Part shown: positions 1 to 53,760 of the stretch, piece after piece
How positions within the stretch are numbered: the first letter of the stretch is position 1
Layout: each line of letters opens with the position of its first letter
Source of the DNA: Halomarina oriensis
GTDB taxonomy: Archaea; Halobacteriota; Halobacteria; Halobacteriales; Haloarculaceae
Assembly: GCF_009791395.1 (NCBI RefSeq)
Contig: NZ_WSZK01000021.1
Span: 1-53,760 of the forward strand
Direction of reading: 5' to 3'
Length of the DNA: 53,760 bases
Made by a program: the position numbers and the translations under genes
The notes under the pieces: generated by a model
Database searches by the model: none
What the model was told of the DNA's origin: nothing
Seen by the model: only the letters and a program-made list of their open reading frames with translations

Positions 1-139
1 TCCACTTCCTGTCCCTCCTCGAGGTCCGGGCCGCCGAACGTCTTCCATGTGGAAGAAAACGTCCTCGTCCGCGTCGATCCGTCTCGATGAAACCGTAACC
101 GCCAGTGTCGTTGAAGAAGTCAACGCTGCCTTTCGCCAT
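1..139 (-). pseudogene. cspA: Cold-shock protein (CspA family), frameshifted and cut by window edge
   Basis: Reading the minus strand from the ATG at 139 gives MAKGSVDFFNDTGGYGFIET, the classic haloarchaeal cold-shock N-terminus with its RNP-like aromatic patch. The expected continuation (DADEDVFFHMEDV) appears only after a +1 shift near 75-79. The next expected part (GGPDLEEGQEV) needs another +1 shift near 37-41. Both shifts look like a single extra C before G in this strand (GAT-C-GAC and GTT-C-GGC). The family is about 64 residues and binds single-stranded nucleic acid; the 3' end lies outside the window. Either the gene is decaying or the assembly carries two base insertions. Confidence 0.75.
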
Positions 140-251
140 TACCTCTGAACGGAACGGCTATCCACTGATAAGACTTCCGCGGGTCGTGGTATCATGGTGT
201 GTGGCCCTCGGTCCGGATCCGTCTCGCCCCTCCTCCCGCCACACCGGCCCT

Positions 252-671
252 TCACCCGCTGGCCGCCGCGTCCGGACGCGTGTACGACCACGCCCAGCGA
301 ACGAGGACGGCCTGAAGCGGGAGTCGCACCACTGTCGCCAGCCGAACGAGCAGTCCGACCCACTTCGGTGCCTCCTCACCGACCACGTCCTGTGTCGCCA
401 TGTAGACGTTCGCCGGGAAGACGGCGACCAGCAACGCCACCAGCCCCCACGCGGAGCGCCGGCGCGTCCGCCGGAACAGCACACCGACCCCGAGGGCGAT
501 TTCGGCGATCCCCGAGAGGTAGACGAGCGCCAGCGGTCGAGGGAACTGCGGCGGTACGATACTGGTGTACGTCCTCGGTGACACGAAGTGCGTCACGCCA
601 GCGACCACGTAGAAGAGCGCGAGCAGGAACGGTCGCCCGTGTCGACTCCTGACGGCGGTTTCGCTACCCAT
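252..671 (-). CDS. DoxX-like four-helix membrane protein
   Basis: 139 residues. After a short basic N-terminus, hydrophobic segments lie at about 13-33, 45-65, 75-92 and 105-125, the four-helix layout of DoxX/MauE-like proteins. Motifs such as GVTHF near the first helix and SGIAEIALGVGVL in the second fit DoxX relatives, whose roles range from quinone or thiol redox to unknown. It stands alone, between the broken cold-shock gene and the tRNA-Phe region. The substrate cannot be deduced. A second DoxX-type gene lies at 34437-34898 but is not closely similar. Confidence 0.8.
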   Translation of the reverse strand: MGSETAVRSRHGRPFLLALFYVVAGVTHFVSPRTYTSIVPPQFPRPLALVYLSGIAEIALGVGVLFRRTRRRSAWGLVALLVAVFPANVYMATQDVVGEEAPKWVGLLVRLATVVRLPLQAVLVRWAWSYTRPDAAASG

Positions 672-828
672 AGCCTCGAATCGTAACCGGGCGCGAAGAG
701 CGTTGCTCTCACGGCAGGGCCGTCATCGGCTCTGAACCACGGTCGTCGCGTCTTCCGGGGTTCGAACGCGGTCGGCGTCGTTTCTTCGACGGACCGTTCG
801 CTACGCTCCCGGTTGCGGTCTCAGAATA

Positions 829-850
829 TGCCGCCTCCCGGATTGTGAAC
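829..850 (-). repeat. Truncated copy of the tRNA-Phe 3' end
   Basis: These 22 bases repeat the 3' acceptor and T-arm sequence of the tRNA-Phe gene at 966-1039 (TGCCGCCTCCCGGATT then TGAAC), with one inserted G. The copy starts 137 bp downstream of the same point in the gene. The interval between is CGCT/CTCG-rich and similar in layout to the repeats beside tRNA-Tyr. It has no D-arm or anticodon arm, so it is not a functional tRNA. Confidence 0.75.
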
Positions 851-965
851 TACGCCCGGACGTGCTCGCTTCGCTGCGCCCGTCTGGTCTCGTTCAAACC
901 GGTCGTGAGCATTTTCACTGCTCACAGACTCGGTCGCTTCGCTCTCTCACCTGTTCGCAGGAAAA

Positions 966-1039
966 TGCCGCCTCCCGGATTTGAACCGGGGACAGCTCGA
1001 TCTTCAGTCGAGTGCTCTCCCAGTCTGAGCTAAGGCGGC
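966..1039 (-). tRNA. tRNA-Phe (GAA)
   Basis: On the minus strand the 74-nt sequence has a perfect 7-bp acceptor stem (GCCGCCT/AGGCGGC) and discriminator A. The anticodon stem CTCGA/TCGAG encloses loop CTGAAGA, giving anticodon GAA. The T-arm contains GGTTCAAATCC. CCA is not encoded and no intron is present. A partial copy of its 3' end lies downstream at 829-850. Confidence 0.95.
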
Positions 1040-1092
1040 GTGCATCCGAACCGACGCCGAGGACCTGAAAAAGCGTTTCGAAACGGCCGTCG

Positions 1093-1554
1093 TCACCCCG
1101 TGGAATCGCCGTCTTCGACGATACTCTCCGGTGAGACGGCCAGCACTGGAATCGAGGAGGACATCAACACCCGCTCGGTCGTACTCCCGAGCAGGTGTTC
1201 GAGTCCCTCACGTCCACTCGTCCCCATCACGACGAGGTCGACGTCGTGGTCCGTACAGTACTCGACGATCTCCTGGTGGACCTGTACACCGTGGCCGAGG
1301 GTGGTCGTCACGGCGACGCCCGCCGTCTCGGCACGGTCCTCGACGCTGTCGAGCACCGCTTCGCCACGCTCGCGCAGTGACTCCAGTATCGTCCGCATGC
1401 TGTGCGTCGAGAGGAGCATCGACTCGACGCTCTCGTCGACGACGAACAGGACGTGGAGGTCCGCGTCGACGGTACGAGCGAGTTCGAAGGCGTGGTCGGC
1501 CGCCGCGGACGCGATGTCGCTCCCGTCGACCGGCACGAGGATTCGGTCGTACAT
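1093..1554 (-). CDS. Universal stress protein (UspA family)
   Basis: 153 residues, one Usp domain. The N-terminal strand MYDRILVPVDGSD carries the conserved Asp, and the C-terminal MGTSGREGLEHLLGST matches the G-2x-G-9x-G(S/T) ATP-binding motif, so this is probably a nucleotide-binding member. Usp proteins are soluble dimers linked to stress and starvation responses; the target is unknown. It is monocistronic on the minus strand between the two tRNA genes. The ATG at 1554 gives the standard family N-terminus directly. Confidence 0.93.
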   Translation of the reverse strand: MYDRILVPVDGSDIASAAADHAFELARTVDADLHVLFVVDESVESMLLSTHSMRTILESLRERGEAVLDSVEDRAETAGVAVTTTLGHGVQVHQEIVEYCTDHDVDLVVMGTSGREGLEHLLGSTTERVLMSSSIPVLAVSPESIVEDGDSTG

Positions 1555-1559
1555 TCGTC

Positions 1560-2326
1560 TGCCACGTGTGCGGGCGCGAGGCTTAGTTGTATGTCACCGA
1601 CTACGTCTTCGCCCGTCGCCGCCACCCACGAGCGACGTGGTTCGCGGGAGAAGTCCGCTCTCCCGGATTCGCATCTGTGAGACGCACAAGCGTCTCATCG
1701 CTTCGTGGCGCTCTCTGCAACGGTCCGCGTCGACGACTGCTTCGCCGGGAGGTAGCTGTTCGACAGGCGCGACAGACTGGTTCTCGACGTTCGTTCTTCC
1801 AAACGGTCATTAAGCGAGAGTGGCGCTCGCTGCCGAACTCGCTTAATGGTCGGATTGGAAACCATTGGGACGACCTCGCTCGACGTTCGGTTCGGAGGGT
1901 ATCGCCGTTCGCTCTACCCGGTCGTGTCGGTGGCTCTCACCACTCGCTCCCGGTGGTCGCTCGTTGCTCGAATCGTGTCGAGGTCACTTCTCTGATCTCA
2001 CCGTGCTCGCTTCGCTCGCGGTTCGGTCACGAAGAAGTCCGCTCTCCCCGATTTGAATACGCCGAGACGTGCTCGCTCACGCTGCGCGCGTCTCGTCTCT
2101 TCAAACGGTCGAGACGACGTTTTCACCGCTCACCGGCTCGCTCGCTCCGCTCCCTCGCGCGTGGTTCGCGGGAAAAGTCCGCTCTCCCCGATTTGAATCC
2201 AGTCGCTCCCTCCGGAAGACGCGCTCCGCTTGTCTTCCGTGCTCCCTATCCAAATCGTGTCGCTGTAGACGTTCTCACTGCTCGCAGTTCGGTCGCGTCG
2301 CTCCCTCACGTTGCTCGCAGGAGAAG
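1560..2326 (-). repeat. Non-coding stretch with repeated tRNA-Tyr 3'-end fragments
   Basis: No convincing gene lies here. The region downstream of tRNA-Tyr holds three partial copies of the tRNA 3' end. Copies at 2178-2197 and 2038-2057 match 20 bases (TCCGCTCTCCCCGATTTGAA); a weaker one is at 1654-1672. Spacing between successive copies, counting the gene at 2327, is 149, 140 and about 384 bp. Each copy is preceded by a similar block rich in CGCTC and CTCGC that ends in TTCGCGGGAA-like sequence. A serially duplicated attachment site or decayed satellite insertions would explain this. Confidence 0.7.
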
Positions 2327-2400
2327 TCCGCTCTCCCCGATTTGAACGGGGGGCAAGTCGATCTACAGTCGACTGCTCTGCCAGACTGAGCTAAGAGCGG
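2327..2400 (-). tRNA. tRNA-Tyr (GTA)
   Basis: The minus strand gives 74 nt with acceptor stem CCGCTCT/AGAGCGG, including the C1-G72 pair expected of archaeal tRNA-Tyr, and discriminator A. The anticodon stem GTCGA/TCGAC holds loop CTGTAGA, anticodon GTA. There is no intron and no encoded CCA. An AT-rich box (AATTTAAT on the plus strand, 2426-2433) lies about 30 bp upstream of the 5' end and is a good TATA element. Confidence 0.95.
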
Positions 2401-2477
2401 CCTGTCTGGTGGCAGTAGGTGCCGGAATTTAATGCTTGTCTTTCGTGCCGATTCGGCTGACGCCCGTATGACACCTA

Positions 2478-2490
2478 GTAAGATATATAT
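2478..2490 (+). promoter_or_regulatory. cdrL promoter TATA box
   Basis: GTAAGATATATAT lies about 30 bp ahead of the cdrL ATG at 2518, the spacing expected for a haloarchaeal TATA box with a nearly leaderless transcript. Its first six bases, GTAAGA, match most of the GTAAGAC motif repeated ahead of cdrS. Confidence 0.6.
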
Positions 2491-2517
2491 CAGATTAGGA
2501 GTAATCGAACGCATCCG

Positions 2518-3057
2518 ATGAGCAAGATCACGTTCCGTGCGGACGACGACCTCGTCGCTCGTATCGAGGCGTACGACGCCTCGAAGAGCGAGGTGATGCG
2601 CGAGGCGCTTCGCGCGTACCTCGACGAGGGGTCGTCTCCGTCGGACGCCGCGGCACCCGCGCCGATGGGCCAGACGCTCGACGCTCTCGTGCGCGAGCGC
2701 GTGGACACGCTCGTCGACCAGCGAATCGAAGCCGTGCTCGCCGAGCAGCGACGCACCGACCGCGAGCGCGCCCCCCAAGACGTCAACGTCACGGTCAACC
2801 TCGCCGACGAGCGACAGGCGAGCGAGGCTATCCAGGAGGCCGAAGCGTCGGCTCTCTCGGCGACCGAACGGCGGGAGTCGGACTGCTCGGGCTGTGGCGA
2901 GACGCTCGACGACGATGCGGTCTACTGTCCGAACTGTGGCGAGAAGGCGAACCACCGTGTCTTCTGTGACTGCGGCGACGAACTCCGCTCGGACTGGTCG
3001 TTCTGTCCCGGCTGTGGCCGTCGGACACCTGCGGCAGACGTCCTGGAACGCTCGTAA
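2518..3057 (+). CDS. cdrL: Ribbon-helix-helix / double zinc-ribbon regulator CdrL
   Basis: 179 residues. The first ~40 ([20 protein letters not shown]...) form a CopG/MetJ-type ribbon-helix-helix DNA-binding domain. A charged helical linker spans about 50-115. Two C-terminal zinc ribbons use C123/C126/C137/C140 and C150/C152/C163/C166. The location directly upstream of the short RHH gene and ftsZ2 matches the haloarchaeal cdrL (cell division regulator, long), described with CdrS as a regulator of division genes. The ATG at 2518 sits just after a TATA box. The role of the zinc ribbons is not shown by sequence; protein contacts are possible. Confidence 0.85.
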
Positions 3058-3108
3058 ACGCCGTAGACGGTGGCGTTGGCTCCTGTTTACGTGGCTGTTT
3101 CGCCGCGC

Positions 3109-3271
3109 GTCTTACGCTCGGCCAAAGTTTTATTACATATCGGGGTATGGAAACACCTGCGTAAGACAGTCGTCTTACACGGGGCGCGACGGGGAGGATT
3201 CCCGTCTCGTACTGCGGTTTCGACCCGTGTCCGACGCCTGGGTCGTCGTGACACACGGCTCGGTGTCTTAC
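3109..3271 (+). promoter_or_regulatory. cdrS-ftsZ2 promoter with repeated GTCTTAC/GTAAGAC motifs
   Basis: The cdrL-cdrS gap contains GTCTTAC at 3109-3115, the inverted pair GTAAGAC-AGTC-GTCTTAC at 3161-3178, and another GTCTTAC at 3265-3271. An AT-rich TATA-like stretch (TTTTATTACATA) lies at about 3128-3139, between the first site and the inverted pair. Short inverted repeats of this kind are typical RHH operators, so CdrS or CdrL binding is a reasonable inference. The motif also occurs singly at 45673 and 53672, so it is the clustering that is notable. Confidence 0.55.
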
Positions 3272-3289
3272 CAAGGGGAATACGACAAA

Positions 3290-3463
3290 ATGGAGCGTGT
3301 GACACTACGGATACCGAAGCAGCAGATCGAGGAAGTTGAGCGCATGGTCGAGACCGGGGAGTACCCGAATCGCAGCGAGGCGATTCGTGCCGCGGTCCGC
3401 GACATGATCAACGAGGACAACTCCGAGCGCCGCGACAAGAAGCGGCCGTGGGCGAGGGCCTGA
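3290..3463 (+). CDS. cdrS: Ribbon-helix-helix cell-division regulator CdrS
   Basis: 57 residues, almost entirely one RHH domain: [20 protein letters not shown] forms the strand and first helix, and [15 protein letters not shown] the second helix with the conserved SEAIR turn. In haloarchaea CdrS is co-transcribed with ftsZ2 and controls it and other division genes. Here the TGA stop ends at 3463 and the ftsZ2 ATG begins at 3464, with no gap, so translation is probably coupled. Longer in-frame extensions upstream are not protein-like, so the ATG at 3290 is preferred. The motif cluster at 3109-3271 lies in its promoter. Confidence 0.92.
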
Positions 3464-4678
3464 ATGCAGGACATCGTCAACTCGGCGCTCGAAAACGCCG
3501 AGAAAGAACAACAGCAGCGCTCGGACGCGAGCGGGTCGGAGGCCGACGAGTTCGGCGACCCCCGCATCGTCATCGTCGGCTGTGGTGGCGCGGGCAACAA
3601 CACCGTCAACCGCCTGTACAACATCGGCGTCGACGGCGCTGACACCATCGCCATCAACACCGACAAACAGCACCTGAAGATGATCGAGGCCGACACGAAG
3701 ATACTCGTCGGCAAGTCGCTCACGCAGGGGCTGGGTGCCGGTGGTGACCCGTCGATGGGCGAGCGCGCCACGGAGATGGCCCAGGGCACCGTCAAGGACG
3801 TCCTCGGCGAGGCGGACCTCGTGTTCGTCACCGCCGGCATGGGTGGTGGCACCGGAACCGGTGCGGCCCCCGTGGTCGCCAACATCGCCAAAGAGCAGGG
3901 CGCGATCGTCGTCGGGATGGTCTCGACGCCGTTCAACGTCGAGCGTGCCCGCACGGTGAAAGCCGAGGAAGGGCTGGAGAAACTCCGCAACGCCGCGGAC
4001 TCCATCATCGTCCTCGACAACAACCGGCTGCTCGACTACGTCCCGAACCTGCCCATCGGCAAGGCGTTCTCGGTCATGGACCAGATCATCGCCGAGACCG
4101 TCAAGGGCATCTCGGAGACCATCACCCAGCCGAGCCTCATCAACCTCGACTACGCCGACATGACGGCCATCATGGGCCAGGGCGGCGTCGCCGTCATGCT
4201 CGTCGGCGAGACACAGGACAAGAACAAGACCCAGGAAGTGGTCAAGGACGCGATGAACCACCCGCTGCTGGACGTGGATTACCGCGGCGCGACGGGTGGC
4301 CTCGTCCACATCACCGGCGGTCCCGACCTCACGCTGAAAGAGGCCGAGGGCATCGCCCAGAACATCACCGAACGGCTCGAAGCCAACGCGAACGTCATCT
4401 GGGGCGCTCGCATCCAGGAGGAGTACAAGGGCAAGGTGCGCGTCATGGCCATCATGACGGGCGTCCAGTCCGCACAGATCCTCGGGCCGACGACCCAGAA
4501 GCAGGCCAACGCCTCCCGCGAGGCCATCGACAGCGCCGGCGGGACGGGGTCGACGTCCCAGAGCCACCAGTTCGAGTCGAACTCGGGCAACAGTGGCGGC
4601 AACGGCGTCAACTTCGGTGAGACCGACGGCGGTCGCAGCGAAGTCGAACAGAACAACGGCCTCGACGTCATCCGGTAA
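3464..4678 (+). CDS. ftsZ2: Cell division protein FtsZ2
   Basis: 404 residues. It contains the tubulin signature GGGTGTG at 127-133, the nucleotide-binding GGAGNN at 41-46 and the T7 loop NLDYAD (227-232) that completes GTP hydrolysis in the next subunit. The N-terminal MQDIV and its fusion to the RHH gene match haloarchaeal FtsZ2, which acts in midcell constriction alongside FtsZ1 (not in this window). A Ser/Asn/Gly-rich tail follows residue ~350 and ends in a short conserved-looking peptide (NNGLDVIR) that may bind partners such as SepF. Length is normal for the family. Confidence 0.96.
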
Positions 4679-4923
4679 CGCGTCGAGTTCTTCCACCTGT
4701 TCTCGACTCGTCGAGCGACCGCGCTCCACCGTCTATCCTGCGTTTACGCCGCAACTCGTGCTTCGGACCGTACTCTCAGCGCCTCGTTCATCGCCACGTC
4801 CCACACCTCTTCGGACGGCCTCTGGATGTGGATTCTCGTCTCGGTGTGACTCGTCGGTCTGTACCGGCGGCCGAGTCGACAGACTCACGTAGCGACGTGT
4901 AAACGCTCGTCTCAGCGGCTCCG

Positions 4924-5925
4924 TCAGTCGCCGCTCGTCTCCACGCCCGCGTCGGCCTCGTGGACCGCCTCGACGAGTTCGCACTTGCGACAGAGGTCTC
5001 GGGTCGTCGTCGCGCCACAGCGGTCGCACTCGCCGAGGTTCGGGCCGTCGCCGTCGCCGCGGAACCGTTCGGCGACGATGGCGGCGAACTCCTCGTAGCC
5101 CGCCATGATGGAGTGGCGCGTGCCGGGATGGTTCTCCTCTAAGCCGAGGAGGAGTTCCTGAATCTCCCCGCGATACGCCTCCGAGGAGTGGGGACACTCG
5201 GCCATGTGTGTCGGTAGTTCGCGGAGGTGGGCGTACAGGGCCACCTCCTTCTCGGGGACGTCCCGGAGCGGTTTCGCGCGCGGGACGAACTCGTCGGCGT
5301 GTTCGTCGCCGCGGCGGTCGAAACTCCCGAGCGAGGCGTCGAAGTGTTTCGCCATCTGGCGCAGGTCTCCCGAGAGTACGTTCATCAGCGCGGTCTGGGC
5401 CTCGTCGTCTAAGTTGTGGCCCGTCAGCAGTTTGTCGGCGTCCAGCGCCTCGGCGTACCGCGAGAGCACGTCTCGACGGAACACCCCGCAGTACGCGCAG
5501 GGGGCCATCCCCTCGGGGTCCTCGCGGGCGACGTCGTCCATCTTCAGGCCGAACTCCTCCTCGTAGCTCACCACCTCGTGGCGGATGTCGAGGTCGTCGG
5601 TCAGCGCGAGACAGGCGTCGAGCGACTCGTCGCGGTAGCCCTGAATCCCCTCGTGGATGGTCAGCGCGACCAGTTCGACGCGGGGGTCCTCGGCGAACGT
5701 CTCGTGGAGAATCTGGGTGAGGACGACGCTGTCTTTCCCACCGGAGAGGCCGACGACCCACGTCTCGGGGTCCTCGGGCGTGGCGTCGTCCGGCAGGAGG
5801 ACGTCGTCCCGGACGCGCCGTCGAAGCCGTTTCTCGACCGAGCGACAGAAGTGCGACTCACAGAGGTGCAGGCCGGAGTAGGCGGCGTGCATCACCGCCG
5901 GTGTGCCACACTTCTCACAGTCCAT
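4924..5925 (-). CDS. ncsA: tRNA-2-thiolation enzyme NcsA (Ncs6/TtuA family)
   Basis: 333 residues from the ATG at 5925 (MDCEKCG). A longer reading frame to 6012 adds residues unlike the family. There is an N-terminal zinc CxxC/CxxH pair, a PP-loop SGGKDS at 61-66, cysteines C143/C146 and C244 that could bind an Fe-S cluster as in TtuA, and a C-terminal zinc ribbon (CDRCG...CRKC). NcsA adenylates U34 of Lys/Glu/Gln tRNAs before 2-thiolation with a ubiquitin-like SAMP sulfur carrier. It is convergent with ftsZ2. The 245-bp gap between them holds no supported gene. Confidence 0.92.
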   Translation of the reverse strand: MDCEKCGTPAVMHAAYSGLHLCESHFCRSVEKRLRRRVRDDVLLPDDATPEDPETWVVGLSGGKDSVVLTQILHETFAEDPRVELVALTIHEGIQGYRDESLDACLALTDDLDIRHEVVSYEEEFGLKMDDVAREDPEGMAPCAYCGVFRRDVLSRYAEALDADKLLTGHNLDDEAQTALMNVLSGDLRQMAKHFDASLGSFDRRGDEHADEFVPRAKPLRDVPEKEVALYAHLRELPTHMAECPHSSEAYRGEIQELLLGLEENHPGTRHSIMAGYEEFAAIVAERFRGDGDGPNLGECDRCGATTTRDLCRKCELVEAVHEADAGVETSGD

Positions 5926-6097
5926 GCCGGCGCTGGGGGTTCGAGCGGGATAACGTCCGCGTTCGACCGCCACCCGCTCCCCGACGTTCGATGCTGAACG
6001 AACCACAGCCACAAATATTAACTCTATCTAGTGATGGATTCTACTCGTCCGACACGCCGTCGGACGGTACCATGACAGACGACGACACCGCGACGAC

Positions 6098-6103
6098 GGA
6101 GGT
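6098..6103 (+). promoter_or_regulatory. Strong Shine-Dalgarno site of the amidase gene
   Basis: GGAGGT sits six bases before the ATG at 6110, a near-perfect anti-16S match that is uncommon among the mostly leaderless genes here. It fixes the start of the Tat signal peptide. Confidence 0.6.
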
Positions 6104-6109
6104 AGAGCG

Positions 6110-7186
6110 ATGAGCGACCGACGGACGTTCCTGAAGGGCGTCGGCGCGTCGGCGGTCGGCGGTCTCTCGCTTCTGAGCGCGGGGACGGCGAGTGCGGCGG
6201 CCCCACCGGCCGACGAGTACATCGCGGCCGACCCCTCGAACTACTCGGACGACTACCGTGGCGCGGCCGACATCGACTGGGTGGTCGTCCACATCACCGA
6301 CGGGACGTGGGGGAGTGCGGTCAACTGGTTCCAGGACTCGCGGGCCGACGTGAGCGCCCACTACGTCGTGCGCAACAGCGACGGGTACACCGCCCAGATG
6401 GTCGACGAACAGGACGTCGCGTGGCACGCCGGGGGCTTCAACTCGAACGCCATCGGCATCGAACACGAGTGGCACGACGGGCAGAACGGCATCTCCGACG
6501 CCGCGTACGCCGCCAGCGCCGACATCGTCGACCACGTCGCCAGCGCCTACGACGTCCCCAAACAGTACTTCACCGATCCGTGTGCCGCGGCGAACGCCTC
6601 GGGTGGTATCGTCGGGCACACCAACGCCCCGAAGTACGGCGACTGCGGGAACACGAGCTACAAGTCCTGTCCACAGCCGGCGTGGGACTGGGGCCGTTAC
6701 ATGGAGTTCGTCGACGGGAGCGCCGGCGACGGCGGTTCGGGTGGCGACGACGGTGGTTCCGGCGGGTCGTACGCCTGGGAGTACTTCTCGAACGGGGACC
6801 AGGGAGAGGACGTCTACACCATCCAGTACCTGCTCGAACAGCAAGGCTACGATCTGCAGTACCACGACGGCATCTACGGCAGCGAGGTGGAGGGGGCCAT
6901 CGAAAGCTTCCAGTCGGCGAGCGGCCTCGCCGTCGACGGCGTCGTCGGCCCGAACACGTGGGACGCGCTGGTCGTCACCGTCGCCGGGCCGAACGACGAC
7001 CCGTGGTGGGCGACCTACGCCGCTCAGCACTCGCTGCGCTACGGCCACGGCTACAGCATCGCCGTCGACGGCTACTACGGCAGCGAGACGGAGGGCGCTA
7101 TCGAGTCCTTCCAGTCCGGTGCGGGGTTGGCCGTCGACGGCATCGTCGGGCCGAACACGTGGCAGGCGCTCGTCGACCTGACCTGA
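6110..7186 (+). CDS. Tat-exported N-acetylmuramoyl-L-alanine amidase-like protein with two peptidoglycan-binding domains
   Basis: 358 residues. The twin-arginine signal MSDRRTFLKGVGASAVGG ends around the AXA site near 28-31. An Amidase_2/PGRP-type domain spans about 50-200, with zinc-ligand candidates H61 (VVVHITD), H170 (IVGHTN) and C187, and acidic E118. A Gly/Ser/Asp linker (203-220) leads to two PG_binding_1 repeats (about 225-288 and 295-356) sharing the YGSE.EGAIESFQS core and VDG.VGPNTW.AL. These families cleave and bind bacterial peptidoglycan, which archaea lack, so the likely target is foreign cell walls. No immunity or phage gene adjoins it. Activity is inferred. Confidence 0.88.
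   Translation: MSDRRTFLKGVGASAVGGLSLLSAGTASAAAPPADEYIAADPSNYSDDYRGAADIDWVVVHITDGTWGSAVNWFQDSRADVSAHYVVRNSDGYTAQMVDEQDVAWHAGGFNSNAIGIEHEWHDGQNGISDAAYAASADIVDHVASAYDVPKQYFTDPCAAANASGGIVGHTNAPKYGDCGNTSYKSCPQPAWDWGRYMEFVDGSAGDGGSGGDDGGSGGSYAWEYFSNGDQGEDVYTIQYLLEQQGYDLQYHDGIYGSEVEGAIESFQSASGLAVDGVVGPNTWDALVVTVAGPNDDPWWATYAAQHSLRYGHGYSIAVDGYYGSETEGAIESFQSGAGLAVDGIVGPNTWQALVDLT
6879..7175 (+). repeat. Internal tandem repeat encoding the two peptidoglycan-binding domains
   Basis: The cores at about 6871-6975 and 7063-7167 are highly similar at DNA level, both encoding GSE-EGAIESFQS and a GPNTW motif, as expected from domain duplication within the gene. The intervening ~90 bp differ, so the repeat is not a recent exact copy. 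Confidence 0.7.
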
Positions 7187-7206
7187 CCGGGTCGGACCGC
7201 GCCGTG

Positions 7207-7572
7207 CTACATCCTCGAGTCCGCTCTGTTGCGTGATTCGAACGCCCAGAAGACGAGCGATCCGAGGACGGTGATGAGCAGGGAGAACGCCGCGACACCC
7301 GCGGCGACCGTGGGTCGCGAGCGGAGCAACTCGACGAGGACGGCGGTCCACGCCGCCAGCAGGAAGGCGTCGAGCGGTCGCGGTGCGTAGCGGTCACGCA
7401 TCTCCTGCCACCGCTGTGGCGGTCGCCAGTCGGTGACCGCGCTCACGACGCGGGGGCCGACGGCCGCCGCGCTCGTCGCCAGCGCGAGGTCAAGGGCGAC
7501 CAACCCGAAGACGACCCCGGCCCCGAAGACGCCGGGGCCGAGGTCGACCGCCTGTGCCACGACCGGGTTCAT
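7207..7572 (-). CDS. Hypothetical small membrane protein
   Basis: 121 residues from the ATG at 7572. There are three hydrophobic segments, at about 10-38, 70-85 and 90-112. The first contains AGVVFGLVALDLALATSAAA, and between segments one and two is a soluble stretch with WRPPQRWQEMRDRY. The C-terminus is charged. It converges with the amidase gene, whose stop is 20 bp away, and has no clear operon partner. I recognise no family. Codon use and hydrophobic pattern look genuine. Confidence 0.65.
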   Translation of the reverse strand: MNPVVAQAVDLGPGVFGAGVVFGLVALDLALATSAAAVGPRVVSAVTDWRPPQRWQEMRDRYAPRPLDAFLLAAWTAVLVELLRSRPTVAAGVAAFSLLITVLGSLVFWAFESRNRADSRM

Positions 7573-7742
7573 ACCGGCTCCTTAGTAATCTCGCACTTAA
7601 ATCTCGTGACTTTCTTACACTTCGACTGACAGCTCCGACGACGTGTGTCCGACGCTCGCCCGACACCTTCCCGACGTGAGGAACGTCGTGTCGGTCGAGC
7701 GCCGAGAGAAACCGCTTTCGGCGGCCGTCCCCTGCGTCGCGT

Positions 7743-8396
7743 ATGAGCGACCTCTCACGCGCGGCGGCCGTCGACCGGGTCGAGCGCCTGCTCGACACTA
7801 TCGACGAGGACCCGATGCCCGTCCCCGTCCGCGAGGTGTGGGTGTACGGCGACGTCGCCCTCGGCGTCGACCCGGTCGACCGACTCGACGTCTACCTCAC
7901 CAAGGACCTCCTGTTCGGCAAGGACGGCGACCGCGAGGCCGAGTTCCGCGACTCCCTGGGCGTCGAGGGCGTCGGCAAGACCGTCTCCGCGGAGTGGGCA
8001 GAACGGTTCCCCGAGTACGTTCGCGCGAACCACAGCGGCCACGCCGCTCCCGAGAAGTGTCTCGCCGCCCACCTCCTCGACGAGGGCGAACCCGTCCACC
8101 TCGAGGTCTGTAACAGCGGGTTCGAGTCGAACGTCACCCAGCGACTGAAGGGTGCACGGATGCGCGAGAACTACGAGCAGATTCTCGACCCGCGTGGCGC
8201 GTGTCTCTGGGTCGACGGCCAGCGCAGCGAGGAGACCGTGGAGAAACTCCGTGCGGGTGACCTCGTCTTCCCGACGCTCGCCGGCGCACTGGAGATGCTC
8301 GGGATGGACGACGCGGAAGCCGAGGAGGCCGCCGACGCCGTGAGACGCTACCGCGAGCGCCAGGAGGGGACGACGGTCCGCGGCGACGTGGTCTGA
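7743..8396 (+). CDS. Conserved haloarchaeal protein of unknown function, possible nucleotidyltransferase fold
   Basis: 217 acidic residues. Residues 30-55 read VREVWVYGDVALGVDPVDRLDVYLTK, resembling the G-x-x-(A/S)-x-G...D-x-D region of nucleotidyltransferase-fold proteins, although only one clear Asp follows. The middle includes APEKCLAAHLLDEGEP and the C-terminus is helical and charged. The strong codon bias and absence of stops support a real gene. It is probably cytoplasmic. Neighbours give no functional hint. Reaction and substrate are unknown. Confidence 0.72.
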   Translation: MSDLSRAAAVDRVERLLDTIDEDPMPVPVREVWVYGDVALGVDPVDRLDVYLTKDLLFGKDGDREAEFRDSLGVEGVGKTVSAEWAERFPEYVRANHSGHAAPEKCLAAHLLDEGEPVHLEVCNSGFESNVTQRLKGARMRENYEQILDPRGACLWVDGQRSEETVEKLRAGDLVFPTLAGALEMLGMDDAEAEEAADAVRRYRERQEGTTVRGDVV

Positions 8397-8429
8397 GGCG
8401 TCGCGGCCCGCGACGCCGCGGGCCGCCCC

Positions 8430-9122
8430 TCAGAGCGCGTCCGGCCCCTCGTCCAGTGCCGCGAGCACGGTGTCGATGTGCTCCGCGCGCGACGGCGAGG
8501 CGAACAGTTCGTGGCCGCCCTCGTAGGCGACCAGGTTCTCCGGCGGCGTCCGTGCCTCGATGGCCTCGGCGCTCACGACGGCGTCGGTGGGCGTGTAGAA
8601 GACGCTCGTGGTGTCGGCGTCGAACGGCGGGAGACGGTGCTGGCCACGTTTCGCCTCCCGGAGGAACGTCGGCGCGGCCCGCTTGGGACTGTCCGCGAGG
8701 CGTTCGTCGGTGACGAGTTCGCCGAGCGCCGCCCGGTCGGTGCTCGCCGGCAGGACGGGCGTCGCCACGGGGAGTTTCATCGCCCAGTCGACGACGGGCG
8801 TGTCGAGGTCATCGTGGAAGCCCCACCACGGACTGAGGTGGACCTTCGTCTCCGGTCCCTCCAGGAACTCCCCGACGAGGCCGCCCGTCGAGTGCGTGAG
8901 CAGGCGGTACTCCTCCAGGTCGGCGATGGTCGAGGCGACCGGCTGGAGCCAGTCGCGCTCGAAGTCCGTCACCGTCGTCGGAATCTGGAACCCGTGGACG
9001 CGATAGCCCGCGTCGACGACCCGCTCGACCAGCCACTGGACCGTCTCGTGGCGGAACTGGTTGCCCCAGCCGAGGATCAACACGAGGTCACGCTCACCGC
9101 TCCCGAACCGTCGGACGTGCAT
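8430..9122 (-). CDS. Alpha/beta-fold hydrolase
   Basis: 230 residues. The likely triad is Ser in LLTHSTGGLVG (nucleophile elbow with T-H-S-T-G), Asp in FYTPTDAVVS and His in YEGGHELFAS, in the canonical order. The N-terminus VLILGWGNQ forms the oxyanion-side strand. No signal peptide is present, so it is intracellular. Members hydrolyse esters or related bonds; the substrate is not predictable. It stands alone on the minus strand. Confidence 0.85.
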   Translation of the reverse strand: MHVRRFGSGERDLVLILGWGNQFRHETVQWLVERVVDAGYRVHGFQIPTTVTDFERDWLQPVASTIADLEEYRLLTHSTGGLVGEFLEGPETKVHLSPWWGFHDDLDTPVVDWAMKLPVATPVLPASTDRAALGELVTDERLADSPKRAAPTFLREAKRGQHRLPPFDADTTSVFYTPTDAVVSAEAIEARTPPENLVAYEGGHELFASPSRAEHIDTVLAALDEGPDAL

Positions 9123-9217
9123 ATCGGTCCGTCGCCGGCCTGTCGCTTGTAGCTGTGGCTGGACGCAACGCTACGACGGCCCAACGCTCTTGCTACCGGG
9201 CCGAGTCGTCCCCGACG

Positions 9218-9442
9218 ATGTCAGACCAGCACTCGACGACACGACGACGCCTGCTCGCGCTGACCGGCGGGTCGCTCACGACGCTCGCGCTCGCCGGCTG
9301 TGCGTCCCCCGGCGAGGGCGAGGACGGCGAAGGCGGCGAAGGCGAGGACGGTGGCGAGGGAGAAGACGGCGGCGAGGAAGAGGAGGGCGAGAGTGGCGAC
9401 GAGGAGGAAGAAGAGGACTCGCTGGCCGGCCCGGGGGCCTAA
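9218..9442 (+). CDS. Small acidic Tat lipoprotein
   Basis: 74 residues from the ATG at 9218. The signal region has TTRRRLLALTGG (twin arginine) and the lipobox LAGC around residue 27. The rest is almost entirely Glu, Gly and Asp (GEGEDGEGGEGEDGG and onward). Export by Tat with lipid anchoring at the Cys is expected for haloarchaea. The mature part has no fold, so it may be a surface spacer or polyelectrolyte. An earlier in-frame start at 9155 would put non-signal residues ahead of the RR motif. The GA-rich repeat may vary in length between strains. Confidence 0.68.
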   Translation: MSDQHSTTRRRLLALTGGSLTTLALAGCASPGEGEDGEGGEGEDGGEGEDGGEEEEGESGDEEEEEDSLAGPGA

Positions 9443-9557
9443 CCGCGCTACTTCGCTCGCTACGCTCCCCGCTCTGTTCGAGGCCTCGTTTCACTCGGCC
9501 TCGCTACTCCTCACGGCTCGCTGCACTCACCGTTCGGTGTCGGGGATTTCGCTCCGC
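9443..9557. repeat. CGCTC/CTCGC-rich intergenic tract
   Basis: The gap between two convergent genes is made of short near-repeats such as TTCGCTCGCTACGCTCCCCGCTC and CGGCTCGCTGCACTCACCG. It resembles tracts at 12491-12720, 18534-18805 and beside the tRNAs. It contains no gene. Confidence 0.5.
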
Positions 9558-10697
9558 TCAATCCTCGCTCTCCTCGAACACGAACGTCCCGTCCTCCTGG
9601 ATGCGCTCGCCGTCCACCTCGATGAACGAGTCCTCGCTCATATCGACTATCATGTCCGTGTGGACCGCCGAGTCGTTGCGCTCGTTCTCCTCGCCGACGG
9701 TGTCCTCGTAGGCCATCCCGATGGCCATGTGGACGGTGTCGCCCATCTTCTCGTCGAACAGCATGTTGTACGTGAACCGGTCGATGTCGCGGTTCATACC
9801 GATGCCCAACTCGCCGAGACGACGCGCACCGTCGTCGGTCTCCAGCAGCGACGTCAGGACCGCTTCGTTCTTGCTCGCCGAGTGCTCGACCACCTCGCCG
9901 CCCTCGAAGACGAGGCGGGCGTCCAGCACCTCCCGGCCCTGTACCATCACGGGTTTGTCGAACAGTACCTCGCCCTCGACACTGTCGGGGACGGGGGCGG
10001 TGAACACCTCGCCGCCGGGCATGTTGTGCTCGCCGTAGTCGTTCTTCACGACGTTCCCGGCGATGGACATCCGGACGTCCGTCGAGTGCTCAGAACGCGA
10101 CGCGTTCTGGGTGCCAGCCGAGGTTCCCTCGGCGCTGTCCCCCGAGACGACGTGGACCTCGTCGGCGTCGTCGAGGATGTCGACCAGTTGCGCCTGGTGT
10201 TCGCGCTGGGCGTCCCAGTCCTTGTTGATGGCGCTCCAGACGAACTCCTCGTAGGCCGCGGTGGAGAGTTCGGCCTGCTGTGCGCCGCCGGGCGTCGGAT
10301 ACTGCGTCGCCAGCCAGCGCTTCTCCATCGCGGCCTCCTGAATCGGCTTGTTCTCCTGTCGGAACGTCGCACTCGTCTCCGGCGGGACGTCACTGGACTC
10401 GTAGGCGTTGGCGCTCCCGCGGACACCGATCATCACGTCGGCGGCCTCGTACGTCGCCAGGGTCACCTCGTCGAGAGCGATGTCCGCCTCGTCGATGGCA
10501 CGCCGGTAGGCGCGACTGGCGCGTTCGCTGTTCATCCGGACGTTGACTATCGCACCACGCTCGCCACACAGTTCGGCGACGGCGACTAGCAGGTCCTCGG
10601 CCGCCGGCGGGCCGCTGACGACCACGTGGTCACCGGCCTCGACGCCCGTGGAGTGGTCGACGACGACGGCCGCCTGCTCGCGGATTCTGGGGTCCAT
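9558..10697 (-). CDS. Aminopeptidase, M29 (thermophilic/AmpS) family
   Basis: 379 residues. M29 metal-site features are present: NMPGGEVFTAP (Glu), SASKNEAVL (Glu), DTVHMAIGM (His) and HTDMIVDM (His/Asp). These cytoplasmic dinuclear metallo-aminopeptidases remove N-terminal residues from peptides. The gene is monocistronic. Between VVSGD and TDVRMSIAG lies an unusual Ser/Thr/Ala-rich segment; its DNA contains the palindrome CAGAACGC-GAC-GCGTTCTG (10091-10109), suggesting an in-frame insertion of a small repetitive element. Catalytic residues are unaffected. Confidence 0.9.
   Translation of the reverse strand: MDPRIREQAAVVVDHSTGVEAGDHVVVSGPPAAEDLLVAVAELCGERGAIVNVRMNSERASRAYRRAIDEADIALDEVTLATYEAADVMIGVRGSANAYESSDVPPETSATFRQENKPIQEAAMEKRWLATQYPTPGGAQQAELSTAAYEEFVWSAINKDWDAQREHQAQLVDILDDADEVHVVSGDSAEGTSAGTQNASRSEHSTDVRMSIAGNVVKNDYGEHNMPGGEVFTAPVPDSVEGEVLFDKPVMVQGREVLDARLVFEGGEVVEHSASKNEAVLTSLLETDDGARRLGELGIGMNRDIDRFTYNMLFDEKMGDTVHMAIGMAYEDTVGEENERNDSAVHTDMIVDMSEDSFIEVDGERIQEDGTFVFEESED
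10091..10109. repeat. Perfect palindrome inside the M29 aminopeptidase gene
   Basis: CAGAACGC-GAC-GCGTTCTG has 8-bp arms and a 3-bp loop. It codes for QNASRS within a loop region between two conserved M29 blocks. Similar GAACGC/GCGTTC palindromes are, from memory, common in haloarchaeal spacers, so an in-frame insertion is suspected. Confidence 0.6.
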
Positions 10698-10776
10698 AGC
10701 TAACGCTCCGGACTGTCGCGGTTAAGCGTTTTCAGAACGACGTCTCCGTTCGACGAGCGAGGGGTCGCGGCGACGA

Positions 10777-11649
10777 CTACTCGGCGGCCGTGGACCGCTC
10801 GGTCGAGACGGTCCGGCCGTGTTCGTCGAGCGTTGCGACGAACGTCTCTCCGTCGAGGGTCACGCTCGCCCGGACGCACAGCGGGTCGTCCTCGACGACG
10901 GTCAGCGCCTCGTCGTCGACCACGTCGAACGTCCACGGGTGGTGTTCGCGGGGGTCCAGGCCGTGGTCCGCACAGAACGCGACGAACGCGGGCGAGGCGA
11001 ACAGACAGGCCCCCGCCGAGGAGGTCGAACGCATCCCACAGCGTTCACACTGCGTCTCGAACCCCAGTCGCTGCTCTCCCCCGACCTCGGTCTCACAGAG
11101 CGACCGGTCGACGGCCCCGTAACACTCCGGGCAGACGCCCTCGATGGTGAGTTCCAGGTCGCGGTAGGTGAGCCGACTCGACAGCGCCAACACACGTGCT
11201 ATCGACCGGTCGGCGGCTGCCCCAGGCGGGAACCCCATCCGATAGAGCGTGTGGTCGTTCCCACACCGGACGTGGACGACGCCGTCCTCGTAGCCGGCGA
11301 GCACCGACGCGTCACAGAACGGGCAGTCGTCGTCGAGTTCGGTCGGCCCCTTCGACTCACTGACGCTGTAGGCTCCCGAGAGCAACGCTCCCGCCACCTC
11401 TCGTCCGGCGTAGTTCAACTGGTAGCCCGACTCGCTCTTCTCGACGAACCGGTCGACGAGTCTCCCGAGGTGGTAGTTGAACCGCCCCGAGTCCCGGACG
11501 CCCGAACGCTCGCGCAGCGCCGAGAACGACAGCGCCGGGTCGCTCGGCGACTCCCGGCGGCGCTCGACCAGCGCCGAGAGGATAGCGAGACGCGTCTCCT
11601 CGCCGAGAACGTCGAAGACGGCCGCGTCTCCCGGTGCGTCCTGCTGCAT
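10777..11649 (-). CDS. Winged-helix transcriptional regulator with zinc-ribbon C-terminus
   Basis: 290 residues from the ATG at 11649. Residues ~10-90 are an ArsR-like winged helix (VFDVLGEETRLAILSALVE, then SGRFNYHLGRLVDRFVEKS). The C-terminal ~190 residues carry CPFC, CPEC and CERC pairs, indicating zinc ribbons, and end in a small strand-rich domain. The start follows the upstream methyltransferase stop by one base, so the two form an operon. It is a clear paralogue of the protein at 17589-18533. Ligand and targets are unknown. Confidence 0.85.
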   Translation of the reverse strand: MQQDAPGDAAVFDVLGEETRLAILSALVERRRESPSDPALSFSALRERSGVRDSGRFNYHLGRLVDRFVEKSESGYQLNYAGREVAGALLSGAYSVSESKGPTELDDDCPFCDASVLAGYEDGVVHVRCGNDHTLYRMGFPPGAAADRSIARVLALSSRLTYRDLELTIEGVCPECYGAVDRSLCETEVGGEQRLGFETQCERCGMRSTSSAGACLFASPAFVAFCADHGLDPREHHPWTFDVVDDEALTVVEDDPLCVRASVTLDGETFVATLDEHGRTVSTERSTAAE

Positions 11650-11650
11650 A

Positions 11651-12490
11651 TCACGCCGTTCGGGAGCGGTCGGGCAAGTCGGTTTCGTCACCCGGCACCC
11701 GCCCCAGGGTGAGGAAGAACGGCACCGTCTCGACCCGGTGGTACTCCCCGTCGGCCATCGCCGCGACCACCGCACGCCCCATCTCGCGCCACTCGTGTCG
11801 GAGCGCGTCGAACTCCTCGGCACTCAGTCCGCCCTCCAGCAAGGTCTCTCGCTGCTCACCGAGTCGGGACGCGGTCGCCTTCCGCTTCGCTCCCTCCAGC
11901 GCGCTCTCGTCGTACGGCGAGTCGACGACCCGAACGTGGTCGTACCGACGGGTCTCGACGTCGACGAGGCCGGCGTCCCGGAACAGGTCGGGTGCCGCGC
12001 CGAGCGTCACGTCCGTCGGCACGCCCGCGACGAAGTGCTCGCGTGCGCGGGCGGTCAGTCGCTCCTCGGCGTCGACCGTCGACTCGACGGTCACGGCAGC
12101 GTTGTCGGGTTCGACCGCCGCCACGAGGTTCGAGGAGGCCCGTCGGAACTCCTCGACGGCCGCGAGCGGGTCGGGGAGGTTGACGAGCAACGCCTGACAG
12201 ACGACGAGGTCCGCGGTGGCGTCGGGCACGGGCAGCGACAGGGCGTCGGCCTGCACGGTGTGGACGGGGTCGGGGACCGCGGCGAGGAGTGCGGGGTCGC
12301 GGTCCAGACCGGCGACACGGGCGTCGTCGCACTCCTCGGCGAGGACGGCCGACAGTTCGCCGGTGCCACAGCCGACGTCGAGGACACACGACCGCTCGGC
12401 GAGGGCGAGGGGTTCGAGCGCCTCGCGGTCGTCGGGCGACCACATCCCGCGACGGGTGTCGTCGAGGTAGTCGGCGGAGAACCGGCGCAT
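11651..12490 (-). CDS. Class I SAM-dependent methyltransferase
   Basis: 279 residues. SAM-binding motif I is VLDVGCGTGELSAVLAE (residues ~36-52), followed by an acidic motif II (VAGLDRDP) and the motif with ADLVVCQALLVNLPDP. The layout matches the Methyltransf_11/25 group acting on small molecules or quinone-like substrates. Its C-terminal third (LEGAKRKATASRLGEQRETLLEGG) is probably the substrate lid. It is first gene of an operon with the winged-helix regulator. The methyl acceptor is unknown. Confidence 0.88.
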   Translation of the reverse strand: MRRFSADYLDDTRRGMWSPDDREALEPLALAERSCVLDVGCGTGELSAVLAEECDDARVAGLDRDPALLAAVPDPVHTVQADALSLPVPDATADLVVCQALLVNLPDPLAAVEEFRRASSNLVAAVEPDNAAVTVESTVDAEERLTARAREHFVAGVPTDVTLGAAPDLFRDAGLVDVETRRYDHVRVVDSPYDESALEGAKRKATASRLGEQRETLLEGGLSAEEFDALRHEWREMGRAVVAAMADGEYHRVETVPFFLTLGRVPGDETDLPDRSRTA

Positions 12491-12720
12491 TGGCTGGTGT
12501 GGGTGTGGCGACGAGAAAACGGTGTGGATACGCGGTCAGCACTCGTGTACCCAGACGAGTCGCTCACTCGCTCCGAACCGCCCACTCGCTCCGAATCCCG
12601 CAACTCGTGGGGTCACTGTTCACGGCTCACTGGCGTTCACCGTTCACTTCTCCGTGGCCTCCCACCGGTCGGCCACGCACTCCTCCCCGCTCGTCTATCG
12701 AGACGACTCGTTCCCTGCGG
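12491..12720. repeat. Low-complexity intergenic tract
   Basis: This gap is built of repeats such as ACTCGCTCCGAA (three near-copies at about 12557-12600) and CGTTCACCGTTCAC. It lies immediately 3' of the endonuclease IV gene and has no credible gene. Confidence 0.5.
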
Positions 12721-13557
12721 TCACTCGTCGTCTCGCAACTCCCGAACTCGATCGACGTTCCACGCGTAGCTCTTGCCGTCCTCCGTCGGCGTCTCCAGCA
12801 CGAACGGCCGGTCGCGCACCCGTGGGTCGTTCAGGAGTGTCTCGAACCCCTCCGAACCGATCTCGCCCTCGCCGATGTGAGCGTGTTCGTCCTTGTTCGT
12901 CCCACAGCCGTGTTTCGAGTCGTTGAGGTGGAAGAACTGGAGGTGGTCCAGACCGACCACGTCGTCGAACTCGGTCAGCGTGTCCTTCACGCCCTTCGCC
13001 GTCGAGAGGTCGTAGCCCGCCGCGAACGCGTGGGCGGTGTCGACACAGACTTCGAGGTCGTGGCTGCAGTCGTCGAGCACCTGCGCGAGGTGCTCGAACT
13101 GCCCACCGAGTTTCGTCCCGCTGCCCGCGTCGGACTCGACGAGGAGGGTGACGCCCTCGGGGACGACCAACTCGTCTAATGCGCTGGCGGCGTTGGCGAG
13201 GCCGCCGTCGACGCCCGCGCCGGTGTGCGCCCCGAGGTGGACGTTGACGTAGGGGACGTCGAGTCGCTCGGCGGCGTCGAGTTCCTGTTGCATCGAGGTG
13301 ACGGACTTCTCGCGGAGGTCGTCTTTCGGTGTACAGAGGTTGACGAGGTACGACGCGTGTATCATCCACGGGCCGATGTCGTGCCGTTCGGAGAGCGACT
13401 GGAACGCCTCGACGTCCTCGTCGTCGGCGGGGGTGTGTTTCCAGACCTGCGGGGAGTGGGTGAATATCTGGCCGCAGTTCCCGCCGATGTCGACCTGCGC
13501 TTCGACCGCGTTCTGCACGCCCCCCGAGATGGAGGTGTGTGCACCGACTCTGAGCAT
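12721..13557 (-). CDS. nfo: Endonuclease IV (AP endonuclease)
   Basis: 278 residues from the ATG at 13557 ([13 protein letters not shown], the family N-terminus). The longer open frame upstream to 14121 overlaps another gene and is not homologous. TIM-barrel zinc-site motifs are visible: [54 protein letters not shown] and [10 protein letters not shown]. The enzyme cuts 5' to abasic sites in base-excision repair. Length is standard. GAGGAG sits just before the start as a likely ribosome-binding site. Confidence 0.95.
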
Positions 13558-13704
13558 ATGCTCCTCGCTAGGAGGTTGTGGTGATAGTGACTTCGGAACG
13601 TGGCCACACGACGGCGGTCGGTGGCGTCCTCGCTCCGACCGACGGCGCGGTGCCCCGTACCGACGGCGAGGGATTGAGGAGCGTGCGCACCGAACCGACG
13701 GCGT

Positions 13705-14148
13705 ATGTGTGCGCCCGCACCGCTCGGAGAGACGTACGTCGCGGCGCTCCAGCACGGACTGGTGGACGTCCCGACGGACACGACGCTCGTGGGCGTCGTC
13801 AGCCGGCCGACACACTGGTTCGGCGCGGCGGTCGACGAGAACCGGCCGGCGCTCGGTCCCCCTGGGACGCTCCTGGACGACGTCGAGCAGCGCCGTGAGG
13901 ACCTCAAGCGACGGGGGATCTGTGACGAGGGGGCACACAACGCCGCCTGGGAGGACGTCGAGTTCGAGGAACGGTATCGGACCCACCTCGACACCGACCC
14001 GGACGCGCGGGACGCGGTCGACGAACTCGTCGACCGACTCCGCGCCGGCGAACCGCTGTTCCTGGTCTGTTTCGAGAACACGGCACAGAAGCGCTGCCAC
14101 CGGACGCTGCTCCGTGAGCACGTCACGGCCCGGCTTGACCGCGGCTGA
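13705..14148 (+). CDS. DUF488-type protein
   Basis: 147 residues. The C-terminal [19 protein letters not shown] matches the C-x-E-x(5-7)-C-H-R signature of DUF488 proteins. The N-terminal half ([18 protein letters not shown]) fits the family's early region. The conserved cysteines suggest a redox or metal-dependent role, but no reaction is established. It is transcribed divergently from nfo. It is predicted cytoplasmic. Confidence 0.78.
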
Positions 14149-14331
14149 CCCTCGGTGGTGACTCGTCGAGGACCACGGAACCGACTCGGTCGACCCGCTC
14201 GGGTCACCGGCCCCCGAACGCTCAGATGTCGACTGCGTCGATTCGGGCGAGTACCGGTTCGACCCCCTTGCCCACCGAGCAGAGCGCCGAGAACGACGAC
14301 AGAACGGCGGCGTCGTAGTGGTCGGGGGACG

Positions 14332-15189
14332 CTACCCGTCCAGCGGGTCCACCCGCTCGCAGGTCCACGCCTCGCTCCCGAACTTCTCGCGGGCGATTTC
14401 GGCGGCCCGCTCGTGTTCCGCGTCGGTCCACGTCCCCACCTCGGCGTCGGCCCACGCACCGAGCGCTTCCTCCAGCGTCTCCACGCACTCCTCGCGCGTG
14501 AGGGCCGCGTGTTCGTCGAGGCCGGTCACGCGCTCCCGGAACGTGTCGGCACTCACCGGCGGGTCGACGAAACACGACAGCGTCCGTTCCGGGCGCGCCG
14601 AGAACGTCAGCGACCCGTGCTGGATGATGCTGTCCCGACGCCGGTACTGGGCGTTTCCCGAGAGTTTGCGTCCCTCGTACACCACGTCGTGGGCCGGGTG
14701 GAGTTCCCGGAGGTAACACGCCGGTTCGTACAGCTCCGGGTACGATTCTGCGGCGAAGCCGGCGGGGACGCCGAGTTCGGCACACGCGGTGAGGAGCGGT
14801 TCACACAGCAGGTCGTACGTCTCCATCAGGTCGCCGGGCAGCTCGCTGGCGGGGGCGATGGTCGAGTACGACACGTCGCCGACCTCGTCGTGGTAGATGG
14901 CCCCGCCGCCGGTCGGTCGCCGGACCACGTCGATGCCCTCGCGCTCGCAGAACGCCCAGTCGACGTCCGCGGGGTCGTTCCGGTACCCCAGCGAGAGCGT
15001 CGAGGGTGACCACCGGTAGACCCGGACGGTCCGGGGACCGCCCGCGGCGGCCGTCTCCGCCGCGACGGCGTCGTAGGCCATACACAGCGGACCGGACAGG
15101 GACTCCTCCCGAATCAGGCGCCACTCGCGGTCGGCCAGCGTGTCCTCGTCGCCGGCCGCGCCGTCGGTCGACTCGCGCTGACTCTCCAT
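14332..15189 (-). CDS. Lipoate-protein ligase A family protein
   Basis: 285 residues. BPL/LplA-fold motifs are present: LSLGYRND (strand), VVRRPTGGGAIYHD (the RRxxGGGxVxHD-like lipoyl-AMP loop) and EGRKLSGNAQYRR with the catalytic Lys. The family transfers lipoate or octanoate to 2-oxoacid dehydrogenase E2 or GcvH, or acts on biotin. It is cytoplasmic and monocistronic. The usual C-terminal accessory domain is short (FGSEAWTCERVDPLDG), so a split or non-canonical LplA is possible. Confidence 0.88.
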   Translation of the reverse strand: MESQRESTDGAAGDEDTLADREWRLIREESLSGPLCMAYDAVAAETAAAGGPRTVRVYRWSPSTLSLGYRNDPADVDWAFCEREGIDVVRRPTGGGAIYHDEVGDVSYSTIAPASELPGDLMETYDLLCEPLLTACAELGVPAGFAAESYPELYEPACYLRELHPAHDVVYEGRKLSGNAQYRRRDSIIQHGSLTFSARPERTLSCFVDPPVSADTFRERVTGLDEHAALTREECVETLEEALGAWADAEVGTWTDAEHERAAEIAREKFGSEAWTCERVDPLDG

Positions 15190-15318
15190 ACCGGTCGTTC
15201 CGTGGCTCCGGGCAAAGCGGTTGTGGGACCCGGCGGCCGCTCACTCGTCGCTCGACGACCGCGAGAACGCCAGCTAAAGAGCGTTTTAGCGAGAACTTAT
15301 CCGGCGAGCGTCCCCAGG

Positions 15319-15933
15319 ATGGGTATGGACACAGTGCTCGAGACCGGGACGACGACGGTGGCGTTGACGGCCACCGACGGCGTCGTCCTGGCGGCCGACC
15401 GTCGGGCCTCACTCGGCGGACAGTTCGTCGCCAGCAAGCACGCCATCAAGGTAGAACCGGTCCACGACCGGGCCGCCGTCACCATCTCCGGGTCGGTGGG
15501 CGGCGGCCAGGAGTTCGTCCAGCGACTCCGGGCGGAGGCCGACCTCTACGAGACGCGCCGCGGCCACGAGATGAGTGTGGACGCGCTCGTCAAGACCGCC
15601 GCGAACACGGTTCGCGGGATGCCGGCGACACCCCTCCTCGGGGGTGTGGAGGCGGACGGCACCCCCCGCGTGTTCTTCCTCGACGGTGGGGGCGGCGTGC
15701 TCGAAGACGACTACACGGCCAGCGGGAGCGGGATGTCCCTCGCTATCGGGACGCTCGAACGCCTCTACGACCCCGAGATGGGCGTCGAGGCGGCTGTCGA
15801 CGTCGCGTCGGCGGCTATCGACGCCGCCAGCGAGCGCGACACGGCGTCCGGAAACGGTATCACTGTGACGCGCATCACCGCCGATGGCGTGCAACAGGAT
15901 ACGTACGACGACACGACGGAGGTCCTCGCATGA
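15319..15933 (+). CDS. psmB: 20S proteasome beta-type subunit (divergent, short propeptide)
   Basis: 204 residues from the ATG at 15319. Processing before T11 would expose the catalytic Thr in GTTTVALTATDGVVLAADRR. Asp17 is present in the mature numbering, and the Lys normally at 33 falls at 34 because of one extra residue; SGSG and SGNGI motifs are also present. The propeptide is only ten residues, far shorter than the ~49 I recall for Haloferax PsmB. It overlaps psmA by four bases (ATGA). It probably assembles with that alpha subunit as a specialised particle. Confidence 0.88.
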   Translation: MGMDTVLETGTTTVALTATDGVVLAADRRASLGGQFVASKHAIKVEPVHDRAAVTISGSVGGGQEFVQRLRAEADLYETRRGHEMSVDALVKTAANTVRGMPATPLLGGVEADGTPRVFFLDGGGGVLEDDYTASGSGMSLAIGTLERLYDPEMGVEAAVDVASAAIDAASERDTASGNGITVTRITADGVQQDTYDDTTEVLA

Positions 15934-16613
15934 TGGGTAACAACGACCGGCAGGCGTACGACCGCAACTCGAACATCTTCTCGCCCGACGGGCGACTCTA
16001 CCAGGTCGAGTACGCCCGCGAGGCGGTGAAACAGGGCTCCGCGAGCGTCGGCATCCGTACCCCGGACGGCGTGGTCCTCGCGGCCGCCCGTCGCGTGCGC
16101 TCGCCACTGCTCGAAGAGCGCAGCGTCGAGAAACTCCACAAGGTCGACGAGTTCCACGGCGTCGCCAGCGCGGGCCACGTCGCCGACGCCCGCCAACTGG
16201 TGGACGTCTCGCGCCGTGCCGCACAGGTCGAGCGCCTGCGCTACGGCGAGTTCATCACGACCGAGCAGTTGACGACCGAGATCAGCGAGCACATCCAGGA
16301 GTACACGCAGTCCGGCGGCACCCGGCCGTACGGCGCGGCGCTCCTCATCGCCGGGTTCGCCGAGGGCGACCCCCGCCTGTTCGAGACCGACCCCTCGGGG
16401 ACGGCCATCGAGTGGCAGGCCACCGCTATCGGCGGCGGGAGCGACCAGATCCGCGAGGAACTCGAAGAGCAGTACGACCCCCAGATGGGTGTCGAAGACG
16501 CCGTCGCCCTCGCCCGCGACGTGCTGACCGACGAGGACGACGAGGAGGGTGCCGAACCAACCATCGCCGTCATCACCGCGGACGGCTACGAGTCGCGCGA
16601 CGTCGCGGAGTAG
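15930..16613 (+). CDS. psmA: 20S proteasome alpha-type subunit
   Basis: 227 residues. The N-terminal helix signature AYDRNSNIFSPDGRLYQVEYAREAVK typifies alpha subunits that form the gate. ASAGHVADARQLVD and the GGTRPYG segment are conserved. There is no catalytic Thr. It starts inside the stop of the beta gene, so the pair is co-translated, whereas haloarchaeal alpha and beta genes are often unlinked. The C-terminus is acidic. The second residue is also Met, so the start could be 15933. Confidence 0.93.
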   Translation: MMGNNDRQAYDRNSNIFSPDGRLYQVEYAREAVKQGSASVGIRTPDGVVLAAARRVRSPLLEERSVEKLHKVDEFHGVASAGHVADARQLVDVSRRAAQVERLRYGEFITTEQLTTEISEHIQEYTQSGGTRPYGAALLIAGFAEGDPRLFETDPSGTAIEWQATAIGGGSDQIREELEEQYDPQMGVEDAVALARDVLTDEDDEEGAEPTIAVITADGYESRDVAE

Positions 16614-16634
16614 CCCCCGACCCGTTCACAGCCC

Positions 16635-17105
16635 TCACTCCGGTCGGTCGCTTCGGTCGGCGCTCGTCGTGTAGCCCGGCGGTGGCGGCAGTTCCACCAC
16701 TTCCGTCTCGCACCGCTCGTGGGGGATGCGTGCTTCCGCTTCCATCTTCAGCGGCGCGTCACCGCCGACGACGTCCCCGACACCGACCATGACCGTCGCC
16801 GGCAGTTCGGGCGGTTCGAAGTACTCCCGACAGGCCTCTCCCACCGCGAACTCCACGTCCGGGAGCAGGTCCGCACGGACGTAGTGGCGAATCATCGTAA
16901 CGTCCGCGAGACTGCCGTCACAGTACTCGCGGAGGAACGTGTCGAAGAACCAGAGTCCCCGTTCGGCGCACTCCCGTGGCGTGTCGCCCGGCGGGCAGAT
17001 ACCGTCCAACTGGACGAAGTCGAACGCCGCGTGCCGCGTCCGGACCGCCGAGACGGCCACGGCGTCGTCGCCTCGTCCCTCCCGTCTGAACACCGTTTTC
17101 TCCAT
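16635..17105 (-). CDS. RidA-like (YjgF/UK114) protein
   Basis: 156 residues. The pattern SAVRTRHAAFDFVQLDGICPPG, then an alpha helix, then DLLPDVEFAVGEACREYFEPPELPATVMVGV resembles RidA, in which a chorismate-mutase-like fold deaminates reactive enamines. The final region (PLKMEAEARIP) corresponds to the conserved vEIE(A)IA strand. The usual catalytic Arg region is diverged, so enzymatic function is uncertain. It is convergent with psmA at a 21-bp distance. Confidence 0.7.
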   Translation of the reverse strand: MEKTVFRREGRGDDAVAVSAVRTRHAAFDFVQLDGICPPGDTPRECAERGLWFFDTFLREYCDGSLADVTMIRHYVRADLLPDVEFAVGEACREYFEPPELPATVMVGVGDVVGGDAPLKMEAEARIPHERCETEVVELPPPPGYTTSADRSDRPE

Positions 17106-17179
17106 ACGCCAGAGTTGTCACGTCGCGTGAAAGCTCCTGTTCTCGCGGTGACGTTTGCACGGCCGCGCGTCGCTGGCGA

Positions 17180-17539
17180 CTACTCTTCTCCGGGCGGCGA
17201 CCCGAGCACGCCGTAGCGAAGGCGATAGAGCGCGCTCCCGAGGCTCCCGCCCATACCGAACTCGTAGGAAGCGGTCTCGTCCCGTCGCCGGTGGCGGTGA
17301 CGAACCGCGTTCTGGACGAGGACGACGGCCGCTCGCCGACGCCGGTTCGACGCGGTATCACGGTAGTCGACGTCGTACAGTCGTGCCGACAGTACCGCCC
17401 AGAGACCACCGACGACGACCCACCGCGAGTTCCACTGCGGGCGTGTATCGAACGACGAGGACGTTCGAAGTCGGTCGCTCAGTAGCAGGAAGACGACACT
17501 GGTGAGGAAGTGGAAGACGGCGCGGCGACGACTCGTCAT
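17180..17539 (-). CDS. Hypothetical protein, possible membrane segment
   Basis: 119 residues. The N-terminus MTSRRRAVFHFLTSVVFLLLSDRL contains one hydrophobic stretch, and WVVVGGLWAVLSARLY may be a second. The middle is Arg-rich (NRRRRAAVVLVQNAVRHRHRRR). I recognise no family. The base composition is less GC-biased than neighbouring genes, which fits a recently acquired or spurious frame. No overlapping frame is better. Confidence 0.45.
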   Translation of the reverse strand: MTSRRRAVFHFLTSVVFLLLSDRLRTSSSFDTRPQWNSRWVVVGGLWAVLSARLYDVDYRDTASNRRRRAAVVLVQNAVRHRHRRRDETASYEFGMGGSLGSALYRLRYGVLGSPPGEE

Positions 17540-17588
17540 ACGACCGTCTCACGGCGCTGTCGTATCAATCCACCTCCAGAACTCGCGG

Positions 17589-18533
17589 TTACGACGCCGA
17601 ACGCGTCCGGCGGTCCGTCTCGACGACGGTTCCGTCCGCACCGACCAGCACCGAGAGCGTCTCGGCGTCGAGTTCGGTCGCCACCCGGACGCACCACGGG
17701 TCGTCCGACAGCACGCGTTCGGCCCACTCCTCGCCGACGTTCCAGATGGGCCGCTCGCGCAGGTCGACGCCGTGGTCGTGGTAGAACGAGACGACTGCGG
17801 GGTGGTCGAGCACCGCGAGCGTCACCGGACAGCGCAACGCGTAGCCACACGCCGAACACGAGAGGTCGAGACGGGTGGGACGCGCCGCGTCGTCGACCGG
17901 ACCACCGTCGTCGCCGTCGTCGCCGTACTCGACGTGTCCGCGACTCGCGCCGCCACACTCCGGGCAGGTGCCGTCGACGAGCAACCCAACGCGGTGGCGG
18001 TAGAGGCTGTCGAGCGCCCCCGGCAGCGCCTCGTCGTCGTGACTCCGGAAGCCGCCCGGCGGGAAGCCCAGCGAGAGGACGGTCCGGTCACACGCCGAGC
18101 AGGTGATGGCGACGGTGTTGTCGTGTGCGCCGGCGTGCAGACCCTCGCCGTTCTCGACGTCTGTCCCACCACCTGCCCCGCAGAACGGACAGGGGTCGGC
18201 GACGGGTACGGGGTCGCGGTCCACGCTGTCGGTGTAGGTGCCCGACGCGATGGCGCGGGCCATTCTGGTACCTGCGTCGGTGAGCGCGTAGCCCTCGTCG
18301 GTCTCCCGGAGGTAGTGGCCCGTGAGCTGCCGGAGGTGGTAGGCGAACCCCGCAGTGGTGTCCGCACCGCTGGCCTCGAACAGCTCCGAGAAACGCCGTC
18401 GCGTCGGCATCCCGTCGTCGAGCAACGCGGCGAGCGTCCGTGTCCGGACCTCGTTGCCCAGCGGCGCGAACGCCTCGCTGGGGGCCGGGCCGTCGGCGTC
18501 CGCGTTCGCCTCGACGGACTCGCTCTCGGTCAT
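17589..18533 (-). CDS. Winged-helix transcriptional regulator with zinc-ribbon C-terminus (second paralogue)
   Basis: 314 residues from the ATG at 18533. An N-terminal winged helix (APLGNEVRTRTLAALLDDG, then AGFAYHLRQLTGHYLRETDEGY) is followed by four Cys pairs (CPFC, CSAC, CPEC, CSAC). The closing region (YHDHGVDLRERPIWNVGEEW) aligns with the sister protein at 10777-11649 (ADHGLDPREHHPWTFDV). Both are probably DNA-binding regulators with zinc-stabilised effector domains. This copy is monocistronic. Targets are unknown. Confidence 0.84.
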   Translation of the reverse strand: MTESESVEANADADGPAPSEAFAPLGNEVRTRTLAALLDDGMPTRRRFSELFEASGADTTAGFAYHLRQLTGHYLRETDEGYALTDAGTRMARAIASGTYTDSVDRDPVPVADPCPFCGAGGGTDVENGEGLHAGAHDNTVAITCSACDRTVLSLGFPPGGFRSHDDEALPGALDSLYRHRVGLLVDGTCPECGGASRGHVEYGDDGDDGGPVDDAARPTRLDLSCSACGYALRCPVTLAVLDHPAVVSFYHDHGVDLRERPIWNVGEEWAERVLSDDPWCVRVATELDAETLSVLVGADGTVVETDRRTRSAS

Positions 18534-18805
18534 ACCCCGGCGTACGCCCGCACGCCGTATAAGAAGCCCGTCGAGCGCGGTTCGGACGGAGCGACCGAAG
18601 GGACGGACGGAGAATCGTGCTGACACGAACGGGGAGCACTGGCGACCCGTGAGCGACGCGTCTCGTCCACCCTTCTCACCTGTCGTTCTGTCCCACTCTC
18701 GCTGCTCACGGGTCGCTGTCGCTCACCGTCCGTACCACGCTCCTCGCGGGTCACTGTCGTTCCCCGCTCGGTTCCCCGAGGTTCTCGTTCGCTCGTTTCA
18801 CTCGC
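18534..18805. repeat. Low-complexity intergenic tract
   Basis: The gap is full of related words such as CTCGCTGCTCACGGGTCGCTGTCGCTCACC and CGCTCGTTTCACTCGCTCAC in several imperfect copies. It follows the 3' end of the DJ-1 gene, whose own last codons (EWERESE) read into the same repeat. No gene or TATA element is convincing. Confidence 0.5.
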
Positions 18806-19387
18806 TCACTCCGACTCTCGCTCCCACTCCATCTCGGTCGTCACCCGCTCCGCGACGTCCCCACCGGCGAACCGCTCGACCAGATGCAACGCGAGGTCGA
18901 TGCCCGACGTGACGCCGCCAGCGGTCACCAGGTCGCCGTCGTCGACGACCCGTTCCTCGCGGACCTCCACGTCGAACTCCCGCAGGTCGTCGAGCGCGCC
19001 GCGGTGGGTCACGGCGGGCCGCCCGTCCAGCACGCCCGCGTGGGCGAGAATCATCCCGCCGGTACAGACCGAGGTGACGACGGCGTCGGTCTCGGCGATG
19101 CGAGCGACGGCCTCGGGCAGGTCGCCCTGCTCGACCTGCGACCACGCGCCCGCCGACGAGCGGTCGTTCCACCCACCGCCGGGGACGACGAGCAGGTCCG
19201 GGTCCGAGAGGACCCCGTCGACCCCGACACGGAGGCCGTGGCTAGCGGTGACGGTGTCGCGTTCGTCGAGGGTCACGAGCGTCGGCGGCAGGTCACCGCC
19301 CGCGCTGGTCGCGTTGGCGAACACCTCGAACGGGCCGACCGCGTCGAGTTCGTCGAACCCCTCGTACAGCACGATTTGGACGTCCAT
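18806..19387 (-). CDS. DJ-1/PfpI family protein
   Basis: 193 residues from the ATG at 19387. The nucleophile elbow is TSVCTGG with C108, and the early acidic motif FDELDAVGPFEVF matches the class I glutamine-amidotransferase-like DJ-1 group, close to the N-terminal domain of AraC-type GATase regulators. Members include proteases, glyoxalases, deglycases and isonitrile hydratases. The last residues EWERESE merge with a downstream repeat tract. An upstream extension to 19954 overlaps hicB and is not used. Confidence 0.9.
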   Translation of the reverse strand: MDVQIVLYEGFDELDAVGPFEVFANATSAGGDLPPTLVTLDERDTVTASHGLRVGVDGVLSDPDLLVVPGGGWNDRSSAGAWSQVEQGDLPEAVARIAETDAVVTSVCTGGMILAHAGVLDGRPAVTHRGALDDLREFDVEVREERVVDDGDLVTAGGVTSGIDLALHLVERFAGGDVAERVTTEMEWERESE

Positions 19388-19485
19388 GCGCGGAGATGGG
19401 GGGTGAGAGACAATGGTTGTTGGTACGTGGACCAGCGTCGTGTCTCCTCTCGGAGCGGCCGAGCATCCAGGGTCTATACCCACGG

Positions 19486-19504
19486 ATGTTACTATGGGTA
19501 ACAT
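19486..19504. promoter_or_regulatory. Palindromic operator at the hicB start
   Basis: ATGTTAC-TATGG-GTAACAT has perfect 7-bp arms around a 5-bp centre. A TATA-like TCTATACC lies about 10 bp upstream (19473-19480), so the palindrome covers the expected transcription start and the first ATGs. This is the typical position of an autorepressor site. Confidence 0.65.
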
Positions 19505-19730
19505 GGGCTCCGGGGTTCGAAATCCGTCGTCTGGTGACCGTGTCGTCGTCGCCGTCGAGGGCGACTGGGTCGCCGCTACCGACGAGGAGACGGGAGTCAC
19601 CAGTCGAGGCGAGACGAAAGCCGAGGCACTGGAGAACCTCGCGGCGGCACTCGAACTGTCCGAGCGACCCGTGCGTGAGGACGAAGACGCCGACGAACCC
19701 TCCGATGCGCCTTGGCTGTCGCGGGAGTGA
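19494..19730 (+). CDS. hicB: HicB-family antitoxin
   Basis: 78 residues. The core VVVAVEGDWVAATDEETGVTSRGETKAEALENLAAALEL is the HicB RNase-H-like fold with the G-x-T-x-x-E-A-x-x-N-L signature. HicB binds and neutralises the HicA mRNA-cleaving toxin and usually represses its own promoter. The start is 19494, but if the transcript is leaderless from the TATA box at ~19476, the ATG at 19503 is better placed. The partner hicA just downstream is disrupted, so HicB is now possibly an orphan. Confidence 0.85.
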   Translation: MGNMGSGVRNPSSGDRVVVAVEGDWVAATDEETGVTSRGETKAEALENLAAALELSERPVREDEDADEPSDAPWLSRE

Positions 19731-19805
19731 GTCGTCGGGACGACTGCTCTACTGTCCCGGAGTGAGAACGTTTTTGCTCGAACACGGGCCAGAAGATAGC
19801 GAACC

Positions 19806-20050
19806 GTGTCCGTGGTACGTACTCGGGGAGGGACATCGTCTCGGCACTCCAGCAGTGAAACTTTCGGCGCGTCGGTCGGACGGGAAGCCACGTCAAGCTC
19901 CAGTACGTCGACCCGAACACTGACGAGAAACGGACTGTCGTCGCTCCTCTCCACGACGGACTCGCCACGGGTACTCTAAAGAGCATCGCCGAGCAGGCCG
20001 GTGCGAACGACTACCCGGCGTTCCTTGCCGCCATCGACGAACTCGTTTGA
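19806..20050 (+). pseudogene. hicA: HicA toxin, disrupted by in-frame stop
   Basis: The frame ending at the TGA 20048-20050 reads YSGRDIVSALQQ, then an in-frame TGA at 19856-19858, then NFRRVGRTGSHVKLQYVD, and on to PLHDGLATGTLKSIAEQAG. This is a full HicA (dsRBD-fold RNase) with the catalytic His in GSH retained. No ATG leads into that frame: GTG 19806 or 19812 would need a one-base shift. So there are one certain and one possible lesion. TGG to TGA is a plausible origin of the stop. Toxicity should be lost unless there is readthrough. Confidence 0.8.
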
Positions 20051-20065
20051 CCGCTACCGACCGTG

Positions 20066-21419
20066 TCAGTCGTCGTCGCCGTCGGAGTAGCCGCCCTCGG
20101 CGGTCGGCCCGCAGAGCGCGTCACACGCGAGGTCCGGGCGGCCGTCGCCGCTGGTGTCGAGCGGCGAGCGTGGTTCGGCACGCGGGACGGGACGTCCCGA
20201 CCCCGGCCCCGTCGCGGGCAGGTAGACGTAGATGAGGAGCGTGATGACCACCATCACGACGCCCGCGGCGACGGCGCTGGCGGGGTAGCCCGTCGCCGCG
20301 TAGGCCGTGCCCGCGAGCGCCCCGCCGACCCCGGTGCCGACCTGACCGACGCCGACGGTGAGGCTCATCAGCGACCCGCGCTGGTTGCCGTCGGCGAGTT
20401 CGGTGAGGAGGGTGGTGAACGAACTCGCGCGCGAGGCGAACAGCGCCATCACGACGACGAACACGCCCGCGACGGCCAGAAAGCCCCCAGTGAGTCCCGC
20501 GAACGGTGTCGCGGCCATCGTGAGCGCGATGCCGACGCTGGCGACGAGGATGATGCGCTTGCGCCCGAGCGAGTCCGAGAGACTGCCCGCGACGGGGCCG
20601 ACGACGGCGTTCGAGAGGCCGCCGAGCAGGAAGAGGAGCGCGATAGCGCCCGCGCCGACGAGCAGTTCGACGCTCAGCCACGTCGGGAGGAACGTCGTGT
20701 AGAGCGCCGACCCGCCGAACATCAGGAAGAAGATGAACGTCGCGGCGAGAATCTCGCGTCGGCGGAGCAGGTCGGCGTACTCACCGAGGAACGACCGGAC
20801 GGTCAGTTTCGAGGTGGCGAGGGTCACGTCGGGGGCGGGGAGGAACGCGACGACCAGACCGAACGCGAACAGCGTGGCGACGGCGAACGCGAGAAACGGC
20901 GTGCGAAAGCCGAACTCCGCGGCGAGGATGGTCCCGATGGGGATACCCGCGATCTGCCCGGCGGCGAACCCGCTGATGACCCAGCCGTTGGCCCACCCGC
21001 GGCGCTCGGGGGGGGAAGTAGTCGCCGACGTAGGCGATGGCCGCACCGTTGAGGACGCCGCCGGCGACGCCCGCCAGCAGGCGGAGCGAGAAGAGGCTCA
21101 CGTAGTCGCCGGCGAACCAGTGGGCCGCGAGTGCCGCCGTCATCAGGCCCGTTCCGGCGAGCAGGACGGGGCGACGACCCACGCGGTCGGAGATTGGCCC
21201 GACGAGCAGTGCGAACGCGCCGACGGCGACGCTGTAGGCCGTGATGAGCGTTCCCAGGGCGGCCTCCTCGACGGCGAGTTGTGTCGCTATCTGGGGGATG
21301 ATGGGCGCGATGAGCATCGCCTGCGACCCGACACCGAAGACGAGCAGCCAGAGGGTGAACACGACGAGACGCGAGTCCGGACGGTCGCGCCGGACGGCGA
21401 AGCCGGCGCTTATCGCCAC
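20066..21419 (-). pseudogene. MFS transporter, frameshifted at a G8 run
   Basis: Two frames together encode a 450-residue MFS permease. The N-terminal part starts at the GTG at 21419 (LWLLVFGVGSQAML, then GPISDRVGRRP, the loop 2-3 motif). The C-terminal part continues from PPERRGWANGWV to the end and repeats the motif as GSLSDSLGRKR. They join at the homopolymer 21008-21015 (eight G): seven would restore one frame through YVGDYFPPERRGW. Twelve helices are predicted when joined. The substrate is unknown. It could be a sequencing or assembly error, or a phase-variable switch. Confidence 0.88.
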
Positions 21420-21534
21420 ACGGCCTCCGTACCGAGCGCTGAGGACATACCCCGGCTACGCGACGCGAGACGATAGCGTTCGCGTCACCCATGCGGACAC
21501 GGGGCTATATCCTCTCGCGGGCGTCACGGGTGGT

Positions 21535-22119
21535 ATGGCCGAGCGAACGCTCGAACTCGAACTCTCTCAGGAGGAGTACGACCGACTGACCGCCGTCACC
21601 GACGACCCCGAGGCGCTCGTCCGTGACGCTCTGTTCCAGCGCGTCGGTGTCGAGGAGTCCGTCGCGTTCACTCGGGACGGTGGGTTCCGAAGCGAGGCGG
21701 GACTGTCAGTCGCGGACCGCGAGGACGCCCCCCGACCACCCATCGGTGCGCTCGTCGGGTTCGACATCGAGTCCGTCGGCGACGGCGAGTCCCACCTCTC
21801 CTTTCAGGCCGGGCCCGAACACGCCAACCCGATGGGGACGCTCCACGGCGGCGTCCTCTGTGACGTCGGTGACGCGGCGATGGGCACCGCCTACGCCAGC
21901 ACGCTCGGCCCCGAGGAGTCGTTCACCACGCTCGAACTGAAGGTGAACTACCTCCGGCCGGTGTGGGACGACCGCCTGACAGCGACGGGCCGAGTCGTCT
22001 CCGGCGGTCGAACGGTCGGTCTCGTCGAGTGTGAAATCCACGACGAGGAGGAACGTCTCGTCGCCAAACTCTCCAGCACCTGCCTGACGCTGCGTGGCGA
22101 ACAGGCGTCGGGTCGCTGA
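21535..22119 (+). CDS. PaaI-type hotdog thioesterase
   Basis: 194 residues from the ATG at 21535. A TATA-like CTATATC at about 21506 is ~27 bp upstream, consistent with a leaderless start. An N-terminal ~60-residue helical extension precedes a hotdog domain. The motif NPMGTLHGGVLCDVGDAAMG carries the HGG...D thioesterase signature, followed by TTLELKVNYLRPV. Such enzymes hydrolyse acyl-CoA or aryl-CoA esters. The extension is unusual for PaaI proteins and may regulate oligomerisation. Confidence 0.9.
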   Translation: MAERTLELELSQEEYDRLTAVTDDPEALVRDALFQRVGVEESVAFTRDGGFRSEAGLSVADREDAPRPPIGALVGFDIESVGDGESHLSFQAGPEHANPMGTLHGGVLCDVGDAAMGTAYASTLGPEESFTTLELKVNYLRPVWDDRLTATGRVVSGGRTVGLVECEIHDEEERLVAKLSSTCLTLRGEQASGR

Positions 22120-22228
22120 CGGCGGCGGGGTGGCCGAATCGTCGTTCGTGGGGTCCGGTAACCCTCGCGTCACCCCCCGACGGGAGTGTCCGCGCCGACT
22201 CAAGTGTCCGGGCCACGTACCCGGAGCC

Positions 22229-23176
22229 ATGCCCGACCAGATTCCCGGCATCCACCACGTCACGGCGATGGCCGGCGACGCCCAGACCAACTTCGAGTTC
22301 TACACCGACGTCCTGGGTCTCCGTCTCGTCAAGCGCTCCATCAATCAAGACGACCCCACGACGTACCACCTGTTCTACGCCGACGGTCGGGGGTCACCGG
22401 GGACGAGCATGACGTTCTTCCCGTTCGACAACGCGACACAGGGGAGCGTCGGCGCGGGACAGGTCGGCGTCACCGCCTTCCGCGTCCCCGAGGGGAGCCT
22501 CGACTACTGGGCCGACCGACTCGACGACCACGACGTCACCCGCGAGGACCCCGTAGAACGGTTCGGCGAGCGCGTCCTCCCGTTCGAGGACCCCGACGGC
22601 CTCCCGCTGGAACTCGTCGAGGGCGACGACGCCGCAGAGCCGTGGACCGAGGCCGTCCCCGAGGAGTACGCCGTCCGCGGGTTCCACGGCGTCGCCCTGC
22701 TCGTCCGCGACGTGGGGCCGACCGCCGAGTTGCTAGAGACGATGGGCTACGAGCGCGTCGACGGCGAGGCGGACGACGACCGCACTCGCTACGTCTCCTC
22801 GGGGGACCTCGGTGCGGTCGTCGACCTGATTCCGACCCAGCAGGCCGGTCGGCAAGGATTCGGGACGGTCCACCACGTCGCGTTCCGGACGCCGACCGAC
22901 GAGGACCAGCAGGCGTGGCGCGAGACGTTCGCGGACATGGGGTTCGACCCGACGCCCGTCATCGACCGTGAGTGGTTCCACTCGGTCTACTTCCGTGGTG
23001 GCCCCCGCGAGGCCAACACCGGCGGCGTCCTGTTCGAACTCGCCACGCACGAACCGGGCTACACCGTCGACGAACCGCTCGAAGAACTGGGGTCGTCGCT
23101 GGTGCTCCCCCCGAAGTTCGAGGACATGCGCGACCAGATCGAGTCGACGCTCCCGCCGCTCGATACCGACGACTGA
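22229..23176 (+). CDS. VOC-superfamily ring-cleaving dioxygenase-like protein (MhqO type)
   Basis: 315 residues from the ATG at 22229. Two glyoxalase-fold modules are visible: GIHHVTAMAGDAQTNFEFY at the start and FHGVALLVRD near 155, with a further HHVAFRTPTD. Metal-site residues include His8/His9-type and LPLELVEGD Glu in module one. The family includes hydroquinone-specific ring-cleavage dioxygenases and related enzymes. It directly follows the thioesterase on the same strand (109 bp). Aromatic or quinone detoxification is a family-based guess. Confidence 0.87.
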   Translation: MPDQIPGIHHVTAMAGDAQTNFEFYTDVLGLRLVKRSINQDDPTTYHLFYADGRGSPGTSMTFFPFDNATQGSVGAGQVGVTAFRVPEGSLDYWADRLDDHDVTREDPVERFGERVLPFEDPDGLPLELVEGDDAAEPWTEAVPEEYAVRGFHGVALLVRDVGPTAELLETMGYERVDGEADDDRTRYVSSGDLGAVVDLIPTQQAGRQGFGTVHHVAFRTPTDEDQQAWRETFADMGFDPTPVIDREWFHSVYFRGGPREANTGGVLFELATHEPGYTVDEPLEELGSSLVLPPKFEDMRDQIESTLPPLDTDD

Positions 23177-23274
23177 GCGCGCTGGCGTCGTCACCCTCGC
23201 CCCGGTCGGCGACTGTGTGTCGGGGTCCGGACGCGCGGCAATGTTATACGCCCGAACCGGCTACTGAGTGTGTA

Positions 23275-23577
23275 GTGTCCAAGGACTTCAGCGACGTCAC
23301 CGGTCTCCCCGACGACCTCGGTATCGGGGACGACCTCGCCCGTGCGGAACAGCAACTCACCGTCCGCGTCGAGAGCCGACGCTACGGCAAGCCGATGACC
23401 ATCGTCGAGGGGTTCGACGACGACTCGGTCGACCTCCCGGAACTCGCCTCGACGCTCAAACGCCGTCTGGCGACGGGGGGAACGGTCGAGAAGAAGACAC
23501 ACACCATCGAGTTGCAGGGCGACCACACCACCCGTCTCCCGGACGTCCTCCGCGACGAGGGCTTCCAGGTCGCCTGA
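23275..23577 (+). CDS. Translation initiation factor aIF1 (SUI1)
   Basis: 100 residues. The GTG at 23275 is chosen because it yields the conserved haloarchaeal N-terminus SKDFSDVTGLPDDLGIGDDLARAEQQ. A TATA-like GTTATACG at 23243-23250 is ~27 bp upstream, fitting a leaderless GTG transcript. The SUI1 core is VRVESRRYGKPMTIVEGFD, ATGGTVEKKTHTIELQGDH and LPDVLRDEGF. aIF1 acts on the 30S subunit in start-codon discrimination. No operon partner is evident. Confidence 0.93.
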   Translation: MSKDFSDVTGLPDDLGIGDDLARAEQQLTVRVESRRYGKPMTIVEGFDDDSVDLPELASTLKRRLATGGTVEKKTHTIELQGDHTTRLPDVLRDEGFQVA

Positions 23578-23711
23578 GCGGTCGTTCGTCCCCGCTCGAA
23601 CGGTACTGACCTCTCCGATGCGATTCTTTCATGGTCTCTCCCGTTGCGTCCGATAACGTGAAGATACGTCCGTCGGCGTCGGTGCTAGGTCGGACTTAGC
23701 TATAGTCGTGG

Positions 23712-24767
23712 ATGTCAAGAGAACTGTCGATGGCGAATCACGGCGACCCGTCGAGACTCGTTCTCTGCCCTCACATCTCGCTCTCGCACTACCGGGGTGG
23801 GGAGAAGTGGGTCACGACGCTCGCCAACCGCCTCGTCGCGGACGGTGTCGACGTCTCCGTTCGGTCGCTGCCGTACGTCCCCGACGGCGAGCGACGCGTC
23901 GAGGTGTCGACCGTACTCGACGACCGGGTCTCTTACGAGGAGGCCTGGCACCACGACCTCTCGGCGTTCGACACGGCCTACGTCCTCTACGTTCCGCTGT
24001 CGGGGCTGTTCTTCCGTGGGGCCGCACGCACCGTCGCCGGCATCCACTCGTGGGTCTACGTCTCCGACCGCCTCTACGAGCCACACTACGGTGCCGTTCC
24101 GACGGCCGTCAAAGCGCTCTACCGAACGCTCGGCGAGCGTGACCTCGGGCGGTTCGACACGGTTCACGCGGTCACGCCGGCGTTCGACTCGCCTCACCCC
24201 GACACCAGATACATCCCGAACTTCGTCGATACGGACCTGTATCGCCCCGACCGGGCACCGACGGGCGAGACGTTCACCGTCCTCGTGACGGCCGCACACA
24301 TCCCGGAGAAGGGGTGGGACCTCGCCCGGAAGGTGGCGAGGGCACTCCCCGACGACGTTCGGTTCGCCGCGACCGGCACGAGCGACGACCCGAACGTCCA
24401 CGACCTGGGGTTCCTCGACGAGGCGGAACTGGCCGACGCGTACGCGCGAGCACACCTCGTCTTGCATCCCGCCCGAGTCGACACGGACAGCATGGTCCTC
24501 AACGAGGCCTGTGCGAGCGGTACCCCGGTCGTGACGAGTCCGCTCCCCACTCACGTCGACGACAACGACGCCGTGATGCGACGGGGAACCGTCGACGCGA
24601 TGGTCCGGACGGTCCGAACCGTCCACCGCGAGTGGAGACGGGACAACGGCTATGCACGTCGGTGCCGCATCGCACGGATGATGGGCGAGGCGCACGACGA
24701 GGACGTCATCTACCCGCGACTCAAGCGACTCCTCCTCGACGACGCCACTGCGGAGGCACCGCCGTGA
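23712..24767 (+). CDS. GT4-type glycosyltransferase
   Basis: 351 residues. The N-terminal LCPHISLSHYRGGEKWVTTLANRLVADG is the GT-B donor-side entry with the GGEK motif. The C-terminal half shows VLVTAAHIPEKGWDLARKVARAL and then HPARVDTDSMVLNEACASGTPVV, the E-x7-E-like nucleotide-sugar site. It is cytoplasmic or peripheral membrane, probably building a surface glycan or lipid-linked sugar. Downstream lies the GtrA-DUF2079 gene 22 bp after the stop, forming a three-gene operon with the sulfatase-like gene. Confidence 0.88.
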   Translation: MSRELSMANHGDPSRLVLCPHISLSHYRGGEKWVTTLANRLVADGVDVSVRSLPYVPDGERRVEVSTVLDDRVSYEEAWHHDLSAFDTAYVLYVPLSGLFFRGAARTVAGIHSWVYVSDRLYEPHYGAVPTAVKALYRTLGERDLGRFDTVHAVTPAFDSPHPDTRYIPNFVDTDLYRPDRAPTGETFTVLVTAAHIPEKGWDLARKVARALPDDVRFAATGTSDDPNVHDLGFLDEAELADAYARAHLVLHPARVDTDSMVLNEACASGTPVVTSPLPTHVDDNDAVMRRGTVDAMVRTVRTVHREWRRDNGYARRCRIARMMGEAHDEDVIYPRLKRLLLDDATAEAPP

Positions 24768-24789
24768 AGGTCCGTATCGGCACTCGCCG

Positions 24790-27576
24790 GTGGTCGAGGG
24801 ACGTCGCGGTCGGCCCGTTCACACGCCGCCCGCCGCCGACCGCGCGGTCACGACAGGGGTGGCCCCCGTGAGCGTCCGCGAGTCGCTCTCGTCGTACCTC
24901 CCTGGGGACGGTGAACACCGCCGGTTCGTCCAGTACCTCCTCGTCGGACTCGTCGGTATCGGCATCAACCAGGGCGTGCTGTACCTCGCCGCCGGCGTCG
25001 TCGGTCTCTCCTACGTCGTCGGTGGAGTCCTCGGACGCGTCCTGAGCGTCGCCGCGAACTACGCGATGAACGACGCGTGGACCTGGGGTGACCGCGGGGC
25101 GAGCGGCCGTCGAGAGTGGCTGATTCGCGGTGGGAAGTACGTTGCGACGCGCGTCGTCGGCGTCGCCATCGGGACGGCCGCGCTCGTCCTCTTCGTCGAA
25201 GTCCTCGACCTCCACTACCTGCTCGCGAACCTCCTGGCCATCGGTGTCGGCGTCCTCTGGGGGTTCGGCGCGAGCGAACACTGGGTGTGGCAGCCAGCCG
25301 ACGAGGACCAGTCGCTCGACCGGATGAGGGGTCACCGCACCGCCCGGACCGACGGTGCCGGGTCGGACGGTCGGATTCGGACGGCCGTCCGGCGCGTCCG
25401 GAAGCGAGTCGGCTTCGGGAGCCGTGGAACGCTCGCCGGTGGCCGGTTCGGTACCCTCCCCCGCCCGGTCCGACGCGTGCTCGCCATCGACCGACCGACG
25501 TGGCTCGTCTTCGGCCTCGCAACGGTGCTGTTCGTCGTGTTCTCGACGTACACCTCGCTGCTCTACGAGGCGTACGTCCTGACGGGGTCGGACTTCGGGT
25601 CGTACGTCCACATGTTCTCGACGACGCTCGACGGACAGGGCCTGCTCATCCACGGGAAGTACCGTGTGAGCCATCCCGGCGGGTCGTACTTCGGCGCACA
25701 CTTCTCGCTGACTCTGCTGGCGTTCCTCCCACTGTTCGCGCTCGTCTCCTCGCCGTTCACGCTGCTGGTCGCCAAGTCGTTCCTGCTGGCGAGCAGCGTC
25801 GTCGCGCTGTGGGCCGTCGCGCGCCACCACCTCGACAGTGACCGGCTGGCGGGACTGCTCGTCGTCTCCTACGCACTCAACCCGTTCCTGTGGGGGGCGT
25901 GGCTGTTCGACTTCCAGGAGCAGGTGCTACTCCCCGTCCTCGTCTTCGCGGGGTACTACGCCTACGTCAAGCGCCGCTACGCCTGGTTCCTCGTGGCGAT
26001 GGTGCTGGTGATGCTCACCAACGAGTTCGTCATCTACGTCGTCCTCGGCGCGTTCGTCGGCCTCGGGGTCGCGGCCTACCGGGAGGGGCGACTCCGACGC
26101 GAGTCCCCGCTTCTCGCCGTCGGTGTGGCGTGGGCGGTCGGCGTCAAACTCGTCGGCGGTGCCGTCATGGCCCGGTTCAGCGAGTTCTCGGGGATACCGT
26201 ACAGCTCCATCGCCTCGCCGCTACAGGCGTTCGTCCCCGAGGGCCGTGCCTCGACCGGGCAGTTGCTGGCGACGATGATCGAACACCCCGAGGTGGTCTT
26301 CGCCCTCGTCTCGAACGACGCGATGACGAAGTTCCTCTACTTCGTCGCGTTCCTCCTCCCGGTGGCGTTCCTGGCACTCGAAGACGAGATAACGGTCGGC
26401 GCGTTCCTGCCGTTTCTGGGGTTCGCGTGGCTGCTCGCCGGCCGGCCGGTCTACTACACCTTCGGTGCCCACTACCCGCTCTACCTGCTGCCGTTCCTCT
26501 ACATCGGCGCGGTCCGGGTGATGGAGCGGGTGGCTATCGCCCCGCCGTCGCGTGACCTGCTGGCCCGCCTGTTCGCCATCGTCATCGTTGTCAGTGTCGT
26601 GGGTGGCGTCGCAACCGCCCTCGACAGGGGAGCGTTCCCGGTCGTCGACGAGCACACCGAGACGCTCGACGCGGCCATCGACACGATCCCCGAGGACGCC
26701 TCGCTCGTCACGCAGAACGATATCTACCCGCACGTCGCCGAGCGCCCGAACGCGAACTACGTCGTTCGTCCGGACACGTTCCAGGAGTACCAGCGACTGT
26801 ACGGGACGGTCTCGCCGGAGTACATCCTGTACGACACCCGTCTGAAGGGGTCGTCGTTCTGGGCGGAGCGCCTCCAGGAGGCGTTCGGTGACCGACTCTA
26901 CGAGGAGTACGGCGTCTACCGCTACCAGGACGGCATCTACGTCCTCAAGCGTGGCTACTCCGGTCCCGTCCGGTCCGTCACCGAGGCGGGTGGGGTCGAC
27001 CGACGGTACGCTGCCGACCAGTTCGCCGTCAGCGACGGGGCGACGCTGACGGACGGGACCGTCGTCGGTGACGGCACGGGGTCGGGCAACGTCTGGTTCG
27101 GGCCGTACACCCAGCTTCCACCAGGGCAGTACACCGCGACCTACCACGTCAACGTCAGCGGGTCGAACGGGTCGGACGTCGTCGTCCTCAACGTCGCCGC
27201 CGGCGAGGACCACGAGGTGCTGGCGCGCGAACGCGTGGGGTCGACCGACGGCTGGACGACGGTCACGCTGAACTTCACGCTCGACCGGACCACGGGCGAC
27301 GTGGAGTTCCGTGGCGGCCGAACCGGCGAACCGGGGACGGTCCGGTTCGAGTCGGTCGTCGTCGAACGCATCGGCGACAGCCCCGCGAACGGGACGAACG
27401 CGTCGAGCACCGACTCGGGGCAGTCGGTCGGCGGGGAAGCTCCCCGCTCGCTCACGTCGGACCGGACCCACTCCGGTCGGCAGCCCTCGTCTCCCGCCTC
27501 GGTCGTGTCCGCCTCCACATCTCGCTCGACCGGCATCGCGTCTCGACCAACGCCCCTCCACCGACTCCATCCATGA
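24790..27576 (+). CDS. GtrA-DUF2079 fusion membrane protein with C-terminal beta-sandwich domain
   Basis: 928 residues. About 44-168 is a four-helix GtrA domain (bactoprenol-glucose flippase-like, FVQYLLVGLVGIGINQGVLY). After a basic linker, ~237-600 is a polytopic DUF2079 domain, resembling GT-C glycosyltransferases. ~600-740 is its soluble tail, ~745-875 a carbohydrate-binding-like beta sandwich (GPYTQLPPGQYTATYHVNV), and a Ser/Thr-rich tail follows. GTG codons at 24859 or 24868 give a more natural start than the ATG 24790. The stop overlaps the next start by four bases (ATGA). Confidence 0.88.
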   Translation: MVEGRRGRPVHTPPAADRAVTTGVAPVSVRESLSSYLPGDGEHRRFVQYLLVGLVGIGINQGVLYLAAGVVGLSYVVGGVLGRVLSVAANYAMNDAWTWGDRGASGRREWLIRGGKYVATRVVGVAIGTAALVLFVEVLDLHYLLANLLAIGVGVLWGFGASEHWVWQPADEDQSLDRMRGHRTARTDGAGSDGRIRTAVRRVRKRVGFGSRGTLAGGRFGTLPRPVRRVLAIDRPTWLVFGLATVLFVVFSTYTSLLYEAYVLTGSDFGSYVHMFSTTLDGQGLLIHGKYRVSHPGGSYFGAHFSLTLLAFLPLFALVSSPFTLLVAKSFLLASSVVALWAVARHHLDSDRLAGLLVVSYALNPFLWGAWLFDFQEQVLLPVLVFAGYYAYVKRRYAWFLVAMVLVMLTNEFVIYVVLGAFVGLGVAAYREGRLRRESPLLAVGVAWAVGVKLVGGAVMARFSEFSGIPYSSIASPLQAFVPEGRASTGQLLATMIEHPEVVFALVSNDAMTKFLYFVAFLLPVAFLALEDEITVGAFLPFLGFAWLLAGRPVYYTFGAHYPLYLLPFLYIGAVRVMERVAIAPPSRDLLARLFAIVIVVSVVGGVATALDRGAFPVVDEHTETLDAAIDTIPEDASLVTQNDIYPHVAERPNANYVVRPDTFQEYQRLYGTVSPEYILYDTRLKGSSFWAERLQEAFGDRLYEEYGVYRYQDGIYVLKRGYSGPVRSVTEAGGVDRRYAADQFAVSDGATLTDGTVVGDGTGSGNVWFGPYTQLPPGQYTATYHVNVSGSNGSDVVVLNVAAGEDHEVLARERVGSTDGWTTVTLNFTLDRTTGDVEFRGGRTGEPGTVRFESVVVERIGDSPANGTNASSTDSGQSVGGEAPRSLTSDRTHSGRQPSSPASVVSASTSRSTGIASRPTPLHRLHP

Positions 27577-28931
27577 ATGTCCTACTCGTCACTATCGACG
27601 CGTGGCGGGCCTCTCACGCCTCGTTCGCGGGAGCGGACCGCTCGTACACACCGACTCTCGAATCGCTCGCAACCGACGGCGTCGCCTTCACGCAGGCGGT
27701 CAGCCACGGCCCGGCGACCCCGTACGCGTTCCCGGCGCTGTTCACGTCGACACAACCGCTCGACCACGGCGGCTACGAACGGATCGCCCCCGAGCGTCGG
27801 CTACTCAGCGAGACGCTGGCCGACGCCGACCACCGGTGTGTCGGCGTCCACGGGAACCCGTGGCTCGGCGAGAAGTACGGCTACGCGCGTGGCTACGACG
27901 CCTACCACGACGTCGGGGAGTTCACACTGCCGCTGCTCGACCGGACGCGCGAACTGCTCATCGACCGGTTCGGCCTCGACCACCCCGTCTACCGGGCCGC
28001 CCAGACCGTCTATCGGCGTGCACAGGGTCCGATTCAGCGACTCCGAAGCGACACCGGGGAGGCGGCCGAAGTGACCGTCGCTCGGGAGGCGTTGCGCGAC
28101 GGGTCGGACTTCGTCTGGATGCACCTGCTCGCACCCCACGCCCCGTACGACCCACCGGAACGACACCGGGAGTGGGCCGACGTCCCGGCCGACGTCGACG
28201 GAACGGCACTCTCGACGCGTGCTCAGCGTGACCCCGACGGTCTCGGCGACGCGGAGCGTGAGACCATCGAACGGCTGTACGCCGCGTCGGTTCGCCACGC
28301 GGACGAGCAGGTCGGGTCGGTGCTCGAAGCGGCGACAGACGAGACGCTCGTCGTCGTGACGGCCGACCACGGCGAGGCGCTGTTCGAACACGGGCAGGTC
28401 GGCCACGAACCGGCGCTGTACGACGAACTCGTCCACGTTCCGCTGCTGGTCCGCCCGCCAGCGTCGACGCCCGTCGAGGCCGGGCGGGTCGACACGCAGG
28501 TCCGTCACGTCGACGTCGCGCCGACGATTCTCGACTACGCGGGCGTCGACGCGCCGTCGACGTTCACGGGGCGTTCGCTCCGGCCGCTCGTCGAGGGAGC
28601 CTCGGGTGAGGAGACGACGGACCGTATCGCCGTCTCCGAGGTCGCTTCGTCGCGGACGACGCCGGGACGTGTCGCTCCCGAGGCGCTACAGGTCGCGGTC
28701 CGACTCCCCGACCGGAAGCTGATCGCAACCACCGACGAGGTCCGCGGATACGACCTGCAGGAGGACCCCGGTGAGCGGGCCCCGACCGTCGACCCCGAAG
28801 GGGAGCGGTGGACCGCTCTCTACGACGCACTCACCGATCGGCGGGCGTCTATCGCGTTCACCGAGACCCACACCGCCGACCGCGACGAGGCGGTCGAACA
28901 GCGGCTCAAGGACCTCGGCTACCTCGACTGA
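27573..28931 (+). CDS. Sulfatase/alkaline-phosphatase superfamily enzyme, surface-glycan linked
   Basis: 452 residues. Metal-binding D9 (LLVTIDAWR) and VVVTADHGEALFEH are canonical. The formylglycine motif (C/S)-x-P-x-R is absent: the site reads HGPATPYAFPAL, so a Thr (T49) would be the nucleophile, as in phosphotransferases of this superfamily (phosphoethanolamine- or phosphoglycerol-type transferases). No transmembrane anchor or signal peptide is seen, so it may act in the cytoplasm. It overlaps the DUF2079 gene by 4 bp. The RLKDLGYLD C-terminus is common in haloarchaeal relatives. Confidence 0.86.
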   Translation: MNVLLVTIDAWRASHASFAGADRSYTPTLESLATDGVAFTQAVSHGPATPYAFPALFTSTQPLDHGGYERIAPERRLLSETLADADHRCVGVHGNPWLGEKYGYARGYDAYHDVGEFTLPLLDRTRELLIDRFGLDHPVYRAAQTVYRRAQGPIQRLRSDTGEAAEVTVAREALRDGSDFVWMHLLAPHAPYDPPERHREWADVPADVDGTALSTRAQRDPDGLGDAERETIERLYAASVRHADEQVGSVLEAATDETLVVVTADHGEALFEHGQVGHEPALYDELVHVPLLVRPPASTPVEAGRVDTQVRHVDVAPTILDYAGVDAPSTFTGRSLRPLVEGASGEETTDRIAVSEVASSRTTPGRVAPEALQVAVRLPDRKLIATTDEVRGYDLQEDPGERAPTVDPEGERWTALYDALTDRRASIAFTETHTADRDEAVEQRLKDLGYLD

Positions 28932-28943
28932 GCCGCGTCGCAC

Positions 28944-29732
28944 TCAGCAGTCCGAGCGACGACGCAGCGTGTACAGGTGTCTGAGAAACTCGATATACTC
29001 CTGTCCGCTCAGCTTCGACTCCCCACGCTCGCGTTCGTGGAAGACGTAGGGCACCTCGACGACCCGGTCGTGTTCGCAGACGGCCAGCAGTTCGAGGAGG
29101 ATCTTGTAGCCCGTCGGCGCGAACTCACAGCCGGCGAGAAGCTCACGCCGCACCGCGAAGAACCCGCTGAGCGGGTCGTGGATGGGCCGTGCGTTGGGAA
29201 CGGTGGCCCGGGTGAGCAGGGTCGCCGTCCGACTCACGACTCGACGATACACCGACCAGCCGTCGATACCACCGCCGTCGACGTGTCGGCTCCCGACGAC
29301 GATGTCGGCCCCGTCACCGAAGCCGTCGGCGAGTTCCGGGAGCAGTTCTGGCGGGTGCTGGAGGTCGGCGTCGATGACGACACAGTACTCGTGGCGAGCC
29401 TCGTCGAACCCCCGCAGGACGGCCGTCGCCAGTCCTCGGTCGTGTTGCCGCCGGACGACGCGGACTCGGTCGTCGTCGTCGTACTGGTCACGAGCGACCC
29501 GCCAGGTCTCATCGGGCGAGTCGTCGTCGACGACGACTATCTCGAACGGTCGGTCGTCGAGCGCGTCACGGCAGCGGTCGACCGTTCGCCGAACGTTCGT
29601 CCGCTCGTTGTACGTCGGGACGACCACGGAGAGGCCGCCACCCTCCCACTCCGGGTCCGTCTCCAGCACCTCGGACGTGCGTTCCGGCGGTCGTACTGAC
29701 GTCGCCTGCCTGTCGGTAGGTTCGGTGGACAT
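28944..29732 (-). CDS. Dolichol-phosphate-mannose synthase-like GT2 glycosyltransferase
   Basis: 262 residues from the ATG at 29732; a GTG-type start at 29777 would add 15. The GT-A core is LSVVVPTYNERTNV, IVVVDDDSPDET and VVIDADLQHPPELLP, with DADLQHP as the metal-binding DXD equivalent. No transmembrane segment is apparent, fitting DPM1-like soluble synthases that charge dolichyl phosphate with a hexose. It converges on the sulfatase-like gene, with stops 12 bp apart, so it may supply sugar to the neighbouring pathway. Confidence 0.9.
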   Translation of the reverse strand: MSTEPTDRQATSVRPPERTSEVLETDPEWEGGGLSVVVPTYNERTNVRRTVDRCRDALDDRPFEIVVVDDDSPDETWRVARDQYDDDDRVRVVRRQHDRGLATAVLRGFDEARHEYCVVIDADLQHPPELLPELADGFGDGADIVVGSRHVDGGGIDGWSVYRRVVSRTATLLTRATVPNARPIHDPLSGFFAVRRELLAGCEFAPTGYKILLELLAVCEHDRVVEVPYVFHERERGESKLSGQEYIEFLRHLYTLRRRSDC

Positions 29733-30377
29733 CTCCTGCCGCGCCCTTCTTAGACTGGGGTAATGTACGGTCGTCATCGTTCAACAATTTCCTCGGAGTT
29801 AACCTGATTTGGGGCGTGAAATATACAGAAAAGACACACTCGTCTACTAGACACAACGCTCGATTGGCGAAACTCGCGTATCGAGAAATACTGGGTCAGT
29901 TCCGAGACTCAGAGAAGCGGCTCAGAGGCTCTCTGAACCCGGGTTGTTGGGGAAAGCGCACTAGTCCGAGTTCTGAACTGTACTCGTATGCGTATTATTC
30001 AGGGGAGCTTTTTCACACGGAGGTGAGTAAACGACCACCTACCGACAACGAAACGGTCGGCGCCAGCGGATTCGCTCCCTACTATCGTTCCACGACGTAC
30101 CCATCCCCACCACGGCCGCCCCTTCCTCCGGTGGGGATGCGGTAGATTCGCCGCGGGCCGGACTCGTGGCGTACGCTCGACCGGGACACTGGACGGCCCA
30201 CGGCCGTGTCGCCCGTCGGCGCTCGGACCCGTGCGTCGTCGGTCGGTGAACTCGTCGGCCGGTCTCGAGGCCGACCCTGGCAGCGCACTGCCCTGATTTC
30301 GTATAGCGGCACTCGATTCACTACCGGCTGGTTCGCCGACGCGGGGGGCTTTTCCCTCCTGACCGTGAACGACGTGT
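29733..30377. other. Long AT-enriched spacer with hairpins, no supported gene
   Basis: This 645-bp gap between divergent genes is less GC-rich than its surroundings over 29740-30030. It contains TATA-like AAATATACAG near 29819 and an inverted repeat TCAGAGA...TCTCTGA (29909-29915/29930-29936) inside a further GGGT...ACCC frame (29893-29896/29937-29940). A 109-residue frame (29816-30145) shows no domain and a Pro/Arg tail. Promoters for both flanking genes must lie here, and a small RNA is possible. Confidence 0.4.
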
Positions 30378-31283
30378 ATGGTGCGGAACGTCGCCGATTT
30401 CTTCCCCGATCTCCAGACGGAGGACTTCTATCTGCTCTCGGGGCTCGAACACGGGATGCGGTTCTCCGAGTGGGTCGCCACCGAGAAACTGACCGAGTTC
30501 GCTCGCCTCGACGACGAGGAGGTCGAGTACCGACTCGACCGCTGTGAGGACCGCGGCCTCGTCGAACGCAAGACCATCCAGTATCTGGGCTTTCGCCTCA
30601 CCTTCGAGGGGTACGACGCGCTCGCGTTGCGGACGTTCGCCGAACGCGAGACCATCGAGGGCTTCGGCGCACCGCTGGGCGTCGGCAAGGAGAGCGACGT
30701 CTACGAGGTCCGTTCGTACAAGCCGCTCGCCCTGAAGTTCCACCGCGAGGGCTACACCAACTTCCGAGAGGTACGCAAGGAGCGCGACTACACCTCCGAC
30801 AACCGCCACGTCTCGTGGTTCTACACCGCGCGGAAGGCCGCCGAGCGCGAGTACGAGGCGCTGGAGGCGGTCTACCCCGAAGTCCGCGTCCCCCGACCCA
30901 TCGACCAGAACCGTCACGGCATCGTGATGGAGAAGCTCTCGGGCGTCGAACTCTCGAAGGCGAAACTCGACCCCGGCCAGGCCGTCGGCGTCCTCGACCT
31001 GATTCTCGACGAACTCGCCGCGGCCTACCGGGCGGGGTACGTCCACGCGGACATGAGCGAGTACAACGTCTTCGTCGACAGCGACGGCGTGACGGTGTTC
31101 GACTGGCCACAGGCCGTCTCGACCGACCACGAGAACGCCGACGAGTTCCTGGAGCGTGACGTGGAGAACCTCGTGGGCTACTTCCGCCGCAAACACCCCA
31201 AACAGGTCGGCGACCCGGACGTTCGAGCCGTCCCCGAGACGCTCCGGAACGACGAGTTCGAGTCGGTCCGCGACCACCGCTGA
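30378..31283 (+). CDS. rio2: Rio2 atypical serine/threonine kinase
   Basis: 301 residues. An N-terminal winged helix (1-90) precedes the kinase core. Flexible P-loop is LGVGKESDVYEV (100-111), Lys120 is the ATP lysine, the catalytic loop HADMSEYN has D225 and N230, and the metal-binding D242 lies in VFDWPQAV. Rio2 acts in late 30S ribosome maturation as an ATPase. Length is standard for archaea. The start ATG 30378 follows a purine-poor region, so the transcript is probably leaderless or short-leadered. Confidence 0.95.
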   Translation: MVRNVADFFPDLQTEDFYLLSGLEHGMRFSEWVATEKLTEFARLDDEEVEYRLDRCEDRGLVERKTIQYLGFRLTFEGYDALALRTFAERETIEGFGAPLGVGKESDVYEVRSYKPLALKFHREGYTNFREVRKERDYTSDNRHVSWFYTARKAAEREYEALEAVYPEVRVPRPIDQNRHGIVMEKLSGVELSKAKLDPGQAVGVLDLILDELAAAYRAGYVHADMSEYNVFVDSDGVTVFDWPQAVSTDHENADEFLERDVENLVGYFRRKHPKQVGDPDVRAVPETLRNDEFESVRDHR

Positions 31284-31476
31284 CACCGCTCGACACTCTC
31301 GACTGCAAGCACCGGCGAGAACCGCACGGACCGGCCAGCGACGGCTTCGACGGTTCGGGGCCGTCCGCTATGATAAACCTACCTGAGCTATACTGAATCC
31401 CCGCTCGGCGCACGAACGCTCTTGTCGCTCGGTCGTGAGCACTCGTCGTGATGGCTCTCCGACCCGTGAGCGGACG

Positions 31477-32346
31477 ATGACCGACGACGGTCGTGACGGC
31501 GGGCCTCCCGAGGGGTGGCCGACGCCGACTCCCGGCCAGATTCGGGTGCTACTACTCGGTACGTACCACATGGACAACCCGGAGATGGACGCGACGACGT
31601 TCGACGCCGACGACGTACTCTCCGCACGCCGGCAGGCGGACCTCCGGGAACTGGGTGGACACCTCGTCGGGTGGTCGCCGGACCTCGTCGCCGTCGAACG
31701 ACCCTCCGAACACCGCGAGACGCTCGTCGAGCAGTACGAACAGTACCGGTCGGGCGAGCGCCGCTACGACCGCGAGGAGCGATTCGAATCGACGGACCCA
31801 CAGCGCGAGGACGACACCACCGAGTGTCGCAACGAAGTCGTCCAGGTCGGGTTCCGACTCGCCGACCGTCTCGACCACGACCGGGTCGCGCCGGTCGACC
31901 ACACGCTCTCGCTCGACGGCGAGGCGTTGACGTCGCCCGAGGAACGCGACCCGGTGCCGCCGAAGAAGGGCGACTACACCCTCCCGGACTTCCAAGCGCA
32001 CGTGGACGCGGAGGCCGAACTGCTCCGCGAGTCGACGATCCCGGAGTTCCTCGCTTACAAGAACGGCTCCGAAGCGCTCCGACTGAACCACGACGGGATG
32101 TTCGAGTGGTTCCTCCGTGGCGAGGGCGAGGAGTTCGACGGTCCCGAACTGCTCACCGACTGGTACGAGCGCAACGTCAGGACCGTCCACAACCTCTGGA
32201 CGGCGGTCGACGAGGACACCGAGCGGGTCGTGCTCCCCATCGGGTCGGGCCACGTTCGGGTGCTGCGCCACCTGCTCGACGAGGCACCGATGTTCTGTCC
32301 GGTGAGTCCGTTGTCGCTCCTGCCCGAGCCGACGGGGCGGAACTGA
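31477..32346 (+). CDS. DUF5694-like protein (TraB-related fold)
   Basis: 289 residues from the ATG at 31477; an in-frame GTG at 31435 would add 14 unremarkable residues. The N-terminal IRVLLLGTYHMDNPEMDA and LVAVERPSEHRETLVEQY match DUF5694, which shares the TraB/EreA/ChaN-like active-site layout (G-T-x-H and conserved Glu). The C-terminus includes VVLPIGSGHVRVLRHLL, with a GSGH motif typical of the family. It is soluble, monocistronic and convergent with the ABC transporter gene (3 bp between stops). Activity is unknown. Confidence 0.8.
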   Translation: MTDDGRDGGPPEGWPTPTPGQIRVLLLGTYHMDNPEMDATTFDADDVLSARRQADLRELGGHLVGWSPDLVAVERPSEHRETLVEQYEQYRSGERRYDREERFESTDPQREDDTTECRNEVVQVGFRLADRLDHDRVAPVDHTLSLDGEALTSPEERDPVPPKKGDYTLPDFQAHVDAEAELLRESTIPEFLAYKNGSEALRLNHDGMFEWFLRGEGEEFDGPELLTDWYERNVRTVHNLWTAVDEDTERVVLPIGSGHVRVLRHLLDEAPMFCPVSPLSLLPEPTGRN

Positions 32347-32349
32347 CGC

Positions 32350-34254
<1,905 letters not shown>

Positions 34255-34436
34255 TCACCCCCCAGCGCGTCGATACCGACGACTCTCCGGTGTGTTCTCA
34301 TTCACCTCGGGTAAGCGTCTCGCGGTGATAACGCGAGCGGTAACGGTGACCGAACGCGGTGACACCCACGTAACCGATAGCGGACGGCCTCGCCGCCTCA
34401 CGAGGGGCTATTCGTTCGAACGGCGTTCACCGAGTG

Positions 34437-34898
34437 ATGGCAACGACCACAGAGACCAGCGACGCCGGCAGCCTCGACGACGTCCCCGTCGAGACGGCAG
34501 ACGAGGGCGACACCGACCGCGTCCCCGACGACGCACTGTTCTTCCGGATGGCCCGCCTGCTGTTCGGGGCGGTGCTCGTGTTCACGGGACTCAACCACTT
34601 CCAGAACACCGAGGCGATGGCGGGGTACGCCGACGCGAAGGGCATCCCGAACGCCGAGACGATGGTGCCGCTCTCGGGTGGCCTGCTCGTGTTCAGCGGC
34701 CTCGGTATCGCGCTCTGGAAACTGCCGAAACTCGCCGCGGGCGCGGCCGCGACGTTCCTCGTCGCCGCGACGCCGACGATGCACGACTTCTGGAACGCCG
34801 ACGAAGAGGAGAAACAGACCGAGACGAACGCGTTCCTCAAGAACGTCGCCATGCTCGGCGGCGCGTTCGCGTTCCTCGTCCGCGCGAACGACGACTGA
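34437..34898 (+). CDS. DoxX family membrane protein
   Basis: 153 residues from the ATG at 34437 (a GTG immediately precedes it). An acidic soluble head of ~35 residues is followed by four hydrophobic helices; LLFGAVLVFTGLNHFQNTE and GYADAKGIPNAETMVPLSGG match the DoxX consensus. DoxX proteins couple to quinol or thiol oxidation in some archaea and bacteria, but many are of unknown role. It is divergent from the ABC exporter, with a 182-bp spacer, and monocistronic. Confidence 0.87.
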   Translation: MATTTETSDAGSLDDVPVETADEGDTDRVPDDALFFRMARLLFGAVLVFTGLNHFQNTEAMAGYADAKGIPNAETMVPLSGGLLVFSGLGIALWKLPKLAAGAAATFLVAATPTMHDFWNADEEEKQTETNAFLKNVAMLGGAFAFLVRANDD

Positions 34899-34967
34899 AC
34901 GACCGCACGACTCCTCACGACCTGCCACTCACACTGGTCGACTTCCCGGTGTGATGAATTACGGTAA

Positions 34968-35027
34968 TTTTTGCGAACTCGTTTATTATCAGATTCCCGA
35001 AAGGTCTTTCGCAGTTTACGTGGAGGT
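34968..35027 (+). promoter_or_regulatory. Promoter and ribosome-binding site of the trans-sulfuration gene
   Basis: AT-rich region with TTTTTGCGAA (34968-34977), TATA-like TTTATTATC (34981-34989) and the Shine-Dalgarno GGAGGTG (35021-35027) ahead of ATG 35034. The TTTTGCG-A word recurs in the trkA promoter at 36836-36845. Confidence 0.5.
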
Positions 35028-35033
35028 GCGAGT

Positions 35034-36260
35034 ATGTCCCACGACTCTCACGTCGAGACGCGCGCGGTCAGTCACGGTGAGGAACCGGCCCCCGAGACCG
35101 GTCGTGGCGACGTCGTCTCGCCCATCCACCTCGCGTCGACGTTCGCGCTGCCGGCGCTCGACACCGGTCTCTCGCTCGAGGACGTCGACCCCGCTCGCGG
35201 GGAGTTCCTCTACTCGCGGCTGTCGAACCCGACGCGCCACGCCGTCGAGCAGCGCCTCGCCGCCCTCGAAGGCGGCACCCACGGTTTCGCGTTCTCCTCG
35301 GGGACGGCGGCCATCAACACCGCCCTGCTCGCCACCGTCGAACCGGGCGACCACGTCGTCGCCTTCGACGACCTCTACGCCGGCACGCGCCGGATGCTCG
35401 AAGAACTGTTCGTGAAGCGCCTGAACGTCGAGGTGTCGTTCGTCGACGCCACCGACACCGGGAACGTCGAAGCGGCCATCCGCGAGGACACCCGGCTCGT
35501 CTGGATGGAGACGCCGACGAACCCACTGATGAAGCTCTGTGATATCGGTGCCATCGCCTCGGTCGCCCACGAGCACGGTGCGTTGCTCGGCGTCGACAAC
35601 ACGTTCATGAGTCCGCTCTGTCAGCGACCGCTCGCGCTGGGCGCGGACCTCGTCGCCCACTCGACGACGAAGTATCTTAACGGCCACTCCGACAGCGTCG
35701 GCGGGGCGCTCGTCACCGACTGCGACGAACTGGCCGAATCCCTGGGGTTCCTCCAGCAGGTCGCCCTCGGCAACATGCTCGCCCCCTTCGACAGCTACCT
35801 CCTCCTGCGCGGGACGAAGACCCTGCCCGTGCGGATGCGTCAGCACGAGGCCAACGCCCGGCGTATCGCCGAGTACCTGGAGGACCACGAGCAGGTCTCC
35901 CGCGTCCTCTACCCCGGTCTCGAATCCCACCCGCAGTACGACCTCGCCCGCGAGCAGCAGACCGGCTTCGGCGGCGTCCTCTCGTTCGAACTCGACGGCG
36001 ACATCGACGACGTGGTGGCGTTCCTCGGGAATCTGGAACAGTTCACGCTCGCGGTGAGCCTCGGCGGCGTCGAGAGCCTCATCGAGTGTCCCGCCGCGAT
36101 GACCCACGAACCCATCCCCCGCGAGGAACGCGAAGCCGTCGGCATCACCGACACCCTGATTCGCGTCTCGGTGGGCATCGAGCACGTCGAGGACCTCCTC
36201 GCGGATCTCGACCGTGGCTTCGCGGCGGTCGACGCCACCCACCAGTCACCGTCGCCGTAA
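35034..36260 (+). CDS. Trans-sulfuration PLP enzyme (cystathionine gamma-synthase/lyase family)
   Basis: 408 residues from the ATG at 35034. The PLP-binding lysine sits in HSTTKYLNGHSD. Other family blocks are PIHLASTFALP, YSRLSNPTRHAVEQRLAALEGG, ETPTNPLMKLCDI and SLGGVESLIECPAAMTH. The enzyme forms or cleaves C-S bonds between homoserine esters, cysteine and cystathionine, or adds sulfide. Synthase and lyase activities cannot be told apart. It is likely soluble and homotetrameric. An Lrp-type regulator follows 91 bp downstream. Confidence 0.92.
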   Translation: MSHDSHVETRAVSHGEEPAPETGRGDVVSPIHLASTFALPALDTGLSLEDVDPARGEFLYSRLSNPTRHAVEQRLAALEGGTHGFAFSSGTAAINTALLATVEPGDHVVAFDDLYAGTRRMLEELFVKRLNVEVSFVDATDTGNVEAAIREDTRLVWMETPTNPLMKLCDIGAIASVAHEHGALLGVDNTFMSPLCQRPLALGADLVAHSTTKYLNGHSDSVGGALVTDCDELAESLGFLQQVALGNMLAPFDSYLLLRGTKTLPVRMRQHEANARRIAEYLEDHEQVSRVLYPGLESHPQYDLAREQQTGFGGVLSFELDGDIDDVVAFLGNLEQFTLAVSLGGVESLIECPAAMTHEPIPREEREAVGITDTLIRVSVGIEHVEDLLADLDRGFAAVDATHQSPSP

Positions 36261-36351
36261 CCCGCCCGGCCCGCGTTCTGCCCTCCACCGTTCGCTCGTC
36301 GTCTCGTTTCGACCGGGGGGTATTTCGGCCGGTGGGGTGTGGTCTCCCTGT

Positions 36352-36819
36352 ATGCCCGATGTGGACCTCGACAGCATCGACCGAGCCATCATCCACGCGC
36401 TCCAGGCGGACGCCCGCCACACCTCGTCGTCGACCATCGCCGAAGACGTCGGTGTCTCCGCGAGCACCGTCCGGAACCGTATCGCTCGCCTCGAAGAGAC
36501 GGGGATCGTCCGCGGCTACCACGCGGACGTGGACTACGAACGCGCCGGCTACCAGTTGTACACCCTCATCGTCTGTACCGCTCCGATTCCCCAGCGTGAG
36601 GAACTCGCACGCGACGCCCTCGACATCGAGGGCGTCGTCTCGGTCCGGGAGGTGATGACGGGAGCCGAGAACGTCCACATCGGCGTCGTCGGCACCGACG
36701 GCGACGACCTGAGCCGAATCGGTCGGGAACTCAACGACCTCGGTTTCGAGATCGTCGACGAGGACCTCATCCGCAACGACTTCGCGAACCCGTACCACGG
36801 GTTCGAAAGGACAGATTAG
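36352..36819 (+). CDS. Lrp/AsnC-family transcriptional regulator
   Basis: 155 residues from the ATG at 36352. An N-terminal HTH (DSIDRAIIHALQADARHTSSSTIAEDVGVSASTVRNRI) precedes a RAM/TrkA-C-like sensing domain (VVSVREVMTGAENVHIGVVGTDGDDLSRI). Such regulators bind amino acids and act on nearby transport or metabolic genes. Its stop codon overlaps a palindrome (36818-36830) placed ahead of the next operon. Downstream are TrkA-N and an APC permease, upstream the trans-sulfuration gene. It may regulate both. Confidence 0.92.
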   Translation: MPDVDLDSIDRAIIHALQADARHTSSSTIAEDVGVSASTVRNRIARLEETGIVRGYHADVDYERAGYQLYTLIVCTAPIPQREELARDALDIEGVVSVREVMTGAENVHIGVVGTDGDDLSRIGRELNDLGFEIVDEDLIRNDFANPYHGFERTD

Positions 36820-36845
36820 CAATTATTGCTGCATATTTTGCGGAA
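36818..36845. promoter_or_regulatory. Putative operator upstream of trkA/APC operon
   Basis: AGCAAT-T-ATTGCT (36818-36830) is a perfect 6-bp inverted repeat overlapping the lrp stop. TTTTGCGGAA follows at 36836-36845. The pair lies 60-85 bp upstream of the trkA-like ATG, suited to an operator for the adjacent Lrp-type regulator. Confidence 0.5.
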
Positions 36846-36902
36846 TCGAGAATAGAATGAGCTAGTTCTTATGTTTCCGTCTCGAATGGGGGGTATCCGA
36901 AG

Positions 36903-37364
36903 ATGACGACATCGACACCACCCCCGACCTCGCGCCGGGCCTCCGTCCCGGCCGGTCGCCCGGAGAACGCTCGAACCATCCACGTCGTCGGTGGCGGACG
37001 GGTCGGCCGTGCGCTGGTCGACCGACTCCGCACCGACGGTGCCCACGCGTGTCTCGTCGACGACACGCCCGACGTCGTCACCGAGGCGATGGCCGCCGGC
37101 GTGCCCGTCGTCGAGGGCGACCCGACCGACTCCGTCGTGCTGGAACGAGCAGGGCTCTCCGAGGCCGACGCCGTCGTCGCCGCGACGACGAGCGACGGGT
37201 CGAACCTGCTCGTCGCCCAACTCGCTCGTACGTGCTTCGACGTGGAGACGGTCCTCGTCCGGGTCAACGACCCCGACCACGTCGAGACGTTCCGGCCACT
37301 GGACTACGAGACGGTCTGTGTGACGAGCAACGTCGAGGACGCGCTCGCGGGTCGCCTTCGATGA
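36903..37364 (+). CDS. TrkA-N domain NAD-binding regulatory protein
   Basis: 153 residues. After a Pro/Arg-rich head, a Rossmann fold has IHVVGGGRVGRALVDRL (GxGxxG), an acidic strand end (CLVDD) and VVEGDPTDSVVLERAGL typical of TrkA-N. Proteins of this type bind NAD(H) and gate partner transporters. It lacks the TrkA-C module. Its TGA overlaps the APC permease ATG by four bases (ATGA), so they are co-translated and likely form a complex. Confidence 0.92.
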   Translation: MTTSTPPPTSRRASVPAGRPENARTIHVVGGGRVGRALVDRLRTDGAHACLVDDTPDVVTEAMAAGVPVVEGDPTDSVVLERAGLSEADAVVAATTSDGSNLLVAQLARTCFDVETVLVRVNDPDHVETFRPLDYETVCVTSNVEDALAGRLR

Positions 37365-39544
37365 CCGGGAAGACGCTCGAACGCGACCTCGGCCTCGGCG
37401 CGGTGTTCGCCATCAGCATCGGCGCGATGATCGGGAGCGGTATCTTCATCCTGCCGGCGCTGGCGCTGAGCGTCGCCGGCCCCGCCGTCGTCGTCGCGTA
37501 CCTGCTGGCGGGCCTGCTCGTCGTCCCGGCCGCCCTCTCGAAGTCCGAGATGGCGACGGCCATGCCCGAAGCCGGTGGGACGTACATCTTCATCGAACGC
37601 GGGATGGGGCCGTTGCTCGGCACCATCGCCGGCATCGGGACGTGGTTCTCGCTGTCGTTCAAGAGCGCGCTGGCGCTCGTCGGCGGCGTCCCCTACCTCG
37701 TGTTGCTGTTCGACCTGCCCGTCCGGGAGGTCGCACTCGCGCTGGCGGCCCTGCTCGTCGTCGTCAACCTGCTCGGGGCGAAACAGACCGGCCGGCTCCA
37801 GGTCGTCATCGTCGTCCTCATGCTCGCCGCGCTGTCGTGGTTCGTCGTCGGCAGCGCCGGCAGCGTCGAGCAGGCCAACTTCCAGCCGTTCCTCACCGAC
37901 GGCTGGGGCGGCCTGCTGGCGGCGACGGGTCTCGTCTTCGTCTCCTACGCGGGCGTGACGAAGGTGGCGAGCGTCGCCGAGGAGGTCGAGGACCCCGGCC
38001 GGAACATCCCGCTGGGCATCCTCGGCTCGCTGGTGTTCACGACGCTGCTGTACGTCGGCATCGTCGCCATCATCGTCGGCGTCACCGACGCCGGGGTGGT
38101 CGCGGGGTCGGACACGCCGGTCGCCGACGCCGCCGACGTGACCCTCGGGACGTTCGGCCTGTGGGCTGTCGTCGGCGCGGCGATGCTCGCGCTGGTCAGC
38201 ACGGCCAACGCCGGCATCCTCTCGTCGTCGCGCTACCCGCTTGCGATGAGCCGGGACCGTCTCGCGCCGCCGTCGTTCAGCCACATCCACGACCGGTTCG
38301 GGACGCCGACGCGGGCCATCACGCTCACCGGCGCGGTGATGCTCGCGCTCATCGCGTTCGTCCCCGTCCTCGACATCGCGAAACTCGCGAGCGCGTTCCA
38401 GATTCTCGTCTTCGTGCTCGTCAACGCGGCCGTCGTCGCTTTCCGCGAGGGGAGCGCCGACTACGAACCGACGTTCCACAGTCCGCTCTACCCCTGGATG
38501 CAGGTGTTCGGCGCTCTCAGCGGCCTCGCCCTGCTCACGCAGATGGGGACGGTTCCCATCGTCGGGGCGCTCGTCATCGTCCTCGGCAGTGTGGCGTGGT
38601 ACTACGGCTACGCCCGCCGCCGCGTCCACCGCGAGGGGGCGGCGACCGACATCGTCCGCCGACGGGTGGGTCGGGACGTCCTCGCGGCGACGGCCGACGT
38701 CGTCGCGGACGAGGACGCCACCGAGGTACTCGTCGCACTCACCCGCGAGTCGGCCCCGGACCGCGAGGCGGCGCTCGTCCGCCTGGCCGCCGACCTCGTG
38801 CGCGACCGTGACGGCCGCGTCGAGGTCGTCCGCTTCGAGGAGGTGCCCGACCAGGCCCCACTCGACGGGACGGCGACGGCACAGTCGCCCGCCGACGTCG
38901 CCTTCGAGGAGCGACTCGCCGCGCTGGCGGCCGACCTCGACGTGCCCGTCGAGACGGGTGAAGTCGTCAGTCACGACACGAAACACGCCGTCGTCAACCA
39001 CGCCGCCGACCGCGGCGTCGACACCATCGTCGCCGAACACGAGCGCCTCCGTCTGCGCTCGCGGGTCGTCGGCGACCCCATCGACTGGGTCGTCCGGCAC
39101 GCGCCCTGTGACGTGGTACTCGTCGAGAACCGGGGCTACGACGCGCCACGAACGGTCGTCCTCGAGAGCGACGACGGCCCGTTCGACCCCGGGACGGTGG
39201 CCGTCGCCGACAGACTCGCCAGCGCCGCCGGTGGACAGGTCGCCTTCCGGTTCGGCGCGTCGGCCGACCCGCCCGAACGTGCCGAGCGGACGCTGGCCGA
39301 CTACCAGCGGGAACTGGCGGCGCTCTGTTCCGCGCCCGTCGCCCCCGCGTCCTACCGGACCGACGGTGGCCTCCCGCCGGCCCCGGACCTCGTCGTCCGT
39401 CGCGGGGCCGACCACCGCCTCCGGGGGGCGCTGTTCGACCGCGACCCGAACACGCCGCCGGCGTGTACCGAACTGACGGTCTACCCCCACGAGTCCGGGC
39501 GGCCGGGGCTGGTCCGGCGACTGCTCGAACGCGTCGTGTTCTGA
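37361..39544 (+). CDS. APC-family amino-acid permease fused to universal-stress-type domains
   Basis: 727 residues from the ATG at 37361. A permease of about twelve helices occupies ~1-425 (GAVFAISIGAMIGSGIFILP, with the GSG-I motif; then ANAGILSSSRYPLAMSRD). The cytoplasmic tail (~430-727) has two Usp-like halves: TEVLVALTRESAPDREAALVRLA and DTIVAEHERLRLRSRVVGDPIDWVVRHAPCDVVLVE. The ATPase-type G-2x-G-9x-G motif is not intact. The tail probably senses nucleotide or stress state and controls transport. TrkA-N is encoded just upstream. Confidence 0.93.
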   Translation: MTGKTLERDLGLGAVFAISIGAMIGSGIFILPALALSVAGPAVVVAYLLAGLLVVPAALSKSEMATAMPEAGGTYIFIERGMGPLLGTIAGIGTWFSLSFKSALALVGGVPYLVLLFDLPVREVALALAALLVVVNLLGAKQTGRLQVVIVVLMLAALSWFVVGSAGSVEQANFQPFLTDGWGGLLAATGLVFVSYAGVTKVASVAEEVEDPGRNIPLGILGSLVFTTLLYVGIVAIIVGVTDAGVVAGSDTPVADAADVTLGTFGLWAVVGAAMLALVSTANAGILSSSRYPLAMSRDRLAPPSFSHIHDRFGTPTRAITLTGAVMLALIAFVPVLDIAKLASAFQILVFVLVNAAVVAFREGSADYEPTFHSPLYPWMQVFGALSGLALLTQMGTVPIVGALVIVLGSVAWYYGYARRRVHREGAATDIVRRRVGRDVLAATADVVADEDATEVLVALTRESAPDREAALVRLAADLVRDRDGRVEVVRFEEVPDQAPLDGTATAQSPADVAFEERLAALAADLDVPVETGEVVSHDTKHAVVNHAADRGVDTIVAEHERLRLRSRVVGDPIDWVVRHAPCDVVLVENRGYDAPRTVVLESDDGPFDPGTVAVADRLASAAGGQVAFRFGASADPPERAERTLADYQRELAALCSAPVAPASYRTDGGLPPAPDLVVRRGADHRLRGALFDRDPNTPPACTELTVYPHESGRPGLVRRLLERVVF

Positions 39545-39555
39545 CACCCGACACA

Positions 39556-39727
39556 CCGCCTTTCGGCGGGCTTCGAAGCCCTCAAGTAGGCAACGAAGGT
39601 AGTCCCGGCAACTCGCTGGACGGACGGGCACCAGCGGGCACCTGCTACGGCAGGCCGGAATGTGGCCCGCGTGGCTCCGTCGGAGTCGCGTCCTGGCTGA
39701 ACCGCCAACGCCCGTCGGTGAACACAC
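39556..39727 (+). ncRNA. Structured leader or small RNA upstream of rpl15e (candidate)
   Basis: The 183-bp gap holds several stem-loops: CCGCC-TTTC-GGCGG (39556-39569), GGGCT-TCGA-AGCCC (39568-39581), CGCTGG...CCAGCG (39614-39619/39631-39636), CCTGC-TACG-GCAGG (39641-39654) and CTCC-GTC-GGAG (39675-39685). The first may terminate the APC transcript. The rest could form an autoregulatory L15e leader or a separate RNA. No TATA box was pinpointed. Confidence 0.35.
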
Positions 39728-40318
39728 ATGGCACGAAGCTTCTACGCTCACATCAAGGAGGCCTGGGAGTCCCCGAAGGAGGGGAAACTCGCAGAGCTAC
39801 AGTGGCAGCGACAGCAGGAGTGGCGACGACAGGGGGCCATCGAGCGCGTCGAGCGCCCGACCCGCCTCGACCGCGCCCGCGAACTGGGCTACAAGGCGAA
39901 ACAGGGCGTCGTCGTCGCCCGCGTCTCCGTCCGCAAGGGCGGTGCCCGCAAACAGCGCTTCAAGGCGGGCCGCCGCTCGAAGCGCCAAGGCGTCAACAAG
40001 ATCACCCGGAACAAGAACCTCCAGCGCATCGCGGAGGAGCGCTCCCAGCGCCGCTACCGGAACCTGCGTGTCCTCAACAGCTACTGGGTCGGCGAAGACG
40101 GTTCGCAGAAGTGGTTCGAGGTGATCCTCCTCGACCCCAACCACCCCGCCATCCAGAACGACGACGACCTCAACTGGATCTGCGCCGACTCCCAGAAGGG
40201 TCGCGCGTTCCGCGGCAAGACCGCCGCCGGCCAGAAGGGGCGCGGCCTCAACAACCGCGGTACGGGCGCGGAGAAGGTCCGCCCGTCCATCGGCGCGAAC
40301 GACAACCGCGGCAAGTAA
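39728..40318 (+). CDS. rpl15e: 50S ribosomal protein L15e
   Basis: 196 residues matching the archaeal/eukaryal L15e family over its whole length: MARSFYAHIKEAWESPKEG, LGYKAKQGVVVARVSVRKGGARK, RNLRVLNSYWVGEDG and FRGKTAAGQKGRGL. It is a 23S-binding core protein of the large subunit. It starts 183 bp after the APC permease, with a hairpin-rich spacer that may regulate it. The gene is monocistronic. Its basic composition contrasts with the acidic surroundings, as expected. Confidence 0.98.
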   Translation: MARSFYAHIKEAWESPKEGKLAELQWQRQQEWRRQGAIERVERPTRLDRARELGYKAKQGVVVARVSVRKGGARKQRFKAGRRSKRQGVNKITRNKNLQRIAEERSQRRYRNLRVLNSYWVGEDGSQKWFEVILLDPNHPAIQNDDDLNWICADSQKGRAFRGKTAAGQKGRGLNNRGTGAEKVRPSIGANDNRGK

Positions 40319-40397
40319 CTCGGCCACGAGGCCGATTCAGTTCTCTCCGTTCTCACGACCGCCCAGCGACGGTGCCGTCCTGTCGCGTTCGTCTCGT

Positions 40398-41192
40398 TCA
40401 GGAGAGCTGTGACCCGCCGTCGACCCACAGGTTCGTCCCGGTCACGTAGTCGGCCTGGTCGCTCGCCAGGTAGAGGTACGCCCCCGCGAGGTCCTCGGGG
40501 CGACCCGCCCGTGTCGGCGGTCCGACTCGCTCGTCGTCTGCGTCCCCACCGCCGACGGACTGTTCGGCCCGCTCGGACCAGCCCTCCGTTATCTCGGTGG
40601 CGATGGGGCCGGGGGCGACGGCGTTGACCCGGACGCCGTACTGTGCCAACTCGAACGCCGCGCTTCGGGTGATCATCCGAATCGCGCCCTTCGTCGCGGC
40701 GTAGTGGGAGTGGCCCCACTCGGGTTTGCGAGAGGTGGTGGAGGCGGTGTTGACGATGGCTCCCGGTTCGTCGCGTTCGATCATGTCGTTGGCCGCCGCC
40801 TGCGTCCCGAAGAAGACACCCCGTGTGTTGACGGCGTTGACTCGCTCGAACTGCTCGAGGGTCACCTCCCGGAACGGTTCGTTGACGTGGACGCCCGCGT
40901 TGTTGACCATCACGTCGACGCCGCCGAACGCGCGGGCGGCCTTGACGACCGACCGAATCTGGTCGGGATCGCTCACGTCCGTCTCGACGTACTCCGCCTC
41001 GCCGCCGGCCTCTCGTATCACCTCGTGGGTCGGTGTGGTCTCCTCCTCGACCTTCGGGGCCTCGCGGACGTCCGCGACGACCACCGTCGCGCCCGCCTCG
41101 CCGAACCCTCGTGCGACCGCTCGTCCGATACCGGCACTCCCGCCGGTCACGATGACCGTCTCGTCGTCGAACGCGCCGTAGATGTCGCCCAT
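40398..41192 (-). CDS. Short-chain dehydrogenase/reductase
   Basis: 264 residues. Classical SDR: TGGSAGIG (16-23), D41 after the beta-2 strand (favouring NAD over NADP), NNAG (97-100), catalytic S151 and Y164-x3-K168 in HYAATK, and a C-terminal DGG. Family relatives include 3-oxoacyl-ACP reductase and glucose/sugar dehydrogenases. The substrate is unknown. It is downstream of the L15e stop (convergent) and monocistronic. It is separated by 84 bp from the aminotransferase stop. Confidence 0.92.
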   Translation of the reverse strand: MGDIYGAFDDETVIVTGGSAGIGRAVARGFGEAGATVVVADVREAPKVEEETTPTHEVIREAGGEAEYVETDVSDPDQIRSVVKAARAFGGVDVMVNNAGVHVNEPFREVTLEQFERVNAVNTRGVFFGTQAAANDMIERDEPGAIVNTASTTSRKPEWGHSHYAATKGAIRMITRSAAFELAQYGVRVNAVAPGPIATEITEGWSERAEQSVGGGDADDERVGPPTRAGRPEDLAGAYLYLASDQADYVTGTNLWVDGGSQLS

Positions 41193-41276
41193 GAACCGTG
41201 GTACTCGCGCCGCCCGCTTAGTCGTCCGGCCGGCGTCGTCTCCGTGGCCCGTCCACGGTGTGTCCTGGGCGTCCGC

Positions 41277-42650
41277 TCAGCCGTCGAGTGCGGCCGCCAC
41301 GCCGGCCTCGAACCGCTCGGCGATGTCGTCAACCTCCTCGCTCGTGACGACCAGCGGCGGCAGGAACCGGACGGTCGCTCCTTCGCGCCCGCCGCGTTCG
41401 ACGACGAGGCCGCGCTCGAAGCACTCGCGCTGGACGGCGACGGCGAGGTCCGAATCGGGCGGGTGTGCCCCCGTCGCGTCGGCCCCGGCGTCGGTGTCGA
41501 CCAGTTCGACGCCGAGCATCAGTCCGCGGCCGCGAACGTCCGCGAGTTCGGGGCGACCGCTCGCGCTCTCCCGCAGGTGGTCGAGCAGGCGCTCGCCGAC
41601 GTCGGCAGCGTGGGCCGGCAGGTCCTCTTCGACGATGTACTCCAGGGCGGCGCGGCCGGCGGCCATCCCGAGTTGGTGGCCGCGGAAGGTACCGACGTGC
41701 GCACCGGCGGCCCACTCGTCGTAGCGTTCGTGGTAGACGAGGATGGAGAGGGGGACGCCGCCGCCGACGGCCTTCGAGAGCAGGACGGCGTCGGGGACGA
41801 CGTCGGCGTGCTCGAAGGCGTACATCGTGCCCGTCCGGCCGACGCCCGACTGTATCTCGTCGAGGACGAGCGGCACGTCGTGTTCGCGGGTGATACGGCG
41901 CATCTCGCGGAGCCAGCCGTCGGGCGACGGGATGGACCCGCCCTCGCCCTGCATCGGTTCGAGCACCATCGCCGCGGGGTCCTCGACGCCCGACAGCGGG
42001 TCCGAGAGCAGCGACTCGGTCTGTGCGGCGAGCGCCTCGTGTTCGGCCTCCCCGCCGATGCCCAGTGGCGGGCGGTAGTCGTACGGGTACGGGAGGTGGT
42101 GGACGTTGCCGGGCACCTCGACGTGTTCGCGGGGAGCGGTGTCGCCCATCAGCGCGAGCGACCCGGCCGTCATGCCGTGGTACGCGCCGCGGAACGCCAG
42201 CACGTCGCGGTTGCCCGTCGACGTCTGCATGAGTTTGAGAGCGGCTTCGACCGCGTCGGTGCCGGCCGGGCTACAGAACTGGACGCGGGCGTTCTCGGCG
42301 AACTCCTCGGGGAGCGTCGCCAGCACGGTGTCGAGGAACGCGTCACGGACGGGCGTCGTCAGGTCCAGCGTGTGGGTCGGCCGGCCGTCGTCGAGCACCG
42401 CTCGAATCGCGTCGACGACGACCGGGTGGTTGTGTCCAAGCGGGATGGACCCCGCCCCCGCCAGACAGTCGTAGTAGCGGTTCCCCTCGACGTCGACGAG
42501 TTCGACACCCTCCGCGTGGTCGACGGCCATCGGGAGGTAGCGCGGGTAGGTCCGGGCGTTCGACTCCCTGCTCGCCTGCCTGTCCACCAGCCGTTCGTTC
42601 GACGGGTCGCCGGAGCGCCGGCCAGCCCCCCGGTCGCTATCGTCTGTCAC
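41277..42650 (-). CDS. Class III aminotransferase (diaminobutyrate/acetylornithine type)
   Basis: 457 residues from a GTG at 42650. The PLP lysine lies in VLLSKAVGGGVPLS. Other hallmarks are DCLAGAGSIPLGHNHP, SPAGTDAVEAALKLM, FRGAYHGMTAGS, MVLEPMQGEGGSIPSP and VLDEIQSGVGRTG. It best resembles 2,4-diaminobutyrate:2-oxoglutarate aminotransferases, used in ectoine, siderophore or diamine synthesis, but no such cluster adjoins it. 4-aminobutyrate or ornithine aminotransferase are alternatives. YqeC is divergently transcribed next to it. Confidence 0.9.
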   Translation of the reverse strand: MTDDSDRGAGRRSGDPSNERLVDRQASRESNARTYPRYLPMAVDHAEGVELVDVEGNRYYDCLAGAGSIPLGHNHPVVVDAIRAVLDDGRPTHTLDLTTPVRDAFLDTVLATLPEEFAENARVQFCSPAGTDAVEAALKLMQTSTGNRDVLAFRGAYHGMTAGSLALMGDTAPREHVEVPGNVHHLPYPYDYRPPLGIGGEAEHEALAAQTESLLSDPLSGVEDPAAMVLEPMQGEGGSIPSPDGWLREMRRITREHDVPLVLDEIQSGVGRTGTMYAFEHADVVPDAVLLSKAVGGGVPLSILVYHERYDEWAAGAHVGTFRGHQLGMAAGRAALEYIVEEDLPAHAADVGERLLDHLRESASGRPELADVRGRGLMLGVELVDTDAGADATGAHPPDSDLAVAVQRECFERGLVVERGGREGATVRFLPPLVVTSEEVDDIAERFEAGVAAALDG

Positions 42651-42754
42651 TGTGTAGTACTCTGGAGTCCCAGCGGTGTAGTCGTTGCTTGCGTCGTATT
42701 CCGTCTTCGATGCCCCGACACAACACTCTCCACGGTGCCCCGAGCAGGTACGGT

Positions 42755-43489
42755 ATGGACCTCTCCGAAGCGCTCGGTGCGACCCGCGAGGACGACCGGA
42801 CGCCCGTCGTGAGCGTCGTCGGTGCGGGCGGGAAGAAGACGACGCTGTGGACGCTCGCCGACCGTCTCCCGGCGATCGTCACCGCGAGCGTCCGTATCCC
42901 GATTTTCGACGACAAGATGGCCGTCGCCGTCACCCCCGACCCCGTCGCGGCACTCGACGAACACGACGACCGACCGCTCGGGTTGGTCCCCGAACGGGCC
43001 GCGCCCGACGACCCGCGTTACGCCGGCTACGAGAACGAGACGGTCGACGCCATCGCGGCGAACGTGGACGACCCCGTTCTGGTGAAGGCCGACGGCGCAC
43101 GCAACCGCGAGTTCAAAGCGCCTGACGAGCACGAACCGCAACTGCCGTCGAGCACGACCTCCGTCGTCGCGCTGGCGAGCGTGCAGGTCGTCGGGAAGCC
43201 ACTGACCGAAGAGCACGTCCACCGTCCCGAACTGGTCGCGGACCTCGCGGACCTCGCGGTCGGCGACACCGTCGAACCGATTCACGTCGCCCGTGTCCTC
43301 GCCAGCGAACGCGGCGGGCGGAAGGACATCCCACCGAACGCACGGGTCGTTCCGACGCTCAACAAGGTCGACGACGAGGAGTGGGCGGCCGTGGCCCGCG
43401 ACGTCGCCGACGCCGTCCACGACCGCTGTTCGGTCCCCTACGTCGCGTCGACGTGCCTGCGAGAGGGACGGCTGGTCGAGACGGTCTGA
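42755..43489 (+). CDS. yqeC: YqeC-type selenium/molybdenum cofactor protein
   Basis: 244 residues from the ATG at 42755. A P-loop-like VVGAGGKKTTLW (22-33) is followed by conserved VKADGARNREFKAPDEHEP and VVALASVQVVGKPL, matching the YqeC family, which in bacteria clusters with selenium-dependent molybdenum hydroxylase maturation genes. The biochemical role is not settled. No YqeB partner is in the window, but MobA lies about 1.1 kb away. It converges with the APH-type gene at a 13-bp distance. Confidence 0.85.
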   Translation: MDLSEALGATREDDRTPVVSVVGAGGKKTTLWTLADRLPAIVTASVRIPIFDDKMAVAVTPDPVAALDEHDDRPLGLVPERAAPDDPRYAGYENETVDAIAANVDDPVLVKADGARNREFKAPDEHEPQLPSSTTSVVALASVQVVGKPLTEEHVHRPELVADLADLAVGDTVEPIHVARVLASERGGRKDIPPNARVVPTLNKVDDEEWAAVARDVADAVHDRCSVPYVASTCLREGRLVETV

Positions 43490-43502
43490 CTCCGGTCGGC
43501 CG

Positions 43503-44546
43503 CTACCCCGTCGCTCGAACCGCCGCGAGACGGTCGGCGACGAACCGTCGGGACCGCTCGGCCACCGCGTCGGCGTCGGTCTCCCGTGTGAACTGCATCG
43601 CGTAGTCGAACGCCTTCAGTCGATACGCCCTCGCATAGAGTCGATAGCACGGGTAGCGCTGGTCGAAGAGGTCGTCCGGGTCGCACCCGCGTCGCTCGGC
43701 GTACGTCGCTCTGAGCGTCTCGCGGAGCGTCGCGGCCTCGTCGGTCCCCCCCAGCGGGAGATCGACGAGCGCTGCCTCGGCCTTGGCGACGTCGAGCAGC
43801 GCGTCGCCGACGAGGCCGCTCGTGTCGAGGACGCCCCGGACGAGCGGGTCGGCGTCCTCGCCACCGAGCACGAGGTTGGCGAGGCGGTAGTCCCGAACCA
43901 CGAGCGACGGGGCGGGTGATTCGGGGACCGCGGAGGCGTCCACCAGCGCCGCCCGGACCTCGCTTGCGAGGTCGGCGAATCGTGGTTCGGCGTCGGTGAG
44001 CGGGCCGTCGCCACCGAGCGCGGCGGTCACGTCCTCGGCCATCGCGTCGAACTGCGCACACCACGAGTCGAACGCGGGAGCGACGACGAGTTGCCCGTCT
44101 TCGACCGTCAACTGGCCGTAGCGGTCGGGGGTCCCGAGGTCGTGTATCGCCGCGAGATGTGTCGCCGCCTCCCGGACGAGTCGGTCGCGTGTCGCCGGCG
44201 AGAGCGTCGGGACGTGGTCGACGTCCCGACCCTCGACGAACGCCATCACGTACGACGGCGTGTCGAGCGGTCCGTCGTCGGCCGGGAGGGTGGCCAGCAC
44301 CTCGGGAACGGGAACCGGCGTCCCCCGACCGATACGCTCCAGAACGGCGGGTTCGGCGAGGAACGCGGCTTCGGTGGCGTACAGCGGTGTCTTCAGGACG
44401 GCCGTCTCGGCTTCACCGTCGAGTCGGTAGAGCGCGTTGACGCCCTTCTCGATGCGTGTGACGCCTCGGAGGGGACCGTCGAGCACTCGTCTCGCCACCT
44501 CGCGGACGGTGTCGAGGGGAGGGTCGTCGCGGGCATCGTCGGGCAT
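43503..44546 (-). CDS. Aminoglycoside-phosphotransferase-fold kinase
   Basis: 347 residues. The APH kinase fold is visible: LYRLDGEAETAVLKTPLY (ATP-binding beta sheet and Lys), then LVVRDYRLANLVL replacing the usual HGDxxxxN (Arg for His, Asp kept) and VLDTSGLVGDALLDVAKAEA in the metal-binding area. An H-to-R change beside the catalytic Asp is uncommon but compatible with activity. Substrates of the family include choline, homoserine, sugars and drugs. Here it is unknown. MobA starts downstream on the same strand. Confidence 0.84.
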   Translation of the reverse strand: MPDDARDDPPLDTVREVARRVLDGPLRGVTRIEKGVNALYRLDGEAETAVLKTPLYATEAAFLAEPAVLERIGRGTPVPVPEVLATLPADDGPLDTPSYVMAFVEGRDVDHVPTLSPATRDRLVREAATHLAAIHDLGTPDRYGQLTVEDGQLVVAPAFDSWCAQFDAMAEDVTAALGGDGPLTDAEPRFADLASEVRAALVDASAVPESPAPSLVVRDYRLANLVLGGEDADPLVRGVLDTSGLVGDALLDVAKAEAALVDLPLGGTDEAATLRETLRATYAERRGCDPDDLFDQRYPCYRLYARAYRLKAFDYAMQFTRETDADAVAERSRRFVADRLAAVRATG

Positions 44547-44592
44547 GGGCCACGTCCACGTGACCTGTCGATAAAGCTACGCCACGGTCGAC

Positions 44593-45207
44593 TCACTCCG
44601 CGAAGTGTTCGGCCGCCTGCTCGAACTCCTCGCGGGTGTTCAGGTTCTCGAACGTCTCGACCGACCCGCGAGCACGAACCGACTCCTCGTCGACGACGAC
44701 CCAGTCCAGGTCTTCGAGCGGCGCGAGTATCTTGTGGTCGTCACGCGCCAGCGCCCGGTCGCAGGCGTCGGCCATCGTCTCGGCCCGGTAGACGGTGTGA
44801 GTCGTCTGGTACCAGCCGTCGTCGAGTTTCGGGACGGCGGCGTCGTGGCCCCGCGCTCGCTCGGCGAGCAGGTCGACGACCCGATGGTCGAGGAACGGCA
44901 TGTCACAGGCACAGACGAACGCGTACTCGGTCTCGACGGCGCGGAGGCCGGTTCGGATGCCGGCCATCGGCCCCTCGTCGGGGGCCGGGTCGACGGCGAA
45001 CGCGACGGGGAGCGGGTAGTCCGCGAGAGCGTCCGCGATGGCGTCGCGCTGGTCGCCCCGGCAGTTGACGATCACTGCGTCGACGGCCTCGACCAGTCGG
45101 TCGGCGACCCGGCGGACCATCGGGACGCCCGCGAGGCCGGCGACGGCCTTGTCCGCCTCGCCGAACCGCGTCGAGCGCCCGCCCGCGACGACGACGGCGG
45201 TGAGCAT
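44593..45207 (-). CDS. mobA: Molybdenum cofactor guanylyltransferase MobA
   Basis: 204 residues. The nucleotidyltransferase N-terminus VVVAGGRSTRFGEADKAVAGLAG fits the LxGGxSxRxGxxK consensus. GPMAGIRTGL and VCACDMPFLD (metal site) follow. MobA attaches GMP to molybdopterin to form MGD, the cofactor of DMSO-reductase-family enzymes such as the formate dehydrogenase encoded at 45903-49193 on the same strand. Length is normal. A 34-bp gap separates it from the small gene upstream. Confidence 0.93.
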   Translation of the reverse strand: MLTAVVVAGGRSTRFGEADKAVAGLAGVPMVRRVADRLVEAVDAVIVNCRGDQRDAIADALADYPLPVAFAVDPAPDEGPMAGIRTGLRAVETEYAFVCACDMPFLDHRVVDLLAERARGHDAAVPKLDDGWYQTTHTVYRAETMADACDRALARDDHKILAPLEDLDWVVVDEESVRARGSVETFENLNTREEFEQAAEHFAE

Positions 45208-45241
45208 GGCCGGTCTTCGACCGCGTGTCGCAAAAGCCTCC

Positions 45242-45535
45242 TCACTCCTCGACCGTCGGGCCCTCGATTCGCACGACGCCGTTGTGCTTGACGGCGACGT
45301 CGTAGCCGGCGTACTCGACGGTGAGTTCGCCGCCGAGGAGGTGGCTCCCGGAGAACACCTCGTCGATGGTGGCGACTCGCTCCGACTCGCCGGGCGTGGG
45401 CCGCGGTGGTCGCGTCGTCGAACAGAGGTCGACGATTCCGATGGCTATCGAACGCTCCAGCGACCGGTCGCCGCCCCACTCGTGGACGACGACGACGGTC
45501 GACTCCCAGTCACAGGCTCCGTTGTCGGTTGGCAT
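45242..45535 (-). CDS. Small conserved-looking protein of unknown function
   Basis: 97 residues. It is rich in strands with few charged runs: WESTVVVVHEWGGDRSLERSIAIGIVDL, then GELTVEYAGYDVAVKHNGVVRIEG. There is no cysteine pair beyond C8/C35, no membrane segment and no recognisable family. It lies 34 bp upstream of mobA on the same strand, so they may be co-transcribed and related to molybdenum enzyme maturation or formate dehydrogenase. Confidence 0.55.
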   Translation of the reverse strand: MPTDNGACDWESTVVVVHEWGGDRSLERSIAIGIVDLCSTTRPPRPTPGESERVATIDEVFSGSHLLGGELTVEYAGYDVAVKHNGVVRIEGPTVEE

Positions 45536-45902
45536 GGTCGTGACTCGCAGGCCGCCTGTGCGCCGGTCTGCGGCCGTCCGCCCGCCGACAGCGTCGCCAC
45601 TCGTGCCAACGCTTATGTCGACTGGGAGAGAAGTGGGCGTGTACCACCACGGACCCCTTTCTCTGCGCTGTTGTCTTACGAGCTACAGCTACCGACGTCG
45701 GCCAGCCACATGAGTATTGTCGCGTGTCTTTGATTTCGGAAACTGACTGTTTACGGAACGACCCCGTCCCGTCGGGTGGTTCGTTGCTTTCGTAGTACTT
45801 CTCGGCGAATCGTACTACCCGTGTGACGCGAACCGTAGACGCGAACGGCGTCGTTCGGCCGGTGACGGAACTCCCATCGCCGCGGGGGTGTCGCGGCGTG
45901 AC
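45536..45902. other. Spacer between formate dehydrogenase and mobA regions
   Basis: No credible gene occupies this 367-bp gap. An inverted repeat GTAGTAC (45793-45799) and GTACTAC (45813-45819) with a 13-base loop sits 85-110 bp beyond the fdhF stop and may act as a terminator or operator. A GTCTTAC word is at 45673-45679. The promoter of the small gene must lie near 45560-45600. Confidence 0.4.
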
Positions 45903-48900
45903 TCAGTCGTCGTCCGCGACGGCCGTCGAGTCGAACGGCTCCTCGTCGGGGTCGGTGCCGAGCGCGTCGACGCGGACGCTCGCCACCTTGTACTCGGGGA
46001 TGCCGCTCTGTGGGTCGAAGTGCTCTTGGGTGAGTTTGTTGACCGCCCCCGCCGCGAAGTGCATCGGCACGAAGACGACGCCCTCGCCGACCCGGTCGGT
46101 CACCTCCGCCTTCACGACGATGTCGCCACGCTTCGAGGTGACGCGGACGTACTCGCCGTCGCTCACGCCGAGTGTCTCCGCCGTGGTCGGGTTGAGTTCG
46201 ACGAAGCTCTCGCCGACGTGGTGCATCAGTCCCTCGACGCGACGGGTGAGCGTCCCCGTGTGCCAGTGGTAGAGCACGCGCCCGCTGGTCATCGTCAGCG
46301 GGAACTCCTCGTCGGGGAGTTCACCGGGCTTGCCCATGTCGGCGGGGACGAACCGTGCGAGGCCGTCGTCGAAGTTGAACTCCTCCTCGTAGAGGAAGTC
46401 GGTCCCTTCGTGTTCGTCGTCCCAGCAGGGCCACTGGATACCGCCTTTCTCGTCCAAGCGCTCGTGTTGCATCCCGCCGTAGATGGGGACGAGCCGCGTG
46501 ATCTCGTCCATCACGTCCGACGAGGAGTCGTAGTCCCAGTCGTGGTCGAACCGGCCCGCGAGGTCACAGAGGATATCCATGTCGGTGCGGGCCTCGCCGG
46601 GGGCGTCCATCGCCTTGCGGACGCGCTGGACGCGTCGTTCGGTGTTGGTGAACGTGCCGTCCTTCTCGGGGAAGGTGGCGGCGGGCAGGACGACGTCGGC
46701 GAACTCCGCCGTCTCGGTCATGAAGATGTCCTGGACGACGAGGAAGTCGAGCGCCTCCAGGGACTCGGTGGCGTGGTCGATGTCCGGTTCCGACAGCGCC
46801 GGGTTCTCGCCGACGACGTACATCCCCTCGATGTTGCCTTTTCCGGCCTCCTCGAACGTCTCGGGCACCTTCAGACCCTCCTCGTCCGGTGGGCGGACAC
46901 CCCACTCGTCTTCGAACTTGTCGAGCACCTCGGGGTCGGTGAGGTCCTGATAGCCCGGGAGGCTCGTCGGGAGCGTCCCCATGTCGCCGCCGCCGCCCTG
47001 GACGTTGTTCTGGCCGCGGAACGGCGAGAGGCCCGCACCCTGCTTGCCGACGTTGCCGGTCACGAGCGCGAGGTTCGCCAGCGCCAGGCAGTTCTGCGTC
47101 CCGTGGGCGTGCTGGGTCATCCCCATCGCCCAGCCGAACACCACCTTGTCGGCCTCCGCGATGCCCCGCGCGGCGGTTTCGAGTTCCTCGGGCGGGACGC
47201 CCGCCAGCCGTTCGACCTCCTCGGGGGTGAACGGGTCGACCTTCTCCCTCAACTCCTCGAAGTTCTTGGTGCGCTCCTCGATGAACGACCGGTCGTGCAG
47301 GTCGTGCTCGATGATGTATCGCGTCAGGCCGTTCAACCAGGCGACGTCGTAGCCCGGTCTCGTCCGAGCGTACTGGGTGGCGTGTTCGGCGATTTCGACC
47401 TTCCGCGGGTCGAAGACGTACGCTTCCGCACCGTCACGCAGGTTCTGCTTGATGCGCGTCGAGAGCACCGGGTGGGACTCGGTGGTGTTCGACCCGGTGA
47501 TGAGGTAGGCGTCGGCCTCGGCGACGTCCTCGTTGATGCGGTTGGTCATCGCGCCGTAGCCGACGGTCTGTTGGAGCGCCGCCACCGTCGAGGAGTGACA
47601 GAGCCGCGCGCAGTTGTCGATGTTCTTCGTCCCCAGGACGCTCCGCGCGAACTTCTGGACGAGGTAGGCCTCCTCGTTGGTCCCCTTCGAGGAGGCGAAA
47701 CACGCCAGCGCGTCGGGGCCGGTCTCGGAACGGATGTCCTGGAACCCCTCCGCCACGACGTCGAGCGCCTCGTCCCACGACACCTCGCGGAAGCCGGGGT
47801 ACTCCTCGGATTCCTTCTGGCCGGCCGGGAGCGGCCGCTCGTCGCTGATACGTACCAGCGGCTTCTCCAGGCGGGCCTCGTCGTCGACGAACTCGTAGCC
47901 GAACTTCCCCTTCACGCACGTCGAGAAGTCGTTGGCCGGGGCGTTCTCGGCCTCGGTCGGCTGGACGGCCAGGAAGTCGTCGTCTTTCGTGTAGACGTCG
48001 AACCGACAGCCGACGGCACAGTAGCCACAGGTCGTCTCGGTCTTGTCCACGCGGGACCACTGGACGTCAGACCAGGTGTCGGCGATGCCGAACAGCACGC
48101 CCTCGGGCATCGTACTCGCCGCGAGGTCCTCGGTGACGTGTTCGACCTGCTGCCACGCCTTCTTCCCGAGGCCCTTCACGGAGACGTCGGCCTTCTGACG
48201 GGCCTTCGCCATGTAGCGCGCGACGCCCTGCTTCTCGCCGGGGTCGATATCGTCGACACCCGGTACCCCGTGCCCGCGGTTCGCGGCGACGGTCTCGGAG
48301 GTGGTCTCGGCGGGTTCGTGGTCGTAGCTCTTCCCGATGGAGTTCTTCTGGTTGAACCCCGGAATCGGCAGCGTCGCCACGCCGCCCATGTGCGTCTCGG
48401 TGAGCGCGCCGGTCGGACAGACCGTCGAACAGTGGCCACAGGAGACACACGTCGACGACTCCATCGTCTCCGCGCCGTTCTGGAACGCGATGCGCGGTTC
48501 GCCCTCGTGGTTCTCGATGCGCAACACGCCGGAGACCTGCACGTCGTTACACGCCTCGACACAGCGGTTACAGAGGATGCACTTGTTGCGGTCGATCTGG
48601 ATGAACGAGGAGGTGTCGTCGAGCGGTTCGTACTCCGAACGCTCGTCGAAGACGCCGTAGCGTGGCTCCCAGACGTCCTGTTCGATGGAGGCCTCCTGCA
48701 ACTCACAGTCGCCGTTGGCGTTGCACGTCGTACATCTGAGGTTGTGGTTCGACAGGACGAGGTCGAGGTTGACGTCCCGCGCTTCCGTGGCGTCCGCGCC
48801 GTCGGTGTGGACGGTCAGGCCCTCCTCGACGGGGTGGGAGCAGGCGGGGACGGTCCCGTGTTCCTCGGTGTCGACCATGCAGGTGCGACACTCCGAGCGC

Positions 48901-49193
48901 GGGCCGATCTCCTCGGCCTGTTCGGTCCCGCGGTCGTAGTAACAGAGCGCGGGGACGTCTTCTTCGGTCGCCAGGTCGTCGATGACGTCCATCAGCGTCC
49001 GGCCCTCGGGGACGGCGACCGAGTGGCCGTCGACGGTGACGGTCACCTCGTCGCTCGCCCGGACGTGCGGGTCGTTGGCCGTGCCGGGTTCGAAGTCCTC
49101 GGTCAGCGGCGTCTCGTGGGTCGGGTCGTCGACGGTCGGGACCCGTGGCAGTGGTGTCGGTTCGGTCGTGGTGTCTCGTTGTTCGGTGCTCAT
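45903..49193 (-). CDS. fdhF: Formate dehydrogenase, catalytic molybdenum subunit
   Basis: 1096 residues from the ATG at 49193. Domain order: 2Fe-2S ferredoxin (C84, C102, C105, C118), His/Cys cluster region (C154, C157, C163), two 4Fe-4S clusters (C205-C215, C249-C259), then the Mo-bisMGD domain with 4Fe-4S ligands C389, C392, C396, C426. Active-site Cys (not Sec) is C532 in NCARLCHSSTVAAL. Residues 270-380 form an extra linker not typical of the family. The enzyme oxidises formate to CO2. It starts one base after the NuoF-like stop. Confidence 0.93.
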   Translation of the reverse strand: MSTEQRDTTTEPTPLPRVPTVDDPTHETPLTEDFEPGTANDPHVRASDEVTVTVDGHSVAVPEGRTLMDVIDDLATEEDVPALCYYDRGTEQAEEIGPRSECRTCMVDTEEHGTVPACSHPVEEGLTVHTDGADATEARDVNLDLVLSNHNLRCTTCNANGDCELQEASIEQDVWEPRYGVFDERSEYEPLDDTSSFIQIDRNKCILCNRCVEACNDVQVSGVLRIENHEGEPRIAFQNGAETMESSTCVSCGHCSTVCPTGALTETHMGGVATLPIPGFNQKNSIGKSYDHEPAETTSETVAANRGHGVPGVDDIDPGEKQGVARYMAKARQKADVSVKGLGKKAWQQVEHVTEDLAASTMPEGVLFGIADTWSDVQWSRVDKTETTCGYCAVGCRFDVYTKDDDFLAVQPTEAENAPANDFSTCVKGKFGYEFVDDEARLEKPLVRISDERPLPAGQKESEEYPGFREVSWDEALDVVAEGFQDIRSETGPDALACFASSKGTNEEAYLVQKFARSVLGTKNIDNCARLCHSSTVAALQQTVGYGAMTNRINEDVAEADAYLITGSNTTESHPVLSTRIKQNLRDGAEAYVFDPRKVEIAEHATQYARTRPGYDVAWLNGLTRYIIEHDLHDRSFIEERTKNFEELREKVDPFTPEEVERLAGVPPEELETAARGIAEADKVVFGWAMGMTQHAHGTQNCLALANLALVTGNVGKQGAGLSPFRGQNNVQGGGGDMGTLPTSLPGYQDLTDPEVLDKFEDEWGVRPPDEEGLKVPETFEEAGKGNIEGMYVVGENPALSEPDIDHATESLEALDFLVVQDIFMTETAEFADVVLPAATFPEKDGTFTNTERRVQRVRKAMDAPGEARTDMDILCDLAGRFDHDWDYDSSSDVMDEITRLVPIYGGMQHERLDEKGGIQWPCWDDEHEGTDFLYEEEFNFDDGLARFVPADMGKPGELPDEEFPLTMTSGRVLYHWHTGTLTRRVEGLMHHVGESFVELNPTTAETLGVSDGEYVRVTSKRGDIVVKAEVTDRVGEGVVFVPMHFAAGAVNKLTQEHFDPQSGIPEYKVASVRVDALGTDPDEEPFDSTAVADDD

Positions 49194-49194
49194 G

Positions 49195-50706
49195 TTAGAT
49201 GTCACAGGCCCCGCTCGGACAGCGTCCCTCGGCGTGGGCACGGAACTCGGTCTCGAAGTCGTCCATCGCGGTCGTGACGGGTCGGGTCGCCTCCGACCCG
49301 AACGCACAGGTACTCGTCGTCGCCATCGTCCGGGTCAACTCCCGGAGCATGTCGGCCTCGTAGCTGCCGTCGTAGACGTCACGCAGCAGGTCGAGGAGCT
49401 GTTTCGACCCCTCGCGGCAGGGGACACAGCGACCACAGTTCTCGTCGCGGGCGAACCGGGCGCGACTCCCGGCGGTCTCGACGGCACACTGCCCGGTGTC
49501 GAACAGTTCGACGACGCCGTTCGTGCCGAGGTCGGCCGCCGCCAGCGCGGGGGCGCTCGCCGGAACGTCCAGCGACCGGGTGAGACCACCGAACTGGCCG
49601 CCGACGCAGGCCATCTTGAACCGGCCCTCGACGTCCATCGCCTCGCGGGCCCGCGACAGCGACGCGCCGGTCGGCAGTTCGACGGTCACGCGGTGAGCCA
49701 CGTCGCCGGCGACACTGACGAGGCGCGTCCCGGGGTCGTCGCTCTCCGAGCGTGACCCGAACGCCTCGGCGTCGCGGACGAGCGAGCGGACCTGTGCGAG
49801 CGTCCGAGGCGTGTGGATGACGGTCGGTCGCCCGTAGAGGCCGTGTTCGCTCGGGTACGGCGGGCGGAGACGTGCCTCGATGCGGTCCGCGCCCTCCATC
49901 GCCTCCAGCGCCATCGTCATCTCGCCGGCCGTGTACTGGTCGGGGCCGGCGACGACCTCCGGGACCACGTCGTCACGTCCGTCGTGCTCGCCGAGCGCTG
50001 CGATGGCGTCCTCGACGCGCTGTCGGGCGGTAGCGTCGTCCTCGTTGAGGTAGACCACGACGTCCGTCGCCTCGACGGCACGGGCGACGAGCAGCGCCCC
50101 GTCGAGCACCGTCAGCGGTGCGCTCTCGAGCAACAGGCGGTCGCCCTCGGCGCGGTAGTCGGCCTCGTTGGCGTTGACGACGACCACGCTGTCGCCGTCG
50201 GCGTCGTTCGCTCGGTCCCACTCGTCGACGACCGGCCGGTCCGGGGCACCGTCACCACGGCCTCGCCCGAGCAGGCCCGCCTCGCGGACCTCCTGGCGCG
50301 GGTCACCGCGGGTCGGGCCGCCGAGGGCGTCGAGGTCGTCGGGAGCGACCCAGCCACACGGACCGAGGACGCGCCGCGTCCCGACCGACAGCGGTCCTCC
50401 GTCGGGGGTCGGTAGCGTCCCGACGCCGATGTCGTGGCCGACGACACCGTCCGCGCCGTCGGTCGGCAGTTCCTCGTCGGCGAGCGATTCGGCGAGTCCG
50501 CGGACCGTCTCGCGGTCGGGGTCGGTGAAGAACGCGGTCCGACCGTCGACGGTCGCCGTCACTAGCGGTCCACTCCGTTCGACGCCGGTCGGGCCGACCG
50601 CGGTGACGACGACTCCCTCGTCGACGTCGCGTGCGGCCCCTCGGAGTGCCGAATCGAGGGGCACCCTGAGTGTCGAAACCGTGCCGCCGTCTGTCGTCTT
50701 CTCCAT
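49195..50706 (-). CDS. NuoF-like subunit of the formate dehydrogenase
   Basis: 503 residues. The C-terminal half carries the NuoF/FdsB 4Fe-4S signature CGRCVPCREG and a distant Cys (TSTCAF), ending in CPSGAC. The region expected to bind FMN/NAD is diverged: the usual GRGGAGFPTG appears as GRGRGDGAPDRP, and NADEGEPGTF as NANEADYRAE. Hence electron acceptor and flavin content are uncertain. It is first of a two-gene operon with fdhF. Its promoter is shared divergently with the CobW gene. Confidence 0.83.
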   Translation of the reverse strand: MEKTTDGGTVSTLRVPLDSALRGAARDVDEGVVVTAVGPTGVERSGPLVTATVDGRTAFFTDPDRETVRGLAESLADEELPTDGADGVVGHDIGVGTLPTPDGGPLSVGTRRVLGPCGWVAPDDLDALGGPTRGDPRQEVREAGLLGRGRGDGAPDRPVVDEWDRANDADGDSVVVVNANEADYRAEGDRLLLESAPLTVLDGALLVARAVEATDVVVYLNEDDATARQRVEDAIAALGEHDGRDDVVPEVVAGPDQYTAGEMTMALEAMEGADRIEARLRPPYPSEHGLYGRPTVIHTPRTLAQVRSLVRDAEAFGSRSESDDPGTRLVSVAGDVAHRVTVELPTGASLSRAREAMDVEGRFKMACVGGQFGGLTRSLDVPASAPALAAADLGTNGVVELFDTGQCAVETAGSRARFARDENCGRCVPCREGSKQLLDLLRDVYDGSYEADMLRELTRTMATTSTCAFGSEATRPVTTAMDDFETEFRAHAEGRCPSGACDI

Positions 50707-50860
50707 CTACGATACCATGCGACGGCCTATCACAAAAGCGACCTCCCGGCAGAGGCGATATGTCCCGTCTCGAACCACGAATCACGTCACGCTCGTCGTG
50801 CCACACGCTCCCGTGCTCCCGTCGTCGGGTTGATACGCCTCGGTCGCCAACGCTGTGGGT

Positions 50861-51997
50861 ATGAGTGCCACGCACGGAGGCGTCGTCCCCGTGACCGTCG
50901 TCACCGGCGTCCTCGGCGCGGGGAAGACGACGCTCGTCAACCGCCTGCTCCGGGACCCCGGCGGCCGCGACGTCGCCGTCGTCGTCAACGACATGGGTGA
51001 GGTCAACGTCGACGCCGAACTCGTCGAACGGACCGACGACGGCATCGTCGACCTCTCGAACGGCTGTATCTGCTGTCGGCTCCAGGGCGACCTGTTGACG
51101 TCGCTGGAGCGTCTCGCCGCGGAACGCGAGTTCGACGCGCTGGTCGTCGAGGCGTCGGGCATCTCCGAACCGGTGCCCATCGCCCGGACGCTCACCGTGG
51201 GCGACGGCGAACGGGACCCACCGGACGGCTACCGCCTCGATACGATGGTGAGCGTCGTCGACGCCTACGGCTTCTGGAAGGAGTTCGACGCCGGCGAGTC
51301 CCTGCCCGAGAGTCACGACCCGACGCGCCCGCTCGCGGACGTGCTCGTCGACGGCATCGAGTTCTGTGACGTCCTGCTGCTCAACAAGTGTGACCTCGTC
51401 CCCGACGACGTCCTCGACGAGATGGCGGCGGTGATCGGTCGCCTCCAGCCACGGGCCGCCCGCTACCGGACCGTCGAGTCCGACGTGCCTCCCGAGGCGG
51501 TGCTCGACACCGGCCGCTTCGACTTCGAGGCGGCCAGCCGCGAGCAGGGCTGGAAGCGCGAACTCGCGGGCGAGGCGGAGACGGACGGGGCCGACGGCGA
51601 CGGTCACGGCCACGACCACGGCGAGCAGTCGGCCGCCGCCGCCCACGGTATCGAGTCGACGGTCTACCGGCGCGAGCGGCCGTTCGACCCCGCCCGCTTC
51701 GACACGTGGCTCGACGAGTGGGACGGGAGCGTCGTCCGCGCGAAGGGTTTTTGCTGGCTGACGAGTCGCCCCGACACCGTCGTCGGCTACAGCCAGGCCG
51801 GACCGTCGGTTCGCGTCGGCCCCATCGGCGAGTGGGGCGAGGACGACCCCGCGACGCGACTCGTCTTCATCGGCCGGACCCTCGACCGCGAGGCCCTCGT
51901 CGCCGCCCTCGACGACTGTCTCGCCACCGACGAGGAGCGAGCGACCCCACCCGACGCCGAGGACGACCCGTTCCCCCGCGAGACGGTGCTGGGGTGA
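50861..51997 (+). CDS. CobW/COG0523-family GTPase
   Basis: 378 residues from the ATG at 50861 (an in-frame GTG lies 6 bases upstream). Walker A GVLGAGKT (16-23), metal-binding CICC (C69, C71, C72), LLLNKCDLV as the NKxD motif, and a His-rich loop DGHGHDHG. The CobW_C domain follows. Family members are metal chaperones for zinc, cobalt or other ions. Placement opposite the formate dehydrogenase operon suggests delivery or homeostasis of a metal in that system, or for the nearby zinc enzyme. Confidence 0.92.
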   Translation: MSATHGGVVPVTVVTGVLGAGKTTLVNRLLRDPGGRDVAVVVNDMGEVNVDAELVERTDDGIVDLSNGCICCRLQGDLLTSLERLAAEREFDALVVEASGISEPVPIARTLTVGDGERDPPDGYRLDTMVSVVDAYGFWKEFDAGESLPESHDPTRPLADVLVDGIEFCDVLLLNKCDLVPDDVLDEMAAVIGRLQPRAARYRTVESDVPPEAVLDTGRFDFEAASREQGWKRELAGEAETDGADGDGHGHDHGEQSAAAAHGIESTVYRRERPFDPARFDTWLDEWDGSVVRAKGFCWLTSRPDTVVGYSQAGPSVRVGPIGEWGEDDPATRLVFIGRTLDREALVAALDDCLATDEERATPPDAEDDPFPRETVLG

Positions 51998-52030
51998 GCT
52001 ACCGGGTCGGGGTACTGCCTCGACCCGCGG

Positions 52031-52177
52031 CTACGGCCCGACCTGCTCGCGGATGTCGTCGTAGGACTCGTGGAAGCCGTACGTCGACTCGCTCGTCCCG
52101 CCCATCGCCTCCTGGTAGACGTCGTCGTACTGGAGGAGCGCCGACCAGCCCTCGTTCATCGTACAGTAGAGGCACAT
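52031..52177 (-). CDS. Small CxxC protein
   Basis: 48 residues from the ATG at 52177: MCLYCTMNEGWSALLQYDDV, then a Gly/Ser-rich acidic stretch ending in YDDIREQVGP. One CxxC near the start gives two possible metal ligands, too few for a monomeric zinc site, so a dimer or a redox function is possible. An upstream in-frame start adds non-conserved residues. It lies between the CobW and mini zinc-finger genes. Haloarchaea encode many such micro-proteins. Confidence 0.6.
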   Translation of the reverse strand: MCLYCTMNEGWSALLQYDDVYQEAMGGTSESTYGFHESYDDIREQVGP

Positions 52178-52317
52178 CGCCCTCTCTTCGCCGTGTTCGC
52201 TGTTAACGGTTGTGTGCCCGGCGAACGGCGGGCCGGACACGCCACGCTACGAGTGTAGCCCGTGGGGGGTACGTCTGTAGTCCGATAGCACACGACAGTC
52301 CAGACGAGGGTCGTAGT

Positions 52318-52440
52318 ATGCTCACTGGCCGCTGTGACCGTTGTGACTGGCGGATGCTCGCCGGGTCGTACCCGGAGATGGTCCGCGCCTACCAGGACCA
52401 CCTCCGCGAGCACCACCCCGACAGGTGGGTCACGACCTGA
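52318..52440 (+). CDS. Mini zinc-finger protein
   Basis: 40 residues from the ATG at 52318: MLTGRCDRCDWRMLAGSYPE then MVRAYQDHLREHHPDRWVTT. A CxxC pair (C6, C9) and His residues (H28, H32, H33) could form a C2H2-type finger. It is too short for most gene finders, but composition and the finger spacing support it. DNA, RNA or protein binding is possible. It starts 77 bp after the divergent small gene and ends 31 bp before the formaldehyde dehydrogenase stop. Confidence 0.65.
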   Translation: MLTGRCDRCDWRMLAGSYPEMVRAYQDHLREHHPDRWVTT

Positions 52441-52470
52441 CCCGCGTCGGGGAGAGACGGAGTTCGCCGA

Positions 52471-53637
52471 CTACGGTTCGAGGAGCACCTTCGTCACGCC
52501 CTCCTCGCGGTTGTCGAACTTCTCGTACATCTCGGGGGCCTCGTCCAGGCCGACGCGGTGGGAGACGACCCACGAGGGGTCCGCCCGCCCCTGGATGATG
52601 AGGTCACGGAGTTCGCGGTTGTACTCCTTGACGTTACACTGGCCCGTCCCGAGGCGCTGGCCCTTCTCGAACAGTTTCCCGAAGTCGATACCGAGTCGGC
52701 CCTGCGCGGCCATCTCGTCGGGCGCACCGGGGTCCGAGGGGACGTACAGCCCCGGAATCCCGAGTTGGCCGGTCGGCCGGACGGTCCGAATCAACTGGTT
52801 GAGGACGACCGCCGGGTTCTCCCGCGCCGGGTCGTAGGCGTCCGAACCGGGGTCGGTGTCCGGGTCGATGGCCTGGTAGCCGACGGCGTCGACGCCCCGG
52901 TCGACCTCGTCGCCGTGGGCGTCGATGATCTGCTCGACCGGGTCGCCCTCCTCGAAGTTGATGGGCGTCGCGTCGCAGTGCTCCTCCGCGAGGTCGAGGC
53001 GACTCGGGACGCGGTCGACGGTGTAGATTTCGGCCGCACCCTTGATCTTCGCGCTGTAGGCGGCCATGAGCCCGACCGGTCCGGCCCCGAAGATGGCGAT
53101 GGACTCGCCGGGCTGGAGGCCCGCGAGTTCGGTTCCGTGCCACCCCGTCGGGAAGATGTCCGCGAGCAGCGCGAACGAGTCCTCGTGTTCGTTCCCCTCG
53201 GGCAGTTTCAGCGCGTTGAAGTCAGCGTACGGGATGCGCAGCTTCTCGGCCTGTCCACCCTTGTACGGCCCCATCGCCACGTAGCCGTACGCCCCGCCGG
53301 CGAAGCCGGGGTTGACGTTGGTACAGAACCCCGTGTAGCCGTCCTCGCAGTTCTCACAGAAGCCACAGGCGACGTTGAACGGCGCGACGACGCGGTCGCC
53401 CTCCTGGAGCGTGTCGACACCGTCGCCGACCTCCTGGACGATACCCATGTTCTCGTGACCGAACACGATGCCCGGTTCGGCCGCGGTTCGCCCCTCGTAC
53501 ATGTGCAGGTCCGACCCACAGATGCACGACGTCGTGATGTCGATGACGACGTCGTTCGGGTGCTGTAGCTCCGGTTCCTCCACTTCCTCGACGGCGACCT
53601 CCTTGGGTCCCTGATACACTACTGCGTCCATTGACAT
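52471..53637 (-). CDS. Zinc-dependent alcohol/formaldehyde dehydrogenase (glutathione-independent type)
   Basis: 388 residues. Medium-chain dehydrogenase: catalytic zinc ligands C40 (CGSDLH) and H61 (GHE), with Asp in LADIFPTGWH. Structural-zinc cysteines are C91, C94, C97 and C105. The Rossmann motif is IFGAGPVGLMAA. The segment around VDAVGYQ and the long C-terminal insert resemble the glutathione-independent formaldehyde dehydrogenase group, which oxidises formaldehyde to formate with NAD. The ATG at 53637 is followed by another at 53631. It lies near the formate dehydrogenase operon. Confidence 0.9.
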   Translation of the reverse strand: MSMDAVVYQGPKEVAVEEVEEPELQHPNDVVIDITTSCICGSDLHMYEGRTAAEPGIVFGHENMGIVQEVGDGVDTLQEGDRVVAPFNVACGFCENCEDGYTGFCTNVNPGFAGGAYGYVAMGPYKGGQAEKLRIPYADFNALKLPEGNEHEDSFALLADIFPTGWHGTELAGLQPGESIAIFGAGPVGLMAAYSAKIKGAAEIYTVDRVPSRLDLAEEHCDATPINFEEGDPVEQIIDAHGDEVDRGVDAVGYQAIDPDTDPGSDAYDPARENPAVVLNQLIRTVRPTGQLGIPGLYVPSDPGAPDEMAAQGRLGIDFGKLFEKGQRLGTGQCNVKEYNRELRDLIIQGRADPSWVVSHRVGLDEAPEMYEKFDNREEGVTKVLLEP

Positions 53638-53760
53638 TTGTTCACACCGGTCTATCTGAATGGTACGTTTCGTCTTACCGTTTTTGCAGGGGTTCTCTGT
53701 GGTCCGGTCTCCGTGACCGACTCCAGCGTGACACCTCCACGCCGACCGGAGAGACCCCGG
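53638..53760 (-). promoter_or_regulatory. Upstream region of the formaldehyde dehydrogenase gene
   Basis: The 123 bp upstream of the start, to the window edge, contain a GTCTTAC word (53672-53678) beside an AT-rich CGTTTTTGC stretch (53679-53687), about 40-55 bp before the ATG. No unambiguous TATA box is visible. The GTCTTAC word also clusters ahead of cdrS, but a single copy may be chance. Confidence 0.3.

Follow-up and report, generated by a model that had tools for sequence, protein, structure and literature searches.

A conserved array of GTCTTAC boxes at the haloarchaeal cdrS-ftsZ2 promoter as a probable operator for RHH regulators

Introduction

The regulators CdrS and CdrL, and the presence of CdrL at the cdrS-ftsZ2 promoter, are already known. 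In Halobacterium salinarum, ChIP-seq of CdrL gave reproducible binding only upstream of cdrS-ftsZ2, at less than base resolution (PMC7439475). In Haloferax volcanii, ChIP-seq of CdrS detected 18 sites, with ftsZ1, dacZ and psmB among the targets, and includes neither the cdrS promoter nor cdrL (PMC8406309). The CdrS motif in that organism is symmetric and lies upstream of the promoters. Other RHH proteins are known from different settings. Omega (ParB), the RHH repressor of pSM19035, places one dimer on each non-palindromic 7-bp box, holding single boxes weakly and adjacent ones tightly, and its boxes overlap promoters (PMC9499535). The archaeal RHH protein SegB of the Sulfolobales has palindromic boxes in the promoter of its own gene, and feedback has been suggested for it (PMC12284271).

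Here we analysed a DNA stretch of 53,760 nucleotides (the window) from a Halomarina-like haloarchaeon, whose CdrS is 98% identical to that of Halomarina rubra. The locus corresponds to that of Halobacterium salinarum in its promoter and its gene order, and the single CdrL binding region there is what a pair present once per genome would predict. The main text of that study names no motif (PMC7439475), and we add the sequence of the boxes, their spacing, their conservation and the boxes in the cdrL promoter. As at the CdrS sites of Haloferax volcanii, a symmetric motif was recovered upstream of promoters, with doubled GTCNGAC boxes at the published distances. Unlike those sites, the operator proposed for cdrS has GTA/TAC outer halves and is absent from the published peaks. 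The array can be likened to that of Omega, since one dimer per non-palindromic 7-bp box is proposed here as well and boxes overlap the promoter, but Omega boxes are contiguous heptads (WATCACW), whereas gaps of 4 bp and of approximately 45-50 bp lie between the boxes here. SegB is similar as an archaeal RHH protein at its own promoter, but it functions in chromosome segregation, its sites number in the dozens, and its sequence (TCTAGASTCTAGA) is unrelated. In the open-access literature that we searched, we found no account of the sequence or the conservation of the operator, nor of the CdrS-type boxes at cdrL and those in the outgroups.

Results

The genes of the locus lie in the order tRNA-Tyr, cdrL, cdrS and ftsZ2 (Table 1), and orthologues of cdrL were found in most haloarchaea. 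A first-pass annotation of the window had described four GTCTTAC/GTAAGAC sites within 163 bp, namely an inverted pair and two single sites, and all four were confirmed (A, B, C and E in Table 1). A fifth, partial site (GTAAGAT) had been placed in the TATA region of cdrL. This site had to be dropped: it is not conserved as a box and belongs to the BRE/TATA element, at which relatives carry another type of sequence (Table 1). The position here called site D, which reads GTAAGAC in most relatives, would be a better fifth site. Upstream of the intact tRNA-Tyr gene, we also observed partial copies of its 3' end with flanks, plus one tRNA-Phe copy (1636-1675, 2020-2059, 2160-2199 and 824-844). These partial copies could be integration scars.

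Table 1. Positions of genes, promoter elements and boxes in the window.
Feature	Positions	Strand	Remarks
tRNA-Tyr	2326-2400	-	
Predicted CdrS-type 7-4-7 site, cdrL promoter	2455-2472	+	GGCTGAC-gccc-GTATGAC, one mismatch per half; upstream of cdrL BRE/TATA
cdrL BRE/TATA	2478-2490	+	Includes GTAAGAT (2478-2484); GGAAGATT-type sequence in relatives
cdrL	2518-3057	+	179 aa; RHH domain and double zinc ribbon; Pfam RHH_1, CdrL_M (PF24252), DZR
Site A, GTCTTAC	3109-3115	+	Directly 5' of cdrS BRE/TATA
cdrS-ftsZ2 BRE/TATA (gccaaagTTTTATTAC)	3121-3136	+	Position-specific conservation, -40 to -26 relative to B
GTGGTTA-like block	~3147-3153		-14 to -8 of B
Predicted transcription start	3159	+	Purine, 85% G / 14% A in relatives; ~27 nt past TATA centre
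Predicted leader	3159-3289		
Site B, GTAAGAC	3161-3167	-	Left arm of inverted pair
Site C, GTCTTAC	3172-3178	+	Right arm of inverted pair; 11 bp (one helical turn) after B
Site D position	3229-3235	-	GTCCGAC in the window; GTAAGAC in 109/167 distinct relative sequences
Site E, GTCTTAC	3265-3271	+	Ends 18 bp before cdrS start codon; directly 5' of GGGGAA
cdrS	3290-3463	+	57-aa RHH protein
ftsZ2	3464-4678	+	Tubulin/FtsZ domains

The 7-mer GTCTTAC is present in 66 copies in the 4.07 Mb genome. For any one site, the probability that three further sites lie within 157 bp is about 3e-9, and about 2e-7 over all 66 sites. The latter value, together with the single-copy pair found across genomes (below), rules out chance clustering of the four sites.

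Conservation upstream of cdrS in relatives, on which the first-pass annotation had staked the motif, was borne out. The same array was present in 80 named haloarchaeal loci with nearly fixed spacing, and most of them have the additional GTAAGAC (D) approximately 56 bp after C. Among 167 distinct upstream sequences of relatives, B/C was exact in 164, with a spacer of 4 bp in 134, 5 bp in 21, 2 bp in seven and 3 bp in two, and E was exact in 156. In 79 distinct sequences site A precedes B by exactly 52 bp, and in 26 others it was found in reversed orientation at 62-65 bp.

Next we looked at the whole genomes. Of 195 Halobacteriales genomes, 170 contain just one copy of the exact B/C pair with 4-5 bp between its arms, including 147 of the 157 high-quality ones, compared to a single genome out of 195 for a control pair with the reversed pattern. 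Where the pair positions were compared with those of the CdrS gene, all of them were directly upstream of cdrS. The pair is also retained in the ten remaining high-quality genomes: eight, of which seven belong to one family, have a 2-3 bp spacer, and two have one or two mismatches. Outside the Halobacteriales the pair was at chance level (three genomes in about 240, where the control pair gave more matches), and in the two such genomes with a known cdrS position it was located away from cdrS. An arrangement of the D-E type is nearly always found at most once per genome, and at cdrS where positions were compared. The single ChIP location of CdrL fits a pair that is unique in each genome and sits at cdrS, as a CdrL-dependent operator would.

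Counted from the first base of B, the TATA box lies at -32 to -26, the BRE at approximately -40 to -35 and site A at -52 to -46, so that the B/C pair begins about 26 bp past the TATA box. The conserved purine at -2 of B is likely the transcription start. With this predicted start B and C would cover approximately +3 to +20, which is a repressor position. Site A sits just before the BRE, in a region that is a frequent seat of archaeal activators (PMC8406309). The boxes are short and phased with the helix, as is the case for RHH operators, with 11 bp from B to C in most sequences and A at one of the two distances given above. Between the TATA box and the predicted start there is also a GTGGTTA-like block, which is kept in the cdrS promoters of relatives and is weaker in the window.

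The CdrS site was derived from the orthologues of three ChIP-listed targets, ftsZ1, dacZ and psmB. Most of these promoters contain GTCNGAC, a 7-bp palindrome that is often doubled with a 4-bp spacer (7-4-7). When up to two mismatches were allowed, the 7-4-7 pair was detected in 14/14 ftsZ1 promoters (0.09 expected; 13/14 at one mismatch), in 11/13 dacZ promoters and in 6/7 Haloferax psmB promoters. No comparable signal was seen in the ftsZ1 promoters with other spacers (1-3 and 5-11 bp), and none of the tested ftsZ1, dacZ and psmB promoters contained GTCTTAC. The published motif positions are -50, -47 and -72 from the TSS (PMC8406309), as compared to our measured -58, -50 and -75 from the ATG; the two sets agree if the leaders are 3-8 nt long. 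The window itself encodes two adjacent proteasome-type subunits (15346-15891 and 16038-16589), which are below the archaeal beta-subunit family cut-off, and a better proteasome beta subunit is found elsewhere in the genome.

The same box type was abundant upstream of cdrL, with 141 GTCNGAC in 107 cdrL promoters versus 5.1 expected. In 69 of 105 distinct cdrL promoters a 7-4-7 pair (at most two mismatches) was located upstream of the BRE/TATA, where shuffled sequences gave an expectation of 0.75. As cdrL is absent from the published CdrS peaks, the link from CdrS to cdrL is a prediction. At cdrS the 7-4-7 spacing recurs in the 134 of 164 exact pairs with a 4-bp spacer, and the letters are of the other type: of the window sites only D fits GTCNGAC, and A, B, C and E do not. 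Within 260 bp upstream of haloarchaeal cdrS genes there were nevertheless 76 GTCNGAC versus 12.9 expected, which from a reading of the sequences we attribute mainly to the 3' coding end of cdrL (CGTCGGACACC, encoding Arg-Arg-Thr).

Some haloarchaea have no cdrL. Absence was judged with a profile of 31 CdrL sequences, with which generic matches score at most 24 bits and true CdrL proteins 95-241 bits. Approximately ten haloarchaeal genomes, among them two of the Actinarchaeum type, gave only generic zinc-ribbon or RHH scores; several are near-complete and four consist of a single contig. No remnant of cdrL was detectable at the locus in these genomes, and tRNA-Tyr still lies beside cdrS in most of them. 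Sites B, C and E are retained without cdrL and do not follow its distribution as boxes for CdrL alone would, which rules out CdrL as their sole cause. Something besides CdrL must thus use this core, either CdrS or another factor. In contrast, A was kept in 1/7 cdrL-less clusters versus 46/65 clusters with cdrL (P=0.006), and D in 2/7 versus 45/65 (P=0.045), both values being approximate as the clusters are a coarse correction for kinship. Most simply, this would mean that A and D depend on CdrL, and that B, C and E also serve another factor, most likely CdrS. In a small-genome lineage represented by three incomplete genomes (70-78% complete), in which cdrL was undetected, B and E were present and C was absent.

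Additionally, we studied 20 genomes of the same phylum from outside the order, in which cdrS is followed by ftsZ. Their cdrS promoters contained 43 GTCNGAC versus 0.58 expected, as boxes of the GTCWGAC type, and neither GTCTTAC nor GTAAGAC was found in any of the 20. No convincing CdrL was found in the eight outgroup genomes checked, one of which had a single zinc-ribbon match of 43 bits. From the outgroup boxes we infer that direct autoregulation by CdrS is the ancestral state, and that haloarchaea changed the letters of the boxes at cdrS.

Discussion

We consider it probable, though well short of certain, that the array is an operator of cdrS-ftsZ2 for RHH dimers, with CdrL as the main ligand where present, and that it forms part of a reciprocal loop between CdrS and CdrL. 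One RHH dimer would bind each 7-bp box. B and C, lying one helical turn apart over the predicted start, could hold two cooperating dimers that block initiation or promoter escape. Site A, about five turns upstream of them, and sites D and E in the leader may provide extra binding or a second mode, either activation or bridging. In genomes with cdrL, CdrL would most likely be the main ligand, and CdrS would read the sister box GTCNGAC before cdrL, ftsZ1, dacZ and psmB. In such a loop CdrS would act on cdrL, and CdrL on cdrS-ftsZ2; it probably replaced an ancestral, direct autoregulation of CdrS via GTCWGAC boxes. The asymmetry of the box (GTC-T-TAC), a form that a homodimer need not prefer, counts against the proposed operator.

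The first-pass annotation had read the array as an autoregulatory RHH operator. An operator of the RHH type is borne out by the conservation, spacing, uniqueness and position of the boxes at the predicted start, but autoregulation is doubtful in haloarchaea, given the different box derived for CdrS, the lack of a CdrS peak at cdrS in Haloferax volcanii and the ChIP-seq in Halobacterium salinarum, where CdrL was the protein located at this promoter. Direct autoregulation would mean that CdrS binds GTCTTAC as a weaker variant of GTCNGAC and represses its own operon, with CdrL as a modifier only, and we regard this as rather unlikely. CdrS is present in 157/157 high-quality genomes, including those that lack cdrL and retain B/C/E, but in the cdrL-less genomes that were read these boxes have not reverted to GTCNGAC. 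The 7-4-7 geometry and the inner GAC-N4-GTC halves are the same as at ftsZ1, yet the boxes at cdrS are consistently unlike GTCNGAC and the tested known targets of CdrS are devoid of GTCTTAC. Finally, CdrS-type boxes do occur at cdrS in the outgroups, but the cdrS promoter is missing from the 18 CdrS sites of Haloferax volcanii.

We consider it improbable that the boxes are bound by an unlinked third factor common to all haloarchaea, with CdrL either joining via this factor or competing with it. Such a factor would account both for B/C/E in genomes without cdrL and for the missing CdrS peak. However, no candidate was found, in two of the cdrL-less genomes no further protein resembles CdrS at E<=0.001, and the geometry is the same as at the inferred RHH sites of ftsZ1.

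Very improbable, in spite of a predicted window leader that folds better than dinucleotide shuffles (z -2.1), a C-D interval with a mean z of -2.3 over 102 loci (mononucleotide shuffles) and post-transcriptional control of the operon reported in Halobacterium (PMC8303175), is that the inverted repeats are RNA hairpins (B-C and D-E) in the approximately 130-nt leader that control translation or processing, because A lies upstream of the TATA box and outside the predicted transcript, E persists where D is lost, conservation falls on the letters of the boxes and not on pairing, and among 27 changed D/E pairs none had changed on both sides and only seven were still fully paired. With no covariation in the D/E arms, RNA pairing is unsupported as the main constraint, and the leader structure may have other causes. 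In some outgroups and haloarchaea (three loci), long inverted repeats were seen directly before the ribosome binding site.

Returning to the loop between CdrS and CdrL, its history can be sketched tentatively, at slightly less than an even chance. An ancient self-repression by CdrS would have been rewired into a two-gene loop with a one-letter box code, in which CdrS acts through GTCNGAC on cdrL, ftsZ1, dacZ and proteasome genes, and CdrL acts through GTCTTAC on cdrS-ftsZ2 only. The change may have accompanied the appearance of CdrL on the haloarchaeal stem lineage, and may have been partly undone where cdrL was lost.

The timing of FtsZ-based division in archaea is an open question, and CdrS and CdrL have been known without their wiring. 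The exact bases to mutate are given by the probable single-copy operator, which is conserved across haloarchaea, by the second box type that would connect CdrS with cdrL and ftsZ1, and by the putative ancestral state in the outgroups. Species without cdrL would be natural experiments in which CdrL and CdrS can be told apart in their roles.
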